Of a stretch of DNA of 34,914 bases, positions 1 through 34,914 are shown piece by piece. The notes beneath the pieces are model-generated. The model did no database searches and had not been told where the DNA came from. It saw only the letters and a program-made list of their open reading frames with translations. How positions within the stretch are numbered: the stretch's first letter is position 1; every line of letters starts with the position of its first letter. Source of the stretch: Bacteroidia bacterium. Its GTDB lineage: Bacteria > Bacteroidota > Bacteroidia > Bacteroidales > Marinilabiliaceae. The DNA lies in NCBI GenBank assembly GCA_030526155.1, contig JAUNDI010000029.1, positions 1 through 34,914 of the forward strand, given 5' to 3'. The position numbers were made by a program, and so were the translations under genes.

Positions 1-64
1 TTTTGTAATGTTTTGTTTAAGTGAGGAAGTGGGGTGTCGTTATGTGCTTTGTAGATTGATTTGG

Positions 65-72
65 TACATTTG
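65..72 (+). promoter_or_regulatory. Possible -7 promoter box for the DUF1016 gene
   Basis: TACATTTG matches the Bacteroidota -7 consensus TAnnTTTG exactly. It lies 76 nt upstream of the ATG at 149. No good -33 TTTG is found about 20 nt upstream. A second, weaker candidate, TACCTTTA at 101-108 (one mismatch), would give a more usual leader of about 40 nt. Which of the two is used cannot be decided from sequence. Confidence 0.35.
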
Positions 73-73
73 A

Positions 74-120
74 TTGTACCTCTATTTTCAAGATTATTTG
101 TACCTTTATCCTCAAGAATT
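74..120 (+). repeat. Pair of imperfect direct repeats upstream of the DUF1016 gene
   Basis: Two copies of about 22 nt, TTGTACCT-C-TAT then TTTCAAGATT (74-95) and TTGTACCT-T-TAT then CCTCAAGAATT (98-120), are spaced 24 nt start to start, close to two or more helical turns. They fall between the start codon at 149 and the -7 candidate at 65. They could be an operator or a duplicated promoter segment. Function is inferred from position only. Confidence 0.6.
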
Positions 121-148
121 GATTGAAAATGTCATTCAGAAATAAGTA

Positions 149-1300
149 ATGGAACTCATAAAAGGTAATATACAAGCTACTGATGATACAACGGCTTTCC
201 AACAAGGAGAGTTGTTCAATGACTCGTGTCTAATTATCGAACAAGCCCAAGCAAATGCGTATTACTCAGTCAATGAAACACTCATCAAGCGAAACTGGCT
301 TATTGGCATGCGAATTCAACACGAGGTTTTACGTGAACAGCGCGCTGAGTATGGGGAACAGGTAATAAAGGTACTATCTACTGCCTTGACCGCAAAGTAT
401 GGGAAAGGCTATACTAAAAGTAATCTTTATAACTATGTGAACTTTTACTTGATGTGGCCAAATATTTTCCACGCAGTGACTGGAAAATTGGCACAAGATG
501 GACTGATAGACATTTTCCACGCAGTGAGTGGAAAATCTGTGAACATTTTTGATTCTATCAGATCTGCAAAACCTATTCACCTTTCGTGGACTCATTATCG
601 AGTTATCCTTCAAGAGCAGAGTCCTGAAGCTCGTGCTTGGTATGAGAATGAGGCAGCAAGCGAAATGTGGAGCACTAGAACCTTGCAGCGTAACGTCTCA
701 TCGCAATACTACTATCGCCTGCTAAAATCACAGAATAAGCAGATTGTACGTCAGGAAATGCAGTCGTTGACCCAACCATTGCAAGATAAACTTGAGTATT
801 TGAAAAGTCCTGTTATTGCGGAGTTCCTTGGTTTTAAGAATAACACAGACTATACCGAGAGTAATCTAGAGCAAAGTATTATTGATCACCTGATTCCTTT
901 CCTAATGGAATTGGGCAAAGGGTTCGCTTTCGTTGATAGGCAAAAGCATATTCATACAGAAAAGGAGGATTATTACATAGACCTTGTTTTCTACAACTAT
1001 CACCTTCGCTGTTTCGTGCTAATCGACCTAAAAACAAAAAAACTTAGCTATCAAGATGTTGGCCAGATGGATATGTACGTTAAGATGTACGATGACTTAG
1101 TGCGTCCAGATGGACATAATCCTACTATAGGCATACTTCTTTGTGCTGACACTGACGATGACGTTGCTCATTATTCGGTTTTGAATGGCAATGACCAACT
1201 CTATGCTGCAAAGTATCTGACTTACATGCCAACCCAAGAGGAACTACGCCGAGAAATTGAGCAACAGAAGGAATTTTTCAGACTTCAAAATGATAGGTAA
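149..1300 (+). CDS. YhcG/DUF1016-family PDDEXK nuclease domain protein
   Basis: A 383-residue protein with the layout of the YhcG (DUF1016) family: an N-terminal helical/winged-helix region (about 25-180, with the typical LSWTHYRVIL stretch) followed by a PD-(D/E)XK nuclease fold (about 210-370). The nuclease motif is visible as YYIDLVFY (D278) followed by LIDLKTKK (D293-x-K295). The family includes recombination-promoting and defence-linked nucleases. The substrate of this protein is unknown. No restriction-modification genes are adjacent in the window. Residues 105-137 are a spacer made of near-repeats (NIFHAVTGK, DIFHAVSGK, NIFDSIRSAK) encoded by palindromic DNA. Its Ile and Glu codon choice is more mixed than in the ATA/GAG-rich genes downstream, which hints at acquisition by transfer. 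The next gene starts 23 nt downstream. Confidence 0.88.
   Translation: MELIKGNIQATDDTTAFQQGELFNDSCLIIEQAQANAYYSVNETLIKRNWLIGMRIQHEVLREQRAEYGEQVIKVLSTALTAKYGKGYTKSNLYNYVNFYLMWPNIFHAVTGKLAQDGLIDIFHAVSGKSVNIFDSIRSAKPIHLSWTHYRVILQEQSPEARAWYENEAASEMWSTRTLQRNVSSQYYYRLLKSQNKQIVRQEMQSLTQPLQDKLEYLKSPVIAEFLGFKNNTDYTESNLEQSIIDHLIPFLMELGKGFAFVDRQKHIHTEKEDYYIDLVFYNYHLRCFVLIDLKTKKLSYQDVGQMDMYVKMYDDLVRPDGHNPTIGILLCADTDDDVAHYSVLNGNDQLYAAKYLTYMPTQEELRREIEQQKEFFRLQNDR
464..536 (+). repeat. Two palindromic repeat units inside the DUF1016 gene
   Basis: ATTTTCCA-N9-TGGAAAAT occurs at 464-488 and again at 512-536, exactly 48 nt (16 codons) apart. Each has a perfect 8-bp inverted repeat, and the 9-nt centres differ by one base (CGCAGTGAC and CGCAGTGAG). 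A decayed third copy begins near 543. The units keep the reading frame and encode (N/D)IFHAV(T/S)GK. Confidence 0.85.
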
Positions 1301-1323
1301 ATACATAATACCCCAAAAACATA

Positions 1324-1764
1324 ATGAGCTATACATACCAATACCCAAGACCAGCACTGACTGCCGATGCTGTGGTAATAACTAGAGAGCTTGAGCCTCG
1401 AGTGCTCCTTATAGAGCGCGGTAATGACCCTTATAAAGGTTGTTGCGCATTCCCTGGTGGCTTTATGGATATGGATGAGACTACAGAGCAATGCGCCAAA
1501 CGCGAGCTAGAGGAGGAGACAGGACTAAAACTTGATAACTTTACGCAGATAGGTGCTTACTCTAAGGTAGATCGCGACCCTCGTGGACGAACTATCTCTG
1601 TGGTCTATCTAGCTATAGTTGATACTCCATTAGAGGTAATAGCACAAGACGACGCCGCTAGGGTAGGGTGGTATCCCGTAAATGCTCTACCAAAGTTGGC
1701 TTTTGACCATGACGAAATAATGAGGGATGCCCTCTCAAAGTATAATCAGATAATCAACCAATGA
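1324..1764 (+). CDS. Nudix hydrolase
   Basis: A 146-residue cytosolic hydrolase of nucleoside-diphosphate-linked compounds. The complete Nudix box GX5EX7REUXEEXGU is visible from G46 to L68 (G46, E52, R60-E61, E64-E65, G67), followed by a short beta/alpha C-terminus of normal family length. It resembles the ADP-ribose pyrophosphatase or 8-oxo-dGTPase subfamilies found in Bacteroidales, but the substrate cannot be read from the box. It is first in a run of three genes: its TGA stop overlaps the ATG of the next gene in an ATGA, which implies translational coupling. The next two products are a cysteine-rich YgbA-type protein and an exonuclease, so the operon may serve nucleotide clean-up or nucleic-acid quality control (inference). 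Confidence 0.93.
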   Translation: MSYTYQYPRPALTADAVVITRELEPRVLLIERGNDPYKGCCAFPGGFMDMDETTEQCAKRELEEETGLKLDNFTQIGAYSKVDRDPRGRTISVVYLAIVDTPLEVIAQDDAARVGWYPVNALPKLAFDHDEIMRDALSKYNQIINQ

Positions 1765-2060
1765 CACGTATAGAGCAAGAGAAGACTACCGTTCGTCAGA
1801 TGGTAGAGATATACTGCCGTGGTAGGAAACATAATGAGGGGGCATTGTGTGAGGAGTGTCTAGCTCTGCTAGATTATGCCTATGCTCGTCTAGATAGATG
1901 TAAGTTTGGGGAGAATAAACCAACATGCAAAAAGTGCCCTATTCATTGCTATAAGCCAGAGATGAGAGAGAAAATGCGCCAAGCAATGCGATACGCTGGT
2001 CCGCGTATGATACTCTACCATCCTATTGCCGCTATAAGACATATAATAAAGGAACTATGA
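1761..2060 (+). CDS. YgbA-like cysteine-rich protein (nitrous oxide-stimulated promoter family)
   Basis: A 99-residue protein resembling the YgbA_NO family, named after a nitrosative-stress-induced E. coli gene. The biochemical role is not established. Seven cysteines are visible: C19, C30-x2-C33, C47 and C56-x2-C59-x3-C63. They are arranged as a probable metal or Fe-S site, followed by a basic helix with the family-typical MREKMRQAMRYAGPRM segment. No signal peptide is present, so it is cytosolic. It overlaps both neighbours by 4 nt (ATGA at each end), so all three genes are almost certainly one transcript. The family assignment rests on the cysteine pattern and conserved C-terminal block. 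Function is unknown. Confidence 0.8.
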   Translation: MTRIEQEKTTVRQMVEIYCRGRKHNEGALCEECLALLDYAYARLDRCKFGENKPTCKKCPIHCYKPEMREKMRQAMRYAGPRMILYHPIAAIRHIIKEL

Positions 2061-2545
2061 AAGATTTTGCCGCTATAGATTTCGAGACAGCCAATAACGA
2101 ACGATGCTCAGTATGTAGTGTGGGCGTGGTGATATATCGCGATGGTAAAAAGGTCGACGAGTTCTATTCTCTCATTAAGCCCGAACCAGAATACTATAAC
2201 TATTGGTGTAGTAAGGTCCACGGCATTACTAGAGAGGATACCGAAGATGCTCCCATATTTCCTGAGGTATGGAGACAAATAGAGGCTAAAATAGCAGGAC
2301 TTCCACTAGTAGCTCATAATAAAGCTTTCGATGAGAGTTGTCTAAAGGCTGTATTTCGATGCTATCAGATGGATTATCCTGATTATGACTTCTATTGTAC
2401 GCTTGCTCAGTCTCGTAAGGTGTGGAAAGAGGGGCACCATAACCTCGATATCATAGCCGCACGTTGCGGTTATAACTTAGAACAGCACCACAATGCCCTA
2501 GCAGATGCCGAGGCTTGCGCAGCTATTGCTTTGGAGATATTGTAA
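2057..2545 (+). CDS. DEDDh-family 3'-5' exonuclease (DnaQ-like)
   Basis: A 162-residue stand-alone exonuclease of the DnaQ/epsilon fold. All catalytic residues are visible: D8-x-E10 (AIDFETAN), D92 (HNKAFDES), and H145 with D150 (HHNALADA), defining the DEDDh class that digests DNA or RNA 3'-5' with two metal ions. VHGITRED near residue 54 is typical of bacterial members. The protein is essentially the bare catalytic domain without polymerase, BRCT or helicase parts. It is last in the Nudix-YgbA-exonuclease run, overlapping the previous stop by 4 nt. Its own stop at 2543-2545 is one base from the stop of the convergent lipoprotein gene, leaving no room for an intergenic terminator. Confidence 0.92.
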   Translation: MKDFAAIDFETANNERCSVCSVGVVIYRDGKKVDEFYSLIKPEPEYYNYWCSKVHGITREDTEDAPIFPEVWRQIEAKIAGLPLVAHNKAFDESCLKAVFRCYQMDYPDYDFYCTLAQSRKVWKEGHHNLDIIAARCGYNLEQHHNALADAEACAAIALEIL

Positions 2546-2546
2546 C

Positions 2547-4001
2547 TCAATATACCCTCTCTCTAGCGCTATTATCGTAAAAATGCATCAACTCTCCCTT
2601 AGGGATTATCATCCTATTGACCTCAAATTCTGGGCAGTTGTACGACCTTAAGTCGTGTGTCTCTGTATCCCTTGGGTTACGTTGTGGGAGAAGGAAGGCC
2701 TTACTTGCCTCTCCATTCTCATTGATATGGAATATGCATAGGCGTGTGTGCAGACCATCTGTGCGTCTAGAGGCTACTACTGCCCATCGAGAGTTTGTCG
2801 ACCAGTTGTGGTAGGCCTCGGCATATGGCGAATTGGCTTTATCAAGGCTGTATAGCGTATCTCGCTCTATATCATACATCCATAAATCTGACGCAGGGTG
2901 CCATACCGGGAAATTGCCATATTTTAGTGATGACATCATAATATACCTACCATCAGGCGAAGGTCTAGGAATAGACAAGCTGAGTCCATCATTACGCTTA
3001 TCTGCTATTTTCTCTATTTCATTACCTACCTTGCCCGATTTAGCATCAAAGGGTACCCTGTAGAGGGCGTAGCGTAGTGAGTCTTGCTTCTGTGGCACAG
3101 GAAGTGAATCAGCGCAAACATAATACAACCACTTTCCACAAGCCGAGAAGGCAGGAAAATTCTCAAAATCCCTTGTATGTATATGTGGCGCACTGAGTAT
3201 GCTGTCTGTCTCGGTATCGAAGACTTGAATATCTGATGCCCCATCAAAGACATCTATCCTTTCGTGTGCCCCCGCGTGGAATAGCTGACGGGTAGTATTT
3301 GTCGAGAAGGCTATATACCTACCTTCGGGGTGCCAATAGGCATATGCGAAGGCGTTGATGTTATAGTCGGTCTTGGTATTATAGTTCTTCTGCTTGCCAT
3401 TTTTCTTGATTATTGTGCCTCCGTGCGGACCGCGTACGTGTAGTACCAAATCTTCGCTATCGCCTTTTCTTGTGGCATGGCAATTCATACATGAGTATTG
3501 TAGCTCATTGCAATCTGTGACAGTATACTCGTCGAATGTGGTGATATCACGTTGGTACATGCCTACAGCACTGAATGTCTCAAAGGCAGGTGCTATACGT
3601 CGATAGGTAATATATTGGTCTATACTATCTGCTGAGATATGCATGCTTATGCTGTTGTATCTCTCCCATTTGCCTTTTTGGTATGCTGATATGCTTATCT
3701 CTATCTCCTTACCAACATTTGCTGCTAGTGCATTATGCCAATCTTCTATATCCCAATGTGTATCCCACCCTCTCCATTGGTTTGATAGTATGACATCTTT
3801 GCCTTGTAGTATCTGTACATATATCTGCTCTACCTCTTCCTCTTCAACAGTAAAGTCTAGTGGCGCTATATTACATGGTATTGTAACGTCATAATAATCT
3901 GGGAATATCAGTACATCTCTGCCATTATCATGTATATCTGATGGGATATTCTGGCACGATGCTAATAGTAATATACAGATGATATATAATAGGTATTTCA
4001 T
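2547..4001 (-). CDS. Lipoprotein with TolB/PD40-type beta-propeller and a CXXCH motif
   Basis: A 484-residue protein with a lipoprotein signal peptide (MKYLLYIICILLLASC, lipid Cys at 16), hence anchored in the periplasm or outer membrane. After an Ig-like region (about 30-125) comes a conserved block (YRRIAP, GMYQRDI) leading into C171-M-N-C174-H175, a c-type haem-binding signature. From about 215 there are propeller blades with WHPEGRYIAFSTN, FSACGKWLYYV and PRPSPDGRYIMMSS, which are PD40/TolB-like repeats. Homologues are usually called TolB-like translocation protein, but this is not the Tol-Pal TolB. It follows the DUF6057 gene by 7 nt, so the two are very likely cotranscribed. Whether haem is bound is untested. 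C164 lies nearby as an alternative ligand or disulfide partner. Confidence 0.8.
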   Translation of the reverse strand: MKYLLYIICILLLASCQNIPSDIHDNGRDVLIFPDYYDVTIPCNIAPLDFTVEEEEVEQIYVQILQGKDVILSNQWRGWDTHWDIEDWHNALAANVGKEIEISISAYQKGKWERYNSISMHISADSIDQYITYRRIAPAFETFSAVGMYQRDITTFDEYTVTDCNELQYSCMNCHATRKGDSEDLVLHVRGPHGGTIIKKNGKQKNYNTKTDYNINAFAYAYWHPEGRYIAFSTNTTRQLFHAGAHERIDVFDGASDIQVFDTETDSILSAPHIHTRDFENFPAFSACGKWLYYVCADSLPVPQKQDSLRYALYRVPFDAKSGKVGNEIEKIADKRNDGLSLSIPRPSPDGRYIMMSSLKYGNFPVWHPASDLWMYDIERDTLYSLDKANSPYAEAYHNWSTNSRWAVVASRRTDGLHTRLCIFHINENGEASKAFLLPQRNPRDTETHDLRSYNCPEFEVNRMIIPKGELMHFYDNSARERVY

Positions 4002-4008
4002 ATCAGTA

Positions 4009-5523
4009 TTATCTTACTTGTTCGTCGTCTATATATGTGCGTTTCTCATTTCTAGCAATATTTTGCCATACTATATAGTAGTCTCTTGCTAGTCTATTCT
4101 CCTCATTCTGCATGGCTAGGTGTTTCATGGCCTCTTCTGGGTGAAATTTGTACTTGTTGAAGATAAAGTCTTCACTATACCTCACTCTTCTCATATAGCC
4201 GTATACGGGGTGTTGGTCTATCGTCTCAGGGTGAGATATCATATCTAGAATCTTCTCGGCTCTCTTTTTGTAGAAGGCCGACTCTCGTAATATCATACAA
4301 TATTTACGAGCAACGGCATACTCTCCGTTAATCATATTTATCTCTGCCATGCGCTCTAGAGCACGTCCCGACTTCTCAAAGTCAGAGTTGGCCTCCATAG
4401 CCTCTACTGTATATCGTAATGCTGTATTCATATTGCCTACTCTATACATTACCTCTGCCAATGGTAGGGCTGAGATACAATCTCGCTTCCAGTCGTTAAG
4501 TAGCCCTCTTGTGCCTAATTGTGGAAACTGTGTAAATCTATTGGTAAGTTGTCCCTCCATACCTAGGGAGAGGTTGAGGTATACAAGGGAAAGCTGACTG
4601 CGTGGTCCCTCTTTCTCTGCTATCTTTATTACTTTGTCCCATCTGCCACAACGTACCCAATAGTCCATCTCCTTAAACTGTTCTGAGGTATATGAATCTT
4701 TATGGATAAGGTATACTATTGTCCCACAGATAATATATGATATTACCCAAAGCCAACCTTTTTCTATCTTATATCTAATACACGATACAAAAGGCATTAG
4801 GTATACAAGCCACATTGACATAGGGGTGTCGATAGTATAGCGCAAATAATCGACGCCTAGAAGCATACTTTGCAGTCTATAGGGTAGTATTCTGTAAGAA
4901 ATAATGGCTAGTGTAAAATGTAGCAGTAGTGTAGCTATAGCCACTATATATCTATGCTCATATCTTCTAATAATGATAATATTGGCAATGGCGAGTACTA
5001 CAAAAAGTATATTAGCAGGACCAATCAGCCAATAGCCCAAAATAGTAAAAATTACGAGCAAGCAATAGGATGTATATATGCTCCGACTACGGTTTTGCGC
5101 CAGATATAGTACCATGGCAAGTGTTATGGCTACTATAAAAGATAACTGTGCATACTCGTTTGTAAGAAAAAATATCATAGCTGTAGGTACCAATATCGCC
5201 CCTACGCTTTTCTTGCCTGTAAAACTCTCTCCTACATATAACGTTGCTATAAATGCCCCAAGGAATAGTAAGGCTATGGCTAAGGCACCTGTCTGCCTTG
5301 TATAACAAAACTGAGTAAGGAATCTACCTATTAGGTCAGATAGTCCTCCAGGGCGAGAGAATAGTTCTCCTATATATTGTGGCGTATAAAGTAATAGCTG
5401 ATATTGCTCTAAAAACTGGAGGTGCCCATAAAAGGCAAAATAGAAAAAGAGTAATAGCGATATGAATACTATACTCGATATAAATATTGTCTTGTTTATC
5501 TTGTTAGTCCAATCTAATCTCAT
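4009..5523 (-). CDS. DUF6057-family polytopic membrane protein with TPR-like C-terminus
   Basis: The N-terminal half holds about ten predicted membrane helices, starting with TIFISSIVFISLLLFFYFAF, and includes the GGLSDLIGRFLTQFCY segment typical of DUF6057. The C-terminal half (about 265-500) is soluble and helical, with TPR-like pairs around NTALRYTVEAMEANSDFEKSG. The frame stays open up to a TTG at 5571, but that codon lies upstream of the -7 promoter box at 5553-5560. The ATG at 5523 is therefore chosen, giving 504 residues. Function is unknown. The partnership with the CXXCH beta-propeller lipoprotein 7 nt downstream suggests a joint envelope role, perhaps membrane protein and periplasmic sensor or carrier (inference). 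Confidence 0.78.
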   Translation of the reverse strand: MRLDWTNKINKTIFISSIVFISLLLFFYFAFYGHLQFLEQYQLLLYTPQYIGELFSRPGGLSDLIGRFLTQFCYTRQTGALAIALLFLGAFIATLYVGESFTGKKSVGAILVPTAMIFFLTNEYAQLSFIVAITLAMVLYLAQNRSRSIYTSYCLLVIFTILGYWLIGPANILFVVLAIANIIIIRRYEHRYIVAIATLLLHFTLAIISYRILPYRLQSMLLGVDYLRYTIDTPMSMWLVYLMPFVSCIRYKIEKGWLWVISYIICGTIVYLIHKDSYTSEQFKEMDYWVRCGRWDKVIKIAEKEGPRSQLSLVYLNLSLGMEGQLTNRFTQFPQLGTRGLLNDWKRDCISALPLAEVMYRVGNMNTALRYTVEAMEANSDFEKSGRALERMAEINMINGEYAVARKYCMILRESAFYKKRAEKILDMISHPETIDQHPVYGYMRRVRYSEDFIFNKYKFHPEEAMKHLAMQNEENRLARDYYIVWQNIARNEKRTYIDDEQVR

Positions 5524-5552
5524 AACTATTGGATAGCGTGTGCATTTTAACG

Positions 5553-5560
5553 CAAAGATA
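5553..5560 (-). promoter_or_regulatory. -7 promoter box for the DUF6057/beta-propeller operon
   Basis: On the minus strand TATCTTTG is a perfect TAnnTTTG box, 29 nt upstream of the ATG at 5523. No convincing -33 TTTG is found at 19-21 nt. Its location rules out the TTG at 5571 as the start. Confidence 0.55.
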
Positions 5561-5708
5561 TAACTTTTCAACCTTTAGCTTATTTGTATAAAGGGAAAAA
5601 GAGGATATAACGTGTGTTTCAAGGCTATATTTCCCCAATGGGAGCTTGCGTTTTTGTTCAATTGTTTTAGTTATAGTTCTATTATTTCCTCGATTCTTCA
5701 ATGTCATA

Positions 5709-5737
5709 TTGTCTTATCCCTATTTATTGTACATTTG
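5709..5737 (+). promoter_or_regulatory. Promoter of the secreted esterase gene
   Basis: TACATTTG at 5730-5737 is a perfect -7 box, with ATTG ending at 5711 as an imperfect -33 element (spacing 18). The resulting leader of roughly 40 nt to the ATG at 5782 is A/T rich, as usual for Bacteroidota translation initiation. Confidence 0.5.
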
Positions 5738-5781
5738 TTTCATCAATTCACATGAAAACAAATAACTATAATCTATAAAGT

Positions 5782-7206
5782 ATGAATAACTTCAGCCTAA
5801 AAAGTCTAGCTCTAGCTGCTATGTCGGCTACTGCAATATTTTCGGCAGACGCGCAGTCGCTCAAGATGAAGAATCAAGTAGTACGTGTTACTGCTTATGA
5901 GGCCTCTACCTCTGTTAATCTAGTTGTAGTAAAACCAGAGAAAAAGATAGACCAACTCGACCCAAAGGCTTTCTTAGTGGAGACTAATGGTGTGCCTCGT
6001 AATGTCAAGATAGTATATACTTGCGACGATCGTGGTGAGTGGTGTGATAATGGTGAGTATCTAGCATTTGGTCTCGAGTATAGTGCAGACCGTAAGGCGG
6101 CACCTCTTGTAGCCTCTTTTATGGGTACATGGAGTACTGCTTATCCTGTTAAGGTGGCTCTTAAGCCTAGTAAATCTATAAAGGTAGAGGGTAAGAAGGT
6201 AACTTCGGTAGAGTGTGAGACACCTCATGCATTACGTAACTTCCTCTCGGAGTCGGATTTCTTCAAGCGTGGCACATATACAGGTAGTAAGACCGGCCTT
6301 CCTGGTGATGCTACTCTCACTTATGGAGCTTATGAGCCATGGGCGTTGAAGTCTGATTCTAAGAAAAACCCTCTTATAGTATGGCTACATGGTATGGGTG
6401 AGGGCGGTACTGATGTTAGTATCGAGCTTATGGGTAATGAGGTAGTATCTCTTATTCGCGAGGATATTCAGTCGCACTTCACAACAGAAGGTGGCGAAGG
6501 TGGTGCGTATGTACTAGCTGTACAATGCCCTACATTCTGGATGCAGACACCAAAGGGCATGGGTATGGGCGATATGCCTTCTATCTATAGCGATGCACTT
6601 AAAGCGTGTATAGATAATTACGTAACAAATGTAAACCCTGACGTAGATCGTAATCGTATCTATATTGGTGGTTGCTCAAATGGCGGCTTCATGACAATGA
6701 ATATGCTTATCCGTCATCCAAAGTACTTCGCTGCAGCTTACCCAACATGTGAGGCTTATAAGGATGAGTTTATCTCTGATATCCAAATCAAGTCGCTTGC
6801 TGAGGAGAATATATGGTTTGTTCAGTCGTATGACGATACAACTGTTAATCCTAAGGAGTTTGCTATCCCTACATATGAGCGCCTCATGAAGGCTGGTGCT
6901 AATAATGTATGGCTCTCTATGTTTGAGAGTGTTGAGGGACATGATTTCCCTGGCACTAAGTTATTCGGTCACTTCTCATGGTGCTACCTCTTCAATGATA
7001 TGGTAACAGGTGTACAAGAGAAGGAAGTTGCTGACCTAAAGCCTACAAATAATGGCGGTGGTACAGTTGCCCCACAAGGTCATGCAAATATTTATGAGTG
7101 GATGAATGCCCAAGTTCTCAAAGAGCCAGAGGCGCCAAAGTTCCCATTCCCTATGGGAGGTGGTGCTCCTGCTAAGCAAGAGGAGATGAAGGATAGACCT
7201 TGGTAA
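5782..7206 (+). CDS. Secreted alpha/beta-hydrolase esterase (PHB-depolymerase/CE1-like)
   Basis: A 474-residue exported hydrolase. The signal peptide is about 1-25 (cleavage after SADA), then a beta-rich domain (about 26-135) and an alpha/beta-hydrolase domain (about 150-420). Visible motifs are IVWLHGMGEGG (oxyanion region), GGCSNGGF with S299 as nucleophile in G-x-S-x-G, Asp at D351/D352 (SYDDTTVNP), and H387 in EGHDFPG, a complete catalytic triad. Family members cleave polyester or feruloyl/acetyl ester side chains, or act as small peptidases. The substrate here cannot be assigned. The C-terminal tail is Gly/Ala/Lys rich and ends MKDRPW. It stands alone between a divergent operon and a convergent kinase gene, with a strong hairpin after its stop. 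Confidence 0.85.
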   Translation: MNNFSLKSLALAAMSATAIFSADAQSLKMKNQVVRVTAYEASTSVNLVVVKPEKKIDQLDPKAFLVETNGVPRNVKIVYTCDDRGEWCDNGEYLAFGLEYSADRKAAPLVASFMGTWSTAYPVKVALKPSKSIKVEGKKVTSVECETPHALRNFLSESDFFKRGTYTGSKTGLPGDATLTYGAYEPWALKSDSKKNPLIVWLHGMGEGGTDVSIELMGNEVVSLIREDIQSHFTTEGGEGGAYVLAVQCPTFWMQTPKGMGMGDMPSIYSDALKACIDNYVTNVNPDVDRNRIYIGGCSNGGFMTMNMLIRHPKYFAAAYPTCEAYKDEFISDIQIKSLAEENIWFVQSYDDTTVNPKEFAIPTYERLMKAGANNVWLSMFESVEGHDFPGTKLFGHFSWCYLFNDMVTGVQEKEVADLKPTNNGGGTVAPQGHANIYEWMNAQVLKEPEAPKFPFPMGGGAPAKQEEMKDRPW

Positions 7207-7243
7207 AAAAGTTCATGTGTTAATACTATTATTTGTTTAGTAG

Positions 7244-7278
7244 AATGCCCTAGTACTCATGACGAGTACTAGGGCATT
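7244..7278 (+). terminator. Hairpin between convergent genes (bidirectional terminator)
   Basis: A perfect 15-bp stem (AATGCCCTAGTACTC at 7244-7258 and its complement at 7264-7278) encloses a 5-nt loop, ATGAC. It lies 38 nt after the esterase stop and 46 nt beyond the kinase stop on the other strand. There is no long T-run on either side, so it may stall polymerase weakly or protect mRNA 3' ends. Confidence 0.65.
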
Positions 7279-7323
7279 TGCCTATCGGCATAAAAACTAA
7301 ACCTATGAATAATAATCTATCTA

Positions 7324-9084
7324 TTATAGTATGAATACAAATCGTGCGCCGTTGGTATATGAGGTATCAAGATGAACCTCACCGTTAAGTTTCTCGGCTA
7401 ATACACGACAGATATTAAGTCCTATTCCAGAGCCCTTGACCTTTGCGTTATGCTTGGTGAAACGCTCAAATATGCCTTCGGCCATCTCTGCTGGTACTCC
7501 TTCGCCTGTATCGGCTACAGAGAAGGTGAGACGTCCTGGGTTTTCTGTTGTTGAGCAATGTAGGTGTACCTCGCCCGCCCAAGTATGCTTACAAGCATTA
7601 TTGAGGTAGTTGAATAGTACCTGAGTAATGCGTCGGCCATCTGATTCTATCGTATAGTCGTCGTCGACCTCTGTAGTAAAATACATATTGACAGATTGTG
7701 GCTTGCGGAACATGGCTGCTTGCAAAGCATTTCGGCACATGGTATTAATATTCGTCTCTGAGATATTAATCATAAAATTGCCGTGCTCTGAGTCTGCTAC
7801 ATCAAGCACGTCGTCTATGAGCATGCTCAATATATTATAGCCATTGTTTATCTGTTGTAGGTGTGTCTCCTTCTCTTCTGGTGTCCATGTGCCATCTGGC
7901 ATAGCCAATAGCTGTGAGAACCCTATGATTGAGTTCAATGGTGTACGAATCTCGTGTACCATATTATGAAGAGATACGGTCTTTGCCTTATTAGCTTCGA
8001 GGGCATCCTCTAGCAATTGCTTCTGACGCATCTCGGCAAGTACATGCTCTGTTACGTCGTAGTGGTAACCACTTAATAGGTGACCGCCCATAATAGGTAT
8101 AGCAGTACCGCCACAACGTACATAACGATGACCTAGGGTAGGGTGGTTCCAGAGGTAAGTATTCTCATCTCTGACGCCCTCTTTAATCATTTTCATTACA
8201 GAGGCATTAACAGAGTCAAGCGCCTCAGGGAGCACTCTGTCGAACCATGCTTTGTACATCTCTTCGTCGGTTAGGACGAGGTCATCTTTTAGGCCTAGGA
8301 GTTGGCGCATCTTGGAGTCGACCGTCATTGAAGGCTCTTGGCCTTGTATAAGTGTGATATGCCACAAGCCCATCTCGTTAGAGCGAACGACGTTCTTTAT
8401 ATCTTCAAGTGCGGCCTCTTTTGCACGTTTTTCTCTTTCGTCTGAGTCTACGTCTATGTATGTGATAGCAACATCGTTGGCTGTTTCGCCCTCTTTGGCA
8501 AACTTTATCAGTTGCATCTCTGTCCACCTATATTCTCCTTGTGCGTTTTTGCATAAGAAACGTCTAGTGTGACGTTTTTTGTTCTTGAGCATTTGACGCA
8601 CGTAATCCTTTTCGCTATAACATAGCATCATCTCTAGATGGTCAGGATGGCAGTATTGCTTCATAGATGAGGTAAAGTGGTCGTAAAAGTCTAGTACCTC
8701 GAAGTATGGCTTCTTGCAATCATCTGGGGCAAAGTCGGCGTAGTATGAGTGAGAGCATGTACCCTCGTCGATGTTGTATATCATCAACATATCGTAGCCG
8801 CTTATGAGGCCATCTATGTAGTATAGCTGTTGTTTTAGGCGTTCGTCCTTGATCTTATTCTCATGAATATCCTCAATGGCGAATACTATGGTTTTGACTT
8901 TGCCGTCAATTATATCAACGGGAAACCATACAGCTCTACACCACCTATGTTCGGTAGTCATATATTCTACCTCTACTCTGCCTTTATTGCCAATGAGTTT
9001 AGGAAGAATATCTGTGTTATTGTTTTCTTGTAGTATATCTTGAAATTCAGGTAGTACAAATTGTTGGATGTACATACTAAACAA
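7324..9084 (-). CDS. PAS-domain sensor histidine kinase (5' end uncertain)
   Basis: A hybrid-less sensor kinase. The C-terminal core is complete: H-box HNMVHEIRTPLNSIIGFSQ (phospho-His at nt 7954-7956, residue 377 counted from 9084), N-box FNYLNNACKHT, G1 DTGEGVP and G2 GSGIGLN. Upstream are at least two PAS-like segments (RRFLCKNAQGEYRWTEMQL; NHPTLGHRYVRCGGTA, ending SGYHYDVTEH). No membrane helix is obvious, so it is probably cytosolic. The coordinates begin at a TTG; the first ATG is at 9075. Neither looks genuine, because protein-like sequence continues in frame to 9240. The response regulator is not adjacent. It could be a decaying gene, but the catalytic part is intact. Confidence 0.8.
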   Translation of the reverse strand: MFSMYIQQFVLPEFQDILQENNNTDILPKLIGNKGRVEVEYMTTEHRWCRAVWFPVDIIDGKVKTIVFAIEDIHENKIKDERLKQQLYYIDGLISGYDMLMIYNIDEGTCSHSYYADFAPDDCKKPYFEVLDFYDHFTSSMKQYCHPDHLEMMLCYSEKDYVRQMLKNKKRHTRRFLCKNAQGEYRWTEMQLIKFAKEGETANDVAITYIDVDSDEREKRAKEAALEDIKNVVRSNEMGLWHITLIQGQEPSMTVDSKMRQLLGLKDDLVLTDEEMYKAWFDRVLPEALDSVNASVMKMIKEGVRDENTYLWNHPTLGHRYVRCGGTAIPIMGGHLLSGYHYDVTEHVLAEMRQKQLLEDALEANKAKTVSLHNMVHEIRTPLNSIIGFSQLLAMPDGTWTPEEKETHLQQINNGYNILSMLIDDVLDVADSEHGNFMINISETNINTMCRNALQAAMFRKPQSVNMYFTTEVDDDYTIESDGRRITQVLFNYLNNACKHTWAGEVHLHCSTTENPGRLTFSVADTGEGVPAEMAEGIFERFTKHNAKVKGSGIGLNICRVLAEKLNGEVHLDTSYTNGARFVFIL

Positions 9085-9255
9085 TTCACGAGAATCAATC
9101 CCTTTCTGATTTATGAATTGCTCAAATGGCTCGATGGTTTTTACTACTTCGTATTGTAATGTATCGTAGCTTAATATAACGACAGAGCGATAGTGTTCGC
9201 TAAGTCTAGATATTACTCCGATATATGTATCTTTTAGACATTATAAGTTATTCAT
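9085..9255 (-). other. Coding-like 5' extension of the PAS kinase lacking a start
   Basis: Reading upstream of 9084 in the kinase frame gives 52 sense codons (beginning CLKDTYIGVISRLSEH and running through LSYDTLQYEVVK) before a TAA at 9241-9243. No ATG, GTG or TTG is present in them. Two possible original starts lie beyond. One is ATG at 9255 in frame but cut by that TAA after four codons. The other is ATG at 9241, one base out of frame, which would join if one A of the AAAA run near 9232-9235 were absent. A point nonsense mutation, a one-base indel or a sequencing error would each explain it. Confidence 0.6.
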
Positions 9256-9349
9256 AGGCTGTCACGCTTTTGAGTATAGTCTACGTTTCTTTTTGCAAAA
9301 AGATATTAAATCGGGCGTGTTTTTCTTGTTAGGTTGTAAATTTTATAAA

Positions 9350-9391
9350 ATTAAAGCAGCGAATTACCTAGTGTAAAGGTTAATTCGCTGC
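9350..9391 (-). terminator. Terminator of the 5'-nucleotidase gene
   Basis: An 11-bp perfect stem (GCAGCGAATTA at 9356-9366 with its complement at 9381-9391), extended by CC/GG after a one-base bulge, lies 25 nt after the stop. On the minus strand it is followed by TTTAATTTT, as expected of an intrinsic terminator for that gene. Confidence 0.75.
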
Positions 9392-9415
9392 CTTGTATTA
9401 GTGGCGTATGTTGAA

Positions 9416-11113
9416 TTAGAACATCGCCTTATCTTTCTCGAGATACTCTTTTACGTCGGCTTCTGGGACGAACTTCCAGTTGTTATTCTCTGGGATGTTA
9501 ATCTCGCCACCCATCTCAGTGAAGTCTTCCATGATCATTCCACGGAGGTCTTTAAGGATATTCTTTACGGATCTAGCGTTAATCTGCTCCTTAGTGAGAC
9601 CTACGCCTTTTGTGAGGTGTTCACCGCCGCCGTTGTAACGATAGCTTGACATACCTACGTTGTACTCCTTATTCATGTCAAATGGTGTGCCATCTTCCAT
9701 AGAGATTATCTCTACTCGCTCGCCATAAGGCTTGAAAGGGTTGACTGTATACTTGATGCCGGCTGCGGAGTCGAAGTTATATACTCTATTAAGAATACGT
9801 CCTCTATTGTTTAGTTTGATGAGGTGACCAGTCTCCTTAGGGTTAGATACCCACTCCTCGTAGCTATACTCGAGGAACTTTTTGATTTCTGCACCAGTGA
9901 GCTTCATGACAGATAGCATATTCTCAAACTTGTAGATGCTAAACATATTACCTACTGTGAGGTTACCCTTTGGGATAGTAGCATCTATCAAAAGAGGTGC
10001 GGCAAAACTGATTTCAGCGCCTGTATGCTTACGGGTGGTGTTGTGAACGAGGTTTACGAAGTCGCTTGGACCGAATAGAGCCTTGCTAGAGACAAGGTCC
10101 TCTTTAAGTTGGCCAATTACCTTCTTAGAGTAAGCCTTGATAGCCATCATATGAGGCATATACTTGTGTGTGAAAGACTCAGAAGGCTCGACGCTACCGA
10201 GAGCTACCAATTTGGTAGTAATAGTTGGACGTTTCTCGCCCTTCTTGAACTCCATAGTAACATCTCCAAGGTAACGAGCTGCTGTACCAGCGTCACATAC
10301 TTGTACTTTATGACCAGATGGGCTAGTAACTTGTTGATTGAATACCTTATGGTCGTGACCGATAAGGATAAGGTCGAAACCCTCGACTTGCTCAGCCACT
10401 AAGACTGATGCATTCTCGTTGCACTTATCAGTAGCTTTTTGTAGAGAGTGAGTATAATCGTAGCCAGCATGGAATAGACCGATAACTGCATCTGGCTTCT
10501 CATTCTTCTGAATGTGGTCCATCCAATACTGAGCGCTCTCTATCATATCTTTAAACTCAATGCCACTCCAATAGAACTCAGGTAGCCAATGTGGCACATA
10601 AGGGGTAGTAAGACCTAATACGGCGATTTTCTTACCTGCTCGTTCTAGTATTGTGTATGGTTTGAAGTATGGTTCGCCAGTCTCCTTATTAACAGCGTTA
10701 GCTCCCAATACTGGCATATTCATCTGCTTTACGTAGTTATCATAGCAGTCGTGACCAGTCTCGATATCATGGTTTCCTATACATACGGCGTCATATTTCA
10801 TGTCGTTGTATATGGTAGCGATGATATTATGCTCAGGCTCTACATAATTATAGTAGTAAACGGCAGGAGTACCCTGAAGAGCATCTCCAGCGTCTAGGAG
10901 GATGACATTTCTTGAGTCTTCGCGAGCCTCCTCGATATATGAAGCAGCGTGCGCTAAGCTATTATTAGCCTCTGTACCTTTTATGAAATCGTATGGGAAT
11001 ATTGCTCCATGGACATCTGTGGTATAGATGATACGTACCGACTGAGCATGACCTATAGTAGATGCGATAAGTAGGCCGCTAATTAATGCTAACTTTGTTA
11101 GGTGATGTAACAT
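9416..11113 (-). CDS. Periplasmic bifunctional metallophosphatase / 5'-nucleotidase
   Basis: A 565-residue UshA/5'-nucleotidase-type enzyme that dephosphorylates nucleotides (or 2',3'-cyclic nucleotides) outside the cytoplasm. A signal peptide covers about 1-23 (LLIASTIGHAQ). The calcineurin-like metallophosphatase domain follows, with the dinuclear metal ligands visible: D33-x-H35 (YTTDVHG), D77 (LDAGDALQ), N114-H115 (IGNHD), H in GLFHAGYDYTH, and IGHDHK. The C-terminal 5'-nucleotidase domain (about 340-540) contains the substrate-capping GNMFSIYKFEN and YNGGGEHL segments. Length is normal and both domains are complete. It is divergent from the oxidoreductase gene across a 196-nt gap. It has its own terminator. 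No clear -7 box is visible on its side, so regulation is unknown. Confidence 0.92.
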   Translation of the reverse strand: MLHHLTKLALISGLLIASTIGHAQSVRIIYTTDVHGAIFPYDFIKGTEANNSLAHAASYIEEAREDSRNVILLDAGDALQGTPAVYYYNYVEPEHNIIATIYNDMKYDAVCIGNHDIETGHDCYDNYVKQMNMPVLGANAVNKETGEPYFKPYTILERAGKKIAVLGLTTPYVPHWLPEFYWSGIEFKDMIESAQYWMDHIQKNEKPDAVIGLFHAGYDYTHSLQKATDKCNENASVLVAEQVEGFDLILIGHDHKVFNQQVTSPSGHKVQVCDAGTAARYLGDVTMEFKKGEKRPTITTKLVALGSVEPSESFTHKYMPHMMAIKAYSKKVIGQLKEDLVSSKALFGPSDFVNLVHNTTRKHTGAEISFAAPLLIDATIPKGNLTVGNMFSIYKFENMLSVMKLTGAEIKKFLEYSYEEWVSNPKETGHLIKLNNRGRILNRVYNFDSAAGIKYTVNPFKPYGERVEIISMEDGTPFDMNKEYNVGMSSYRYNGGGEHLTKGVGLTKEQINARSVKNILKDLRGMIMEDFTEMGGEINIPENNNWKFVPEADVKEYLEKDKAMF

Positions 11114-11246
11114 TTTTTGTACTCTGTGTATTAGTTGTAAAAATATGTTTAACTGATGTCTGTTATTACGCCCAAATTAGCTATTATGTTACACTATTGG
11201 ATATTATGTTTCCTTATCTCGCAACATCGGACTTTTGTGATTCGTA

Positions 11247-11254
11247 TATTTTTG
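11247..11254 (+). promoter_or_regulatory. Possible -7 box for the FadH-like oxidoreductase
   Basis: TATTTTTG fits TAnnTTTG and would give a leader of roughly 50 nt to the ATG at 11310. No -33 TTTG lies at the correct distance, and the surrounding DNA is very A/T rich, so a chance match is possible. Confidence 0.3.
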
Positions 11255-11309
11255 TTAATATTGTGTCAAATTAGAATTTTACGAATAATCACATATTTGA
11301 ATATTATCA

Positions 11310-13256
11310 ATGGCTAATAAGTATCCACTTCTTACGAGCCCTATTAAGTTGGGCAATGTAATATTTAGGAATAGAATGTTTTCGGCTCCAATGGGAGCTA
11401 CAGATATTACACCAGAATGTGTACCTGGTCCGCGTACAAGAGGTTTTTATGAGCTTAGGGCGAAAGGTGGCGCGGCATCTGTAACAGTTAGTGAGCTTGT
11501 AGTTGACCCTGAGACAGACCAAAGTCACATGCTACATCTCAACCTTACTACGGTAGGTTGTCTAGCGGAGCATACATATATTGCTGATGCGCTACGTAGG
11601 CATGGCTCGGTACCTAGTATAGAGCTTTCGCACTCTGGTCAGTATGCAGGTACATATATGTCTGATAAGGATAAGAAGGCAAGTCTCAACCAGTGGGGAC
11701 CAAGTGATAATGTTCGTCCGGATGGTCGTCCTGTTAAAGGCCTCTCGAAGGAGCAGATAGCACATATCGTTAAATGTTATGGTGATAATGCGGCTTTGTG
11801 TAAGCGTGCGGGCTATGAGATGATAATGGTGCATGCTGGTCATGGTTGGCTTCTCAATCAGTTCCTATCTCCATATTTCAATAAGCGTACGGATGAGTAT
11901 GGCGGTTCGACAGAGAATAGAGTACGTATAGTAATTGAGGTACTTCAAGCAGTGCGAGCTGCAGTTGGTCCTGGCTTCCCTATAGAGCTTCGTATATCGG
12001 GATCAGAGCTATTTGAGGGAGGTTATGATATTAATGAGGGTTGTCGTATCGCACAGCTTATAGAGGATTATGTAGATCTTATACATGTTTCTGTTGGATC
12101 TTATCAATTTGGTTTCTTTGATACTACGTTACCTATGTTTGTACCACATGGCGACAATGTAAAGTATGCGGCAGAGGTAAAGAAGCATGTGAAGAAGCCA
12201 GTGGCATGTATTGGCGCATTATCTGACCCTGAGCAGATGGAGGAGATAATACGAGAGGGTAAGGCAGACGTTATATATATGGCACGTCAGTTACTTGCTG
12301 ATCCATTCTTGCCAAATAAGGTATTAGCTGGAGAGGAGGATCAGATAGTTAAGTGTCTACGTTGTTATACTTGTATGGCAGAGCGACCAACTACCTTTAC
12401 TAGACGATGTGCTGTTAACCCAGTTGTGGGACGTGAGATAGAGGGTATGGAGGTAGTTCCTGCGTACCATAAGAAAAAGGTATTGGTGGTAGGTGCAGGT
12501 GTAGCTGGTTTGAAAGCTGCTGTTACGGCTGCTCAGAGAGGACATGAGGTAATACTATGCGAGAAGAGCGATGCGGTAGGCGGTATATTAAAGTCGGAGC
12601 AAGCCATCCCATTCAAGCATGAGATGTATGAATTAGGATTGTCGTTGGAGAAGCAGGCTAGGGTAGAGGGAGTAGATATTAGGCTTAATACGATTGTTAC
12701 TCCAGAGTATGTAGAGTCGATAAAGCCAGACGCATTGTTATTAGCGGTAGGTTCTACACCTATTGTACCACCATTGCAAGGAATAGATGGAGACAATGTA
12801 GTGGTAGTAAATAATTATTACCTAGAGAAAGAGAAGGTAGGTAAGAAGGTAGTGGTTCTTGGTGGCGGTTTAGCAGGTTGTGAGTGTGCTGTTCACCTTG
12901 GACAAGAGGGTAAAGAGGTCTCTATTGTGGAGATGCGAGATACATTAGCCCCTGATTGTAATATTAGAAATAGGCCTATTTTGATGCGTAATGTAGATAA
13001 GTATGCTACAAAGTATATGCAGACAGCAGGTCTACGTGTAACACCAGAGGGACTAATAGTGAAGACACCAGAGGGTAATGAGGAGCTAATAAAGGCTGAT
13101 ACTATTATATGTGCAGTTGGCCAGCGTGCCAATAGAGCAGATGCTGATGCAATGCACACAGCTGCACCATTTGTAAGAGAGGTAGGCGACTGTGTTCGTC
13201 CTGCTAATATTACAAAAGCCATTTATGAGGCATATCATGCTGCTTTGGATATTTGA
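11310..13256 (+). CDS. FadH/OYE-type NAD(P)H:flavin oxidoreductase (FMN, 4Fe-4S, FAD)
   Basis: A 648-residue enzyme of the 2,4-dienoyl-CoA reductase / old-yellow-enzyme fusion family. The TIM-barrel FMN domain spans about 1-345, with active-site H175 and H178 in VHAGHGWLLNQF followed by NKRTDEYGG. The 4Fe-4S cysteines are C349, C352, C355 and C367 (CLRCYTC and RRCAVNP). The FAD-binding GAGVAG is at 395-400 and a second NAD(P) GGGLAG motif is near 525. Family members reduce enoate-type double bonds, including dienoyl-CoA, bile-acid intermediates, bilirubin and xenobiotics. The substrate cannot be inferred here, and no beta-oxidation or bile-acid genes are adjacent. All cofactor motifs are intact. 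It is single-gene, divergent from the 5'-nucleotidase, and ends in a terminator. Confidence 0.92.
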   Translation: MANKYPLLTSPIKLGNVIFRNRMFSAPMGATDITPECVPGPRTRGFYELRAKGGAASVTVSELVVDPETDQSHMLHLNLTTVGCLAEHTYIADALRRHGSVPSIELSHSGQYAGTYMSDKDKKASLNQWGPSDNVRPDGRPVKGLSKEQIAHIVKCYGDNAALCKRAGYEMIMVHAGHGWLLNQFLSPYFNKRTDEYGGSTENRVRIVIEVLQAVRAAVGPGFPIELRISGSELFEGGYDINEGCRIAQLIEDYVDLIHVSVGSYQFGFFDTTLPMFVPHGDNVKYAAEVKKHVKKPVACIGALSDPEQMEEIIREGKADVIYMARQLLADPFLPNKVLAGEEDQIVKCLRCYTCMAERPTTFTRRCAVNPVVGREIEGMEVVPAYHKKKVLVVGAGVAGLKAAVTAAQRGHEVILCEKSDAVGGILKSEQAIPFKHEMYELGLSLEKQARVEGVDIRLNTIVTPEYVESIKPDALLLAVGSTPIVPPLQGIDGDNVVVVNNYYLEKEKVGKKVVVLGGGLAGCECAVHLGQEGKEVSIVEMRDTLAPDCNIRNRPILMRNVDKYATKYMQTAGLRVTPEGLIVKTPEGNEELIKADTIICAVGQRANRADADAMHTAAPFVREVGDCVRPANITKAIYEAYHAALDI

Positions 13257-13283
13257 TACTAATTATAAGGTGTAAAATATATT

Positions 13284-13326
13284 CCCCCATGCGACATTTA
13301 CAGTTCGTGTGGGGGTTATCTTTTTT
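13284..13326 (+). terminator. Terminator of the FadH-like gene
   Basis: CCCCCATGCGA (13284-13294) pairs with TCGTGTGGGGG (13305-13315), 11 bp including two G-U pairs, with a 10-nt loop. A TTATCTTTTTT tail follows. It lies 28 nt after the stop, a typical intrinsic terminator. Confidence 0.85.
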
Positions 13327-13355
13327 ATACTTTTTACGATGAAAGAGGAGGCAGG

Positions 13356-13399
13356 GAGTACCTTGGGAGCACTCGGGGAGCACCCTATGAGCACCTTAT
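13356..13399 (+). repeat. Array A of four 11-bp tandem units
   Basis: Consecutive 11-mers GAGTACCTTGG, GAGCACTCGGG, GAGCACCCTAT and GAGCACCTTAT, followed by degenerate continuation (GAATAGTTGGA, GAGGTGGGTGT). The 11-nt step breaks any reading frame. Units closely match those of arrays B and C elsewhere in the window. Confidence 0.8.
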
Positions 13400-13482
13400 G
13401 AATAGTTGGAGAGGTGGGTGTTTATATAAACTAAAGGTTTGTTGAGGGAGGTGGAGCTGGGGATTTTGGTGGTTTAGAGGGG

Positions 13483-13561
13483 CTAGATGATAGTTATTCT
13501 AGTTGTTCTGGATGGGCTAGTGGAGGCTAGATATTCTAGAGGGGGCGCTAGAGTAGGCTAG
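13483..13561. repeat. Cluster of seven CTAG sites with about 10-bp spacing
   Basis: CTAG begins at 13483, 13499, 13517, 13527, 13536, 13548 and 13558. The last five steps are 10, 9, 12 and 10 nt, near one helical turn, and most sites sit in a GGCTAG or TTCTAG context. It may be a worn-down tandem array or a set of protein sites. The genome uses CTAG fairly often elsewhere, which tempers its significance. Confidence 0.5.
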
Positions 13562-13608
13562 AGGTGTAGGAGATGTATAGGTGAGGTTATTGGGGAGTGG
13601 ATATACAT

Positions 13609-13647
13609 AAGCCTACGAATGCCCGTCTCGGGGGTGTTCGTAGGCTT
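13609..13647. terminator. Strong hairpin of uncertain role
   Basis: AAGCCTACGAA (13609-13619) pairs perfectly with TTCGTAGGCTT (13637-13647), and CCCG/CGGG (13622-13625, 13629-13632) can extend the stem inside. Neither flank has a T-run, so it may be a terminator without tail, an RNA-stability element, or part of the neighbouring repeat block. Confidence 0.4.
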
Positions 13648-13743
13648 CTCCATTTAAAAACCACCCAAATCTGATTATTCAAATTTGATAGCTTTTCCTT
13701 AAACCAATTATTTTATGCTACTAATAACAATTTATTGTCTAGA

Positions 13744-13872
13744 TATCTTTGTATAGTGTACCACAAAAGTATTACACTATTATTGGTTATGCAAGTATAT
13801 CTAGTTAATAATTGTGAAAGTGGGTGTGTATCAATGAAAAAGCCCCAAGAGGTTTTTCTCTTGAGGCTTTTT
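13744..13872 (+). ncRNA. Candidate small RNA with promoter box and terminator
   Basis: TATCTTTG at 13744-13751 is a perfect -7 box on the plus strand with no gene downstream in that direction. A transcript starting near 13757 would meet an inverted repeat (ATAGTGTA 13753-13760, TACACTAT 13773-13780), then an unstructured stretch, and end at the symmetric terminator at 13837-13872, about 115 nt in all. No -33 element is evident, and the terminator can equally belong to folD. This is a prediction from layout only. Confidence 0.25.
13837..13872 (-). terminator. folD terminator (symmetric, usable on both strands)
   Basis: AAAAAGCC-C-CAAGAG (13837-13851) pairs with CTCTTG-A-GGCTTTTT (13858-13872) around a short loop, with one C/A mismatch. 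It lies 17 nt after the folD stop. The A/T arms give a T-run on either strand. Confidence 0.85.
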
Positions 13873-13889
13873 ATGGTGAGCTTAATAGC

Positions 13890-14765
13890 TTATTTATAGA
13901 TAGCTTTTTGTCCTGCTAGAAGAGTATTCTTCATGAGAGATACTATTGTCATAGGGCCTACGCCGCCAGGGACGGGTGTAATGAAAGCGCACTTAGGGGA
14001 TACGTTAGCGAAATCTACGTCGCCCTTTAGTCTCCATCCGCGAGGGCTTGTCTCGTCCTTTACTCGAGTAGTGCCTACGTCGATTACTGTAGCGCCATCC
14101 TTGACCATATCGGCGGTAACGAAACCAGGTTTACCGATAGCTGCGACAATGATATCCGCCTGTTGGCATATCTCCTTGATATTCTCTGTTCGGCTATGAA
14201 CGAGCGTTACGGTGCAATCTATTCCCTTTTGAGAGAGGAGGACGCTCATTGGTCGGCCTACGATATTGCTACGACCGATAACCACTGCGTGCTTACCTGA
14301 TGTAGGGATATTGTATCTCTTGATGAGGTCTACGATACCTTGAGGGGTAGCGGAGATGAAAGCAGGAGCACCGATAGTCATACGACCTACATTCACTGGA
14401 TGGAAGCCGTCGACATCCTTAGTTGGGTCTATGGCGTGCGTAACCTTCTCCTCGTCAATATGTTTTGGGAGAGGAAGTTGGACGATAAAGCCATCGACGT
14501 CGGGGTCGTTATTAAGTTTATCGACCTCTGCGAGGAGTTCTGCCTCGGTGATGTCATCTTCGTGGCGGAGGAGGGTAGATTTGAAACCGCACTCTTCGCA
14601 AGCCTTAACCTTGTTTGCCACGTATGTTTCTGAGCCACCATCGTGACCGACTAGTATTGCGACGAGGTGAGGGCGGCGTTCGCCTCGAGCCACCATCTGC
14701 TCTACTTGTTCTGCTATCTCCTTTCGGATTTCAGCAGCAGTCTGCTTACCATCTATTAATTGCAT
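13890..14765 (-). CDS. folD: Bifunctional methylenetetrahydrofolate dehydrogenase / methenyl-THF cyclohydrolase
   Basis: A 291-residue cytosolic one-carbon enzyme that interconverts 5,10-methylene-THF and 10-formyl-THF with NADP. Family signatures are complete: [19 protein letters not shown] (with the catalytic Tyr and Lys), [43 protein letters not shown] and the C-terminal [11 protein letters not shown]. Length is standard for the family. It starts at ATG 14765, 23 nt after the ffh stop on the same strand, so it is probably cotranscribed from the ffh promoter. The pairing of ffh and folD is simply genomic neighbourhood, with no shared pathway implied. A strong terminator follows. Confidence 0.97.
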
Positions 14766-14788
14766 GAATGTATGTATGTGATGTGTAT

Positions 14789-16123
14789 TTATCGTCTCAT
14801 GAGTCCACCCATCATACGACGCATATTAGCGCCTGTTTTGCCGCTCATGAGTTTCATTATTTTACGAGTCTCATCGAACTGCTTTAGGAGGCGGTTAACA
14901 TCCTGAAGGGTAGTACCAGAACCGTTAGCGATACGTTTTTTACGTGAGCCATCGATAACTTGAGGATTTTTACGCTCGTATGGGGTCATAGAGCCGATGA
15001 TAGCCTCGATGCTCTTGAAAGCGTTATCATTGATATCGACATTCTTCAACATCTTACCCACGCCAGGGATCATGGAAGCGAGGTCCTTAAGGTTACCCAT
15101 CTTCTTTACTTGTTGGATTTGTGAGAGGAAGTCGTCGAAGTCGAGTTTATTATTAGCGATTTTCTTTTGTAGCTTACGTGCCTCCTCCTCGTCGATTTGC
15201 TCTTGAGCGCGTTGCACGAGTGTACGGATATCGCCCATACCGAGGATACGGTCGGCCATACGAGAAGGGTGGAATACGTCGATAGCGTCAAACTTCTCGC
15301 CGGTACCGATGAACTTAATAGGCTTATTAACTACGTTACGGATAGAGAGGGCGGCACCGCCACGGGTATCACCATCTAACTTAGTAAGGATGACGCCATC
15401 GAAATCGAGGCGAGTATTGAACTCGTGAGCTGTATTAACGGCATCTTGACCAGTCATGGAGTCGACAACGAAGAGAGTCTCTGAAGGGTTGAGAGCCTTT
15501 TTGAGGGATTCGATTTCGTTCATCATCTCCTCGTCTACTGCGAGACGACCAGCGGTATCGACGATAACTACGTCGCAACCTTGAGACTTAGCCTCGGCGA
15601 TAGCCTTCTTTGCGATTTCGATAGGATTTTTGTTGCCATCCTCGGCATATACAGGAACACCCACTTGGTTAGCTACGACGCGCAACTGCTCTATAGCGGC
15701 AGGGCGGTATACGTCGCATGCTACTACCATAGGGAACTTGCCGCGCTTATTTTTGAGCATGTTAGCAAGTTTGCCAGTGAATGTTGTCTTACCAGAACCC
15801 TGGAGACCTGACATAAGGATTATAGCTGGGCTACCCTTGAGGTTGATATCAACAGCCTCGCCGCCCATGAGAGCAGTAAGTTCGTCATAAACGATTTTGA
15901 TAATTTGCTGACCAGGCTTTACGCTCTTAAGAACCTCAGTACCGAGGGCCTTCTCCTTTACTGTATCTATGAATTGTTTAGCTACCTTGTAGTTGACATC
16001 GGCATCGAGGAGAGCCTTACGTACGTCCTTGAGGGTTTCTGCTACGTTTAGTTCGGTAATTTTTGATTCACCTTGGAGGGATTTGAACGCGAGTTCAATT
16101 TTCTCGGAAAGATTTTCAAACAT
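14789..16123 (-). CDS. ffh: Signal recognition particle protein Ffh
   Basis: A 444-residue GTPase of the signal recognition particle, which binds signal sequences of nascent membrane proteins together with 4.5S RNA and docks on FtsY. The N domain covers about 1-90. The G domain has [15 protein letters not shown] (P-loop near 107), [16 protein letters not shown] and [14 protein letters not shown]. The methionine-rich M domain from about 325 includes [25 protein letters not shown] and the final MMGGLMRR. The protein is complete and of normal length. It begins at ATG 16123, 46 nt after a near-ideal promoter, and leads into folD. Confidence 0.98.
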
Positions 16124-16169
16124 CTTATGTCAGTTCTATTAGAATATTCTTAATAATGCATTATCGGCG

Positions 16170-16200
16170 CAAAGGTAGTAAAATCCATTGGACTTTCAAA
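16170..16200 (-). promoter_or_regulatory. Promoter of the ffh-folD operon (TTTG-N19-TACCTTTG)
   Basis: On the minus strand TTTG (16197-16200) is followed after exactly 19 nt by TACCTTTG (16170-16177), a perfect match to the Bacteroidota -33/-7 consensus. The predicted leader is about 40 nt. This is the best promoter in the window and supports the taxonomic call. Confidence 0.85.
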
Positions 16201-16245
16201 CGTATAAGGCAACTACTTTGGGCGATATTGTTTTAGGTATTAATA

Positions 16246-16962
16246 CTATAGATGATTATAGTTAAATACCAAAGTCAGCATACTTAGTTTATTAGCGTCG
16301 CCTATAAATATTTGGCGTTTGCTACCTAGGGAGTATGTGTAGTTGATAGCTAGTTTGATTTTGTTGGAAGTAGTAATAGATATACCGCCTCCGATACGGA
16401 AACGTTGGAATATTGGTGCGTTTGATATATCGGGGGTAATGTTGATGGTTTCGCTAGCTACTAAGTATGGCGTGTATTTAGGGGATATGTTTTTGAATGA
16501 GTATTGTTGGTAGTATGTAGCATCGGAGCAGAAAGCCTTATCGTCTGATGGTTTGTATATGATTCTACGTTGAGATAGGTAGAAGCTATGAGAGAAGTTG
16601 GTTTGTGTTAGGAATGCGATACCCTCGACTAGGCGAAGTTCTGTATCCGAGTTAGTAATACTGTTATACTCTTGGTGGGTAATAGAGGCAGAAGCGAATA
16701 ATAGTCGACGTTCCATGACCTTAAATTGACCCTTAGTAGATAATCTCCACCAGGTACCAGATTGGTGGTTGAGCTGCTGGTATATTGAGCCATCGGCCGA
16801 GAGGGTCCATCTAGGAGAGACATTAACTGTATAGATAGCGCGAGCGCCGAGGTCGATAGGCTGTTGTGCGTACATATCAAAGATTGCCATCTGCAATATA
16901 CAGATGGCAATCATGATAATATACCTTTTATGTAGTAATCTGCGCAATTTGATTATTTGCAA
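16246..16962 (-). CDS. DUF2490-like outer-membrane beta-barrel protein
   Basis: A 238-residue exported protein dominated by alternating aromatic/hydrophilic strands (YTVNVSPRWTLSADGSIYQQ, LLFASASITHQEY, KLAINYTYSLGSKRQ), ending in a hydrophobic-aromatic tail typical of outer-membrane barrels. It resembles DUF2490, whose function is unknown. The reading frame starts with a TTG at 16962, overlapping the glmM stop by 10 nt, which would be translational coupling. This start provides the basic n-region KLRRLLHKR before the signal-peptide core IIMIAICILQMAIF (cleavage around MYAQ). The first ATG at 16914 would leave a signal peptide without positive charges, so TTG is preferred. No obvious terminator follows. 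Confidence 0.7.
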   Translation of the reverse strand: MQIIKLRRLLHKRYIIMIAICILQMAIFDMYAQQPIDLGARAIYTVNVSPRWTLSADGSIYQQLNHQSGTWWRLSTKGQFKVMERRLLFASASITHQEYNSITNSDTELRLVEGIAFLTQTNFSHSFYLSQRRIIYKPSDDKAFCSDATYYQQYSFKNISPKYTPYLVASETINITPDISNAPIFQRFRIGGGISITTSNKIKLAINYTYSLGSKRQIFIGDANKLSMLTLVFNYNHL

Positions 16963-18335
16963 GATGCTATTACCTCCTTGATCTGAGCTGCGAGAGCTGT
17001 AGCCTCGGCCTCTGAGTGAGCCTCGGCGTAGATACGGATGATAGGCTCGGTATTAGACTTGCGGAGATGTACCCAACTTTCGGCGAAATCGATCTTTACG
17101 CCGTCGATATCGGTAATACGCTCCTGCTTATATTTCTCCTTCATAGAGTCGAGGATAGCGTCGACATTTACGTCGGCAGAGAGTTCGACCTTATTCTTAG
17201 AGATGAAATAGTTAGGGTAAGAAGCGCGTAGCTCGGAAGTCTTGCAACCCTTATGAGCGAGGTGAGACAAGAAGAGAGCTATACCGACGAGAGCGTCGCG
17301 ACCATAGTGGCTCTCTGGGTATATGACGCCGCCATTACCCTCGCCACCGATGATAGCGTTAGTAGCCTTCATTTGGGTTACTACGTTTACCTCGCCTACG
17401 GCTGCTGCCTTGTATGAGCCGCCATGCTGCTTAGTCACGTCGGCAAGAGCGCGAGAAGAGGAGAGGTTAGACACGGTATTACCAGGTGTATGGCTTAGGA
17501 CGTAATCTGCGCAAGATACGATAGTGTACTCCTCGCCGAACATCTCACCATTTTCGCAGAACATAGCGAGGCGGTCGACATCAGGGTCAACTACGAAACC
17601 TACGTCGTACTTACCATTTTTTATTTCGCCAGCTATTTGAGTAAGATTCTCAGGGATAGGTTCTGGGGTATGGAAGAAATTACCTGTAGGCTCTTGGTTG
17701 AGGACCTTGTAGCTCTTCACGCCTAGCTTATCGAGGAGTTTAGGTAGGATGATGCCACCTACAGAGTTGATAGTATCGAGGATGATAGAGAAGTTAGCCT
17801 TCTTGATAGCCTCTACGTCGACCAACTTAAGGTCTAGGACCTTTTGGATATGGTAGTCTGTATAATCCTTTACGGTAACTGTACCAAGGTTATCCACCTC
17901 GGCATATGTATAATCATCGGCTGCGGCAGTAGCAAGGATTTGTTGACCCTCCTCGGCATTAAGGAATTCGCCCTCGTTGTTGAGGAGCTTAAGAGCATTC
18001 CACTGCTTAGGGTTATGAGAAGCGGTAATGATGATACCGCCATCAGCCTTTTCGCCAGTAACAGCTATTTCTGTTGTAGGAGTAGTAGCGAGACCGATGT
18101 TGATGACATCGATACCCATACCACATAGGGTAGATACTACGAGTTGTTCTACGATTGGGCCAGACATACGAGCATCGCGACCCACTACGACCTTAGCCTT
18201 ACGGCCTTGGGTTTTAGAGAGTACCCATACAGAATAAGCAGATGTGAATTTTACCACATCTAGAGGTGAGAGGCCATCGCCTGGACGTCCACCTATTGTT
18301 CCTCTGATACCAGAGATTGATTTAATTAGTGACAT
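16953..18335 (-). CDS. glmM: Phosphoglucosamine mutase / phosphohexomutase
   Basis: A 460-residue alpha-D-phosphohexomutase. The active-site phosphoserine is S106 in TASHNPKQWNALK. The Mg-binding loop is D250-P-D252-V-D254-R255. The sugar-binding GEGNGGVIYPESHYGRD and the C-terminal phosphate-binding RKSNTEPIIRIYAEA are all present. Residue context fits the Bacteroidota enzyme annotated as GlmM, which makes glucosamine-1-phosphate for UDP-GlcNAc, peptidoglycan and LPS. A phosphomannomutase or phosphoglucomutase role cannot be excluded by motif alone. It lies 20 nt after the DUF4369-redoxin gene and overlaps the start of the DUF2490 gene, as part of a four-gene run. Confidence 0.88.
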   Translation of the reverse strand: MSLIKSISGIRGTIGGRPGDGLSPLDVVKFTSAYSVWVLSKTQGRKAKVVVGRDARMSGPIVEQLVVSTLCGMGIDVINIGLATTPTTEIAVTGEKADGGIIITASHNPKQWNALKLLNNEGEFLNAEEGQQILATAAADDYTYAEVDNLGTVTVKDYTDYHIQKVLDLKLVDVEAIKKANFSIILDTINSVGGIILPKLLDKLGVKSYKVLNQEPTGNFFHTPEPIPENLTQIAGEIKNGKYDVGFVVDPDVDRLAMFCENGEMFGEEYTIVSCADYVLSHTPGNTVSNLSSSRALADVTKQHGGSYKAAAVGEVNVVTQMKATNAIIGGEGNGGVIYPESHYGRDALVGIALFLSHLAHKGCKTSELRASYPNYFISKNKVELSADVNVDAILDSMKEKYKQERITDIDGVKIDFAESWVHLRKSNTEPIIRIYAEAHSEAEATALAAQIKEVIASCK

Positions 18336-18355
18336 TTATGTGTTTATAAGATGTT

Positions 18356-19459
18356 CTACTTAAGAAGAGACTCTACGTCGGAGAATACGCTTTCGGCGTT
18401 ATAATCCTTAGCTACTATTTTACCCTCGGCATCGAGGAGGATGCAGTAAGGCAATCGAGGTACGCAATATGTAGCAGCTATGCTATTATCGATATCTATC
18501 AATTGTATACCAGGAGCCTTATCCTCTGCGACAGCCTTAAGCCAACGCTCCTTGTCTTGGTCGACAGAGATACCTAGGACGATGAGATTTTTGTTGTTGA
18601 ATTTCTTTTCGACCTCGCTTAGGGCAACATTATTCATGCGCGAGAGGCGGTCGTTGCTAATCCAGAAACTCATAATTACATTTTTGCCACGAGTGTCGGA
18701 CAACTTATACTGGTTACCATCGGCACCCTCGAGAGAGAAGTCGGGAGCCTTTTGACCGATTTCTACGCGTTGCATAGCCTCGTATATAGTACGGCGATTC
18801 TCTACGATAGACTCGATGATTTTTGTGTACTTATGGTTAGGCTGTTTTTCTGCTATTTGCTTAGAGAATTGGTCGGTCTCCTCGTAAGAGAAATAGTTTA
18901 CCGAGTTGATGAGGACGAAAGAGCCTATAGCGTTGCCCACGTTATTTGTTACGAAGCGCTTGATATAAGCGAGTTGCTCCATTTGGGCATTGTATATCTC
19001 CTCCTTAAGGGCGTTTGTTTTATCGACATTGTATTGAGCATTAGCTAGTTCGCGGTTAAGCTTTTTGAGGTGATCCTGCTCTGGGACATTATTGACGAAC
19101 TTCTCGTAGATAGTGTGGAGTTTAGCGCCCTCTACAGCTATTGAAGAAGCCATATCTATATCGCCATTGATTATTACCTTATCAGTATTGGCGAAGAATA
19201 TCACCTGTTGCTGATTAGGGGTAAGGATCATGAAACACTCACCGCCCTCGTGTACATTTTCAGTATTGAAGGTGAAGTGGCCATTTTCGACCTTAGCGGT
19301 ATCGATGTTATGCCATTTCATGTCGGTGTCGATAGTTGAGAGGTATACGAAGCCATCGTCAACATTAGTAAGTTGGGCATCGACAGATAGTTGTTTCTTC
19401 TGGCATGCGACAGCGGAGAGCGCAAGGGCGAAGATGGATAATTTCTTAGCTAATCTCAT
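18356..19459 (-). CDS. DUF4369/redoxin-like lipoprotein lacking the catalytic cysteines
   Basis: A 367-residue lipoprotein (signal peptide with SAVAC, lipid Cys at 19). The N-terminal DUF4369 beta domain covers about 20-115, a helical linker 115-230, and a TlpA/AhpC-type thioredoxin fold 232-367 (GQKAPDFSLEGADGNQYKL start). Family members use CXXC to handle disulfides in the periplasm. Here the WCxxC site reads FWISNDRLSR, so D270 and S273 stand where the two cysteines should be. The cis-Pro loop is kept (RLPYCILLD), with C332 and C339 around it. It is therefore likely a non-classical or binding-only member. It lies between DUF1573 and glmM genes, with gaps of 19 and 20 nt, in one operon. Confidence 0.88.
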   Translation of the reverse strand: MRLAKKLSIFALALSAVACQKKQLSVDAQLTNVDDGFVYLSTIDTDMKWHNIDTAKVENGHFTFNTENVHEGGECFMILTPNQQQVIFFANTDKVIINGDIDMASSIAVEGAKLHTIYEKFVNNVPEQDHLKKLNRELANAQYNVDKTNALKEEIYNAQMEQLAYIKRFVTNNVGNAIGSFVLINSVNYFSYEETDQFSKQIAEKQPNHKYTKIIESIVENRRTIYEAMQRVEIGQKAPDFSLEGADGNQYKLSDTRGKNVIMSFWISNDRLSRMNNVALSEVEKKFNNKNLIVLGISVDQDKERWLKAVAEDKAPGIQLIDIDNSIAATYCVPRLPYCILLDAEGKIVAKDYNAESVFSDVESLLK

Positions 19460-19478
19460 TATTGTACCTTAGTCTATG

Positions 19479-20570
19479 TTATTTCTGTTCTGCAGTTGTG
19501 TTTTCTATCATGCAACTGATACGGAGGAGTACGTTAGACTTATCAGGGTCGTTTGTGATGACAGTAATAGTCTTCTGTTGGCGTCCCTGTTTGCCTGCTG
19601 GGTTAAACTCCACGTGGATAGTTGTCTCCTCGCCTGTAGCGAGAACTGTTTTGGCAGGGGTAACTGCTGTGCAACCGCAAGAGGCCTTAACCTTACGGAT
19701 GATGAGGTTTTCCTTACCTGTATTTTTGACGATAAAATCGTGAGACTGCTTATCGGTAGGGTTGATTACGCCCCAATCGTGAGATTGGTTATCGAATTCG
19801 AGTTTAGGGGCATTCTCCTTCTCCTCTTTTGAGAGGCGAGAGAAGTCTTCTTGGATAGTTGCGGTAATAGTTAGGCGGTTGCTATAAGAGCGTACGCCAT
19901 CGAATATTACGTAGATTTGGTCGGATACATAACCCCAGTCGTTCTTCTTATCAGCATCATATACCACTTGGATGATACCCTCTTGACCAGGAGCGAGAGT
20001 AGCAGGGATAGTTGCTATTTGGATATGAGAAGGGACGTTGATGAATTCTGGTGTAATATTATTCTCGGAAGGGTTGATAACTCGGAGCTCGCCTATTTTT
20101 GATTCGCCAGGGAATACCTTTGTGAGAGGTAAGTAGCTATCTGTGAGACGCATTTCGCCGAACTTAGTAGGGTAGATATCCTCCATAGACTTAGGTTTTT
20201 CGAGGACCTTACCAGAGATACGGAGGGTAACCTGTGCGTTTTCGGCATTAGAAGTTACGGTAATAGTCTTGCTAAATGAGCCTGGACGGTTAGCAGGGTT
20301 AAATGTAACGTCTATTTGGGATGTAGCGTTTGGCTGAATTGGGGTACGAGGCCAAGAAGGTGATGTGCAACCGCAAGATGCCTGTACGTTGTGGAGTACG
20401 AGAGGGGTTGTACCTTTATTAGTGAAAGAGAAACGGTGAGTAACTGCGCCCTCAGACTCTTGAATCTCACCGAAGTCGAATTCTGTAGCTTCGAAAGAGA
20501 TGTTAGGCTTCTGAGCCAATAGAGCAAAAGATATGAGTGAGAATACTGCAGTTAATATGATATGTTTCAT
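19479..20570 (-). CDS. DUF1573 protein with two Ig-like repeats
   Basis: A 363-residue exported protein with a signal peptide of about 1-19 (SLISFALLAQ). Two homologous DUF1573 domains are visible at about 23-125 and 258-355. Each starts with a F-DWG/FDFG strand, has NKGTTPL or NTGKENL, a strictly repeated ASCGCT, then a VTFNPA/VEFNPAG strand and a final ITVTSN/ITVITN strand. They are separated by a third beta-rich part (about 130-250). The fold is ASH/PapD-like. The role is unknown, though such proteins are common in the Bacteroidota periplasm or surface, and the CGC pair is possibly a disulfide or metal site. It is the first gene of the DUF1573-redoxin-glmM-DUF2490 run. No consensus promoter is evident. 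Confidence 0.9.
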   Translation of the reverse strand: MKHIILTAVFSLISFALLAQKPNISFEATEFDFGEIQESEGAVTHRFSFTNKGTTPLVLHNVQASCGCTSPSWPRTPIQPNATSQIDVTFNPANRPGSFSKTITVTSNAENAQVTLRISGKVLEKPKSMEDIYPTKFGEMRLTDSYLPLTKVFPGESKIGELRVINPSENNITPEFINVPSHIQIATIPATLAPGQEGIIQVVYDADKKNDWGYVSDQIYVIFDGVRSYSNRLTITATIQEDFSRLSKEEKENAPKLEFDNQSHDWGVINPTDKQSHDFIVKNTGKENLIIRKVKASCGCTAVTPAKTVLATGEETTIHVEFNPAGKQGRQQKTITVITNDPDKSNVLLRISCMIENTTAEQK

Positions 20571-20614
20571 ATGTTTTTGTGTTTTGATATAATATATTTG
20601 TTACACATGTCTGT

Positions 20615-20641
20615 CATTCTACGATATCTCTTTGTAGAATG
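20615..20641. promoter_or_regulatory. Inverted repeat upstream of the DUF1573 operon
   Basis: CATTCTAC (20615-20622) and GTAGAATG (20634-20641) are a perfect 8-bp inverted repeat around 11 nt, 45 nt upstream of the DUF1573 start. On the plus strand a T-rich run (TTTCTTTTTT) follows, as in an intrinsic terminator, but no gene is transcribed that way. On the minus strand it could be an operator or leader hairpin. Confidence 0.4.
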
Positions 20642-20678
20642 TTTCTTTTTTGAGAAATATTTTTTACGAGAAATAGTA

Positions 20679-20715
20679 TACCATTCCCCCTTGCGGATGG
20701 TGAGGAGGAATGGTA
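20679..20715 (-). terminator. Hairpin downstream of the GH26 gene
   Basis: TACCATTCC (20679-20687) pairs with GGAATGGTA (20707-20715), a perfect 9-bp stem with a 19-nt loop. The flanks are A/T rich but lack a clean T-run. It may act together with the hairpin at 20802-20830. Confidence 0.4.
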
Positions 20716-20729
20716 ATAAAAATTAAGGT

Positions 20730-20773
20730 GCGTCTGCCTAGCGTCTGTATAGAGCGAGGTATGAGCGAGGTAT
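20730..20773 (+). repeat. Array C of four 11-bp tandem units
   Basis: Consecutive 11-mers GCGTCTGCCTA, GCGTCTGTATA, GAGCGAGGTAT and GAGCGAGGTAT (the last two identical), followed by GAGAAAGCGTT. It has the same length (44 bp) and GAGC...TAT style as arrays A and B. It lies between two hairpins downstream of the GH26 gene. Confidence 0.8.
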
Positions 20774-20801
20774 GAGAAAGCGTTAAGCAGAGCTGTATGG
20801 G

Positions 20802-20830
20802 GTAATAGTTATTTATTTGATAACTATTAC
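20802..20830 (-). terminator. Hairpin just after the GH26 stop
   Basis: GTAATAGTTAT (20802-20812) pairs perfectly with ATAACTATTAC (20820-20830) around a 7-nt loop. It starts 8 nt beyond the stop codon. No T-run follows on the minus strand, so it may stabilise the 3' end rather than terminate. Confidence 0.55.
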
Positions 20831-20838
20831 TTATGCTG

Positions 20839-21954
20839 CTATTGGCGAGTATTGTCGACGAACGCCTTGAAATCTGGAGCCGCGCTGTGACCCTCGTATG
20901 GGATGTAGAAGTGATTCTCGCGGTCGCGTGCGTTACGCCAAAAGAGGATATAACGAGCATCGGTAGGGGCGAGGACCTTCCCCAGTTCGGTAAACCAATT
21001 ATCGATGAGGCACGATTCTAGTCCGGCTTCGCATACAGCCCAAGGCTTACCCTTCTCCTTAGCGATAGGAGAGAGGATATCCGCTTGGAGTTTAAGTTGC
21101 TTAAGGAAATCCTGTTGAGCGAGGGCGAGATCCTCACCATATTGGTAGATATCGAAACCGAGGAGATCGACGAACTCATCGCCAGGGTATCGCTCGAAGA
21201 ATAGGGTAGTATCGTTGAAATTGCTTGTTGAGTATACGTAGAGGAGGTTATGGACGCCCTTCTCTTGGGTAAGGTAATTATATGTCATACGCCATAGACT
21301 CTTATACTCCTCTACAGAGCAGAGGTCGCGCCCCCACCAGAACCAAGAGCCAGTGAGCTCGTGATAAGGGCGGAATAGGAGAGGGATGAGATTATCGTTA
21401 TCATCCTTAATAGAAGAGACGAAATCGGCGAAGCGATCTAGCCATTTGAGGTATTGGGCATGCTTAGGTCCATCAGGTAAGATAGCCGATACGACGCCAT
21501 TTACGGATACGTCCCAGCAATTATTACCAGTTATTAGGTTATACGAGTGCCATGTCATGGTATTTATGCCACCCATACGGTGAGTTTCTTGCATATGCTT
21601 ACGCATATTATTGAAATCCACGCTATCGATATTTACAGGGTCGCCCAGTTCTAGTCCGCCGAACTCCCAACCACATACATCAGGATATATACCAGTAGTC
21701 TCCTTCATATCGCTACGACCCTCTATTTCGTACCAAGAGTGGCCATATGAGAGGTCGTCCTGGTGGCCGACGAGGAGTTTTTCGCCATTGTATAGGCGGT
21801 TAAAAAGAGCGACTGTCTCTGCAGTAGCGAGGGAATCTGTAGGAGAAACTGCTTGGATTTGGGAAGAATTGTCGTTTGAGGAAGATTGTACGCACGAAAG
21901 AGAGCCTAGTGAGGCTACTACGGCGTAAAGAGCTGTTAGATAGTGCTTTGACAT
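20839..21954 (-). CDS. GH26 beta-mannanase lipoprotein
   Basis: A 371-residue glycoside hydrolase of family 26, which cleaves beta-1,4-mannan chains by a retaining mechanism. A lipoprotein signal precedes C21 (SLGSLSC), so it is anchored in the envelope, possibly at the surface. The catalytic acid/base is E199 in FRPYHELTGSWFWWG and the nucleophile is E309 in WAVCEAGLES. LVGHQDDLSYG near the N-terminus and MTWHSYN near 133 are also family features. No carbohydrate-binding module and no SusC/SusD or transporter genes are adjacent, so it is not in a classical polysaccharide utilisation locus within this window. It is divergent from HU, with a -7 box 25 nt upstream and hairpins downstream. Confidence 0.93.
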   Translation of the reverse strand: MSKHYLTALYAVVASLGSLSCVQSSSNDNSSQIQAVSPTDSLATAETVALFNRLYNGEKLLVGHQDDLSYGHSWYEIEGRSDMKETTGIYPDVCGWEFGGLELGDPVNIDSVDFNNMRKHMQETHRMGGINTMTWHSYNLITGNNCWDVSVNGVVSAILPDGPKHAQYLKWLDRFADFVSSIKDDNDNLIPLLFRPYHELTGSWFWWGRDLCSVEEYKSLWRMTYNYLTQEKGVHNLLYVYSTSNFNDTTLFFERYPGDEFVDLLGFDIYQYGEDLALAQQDFLKQLKLQADILSPIAKEKGKPWAVCEAGLESCLIDNWFTELGKVLAPTDARYILFWRNARDRENHFYIPYEGHSAAPDFKAFVDNTRQ

Positions 21955-21979
21955 AAAATATTCGTTTAATTGATATTAG

Positions 21980-21987
21980 CAAATATA
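21980..21987 (-). promoter_or_regulatory. -7 promoter box for the GH26 gene
   Basis: TATATTTG on the minus strand matches TAnnTTTG exactly, 25 nt before the ATG at 21954. No -33 TTTG is evident. It is divergent from the HU promoter about 75 nt away. Confidence 0.5.
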
Positions 21988-22039
21988 GTTATACTTTTTG
22001 GAGTAGGTGCGAATTGTGTAAAAAAATGTGTAAAAGTTA

Positions 22040-22070
22040 TTGGATATGTTGTTGTTAGCCATTATCTTTG
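22040..22070 (+). promoter_or_regulatory. Promoter of the HU gene
   Basis: TATCTTTG at 22063-22070 is a perfect -7 box. TTG at 22040-22042 lies 20 nt before it as a partial -33 element. The leader is about 25 nt to the ATG at 22099, which supports that start over the far-upstream in-frame extension. Confidence 0.65.
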
Positions 22071-22098
22071 CCATACTAATAACACAAAAATTACTAAT

Positions 22099-22362
22099 AT
22101 GAATAAGACACAGCTCGTTGAGGCCGTAGCAAGCAAGGCAGGCTCGACACAGAAGGATGCTAAGGCTATCCTTGACGCATTTTATGCAGTAGTAGCAGAG
22201 ACAGCAGCAAAGAATGAGAGCATTGTAGTACCAGGTTTTGGTTCATTCAGTGTATCTGAGCGTGCAGCAAAGACAGGACGTAACCCTGCTACAGGTGCAA
22301 CAATTCAGATTCCAGCTAAGAAGGTAGTAAAGTTCAAGCCAGGTAAGGATCTTGCACTTTAA
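22099..22362 (+). CDS. HU-family DNA-binding protein
   Basis: An 87-residue histone-like protein that bends and compacts DNA as a dimer. The sequence MNKTQLVEAVASKAG begins a canonical HU: helical body 1-45, GFGSF at 56-60 region, and the DNA-arm with RNPATG at 71-76, ending in KKVVKFKPGKDL. The open frame extends 43 codons further upstream to 21970, but that part spans the promoter and is not HU-like, so the ATG at 22099 is the start. Codon use is optimised (many GCA/AAG/GTA), as expected of an abundant protein. It is monocistronic with its own promoter and a strong terminator shared with the convergent HMA-protein gene. Confidence 0.96.
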   Translation: MNKTQLVEAVASKAGSTQKDAKAILDAFYAVVAETAAKNESIVVPGFGSFSVSERAAKTGRNPATGATIQIPAKKVVKFKPGKDLAL

Positions 22363-22389
22363 TATTAGGATATAGATTAGGGATAATCG

Positions 22390-22417
22390 AAAGGGTGACT
22401 CGGAAGAGTCACCCTTT
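22390..22417. terminator. Bidirectional terminator between HU and the HMA-protein gene
   Basis: AAAGGGTGACT (22390-22400) pairs perfectly with AGTCACCCTTT (22407-22417) around a 6-nt loop, CGGAAG. It lies 28 nt after the HU stop and 22 nt after the stop of the convergent gene, with A/T-rich arms giving U-runs on either strand. Confidence 0.88.
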
Positions 22418-22438
22418 TGTGTTGTTATGGTAATCAAG

Positions 22439-22768
22439 TTATTTGATGATCATAATCTTGTTGTCGTAGCCCAATTTTACGAGTGCTGCGCTAAGTTTCT
22501 CGGGATTGTTACGATTCTTTTTGAAAGTAACGGTAATGGTTTTAGATTTGATATCAACCTTTATCTCCTTTACTCCCTTTTCGTAGGCGAGATTTTTTTC
22601 TATTTTTTTCTTGCAGCCCTCGCAGTGGACGTCGGCTTGGAATATGACTGTTGAGAGACCTGTCTCCTCGTTATCTGTGATAGAGATAGGATTTGAGGTA
22701 GTTGAGATGGCATTAGCGTACGATGCAAAGAGAGACGCTGCGGCCAAGATGGTTAGAAACTTCTTCAT
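22439..22768 (-). CDS. Exported heavy-metal-associated (HMA) domain protein
   Basis: A 109-residue protein with a signal peptide of about 1-20 (ILAAASLFASYANA) and one HMA ferredoxin-like domain (about 40-109). The metal-binding loop is C49-E-G-C52 in VHCEGCKKKIEKNL, followed by the beta-alpha-beta-beta pattern KGVKEIKVDIKSKTITVTF. Such domains bind soft metals, usually Cu(I), and here it would act in the periplasm as a carrier or sink. It is last in a run with the TonB receptor (99-nt gap containing repeat array B) and the Cys/His-rich exported protein, which supports a metal-uptake or homeostasis role. Copper is the default guess, and zinc or mercury cannot be ruled out. Confidence 0.9.
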   Translation of the reverse strand: MKKFLTILAAASLFASYANAISTTSNPISITDNEETGLSTVIFQADVHCEGCKKKIEKNLAYEKGVKEIKVDIKSKTITVTFKKNRNNPEKLSAALVKLGYDNKIMIIK

Positions 22769-22805
22769 ATTATTGGTGTTTTTATGATTATACTAATTAG
22801 TGAAA

Positions 22806-22856
22806 GGGTGCTCTATACCCATAGTGCACTCGGGGAGCACCCATAGAGCACCCATA
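22806..22856 (-). repeat. Array B of 11-bp units with an inverted repeat
   Basis: Consecutive 11-mers CTATACCCATA, GTGCACTCGGG, GAGCACCCATA and GAGCACCCATA fill 22813-22856, the last two identical. In addition GGGTGCTCTAT (22806-22816) and ATAGAGCACCC (22843-22853) are perfect 11-bp complements, so the element can fold. It sits between the TonB receptor stop and the HMA gene start within one operon. Confidence 0.8.
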
Positions 22857-22867
22857 GAAGAGCATTG

Positions 22868-25087
22868 TTATTGTTCTAAAGAAAACCTTATACCTAGATA
22901 GAACTTACGGCTCATGAGAGGGCCCCATATCATGGTACCATCGAAGTATTCTGAGGTAGGCTTATCGGCAGCTATGATAGCGTGATGCTGCATATAGTTG
23001 CCAATATTCTCACAACCAGCGTAGATGCTCCAGTTTTTGTACCACTTAGTAATCTGGGCATTATACATTTGGTAAGATGAGAAGTGAGAGCCGCGTTGGT
23101 ATTCGGTAGGGTTACCCTCTGTTGTAGGAACACGACCGCCGCCATTAAGCTGCATATTGGCATCGAATTGCCATGTTTTAAGAGGAGTTTGGTAAGATAC
23201 GGCGATGAGACCCTTGTATCGGCTTACTAGAGGACGTTGGCGGAGCTCGTTATTTAGCATTTGCTTAGCCTCATTCCATCTCCATGCGGCTGTGATATCT
23301 AGACCCTTGAGGCGGTATGTAGCCTCGATTTGTACTGTATTAGCGTAAGATTTAGCATCAGAGTTATGGGCGTAGATATCACGGATGTTACGATCGGTGT
23401 CTAGGATAAGTTGGTTATTGAACTTAGTGTGGAAATATTCCACATTTACCGATAGACCAGTTTCACCTACTGTTTGTTGGATGCTACCACCCATGTTCCA
23501 TGCCTTTTCTTGAGAGTAGACATCGGTATTAGAGTAGTTCCACTTACGAGCAGAAGAGAGCATGAAGTTGTTCTCTGCGAAGAGGGCGGCAGTACGATAA
23601 CCCTTACCTATGCCAGCGCGGAGGACTGTATATTGAACAGGAGCGTAGCGCACGTGGAGGCGAGGAGTAAAGAAGAGATCGTGAGTAGAGCTATAGTCGC
23701 CACGTACACCAGCGATAACAGAAAGCTTATCCTCGAGAGAGAGAGTATACTGAGCATATAAGCCATAGGTATACTCCTTGAGGGAGTATTTGTGGGTATT
23801 CTCTGTATTGCCGAAACCTATTGTTTCATCGTAAAAATCACCTGAAGAGGATAGTCCGCCATCGAAAGTATGAGTATCCTCCTCCCAAGCCTTACGGAAG
23901 AGGGCATTGATGTAATAAGAGTGTTGAGTACCCTTATATGCTCTATTTCCGAAGAATGAATTTTGGTGATGGTAGATATAAGATGTTTGGATACCTAGGT
24001 TAGCGTCGTCTTCGAAGCTAAAACCATTCTTCATCCATGACTCTACGCGATCTGTTTTGATGTATACGCCATAGATATTATCGATAGGCTTATCGGCATT
24101 GAAATCCATCTGACCACCACGACGAATTTCGTTCATGGTTTTTACTACTATTTGACCAGTGTAGTTATTACGGTGAAGATTCCAGCGATTTAGGAAGCTT
24201 AGTTGCTTTGTTTCAGGCTCGTCGCGGAAGTTGTCATTATTCTCATCCATGCTATTGAAATCCTTAGTAGCACTTATGATGAGAGCTGTAGATAGGCCAT
24301 CTGCCACGTGGGTAGCTACAGAGGCGTTAAGTTCGCCACGGCCAGCAGTAGTACCGAATAGGCTAGCAGAGACGATCTCCTCTGATACAGGCTTTTTGTA
24401 CTCGTAGTTGATTTGGCCTGTGAACGCTTCGTAGCCATTGACGACAGTACCTACGCCCTTAGAGATTGAGATACCATCCATCCAAGAGCCAGGGACATAG
24501 CTAAGGCCGAATGGAGCAGCTATACCGCGAAGGTTAGGGATATTTTCCGAGAGCATTTGGACGTAACGACCAGAGAGGCCTAGGAGCTGGATGGTACGAG
24601 CACCTGTAGTAGCATCGGCGTAGTTGACATCTACGGAAGCGTTAGTTTCGAAAGACTCGCCGAGGTTACAGCAAGGAGCCTTGCAAAGTTCGTCCTTGCT
24701 AAGGTCTTGAGTAAGTTGAGGCGACTTACGATTGATACTTGATCCTAGCTTACGTTGAGCTACTACTACCTCCTCTAGTTGTTCTGGTTGGAGAGTAATG
24801 GTAATATTCTCCTTATCGGAGATAGAAGATACGTCGATAGTCTGTGAGGTATAGCCCACGTATTGGAAAGTAAGCTTTGTAGATGAGTTATCTGCGTCGA
24901 TAGAGAAAGAGCCATCAAAATCTGTTGTTGTACCATGAGATGTACCCTCCCAGATGACGAAAGCAGAGTATAGAGGCTCGGCCTTTGAAGGGTCAGAAGC
25001 GTCGGCACCCAATACGATGCCACGGTATTGTGCGTTAGATGATGCAATGAAAGATAGCATCATCATGAAAGAAAGAATATATTTCAT
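22868..25087 (-). CDS. TonB-dependent outer-membrane receptor, probably metal-related
   Basis: A 739-residue outer-membrane transporter. The signal peptide is about 1-19. A carboxypeptidase-regulatory-like domain spans about 20-102 (FDGSFSIDADNSSTKLTFQYVGYTS), and a TonB-box-like segment LEEVVVAQRK is at about 104-113. The plug domain covers about 120-235 (RTIQLLGLSGRYVQML, GYEAFTGQINYEYKKP) and a 22-strand barrel runs to the terminal aromatic residues (KFYLGIRFSLEQ). Cysteines C135, C139 and C140 (LCKAPCCNLGESFETN) precede the plug, as in a receptor subfamily that neighbours HMA proteins. It lacks a SusD partner, which argues against glycan uptake. Together with the flanking Cys/His-rich and HMA proteins, import of a soft metal or its chelate is the best inference. 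Confidence 0.9.
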   Translation of the reverse strand: MKYILSFMMMLSFIASSNAQYRGIVLGADASDPSKAEPLYSAFVIWEGTSHGTTTDFDGSFSIDADNSSTKLTFQYVGYTSQTIDVSSISDKENITITLQPEQLEEVVVAQRKLGSSINRKSPQLTQDLSKDELCKAPCCNLGESFETNASVDVNYADATTGARTIQLLGLSGRYVQMLSENIPNLRGIAAPFGLSYVPGSWMDGISISKGVGTVVNGYEAFTGQINYEYKKPVSEEIVSASLFGTTAGRGELNASVATHVADGLSTALIISATKDFNSMDENNDNFRDEPETKQLSFLNRWNLHRNNYTGQIVVKTMNEIRRGGQMDFNADKPIDNIYGVYIKTDRVESWMKNGFSFEDDANLGIQTSYIYHHQNSFFGNRAYKGTQHSYYINALFRKAWEEDTHTFDGGLSSSGDFYDETIGFGNTENTHKYSLKEYTYGLYAQYTLSLEDKLSVIAGVRGDYSSTHDLFFTPRLHVRYAPVQYTVLRAGIGKGYRTAALFAENNFMLSSARKWNYSNTDVYSQEKAWNMGGSIQQTVGETGLSVNVEYFHTKFNNQLILDTDRNIRDIYAHNSDAKSYANTVQIEATYRLKGLDITAAWRWNEAKQMLNNELRQRPLVSRYKGLIAVSYQTPLKTWQFDANMQLNGGGRVPTTEGNPTEYQRGSHFSSYQMYNAQITKWYKNWSIYAGCENIGNYMQHHAIIAADKPTSEYFDGTMIWGPLMSRKFYLGIRFSLEQ

Positions 25088-25107
25088 GAAAAGTGTATGT
25101 TATGTAT

Positions 25108-25146
25108 TAATAATTGATTCAATAAAAAGATAGAAATCAATTATTA
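25108..25146 (-). promoter_or_regulatory. 12-bp inverted repeat between the Cys/His-rich gene and the TonB receptor
   Basis: TAATAATTGATT (25108-25119) and AATCAATTATTA (25135-25146) are perfect complements around 15 nt. It lies directly after the stop of the upstream gene and 20 nt before the receptor start. It could be an internal operator, a weak attenuator or an mRNA processing hairpin. Confidence 0.5.
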
Positions 25147-25147
25147 G

Positions 25148-25639
25148 CTAACATAGCAAAGTACATAACAAGGCACAGCGCCTAGAGTGGGATTGCCCTA
25201 TCTTGGTATGGATAGGGTATTTATTATAAGAAGGATAATCAGAGAAATTAGAGATACTCTGATTAAAGATACTATATGCGAATAGGATAGTATGGCAAAG
25301 AGGCTTGTCGAGATGAACGGTATAGTGCTGAGCGAAGCTATCGTAATCAGCATGCACTATAATGATATCATCTGTGCAACAGTTATTTGAGTGCTCCTCC
25401 TCAGACTCGTTATGGTCGCAGCAGCAGTCGTCCTTGTCATCGAGGCAAATCATGAGAGCATCGGCACCAGCGAGGAGGTCGATATCGATATGTTGGTGAC
25501 CAGAAGAGGAGCAAGTGTGCTTATTGAACTCAATACCACATTGAGCTATGAAAACAGAGAGAGCAACGAGAGCTACAAGTAATATTTTACTTGCAGAAGC
25601 AACGAGGTGCATATTAGTGTTGTTCTTTCTTGTCTTCAT
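25148..25639 (-). CDS. Exported Cys/His-rich small protein (HYC_CC_PP-like)
   Basis: A 163-residue protein with an N-terminal hydrophobic segment (about 18-33) and twelve cysteines, many beside acidic and histidine residues: HTC (41-43), HQH, DCCCDH (71-76) and NNCCTDD (86-91). The C-terminus is SRRCALLCTLLC. It resembles the poorly characterised HYC_CC_PP family found next to TonB receptors in Bacteroidota, and a metal-binding role is inferred. Two starts are possible: ATG 25639 (used here) and ATG 25612. The promoter box at 25647-25654 would leave the first with almost no leader, while the second gets about 30 nt and still keeps the whole signal segment. It is first in the putative metal operon. 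Confidence 0.72.
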   Translation of the reverse strand: MKTRKNNTNMHLVASASKILLVALVALSVFIAQCGIEFNKHTCSSSGHQHIDIDLLAGADALMICLDDKDDCCCDHNESEEEHSNNCCTDDIIIVHADYDSFAQHYTVHLDKPLCHTILFAYSIFNQSISNFSDYPSYNKYPIHTKIGQSHSRRCALLCTLLC

Positions 25640-25646
25640 GATAGCA

Positions 25647-25654
25647 CAAAGGTA
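25647..25654 (-). promoter_or_regulatory. -7 promoter box for the metal operon
   Basis: TACCTTTG on the minus strand is a perfect -7 box, ending 7 nt before ATG 25639 and 34 nt before ATG 25612. It lies just before the tatA stop (18-nt gap between the genes). No -33 TTTG is found upstream. Confidence 0.55.
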
Positions 25655-25657
25655 GTA

Positions 25658-25843
25658 CTATTTTTCTGATTTTGGGTCCTTATTCTCCTCTTCTACACCA
25701 TTTAACCCATCTTTAAAACTTTTAACACCCTTACCGATACCCTTCATGAGTTCTGGTATTTTTTTACCACCGAAGAGGAGGAGGATGAGGATAGCTATTA
25801 CTAATATCTCTTGCATGCCTAGACCGAGGAATAGTATTTTCAT
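25658..25843 (-). CDS. tatA: Twin-arginine translocase subunit TatA/TatE
   Basis: A 61-residue Sec-independent translocase component. It has a short periplasmic N-terminus and one membrane helix ([14 protein letters not shown]) ending in the GGKKIPEL hinge. An amphipathic helix, [17 protein letters not shown], follows, then an acidic tail, the standard TatA order. It oligomerises with TatC to export folded proteins. No tatC is in the window. It starts at ATG 25843, 52 nt after the stop of the giant kinase gene on the same strand, with no convincing promoter in the gap, so it may be cotranscribed with the kinase. The metal operon begins 18 nt downstream with its own -7 box. Confidence 0.93.
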
Positions 25844-25895
25844 ATTATTGGTATTTTATGAGTATTATATTACTTAAATAAATGTTTTATGGTAG

Positions 25896-28800
25896 TTACT
25901 TTCTATTAGGCTCTTTGAGGGGGAGGCGAATATAGAAAGATGTACCGGTGCCAGGTGTGGAGTTGAAAGTTATGGAGCCCTGTGCGTCGAGGATTATTTT
26001 ATTGACGATAGCGAGGCCCAAGCCCATACCTGTTGATTTGGTTGTAAAGTTAGGCTTAAAAATGTTATGTTGTATCTCTTGAGGGATACCTTTACCATTA
26101 TCTGATATTTCTATTAGGATATTATTTTGTTCGATGCCTATTGAGGCATTGATATTTATGACCTCTTGGTTGTCCTTTTTAGCCTGTTGGGCATTTTTGA
26201 TAAGGTTATTGAAGACAGACAACAGTTGGTCTGGGTTGATTAGGGAGTATGCGCACTCTACATTTTTTGAGAGAGAGATAGAGACATCAGATTCACGTTG
26301 GAAAAGGCATATGCAATTGTCGAGTTTCTCCACTATGTTGACCAATTCTGCTTGTCCGTTAGGCGTTTTAGCTAGGGAAGAGAATTGGGTAGCCACGTAA
26401 GAGAGTTGGTCTATCTGTTCGACCAGTGTTTTACTGATGCGTTGGATAAACTTATCGAAATCCTCTCTACCCTCGTTCCATGCCTTGAGGAGATATTGGA
26501 CATTTAGCTTCATAGGGGTAAGAGGATTCTTTATTTCGTGAGCTATTTGGCGAGCCATATTACGCCAAGTAGATTCGCGTTCGGTAGCTGCTAGTTTTTG
26601 GGCGCTACGTTCTAGTTCGTCTATCATACGATTATACTCCTCCACTAAGAGACCAATCTCGTCGTTATGAGGGTAGTCTAGTTTTTCGTTACGCTTCTCT
26701 AGTGCTACATTGCTTAGGCTGTTACGGATACGTCTAAGTGGTTTAGAGAAGGTGTTTGCTAGGAAGTATGAACCTAGGATTGAGATGATGATGATAAGCA
26801 TGTATAGGTTTACCATAGGAAGGAGGGTGGTAATCATCTCCTTTCTACGAGTCTTTTGGTCTTCGAAGAAAGGGATATTGATGTAGCCTATTTTATCGCC
26901 ATTATCATTGAATATAGTAGAGTATATAGAGTAGTAGTACATTGTACCGATGCGGTCCTGTTGGAAAACCTCTTCGGTAACGTCGTACTTCATTTTTGAG
27001 AGAGCTCTATCGTCCATTAGGTTAGATTGGATCTTATGGAGGAGAAGTTCTCGACGCGATGTACTAAAGAGACGTCCCTCGGCATCATAGACATGTACAT
27101 CGGTTTGGTATTGAGTAGCAATACGCTTTAGGAAATTGTCGAACTCTTGAGGAGAAGACTCTCTATTGAGAGATATGTTAGGATCTTGAAGGTGGGTAGA
27201 GATGACATAAGATATGCCATCGAGAGAGGCAGACATTTGGTCGTACATTTTTTGCTCGTCCCTTTCGAAAGAGAGGTATATACTGAGAGCGCAGAAGAAT
27301 ATGAAGATAGTGAGCGAGAGAAGGATAAGGATATTTTGCATTCTCTCGTGTATAGACATATTGACATATATGATATTGGTGTATCGGCGCAGTATGTAGA
27401 GGATGATAGTTGATATTAGCAACATATAGATGAAGAGGAACGAGTAGTTGGCCACGAACGTCTTGATAGACATTTGTGGGAATGAGAGAGCTACGTACTG
27501 ATTATCTTGTAGTCTTTCTACTAGGTGCTTGTACCCATTGAGGGTAAAGGTGTATGATGTGGTGGTGTCGGGGAGAGAAGGTGGGCGTCTGAAGATGTGA
27601 GGGTATTTGTATGAGCCGTAGTAGTTGGACAGGCGACCCTCGTAGTATTTAGCGTATGAGTAGCCCTTTAGTTGGGAGGTATTGATATGGTCGCGCTTGT
27701 TGGTGAGAAGGTCGAGGTATCCGCCATCCTCATTTATGGTACGAGAGTTGAACTCTATGAAGAGACGCTCCTCTGACTCGGTATCCGGATTGGGTATTGT
27801 GATGATGCCAAAATAGCTAGCTCTACCATCGTTATCATTAAGGCAGTAGAAATCGCTTCGCTTATTTATACGGACGCCGAAAGTCTCTACCATATCCTTG
27901 AAATATTGGTAGCAGTTGTATACTAAGCCATTTTGGGTAAGCTGTATGGTACTCTCCTCGCCGTGGCATGGTATGATTTGTATGTCGTATCTTGTGAGAT
28001 AGCCATCGAAATAGGTGTTACGGATGTATTTGTATAGCTCCTCCTCCTTATTTGAGTTTTTGCTACTTGATAGCATTAGCTCTTGGATTTTGGGGTCGTT
28101 ATGGATATCGGGCTCTATTTCGGCTAGGAGGTGTTCTGCTACGGGGTCGTCCTCGCGCATAAGTTCGAAAGTTAGGTTGTCTATTAGCAACCTACTATTT
28201 TGTTGTTCCTTTTCGATATTGAGGAATAGTAATCTAAGAGATAAGAAGAGAGCCGATGCGAATATGAACCATACGTATCTACTGAAGTGGATGCCATGCT
28301 TTTTTTGCTTTTTGAGGTAGCATAGGATGCCATTAGTAGAAATGAAGCCGAGGGTGAGGAGGTGACCGTAGTCGCACGAGAATATATCTATAGGTATTGT
28401 GATACAAAGAGATATTATACCAATTATGATAGTAAAAGACCTGCGATTGATAGTTTTAGCCATTGGGGCGTATACGCCATCGAGGAGAAGGAGATAGCAT
28501 AGCCATAGGAGGGTAATGATGAATAGTTTTATGCCAGAGGAGAGGGATATGTCTATATCATTTACGTAGAGGAGTAGTTGAGAAGAGTGGTGGACCATGA
28601 GATTTATCAGGTCGTTGATGAGGATAAAGACTACTAAGGCTACGATGGAGAGTAGTCCGAACATATAAGACGGGTTAGTAAGTATTCCCACCTCTCTGCG
28701 TAGGTGGTGCAATCTGAAGTAACGTACGGTGAGTATGGTTAGTAAGAAGAGGAGAGCTACGATGAGGGTGAAGTATCCGATAGAGGGAATCCACCAGTTG

Positions 28801-29633
28801 TATGCGAATACTTGAGAAGAGAATAGGGTAGTACCCTCTAGGATGGTAGGGAGGTGTATTTGTAGGGCCCAGATGTATGTGAGGATACTAAATAGAATAT
28901 TGGCTATGAAAGATATTAGGCTACCCCAACGCAGTCTGATATCTATTACAGATACGAATATGAAGAGGAAGATGGAGATGAGCCATATAGAGATGCATAC
29001 TATCTTGATGATAGATAGGGCGTTGATGTTGCTTATAGTATTTGCCTCGTGAGGTTTGATACTGAAGGCGTAGTTGTTGTTGATGTCGTATATAGCAATG
29101 TAAGAGGAGTCGGACTCAGCGTCAAGGATGAGTTCGGATTGTGGGTTGATGTCGAAAGATGGGTTCCATCTATTCTCCATGTAGTCGTTATCGAAAGGGT
29201 ATTCGCTTTTTAGCTTGAAGAGGGCGAATATGTCATATTGGGAGGTACTATCTTGGGAGAGGTGAGAGAGGTGGTCTTTGAGGTAGTAGCCATGGTCGGT
29301 ATGGAATACAAGATTCTTATTGTAAATCTCATTGAAAGAGAGTTCGGACAGTTCGGTATTACGCCATGCGGATAGTTCGTGGTTTTGGTAGAGGTATATT
29401 TCGTATTTAGACTGTTCGAAGTTAGTAAGAGTTACTTGAGGCTGTTCGGTAGAGTTATCTAATTCGGCGGATAGGCGATTTAGATAATCGGTGATATTAT
29501 GTTGTTGAGAGGTAAAAGACTCTTGGAAGTTGGGTATCATATCGGCATCCACCTTATGAGGGGCGTAAAGGGTGACCCCTTCGTTTATTATGAATGCTAT
29601 GATAGCTATGATTAGGAGAGAATACTTGTTCAT
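25896..29633 (-). CDS. Very large NtrY-like membrane sensor histidine kinase
   Basis: About 1,245 residues, far longer than typical kinases. The N-terminal helix (YSLLIIAIIAFIINEG) precedes an extracytoplasmic part, then a cluster of about seven membrane helices (around 205-475), a second extracytoplasmic region (about 480-725), another helix, and a sensor segment (about 790-915). A helix near 930 leads into a HAMP domain (NTFSKPLRRIRNSL). The kinase core follows: phospho-His H1032 in ARQIAHEIKNPLTPMKLN, N-box NLIKNAQQA, DNGKGIP and GMGLGLAIV. The H-box resembles NtrY-type kinases. The frame opens at a GTG at 29687, but ATG 29633 lies 29 nt after a -7 box and is chosen. No response regulator is nearby. 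Confidence 0.87.
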   Translation of the reverse strand: MNKYSLLIIAIIAFIINEGVTLYAPHKVDADMIPNFQESFTSQQHNITDYLNRLSAELDNSTEQPQVTLTNFEQSKYEIYLYQNHELSAWRNTELSELSFNEIYNKNLVFHTDHGYYLKDHLSHLSQDSTSQYDIFALFKLKSEYPFDNDYMENRWNPSFDINPQSELILDAESDSSYIAIYDINNNYAFSIKPHEANTISNINALSIIKIVCISIWLISIFLFIFVSVIDIRLRWGSLISFIANILFSILTYIWALQIHLPTILEGTTLFSSQVFAYNWWIPSIGYFTLIVALLFLLTILTVRYFRLHHLRREVGILTNPSYMFGLLSIVALVVFILINDLINLMVHHSSQLLLYVNDIDISLSSGIKLFIITLLWLCYLLLLDGVYAPMAKTINRRSFTIIIGIISLCITIPIDIFSCDYGHLLTLGFISTNGILCYLKKQKKHGIHFSRYVWFIFASALFLSLRLLFLNIEKEQQNSRLLIDNLTFELMREDDPVAEHLLAEIEPDIHNDPKIQELMLSSSKNSNKEEELYKYIRNTYFDGYLTRYDIQIIPCHGEESTIQLTQNGLVYNCYQYFKDMVETFGVRINKRSDFYCLNDNDGRASYFGIITIPNPDTESEERLFIEFNSRTINEDGGYLDLLTNKRDHINTSQLKGYSYAKYYEGRLSNYYGSYKYPHIFRRPPSLPDTTTSYTFTLNGYKHLVERLQDNQYVALSFPQMSIKTFVANYSFLFIYMLLISTIILYILRRYTNIIYVNMSIHERMQNILILLSLTIFIFFCALSIYLSFERDEQKMYDQMSASLDGISYVISTHLQDPNISLNRESSPQEFDNFLKRIATQYQTDVHVYDAEGRLFSTSRRELLLHKIQSNLMDDRALSKMKYDVTEEVFQQDRIGTMYYYSIYSTIFNDNGDKIGYINIPFFEDQKTRRKEMITTLLPMVNLYMLIIIISILGSYFLANTFSKPLRRIRNSLSNVALEKRNEKLDYPHNDEIGLLVEEYNRMIDELERSAQKLAATERESTWRNMARQIAHEIKNPLTPMKLNVQYLLKAWNEGREDFDKFIQRISKTLVEQIDQLSYVATQFSSLAKTPNGQAELVNIVEKLDNCICLFQRESDVSISLSKNVECAYSLINPDQLLSVFNNLIKNAQQAKKDNQEVININASIGIEQNNILIEISDNGKGIPQEIQHNIFKPNFTTKSTGMGLGLAIVNKIILDAQGSITFNSTPGTGTSFYIRLPLKEPNRK

Positions 29634-29661
29634 CGTAATTATTGAGAAGATAATGAGTGAA

Positions 29662-29692
29662 CAAATGTACAAAAAAAGAGGACTCACCTAAA
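29662..29692 (-). promoter_or_regulatory. Promoter of the giant kinase, overlapping the upstream terminator
   Basis: TACATTTG (29662-29669) is a perfect -7 box. TTTA (29689-29692) lies 19 nt upstream as a one-mismatch -33 element. The -33 element falls in the loop of the terminator of the preceding gene. Confidence 0.55.
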
Positions 29693-29704
29693 GGTAAGTC
29701 CTCA
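29671..29704 (-). terminator. Terminator of the XRE-family regulator gene
   Basis: On the minus strand GAGGACT...AGTCCTC (29697-29703 with 29678-29684), with an inner ACC/GGT pair and a TTTA loop, is followed by seven T. This is a textbook intrinsic terminator, starting about 40 nt after the stop codon. Confidence 0.9.
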
Positions 29705-29743
29705 TAAATGATTAAAAGTTATTCGGATTTTCTTCAAGTATGA

Positions 29744-30133
29744 TTACTTGTTGAGTTTCTCCAAAAGCTTTGTTGTGATCTCGTTCTGAAGCTTAATAGC
29801 CTTCAAAACCTGCTCCATAGCAGCAACTACAGAACCAGCTACGAGAACGAACGAGTCGTTACCCTGGCCAGCGGTGTGAGAGTTGATGTTACCTTGGAGA
29901 GGGTTGCGGAGCATCTCGCCTTGGCCTGTCATAACCCAGTCAGAGTTGATGTTAGAGAAATAAGCTGTCAAACGAGACAAGAACTTTTGTGTGATCTTTG
30001 TCTTACCATTGATGAGCTGAGACATGTATACCTCCTTGTAGCCAAGGATGTGAGCCAAGTCCTTCTTTGTGCGTGCCTGACGCGATTCGATGAGGTATGC
30101 TACTACCTCTTTTAGTCTATCAAGTTCGTTCAT
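29744..30133 (-). CDS. XRE-type helix-turn-helix DNA-binding protein
   Basis: A 129-residue regulator. The N-terminal lambda-repressor-like HTH domain (about 1-70) contains RTKKDLAHILGYKEVYMSQLINGKTKITQKFLSRL, where residues near 23-45 form the HTH. FSNINSDWVMTGQGEML follows, as in phage-repressor-like proteins. The C-terminal half has a short linker and a helix likely to form a coiled coil (VVAAMEQVLKAIKLQNEITTKLLEKLNK), probably for oligomerisation. There is no peptidase S24 domain. It has its own terminator and starts 49 nt after the helicase stop. Targets are unknown. Similar stand-alone proteins are common in Bacteroidales chromosomes, so it need not be of phage origin. Confidence 0.85.
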   Translation of the reverse strand: MNELDRLKEVVAYLIESRQARTKKDLAHILGYKEVYMSQLINGKTKITQKFLSRLTAYFSNINSDWVMTGQGEMLRNPLQGNINSHTAGQGNDSFVLVAGSVVAAMEQVLKAIKLQNEITTKLLEKLNK

Positions 30134-30182
30134 AACCTTGAAAGTTTAGGGTTAATTACTTGTTGTTTATTATTGATTTAAA

Positions 30183-31517
30183 TTATTTTCTCTTTTTCTT
30201 CATGCCGCCCTTTGTGATAGGCTTGCCGTATTTTTTACGCATAAGTTCCTTGTGGGATACTCTAACGTTGACCTTTTGGTTTTCCAACTTACGTTCGTGG
30301 AAGGCCTTACCTGGGGTAGCGTCGGTATCCACGAGTTGGTTTTTCATTTTATAGGTTGGTACGTCGAGAGAGGTGACTAGTGTAGATATCTCCACCTCTT
30401 CAGGGAGAGTAACTCTAGGTATTTGACCATTTATAAGAGACTCTATCTCCTGTAACTTTTCCTCTTCTAGTGGAGCTGAGAAGGTAACTGAGTGACCCTG
30501 TTGACCAGCTCTACCAGTACGACCTATACGGTGGATGTACTGTTGAGGATCTGTAGGGAGGTCGAAGTTGATAACATGGCTTACGCCAGCGATATCGATA
30601 CCACGAGCTACGAGGTCTGTAGCGATAAGTATTCTGAAGTCTTTGTTGGCGAACCCTTTTAGGGCTCTGAAACGTTGACTTTGAGTACGTCTAGAGTGTA
30701 TATAATCTGCATCGGTGGCGATTTCTTCGTCTAGTAATTCGAAGACCTTATCGGCCATCTGCAGAGTACTTACGAATACGAGGACTCTAGGGAGAGCCTC
30801 TTTGTCGGCCAAGAGGAAGTTAAGCAGATTAATCTTAGTGTGGAAGTTCGGTACTTCGTAAAGATTCTGGCTTATTTGTTCGAGAGGGGTAGCTGGAGGG
30901 GCTGCCTCTATCACCTCGGGGCCATTGAAGTATGTATCTACGAGTTTGCTAATAGCGTCGGACATTGTGGCAGAGAAGAGGAGATTTTGGCGTTTAGCAG
31001 GGAGTAGGTCGAATATTCTACCTAATTGGTTATTGAAGCCCTGCTGTAGCATCTCATCGAACTCATCGATAACGAGTTTTTTTACTCCGCGTGGGGATAC
31101 GTATCCGTTGAGGATCATATCTAGCAAGCGACCTGGAGTAGATACTATGATATCGCCGCCATCGGCTATTGCCTGTGCTTGAGGCTGCATACCCACTCCG
31201 CCGTAGAACTGTACGGTATGGATATTAGCGCCCTCGGTCAACTTAATGATAGTCTCGTAAACCTGAGTTACTAGTTCTCTAGTAGGTAGGAGGATTACGA
31301 TTTGAGGGTCGGGCGACTTAGTGAATTTCCACATGGAGAGTACGGGTAGGAGGTATGCGAGAGTCTTACCTGTACCTGTTTGAGCTATACCAACGACATC
31401 GCGACCTGACATGGCTACAGAGAAAGACTTCTCTTGTATGCATGTAGGTTCGGTAAGGCCTAATTGAGACAGTGATTGTCTTAAAAATTTAGGTATCTTA
31501 ATGTCATCGAATGTCAT
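30183..31517 (-). CDS. DEAD-box ATP-dependent RNA helicase (motif II DEFD)
   Basis: A 444-residue RNA helicase of the DEAD family, acting in ribosome assembly or RNA decay (inferred from family). It has a Q-motif region (PTCIQEKSF), Walker A AQTGTGKT (45-52), PTRELV (78-83) and STPGR (126-130). Motif II is D151-E-F-D154 instead of DEAD. SAT in LFSATM, ARGIDIAG and HRIGRTGRAG follow. The basic C-terminal tail (KKYGKPITKGGMKKKRK) probably binds RNA. Both RecA domains are complete. The Ala-to-Phe change in motif II is conservative for catalysis, as the Asp/Glu residues are kept. A good promoter lies 50 nt upstream. The XRE gene follows after 49 nt. Confidence 0.94.
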   Translation of the reverse strand: MTFDDIKIPKFLRQSLSQLGLTEPTCIQEKSFSVAMSGRDVVGIAQTGTGKTLAYLLPVLSMWKFTKSPDPQIVILLPTRELVTQVYETIIKLTEGANIHTVQFYGGVGMQPQAQAIADGGDIIVSTPGRLLDMILNGYVSPRGVKKLVIDEFDEMLQQGFNNQLGRIFDLLPAKRQNLLFSATMSDAISKLVDTYFNGPEVIEAAPPATPLEQISQNLYEVPNFHTKINLLNFLLADKEALPRVLVFVSTLQMADKVFELLDEEIATDADYIHSRRTQSQRFRALKGFANKDFRILIATDLVARGIDIAGVSHVINFDLPTDPQQYIHRIGRTGRAGQQGHSVTFSAPLEEEKLQEIESLINGQIPRVTLPEEVEISTLVTSLDVPTYKMKNQLVDTDATPGKAFHERKLENQKVNVRVSHKELMRKKYGKPITKGGMKKKRK

Positions 31518-31566
31518 GGATAGTAACTTTTTATAATTGTGCCGTACTTTTTTACTAACACGAGTG

Positions 31567-31597
31567 CAAATATATAGACATTTATTTACTAAACAAG
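31567..31597 (-). promoter_or_regulatory. Promoter of the DEAD-box helicase
   Basis: CTTG (31594-31597), 19 nt, then TATATTTG (31567-31574) on the minus strand: a perfect -7 box and a one-mismatch -33 at ideal spacing. The leader is about 45 nt. Confidence 0.7.
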
Positions 31598-31687
31598 CAC
31601 AAAATGCTATTCTTAATATTTTATAACATTTTGCTTTAATATTGACGAATGTTATGTGTTGAGATGGTTAAGGAGAGTGGGGGAGAG

Positions 31688-32488
31688 TTATAGTGGTTTA
31701 GGGGAGTATATGATATTAGCTGGTACTCTGAAATCGGTGTGTTTCAGGTGAATGCGTAGTATGCCGAACCAGTTCATTTTTATGCTAATCATATGTATAG
31801 TATTTATGGCATATTTTTTATGGCATTGTATAAGGGTTGGGATTATGTGTCTTACGCTTTCTATATACTTTTCTATTTCGATAGGTATATCTCTTGTTTT
31901 GATTTTGTTGTTGTTATCTAGGTATACTATTTTGGTGTAGTAGCCATCGTATGAGGCGTATAGTATTTTGCTTGTCTCTACTATGATAGAGGGGGTAATA
32001 GATATGAGTTGTTCTGTGGCGGTGTTTTCTATCTCTTTTTTGAAGAGGGTAACGTGTTGGTTGATACGTTGGCGTTTTTCCTTGTTGCGTCTTGTGCGAT
32101 ATACTATGTAATCGAATACGAATACTGCGATGGTAATGGCTAGGACGTTTTGGGACATTTGGAGGGCGTTGTCCATAAGTTGGTATGGGGTGGCGTCGAA
32201 AGTTATTGCATTAAGTATGCATATACCCACTATGAGTTGTGGTACGGTAATAATACCTATAGATAATCTGCCCCAGTAGCCGTATCTTTTTCTAGATAGC
32301 TTTAGCCATTTCCAAGAGGCTAGTATAGCTAAGCATACTGCTGTTGTAGATACGGTGGCGCATGCTAGGGCGTATAGGGATAGATTACCTATTGGCAATT
32401 CGGATACTCTTCCTGGTTGGAGTATAAATATGAATGCCAATACTATAAAGAAGGTAAATATGGCGCTATAGAATATTTCTTTTTTCAT
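31688..32488 (-). CDS. Membrane-anchored LytTR-domain transcriptional regulator
   Basis: A 266-residue protein. The N-terminal half has four predicted membrane helices (about 7-25, 33-60, 76-97, 106-130). A basic linker (RTRRNKEKRQRINQH) leads to a C-terminal LytTR DNA-binding domain (about 160-262), with ILYASYDGYYTKIVYLDN, the IPIEIEKYIES helix, the CHKKYAINTIHM strand and the RVPANIIYS end. LytTR domains bind imperfect direct repeats as dimers. This architecture is a one-component membrane sensor-regulator, or a partner of another signalling protein. It starts 34 nt after the SpoIIE phosphatase stop, so they are probably cotranscribed. Targets are unknown. The LytTR match is by pattern, and some residues are divergent. 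Confidence 0.82.
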   Translation of the reverse strand: MKKEIFYSAIFTFFIVLAFIFILQPGRVSELPIGNLSLYALACATVSTTAVCLAILASWKWLKLSRKRYGYWGRLSIGIITVPQLIVGICILNAITFDATPYQLMDNALQMSQNVLAITIAVFVFDYIVYRTRRNKEKRQRINQHVTLFKKEIENTATEQLISITPSIIVETSKILYASYDGYYTKIVYLDNNNKIKTRDIPIEIEKYIESVRHIIPTLIQCHKKYAINTIHMISIKMNWFGILRIHLKHTDFRVPANIIYSPKPL

Positions 32489-32522
32489 GTTGTGATTATG
32501 GTAATATAGTAAAGGTAGTCTA

Positions 32523-34808
32523 TTATATCTCTACGCAGAGCATAGAGATATCGTCTAGCTGTTCGCAATCGCCACGCCATTCCCAGTATTTATCTGATAT
32601 GAACTGATATAACTGGTTGAAAGGCATGTTGTTAGTCTGTTCAAGTATAGCTGTTACGCCCTTATTGCCTATTTTTTTGTTACGAGGGCCGCCGAATTGA
32701 TCGGGGTAGCCATCGGAGAAGAGGAAGATACGGTCGCCCTTCTTGACATTGAATACCTCTGTTTGGAATGGGCGGGTATTACGGTCGAGTGTACGTTCGC
32801 CGATGCCACGTTTTACGCCCTTGTGTTGTATCCATTCTCCGTTAATGAAGAGCATAGATGTTCTATTAGCCGAAGCTAGAGATATTGTAGAGTTATCAGG
32901 ATTATACTCGATGAGAGCCATATCCATACCATCGCGAGAGTCCTTATCGCCAGACTGCTCTAGGGTGTATAGGAGCTGTTCGTTAGCTACTTCTAGGAGC
33001 TCTGCAAGGTTGCCCTCGGTATTAGGGTTTTTGACAGCATCGGCGAGGACTGATGTGCCAAGCATAGACATGAAACCGCCGGGTACGCCGTGACCGGTAC
33101 AGTCGCAGCAAGCGAAGAGTGTGTTACGGCCACGTTTTGCTGCCCAATAGAAATCGCCCGATACGATATGGCAAGGCTGATAGAAGCAGAAAGCCCCGGA
33201 AGGTTGTCCCTCGTTGCCAGCATAGATATCGAAGCTAGGGAGGATAGCCTGTTGGATATGTAGGGCGTATGTGATACTATCTGTGATAGAGCGGTTAGCC
33301 GCTTCGATAGTCTCCTTTTGTTCTCTCAACTCCTTGGTTTGTTCATCTACCTGTATTTTAAGGAGTTCCTTCTGTTGAGCGAGGATAGCCTTCTCCTTTT
33401 GTGTAGCGCGGTGGCGGAGGTAGAATATAAAGAGGAGGGCGCCAAGGATGAATGCCACACCGAACATGATGTATAGTTGCTGACGGCGCTCGAGGTCGGC
33501 CTTTTCGCCAGCCAGTTTATCCATACCCATAAGGGTCTGCATTTCGGAGGCGTTGGAGTTGATTTTCTGGGTAGCTACGGAGTCGTTAAGAGCTATGATA
33601 CGCTTAGCGAGGGGGTATATATCCTTTACGCCTAAGGCGTTTAGTCCGTCCATTTTAGCTATTAGGGCCTTAACTTCTAGTTTAGGTTTTTCGATAGCCT
33701 TATATAGGGTTGCTGCGGAATCTGCGTAAGCTACGGAGAGGTCGGAGCGTTTTATGAAAGAGTAGTAGTTGGATTTTTCGCGGTAGTAGTCGGCCATGAT
33801 GCTTTCGGACATGTATTCGCGATTCATAATCAAAATGGAATCGGCAGTTTGGAAAGCCTTACTAGCGCCATATGTGTCTCCTGATAGACATGATGCTCTT
33901 GCAAGGTAAATTTGAGCGTATAGAGCATAGTCTTCTACGAATACCTCATTTAGGAACTTGTACTTTTCTATATTTGAATGCTTTTTTGTTTTGAAGTCTT
34001 CCATATTTTGAAGAAACGTCTGTACCATCTGCATAGCTACTTGTGGCTCTTGGATGTACTCAGAGACGGTAAGAATGGTCTCTTGTATTTCGAGAAGTTG
34101 AGTAGTGAGGAGACCTGTAATGGTGTCTACAGCCTCTGTTTGAGTAATGATAGATTCGGCATTTCTAAAGTTATTAAGAGCTGATTGTATGAAGTTCATC
34201 TCCAAATTGGCATAGCCAGAACATATCTGTGAGAATGCTTGAGCTCTTGCTGGCGCCATAGCCTCGAATTTATTGTCTCCTTGATTAATTGTCCATGACT
34301 TTGATTCGTTATAGAGTTCTGTTGCTTCTTTTAGAGCTACTTGATAGTGACCAAGTTCGATACGACTTAGAATCTTTATGTATTTAAGAAAAGAGACCTC
34401 GGACTTCTTCCAATCATGTCTGGCTTCAAGTACGCTATCTACTAACGAGATAGACTCATTGTACATAGCCATATTGGCGTAATTAATTGCCTTTTGTGTT
34501 ATGGCGTAATTAGCTAGTTCGTTGCCCCATACTCGGCATGTCTCGTCCTCGATTAGCTCTACGTGAGAGCAGACAGAGTCGGCATATGCATTTGCCAACA
34601 TAGAGTTAGTATTGGCATCCATTTTATCTGTCCAACTGCTAATCTTTGTGTAAATAGGGTCTAGGGTTTCCTTGTCAATGCTAGTTTTGATTTTTTTAGT
34701 ATATCCATTCTCATATAACCACCACCCCCCTAAAGCGCACAAAGATATTACGACTATAGTTGTGATGGCCAACAATATATTTTTTCGAGTATATTCTATC
34801 TTGATCAT
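32523..34808 (-). CDS. SpoIIE-type PP2C phosphatase with periplasmic TPR region
   Basis: About 761 residues from ATG 34808 (a GTG at 34826 is an in-frame alternative). A membrane helix near the N-terminus (NILLAITTIVVISLCALGGWWL) leads to a long helical TPR-like sensor region (about 40-440). A second helix follows (YIMFGVAFILGALLFIFYL), then a coiled coil (about 480-520) and a PP2C/SpoIIE serine phosphatase domain (about 525-761). Metal-ligand motifs are visible: IVSGDFYW, DCTGHGVPGGFMSMLG, RDGMDMALIE, LFSDGYPDQFGG and QLDDISML. Family members dephosphorylate anti-sigma-factor antagonists or similar proteins. The sensor topology suggests an envelope signal. The LytTR regulator follows immediately. 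No anti-sigma gene is seen in the window. Confidence 0.9.
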   Translation of the reverse strand: MIKIEYTRKNILLAITTIVVISLCALGGWWLYENGYTKKIKTSIDKETLDPIYTKISSWTDKMDANTNSMLANAYADSVCSHVELIEDETCRVWGNELANYAITQKAINYANMAMYNESISLVDSVLEARHDWKKSEVSFLKYIKILSRIELGHYQVALKEATELYNESKSWTINQGDNKFEAMAPARAQAFSQICSGYANLEMNFIQSALNNFRNAESIITQTEAVDTITGLLTTQLLEIQETILTVSEYIQEPQVAMQMVQTFLQNMEDFKTKKHSNIEKYKFLNEVFVEDYALYAQIYLARASCLSGDTYGASKAFQTADSILIMNREYMSESIMADYYREKSNYYSFIKRSDLSVAYADSAATLYKAIEKPKLEVKALIAKMDGLNALGVKDIYPLAKRIIALNDSVATQKINSNASEMQTLMGMDKLAGEKADLERRQQLYIMFGVAFILGALLFIFYLRHRATQKEKAILAQQKELLKIQVDEQTKELREQKETIEAANRSITDSITYALHIQQAILPSFDIYAGNEGQPSGAFCFYQPCHIVSGDFYWAAKRGRNTLFACCDCTGHGVPGGFMSMLGTSVLADAVKNPNTEGNLAELLEVANEQLLYTLEQSGDKDSRDGMDMALIEYNPDNSTISLASANRTSMLFINGEWIQHKGVKRGIGERTLDRNTRPFQTEVFNVKKGDRIFLFSDGYPDQFGGPRNKKIGNKGVTAILEQTNNMPFNQLYQFISDKYWEWRGDCEQLDDISMLCVEI

Positions 34809-34854
34809 AATAGCGATATTATCCACGCGAATATACTTATTTTTTGGTAGATGA

Positions 34855-34862
34855 CAAATATA
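34855..34862 (-). promoter_or_regulatory. -7 promoter box for the SpoIIE/LytTR operon
   Basis: TATATTTG on the minus strand matches the -7 consensus, 46 nt before ATG 34808. No -33 TTTG is seen at the expected distance. Confidence 0.45.
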
Positions 34863-34898
34863 TCTTTTCCTTAAAATTATTTTTAGTGTTTGAGTGTT

Positions 34899-34914
34899 GA
34901 GCCTGTATAGAGCG
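34899..34914 (+). repeat. Array D: start of an 11-bp repeat array cut by the window end
   Basis: GAGCCTGTATA (34899-34909) is followed by GAGCG at the window edge. The 12-nt string CTGTATAGAGCG is identical to 20745-20756 in array C, at the boundary between units. The rest lies outside the window. Confidence 0.55.

Follow-up and report, generated by a model that had tools for sequence, protein, structure and literature searches.

In an uncultured Bacteroidales gut bacterium, many of the 11-bp tandem arrays form the repeated part of a larger element that occurs dispersed in the genome. Its A/T-rich leader is followed by a head (RCGATGAACAAGG or GCGAGCAACAAGG), and this by a series of 11-bp units. 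The dispersal of this modular repeat is well supported, and its helical register is, judging from the sequence, probably set by a DNA-binding protein. The reading that we favour, with somewhat less than even confidence, is that of a non-coding repeat, lying mostly between genes, that has been copied and whose units would be contacted in register by such a protein.

Arrays in the window and their abundance

The window, by which we mean the whole stretch of 34,914 nucleotides analysed, is an entire contig (G000:C73) from a draft genome of 85 contigs and 2.6 Mb. When the folD protein was used in a scan, the nearest two named genomes were MAGs from horse faeces (97 and 96% identity), the first of which contains the sequence of the congener G013. 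An earlier note made from the letters of the window had described four consecutive 11-bp units at each of three intergenic loci (arrays A, B and C), the last two units being identical in B and in C, and a fourth array (D) beginning at the window edge. Direct reading of the sequence confirmed all of this (Table 1); array D is incomplete because the contig, all of which is in the window, ends there. The proposed relatedness of the units across loci was also borne out, but two classes had been missed, with GAGCAC in A and B and with GAGCGAG and GCGTCTG in C. In 33-bp windows, the top self-matches at lag 11 were 24/33 in array A, 22/33 in array B and 23/33 in array C, all higher than the maximum reached at lag 11 after dinucleotide shuffling of the window (21/33 in 60 rounds).

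Table 1. Repeat features of the window.
Feature	Position	Strand	Description
Degenerate head CTTTTTACGATGAAAGAGG	13330..13348	+	Precedes array A; TACGATGAA at 13335
Array A	13356..13399	+	Four 11-bp units GAGTACCTTGG GAGCACTCGGG GAGCACCCTAT GAGCACCTTAT; class 1 (GAGCAC type)
9-bp repeat stretch	13474..13566	+	Degenerate, TAGTTATTC-like units; same gap as array A; by eye
Array C	20730..20773	+	Four 11-bp units GCGTCTGCCTA GCGTCTGTATA GAGCGAGGTAT GAGCGAGGTAT; class 2; without head
Inverted repeat GGGTGCTCTAT / ATAGAGCACCC	22806..22853	+	Covers most of array B
Array B	22813..22856	+	Four 11-bp units CTATACCCATA GTGCACTCGGG GAGCACCCATA GAGCACCCATA; class 1; without head
Array D	34899..34914	+	GAGCCTGTATA GAGCG, one unit and part of the next; class 2

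Array A lies in a gap between convergent genes, with flanking ORF ends at 13256 and 13890. The units behind its head read GAGCAC, whereas by eye those behind heads such as the ones of locus L018 run in the other sense (GTGCTC). The head of array A is absent from the head counts given below because it falls under the thresholds used. In the 9-bp stretch of the same gap, Tandem Repeats Finder reported a single short row at 13491-13509. This 9-bp family (TAGTTATTC / CTAGAATAA) was also seen at L035 (about 7107) and L045 (15316-15520), and in several places it adjoins heads. Two congeners, G008 and G013, have no array at the site of array C; at that of array B, an array with another unit type is present in G008 and none in a further congener, G010.

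The enrichment of such arrays elsewhere in the genome, on which the earlier note had staked its claim, was found: the three-unit pattern GAGCN7GAGCN7GAGC had 28 matches in the window's genome (G000) against 4 for the reversed pattern, although two of the 28 (L002 and L028), judged by eye, resemble matches that arose in genes by chance. A looser two-unit pattern gave 205 matches in the genome against 108 reversed, and with one mismatch allowed it showed no excess in the window itself (25 against a mean of 22.4). The reversed control of the GAGC pattern is not neutral in G008 and G013 (102 and 22 matches, forward 18 and 14), because it reads CGAG and matches another array type there. The claim of exactly four units per locus did not hold as a rule, since runs counted with a strict pattern over 830 kb comprised two to four units and L013 has five. 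For class 2, two-unit runs over the same 830 kb (10) were barely above the reversed control (8). The class-2 pattern, which is the reverse strand of array C with three mismatches allowed and matches the window at 20753-20773, had 47 matches against 1 reversed in G000, 15 against 3 in G013, 5 against 0 in G010 and 2 against 0 in G008; none of the other 11 congeners had more than one.

Intergenic windows with self-matching at lag 11 occurred at 0.64 per kb in 435 kb of G000, compared with 0.03 at lags 10 and 12. The corresponding lag-11 values were 0.64 in G013, 0.68 in G008 and 0.30 in G010; none were found in smaller samples of G001-G004, and G006 and seven other related loci gave 0.21 (two windows) and 0.30 (three windows), respectively. 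In 42 loci of Bacteroidaceae and other Bacteroidetes the value was 0.02 (two windows). These samples are not random, as the stretches were taken from long contigs known from hit lists and all eight G008 contigs had previously been found through array hits. Genes were called with our own codon-statistics script.

Other arrays were seen in Bacteroides and relatives. A separate 11-bp family (CAAAGTCGTAC) has 56, 13 and 6 matches and 0 reversed in three of nine genomes, those of L085, L093 and L079. In these counts, made with the pattern CAAAGTCGTNCCAAAGTCGT and two mismatches allowed, the 56 matches belong to Bacteroides sp. ET71, and six of the genomes had none. The L085 array (16351-16445) is followed by inverted units (fold z -2.90). 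Intergenic arrays with a period of 21-23 bp, some of their units palindromic, were observed at L093 (5549-5658 and 1407-1508), L078 (700-880), L077, L079 and L085. Two further related genomes hold other 11-bp arrays (L057 at 1968; L051 at 5044 and 14760), and in the genome of L057 the pattern TATGGTYGAAC had 3 matches against 0; it was absent from six others.

A dispersed element of leader, head and units

The larger element was recognised by comparing flanks between loci. The description of a dispersed non-coding family in the earlier note stands, but the element with its conserved head, of which many arrays are the body, had been overlooked; class-2 arrays and part of the class-1 arrays have no head. 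The exact 15-base head TTRCGATGAACAAGG had 57 matches in G000, 149 in G013, 22 in G008 and 10 in G010, compared with 0, 0, 1 and 0 for the reversed head. It was absent from the 11 other congeners, which makes 4 carriers among 15, and was found at most once per genome in a further 104 of 119 genomes, five of which have one. Extended by three more leader bases, the head was found only in G000 among 393 genomes of the order, a set that included one head-less congener and none of the other three carriers. Relaxed heads, for which up to five mismatches were allowed and chance matches are thus included, numbered 80 in 830 kb of G000 (59 outside called genes, 21 within) and 91 in 800 kb of G013 (69 and 22); those in called genes are partly chance matches or false gene calls. 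A third type of tandem unit, GAGCGTATGAC, was seen at L288 (11555), with matches in G008, G013 and G010.

The 19-mer GAGCACTCGGGGAGCACCC occurs at 12 loci, some of them found by a pattern containing the array, in 14 distinct contexts with unlike flanks, and we therefore conclude that stretches have been copied between loci. The recent duplication suggested by the earlier note agrees with the identical neighbouring units, although duplication in place cannot alone account for a 19-mer copied between loci. Near-identical dispersed copies would be expected to interrupt a draft assembly, and several contigs do stop at such repeats or close to them. By eye, the aligned flanks showed no terminal inverted repeats.

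Of the intergenic heads in G000, 26 are in tandem gaps, 7 in divergent and 2 in convergent ones; the numbers of heads in G013 are 19, 11 and 5, with 3 more at edges. There is no clear preference for a gap type or an orientation; both orientations occur, the distribution in G000 and G013 is roughly as gap lengths allow, and a role as terminators or promoters was rejected on this ground. Gaps that contain a head are longer, with medians of 303 bp in G000 and 385 bp in G013, than those without (176 and 149 bp). When gene sides were compared between two species, a head was present in both at 6 of 147 and in one only at 9 and 19 (odds ratio 4.0, P = 0.023); the orientation agrees in all six shared cases, three of which come from one orthologue set. 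Among gap pairs, 8 of 64 have a head in both (P = 0.07), half of them sharing one gap, and four of these eight have the same orientation, four are mixed and none is opposite. A count over flanks, in which 46 of 120 had a head in the other species (38 with agreeing orientation, 8 without), carries no weight because gaps were counted repeatedly and there was no matched control. Behind one gene a head was found in three species, beyond a terminator-like hairpin and with differing units. These data are suggestive of head retention at orthologous gaps; the genes matched in the congeners are about 71-79% identical, and none of the congeners is a close strain.

Several other candidates were rejected. 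A leader peptide starting at the ATG of the head (MNKG...) is contradicted by the second head form, which has no ATG, and by the median number of codons to the stop, which was 21, 14, 8 and 12 in G000, G008, G013 and G010 against 17, 14, 16 and 24 in shuffled sequence. As to a phage origin, one longer head pattern was found in two viral contigs, both times in the same gene-like sequence, which we read as chance. A partner gene between heads was not indicated either, as just one gene among the 987 sampled was flanked by a head on each side.

An 11-bp register behind and between heads

The units behind the head are mostly GTGCTCNNNNN in G000 and GTNTAGCCCGA-like in G008 and G013. With position 1 of the unit set at the C of CGATG or CGAGC, the first unit was evaluated in 72, 66, 14 and 8 elements of G000, G013, G008 and G010, and this order of genomes is kept for all fourfold values below. 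Position 5 was a pyrimidine in 92, 95, 86 and 100% of the elements, position 6 was A/T in 93, 94, 100 and 100%, and position 7 was G/C in 74, 91, 86 and 100%. The information content, taken as the mean over units 1-3 of 77, 82, 34 and 21 elements, was 0.66, 1.13, 1.21 and 1.17 bits at position 6 and 0.10, 0.18, 0.36 and 0.08 bits at position 11. It peaked at position 6 in G008, G013 and G010 and at position 5 (0.87) in G000, where position 9 (0.50 bits) also exceeded position 7 (0.47). In G008, positions 1 and 2 (0.88 and 0.96 bits) equalled or exceeded positions 5 and 7 (0.87 and 0.90), so that in G000 and G008 information extends beyond the triplet. The match at lag 11 behind heads was 0.34, 0.48, 0.55 and 0.39, most other lags lying at about 0.25. 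Unit sequences vary between species, and the register, in which a pyrimidine, an A/T and a G/C recur every 11 bp behind the head, is common to all four carriers.

The distances between neighbouring heads follow the same period. Same-strand neighbours lay at multiples of 11 bp in 40 of 46, 33 of 41, 33 of 40 and 44 of 51 cases (overlapping counts); of the seven exceptions among the 51, distances of 43, 68, 89 and 79 bp (the last three times) are within 2 bp of a multiple and only 92 bp is not. Some head-to-head cycles containing 9-bp repeats measure 79 bp and are out of the 11-bp register. The earlier note had remarked that 11 bp is about one helical turn per unit, and the phasing idea gains weight from the distances between heads, which also fall on 11-bp multiples. 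In G000, nine cycles of 44 bp have a mean body identity of 63% (lowest 37%), and one cycle measures 43 bp. That the 11-bp multiple is kept through such sequence change suggests constraint, although common descent could fix one 11-bp multiple and part of the register may be shared ancestry. In 40 of 44 cases neighbouring heads were on one strand, as expected from tandem duplication or directional copying.

Readings of the register and related systems

A serious possibility, nearly as likely as a repeat read by a protein, is that the family is inert or selfish, an interspersed repeat like BrickBuilt or BOX. The element would then be non-autonomous with an internal minisatellite, the 11 bp being incidental and the register unread. 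Its dispersal fits this, as do the same-strand clusters in tandem, the patchy presence among congeners, the lack of positional preference and the contigs that end in repeats. What it accommodates less easily is that nine cycles have stayed at 44 bp, with one at 43 bp, despite their divergence and that conservation within the unit is uneven in four species, and the terminal inverted repeats were not seen by eye. Slippage in place, producing minisatellites independently at each locus, is by comparison very improbable: neighbouring units are identical in B and C, but unrelated loci share the same head, the 19-mer and the unit order, and this sharing disfavours slippage, as does the lack of enrichment at lags 10 and 12.

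Tandem operators for a transcription factor also appear improbable. Operators of the OmpR/PhoB type are 11-bp direct repeats, and a period of this length would suit tandem binding side by side; however, the arrays number hundreds of copies per genome, as extrapolated from 80 in 830 kb, and lie in divergent, tandem and convergent gaps in either orientation. A transcribed RNA element, such as an attenuator or a small RNA, is no more credible. It agrees with the inverted repeat of array B, where the fold of 22795-22875 reached a z of -2.10 (4 of 200 shuffles equally good), and with mean fold z values from -0.32 to -0.96 in four species on both strands (20 elements each). These means are weak, though, array C (z -0.39) and the L141 array (z 0.19) gave no fold signal, and six loci (86,052 bases) outside the window had no Rfam match at the gathering threshold.

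We retain a protein-read repeat as the preferred reading; recognition once per turn is proposed because the register is accompanied by uneven conservation within the unit. Copies of the element, with its A/T-rich leader, conserved head and variable number of units, have spread between loci, presumably by a copying mechanism, and homogenisation within each genome would have made the units species-specific. Behind the head the triplet recurs in a common register, and the predicted protein would contact each unit once per turn on one face of the DNA. Such a protein would either organise the chromosome or be part of the machinery by which the element is copied. A stronger form of this reading, which we consider rather unlikely, takes the hundreds of arrays as helix-phased docking sites across the chromosome, with one protein, one triplet per turn and units replaced in concert. 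On this view the same design, with other units (CAAAGTCGTAC), may have arisen separately in Bacteroides. The arrays might then correspond, in dispersed form, to plasmid centromere iterons, on which, in the case of parC, ParR binds cooperatively and in phase. In the excerpts of its description, parC of plasmid R1 has two sets of five direct repeats bound by ParR, and a 22-bp fragment contained iterons 1 and 2, hence about 11 bp each (PMC4949242). Direct repeats of about 11 bp are thus found in both systems, whereas parC, as excerpted, is a single plasmid centromere with its own binding protein and here there are many chromosomal sites on many contigs. The lone cis site next to partition genes that characterises centromere iterons is not what the present family shows.

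In line with the earlier note, which did not recognise the family, no description was found in the open-licence literature on 11-bp repeats, undecamer arrays, heptanucleotide repeats, BrickBuilt and nucleoid-associated proteins. When the head and its complement were searched there as letters, together with two array strings, only the head string appeared, in papers that by title concern carp or schistosomes, which we read as chance. The closest known systems would be BrickBuilt of Porphyromonas gingivalis, itself a member of the order Bacteroidales, and BOX of pneumococcus. Excerpts on the BrickBuilt MITE describe an intergenic element of restricted hosts in which a leader precedes spacer-free tandem direct repeats of variable number, with a 23-nt unit, a leader and tail of up to about 300 nt, terminal inverted repeats and 19 copies in one strain (PMC4596501). 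Going by these excerpts, tandem direct repeats in a dispersed intergenic element with a leader are common to both, apart from some relaxed heads in called genes, whereas here the unit has 11 bp, the head about 25 bp, no inverted ends were seen and copies are far more numerous. BOX of Streptococcus pneumoniae is described, in the part of the account used here, as boxB modules flanked by boxA and boxC, with terminal inverted repeats, target duplications and RNA structure (PMC3049150). By that description it is likewise a dispersed modular repeat with one module in variable tandem number, but no terminal inverted repeats were seen here and RNA structure is weak on average. The TAACTGA direct repeats of Beggiatoaceae, some Cyanobacteria and Bacteroidetes resemble the present arrays in forming numerous short direct-repeat sets per genome, intergenic by title; according to the abstract, which mentions no conserved head, most lie directly upstream of start codons, and their unit is a fixed seven bases instead of 11 bp (PMC4679880).

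The usual explanations of intergenic repeats in bacteria are hairpins, transposon remnants and slippage products. The present family has little hairpin signal and is unusual in keeping an 11-bp register despite changing sequence and between neighbouring copies. In practical terms, the repeats mark breaks in the draft assembly. If a protein sets the register, the repeats would mark the sites of that protein across the chromosome, and the unit sets of the four related species would be a natural experiment in the change of a binding code. If the register is unread, the family would still be a clear case of a short repeat spreading and becoming species-specific.
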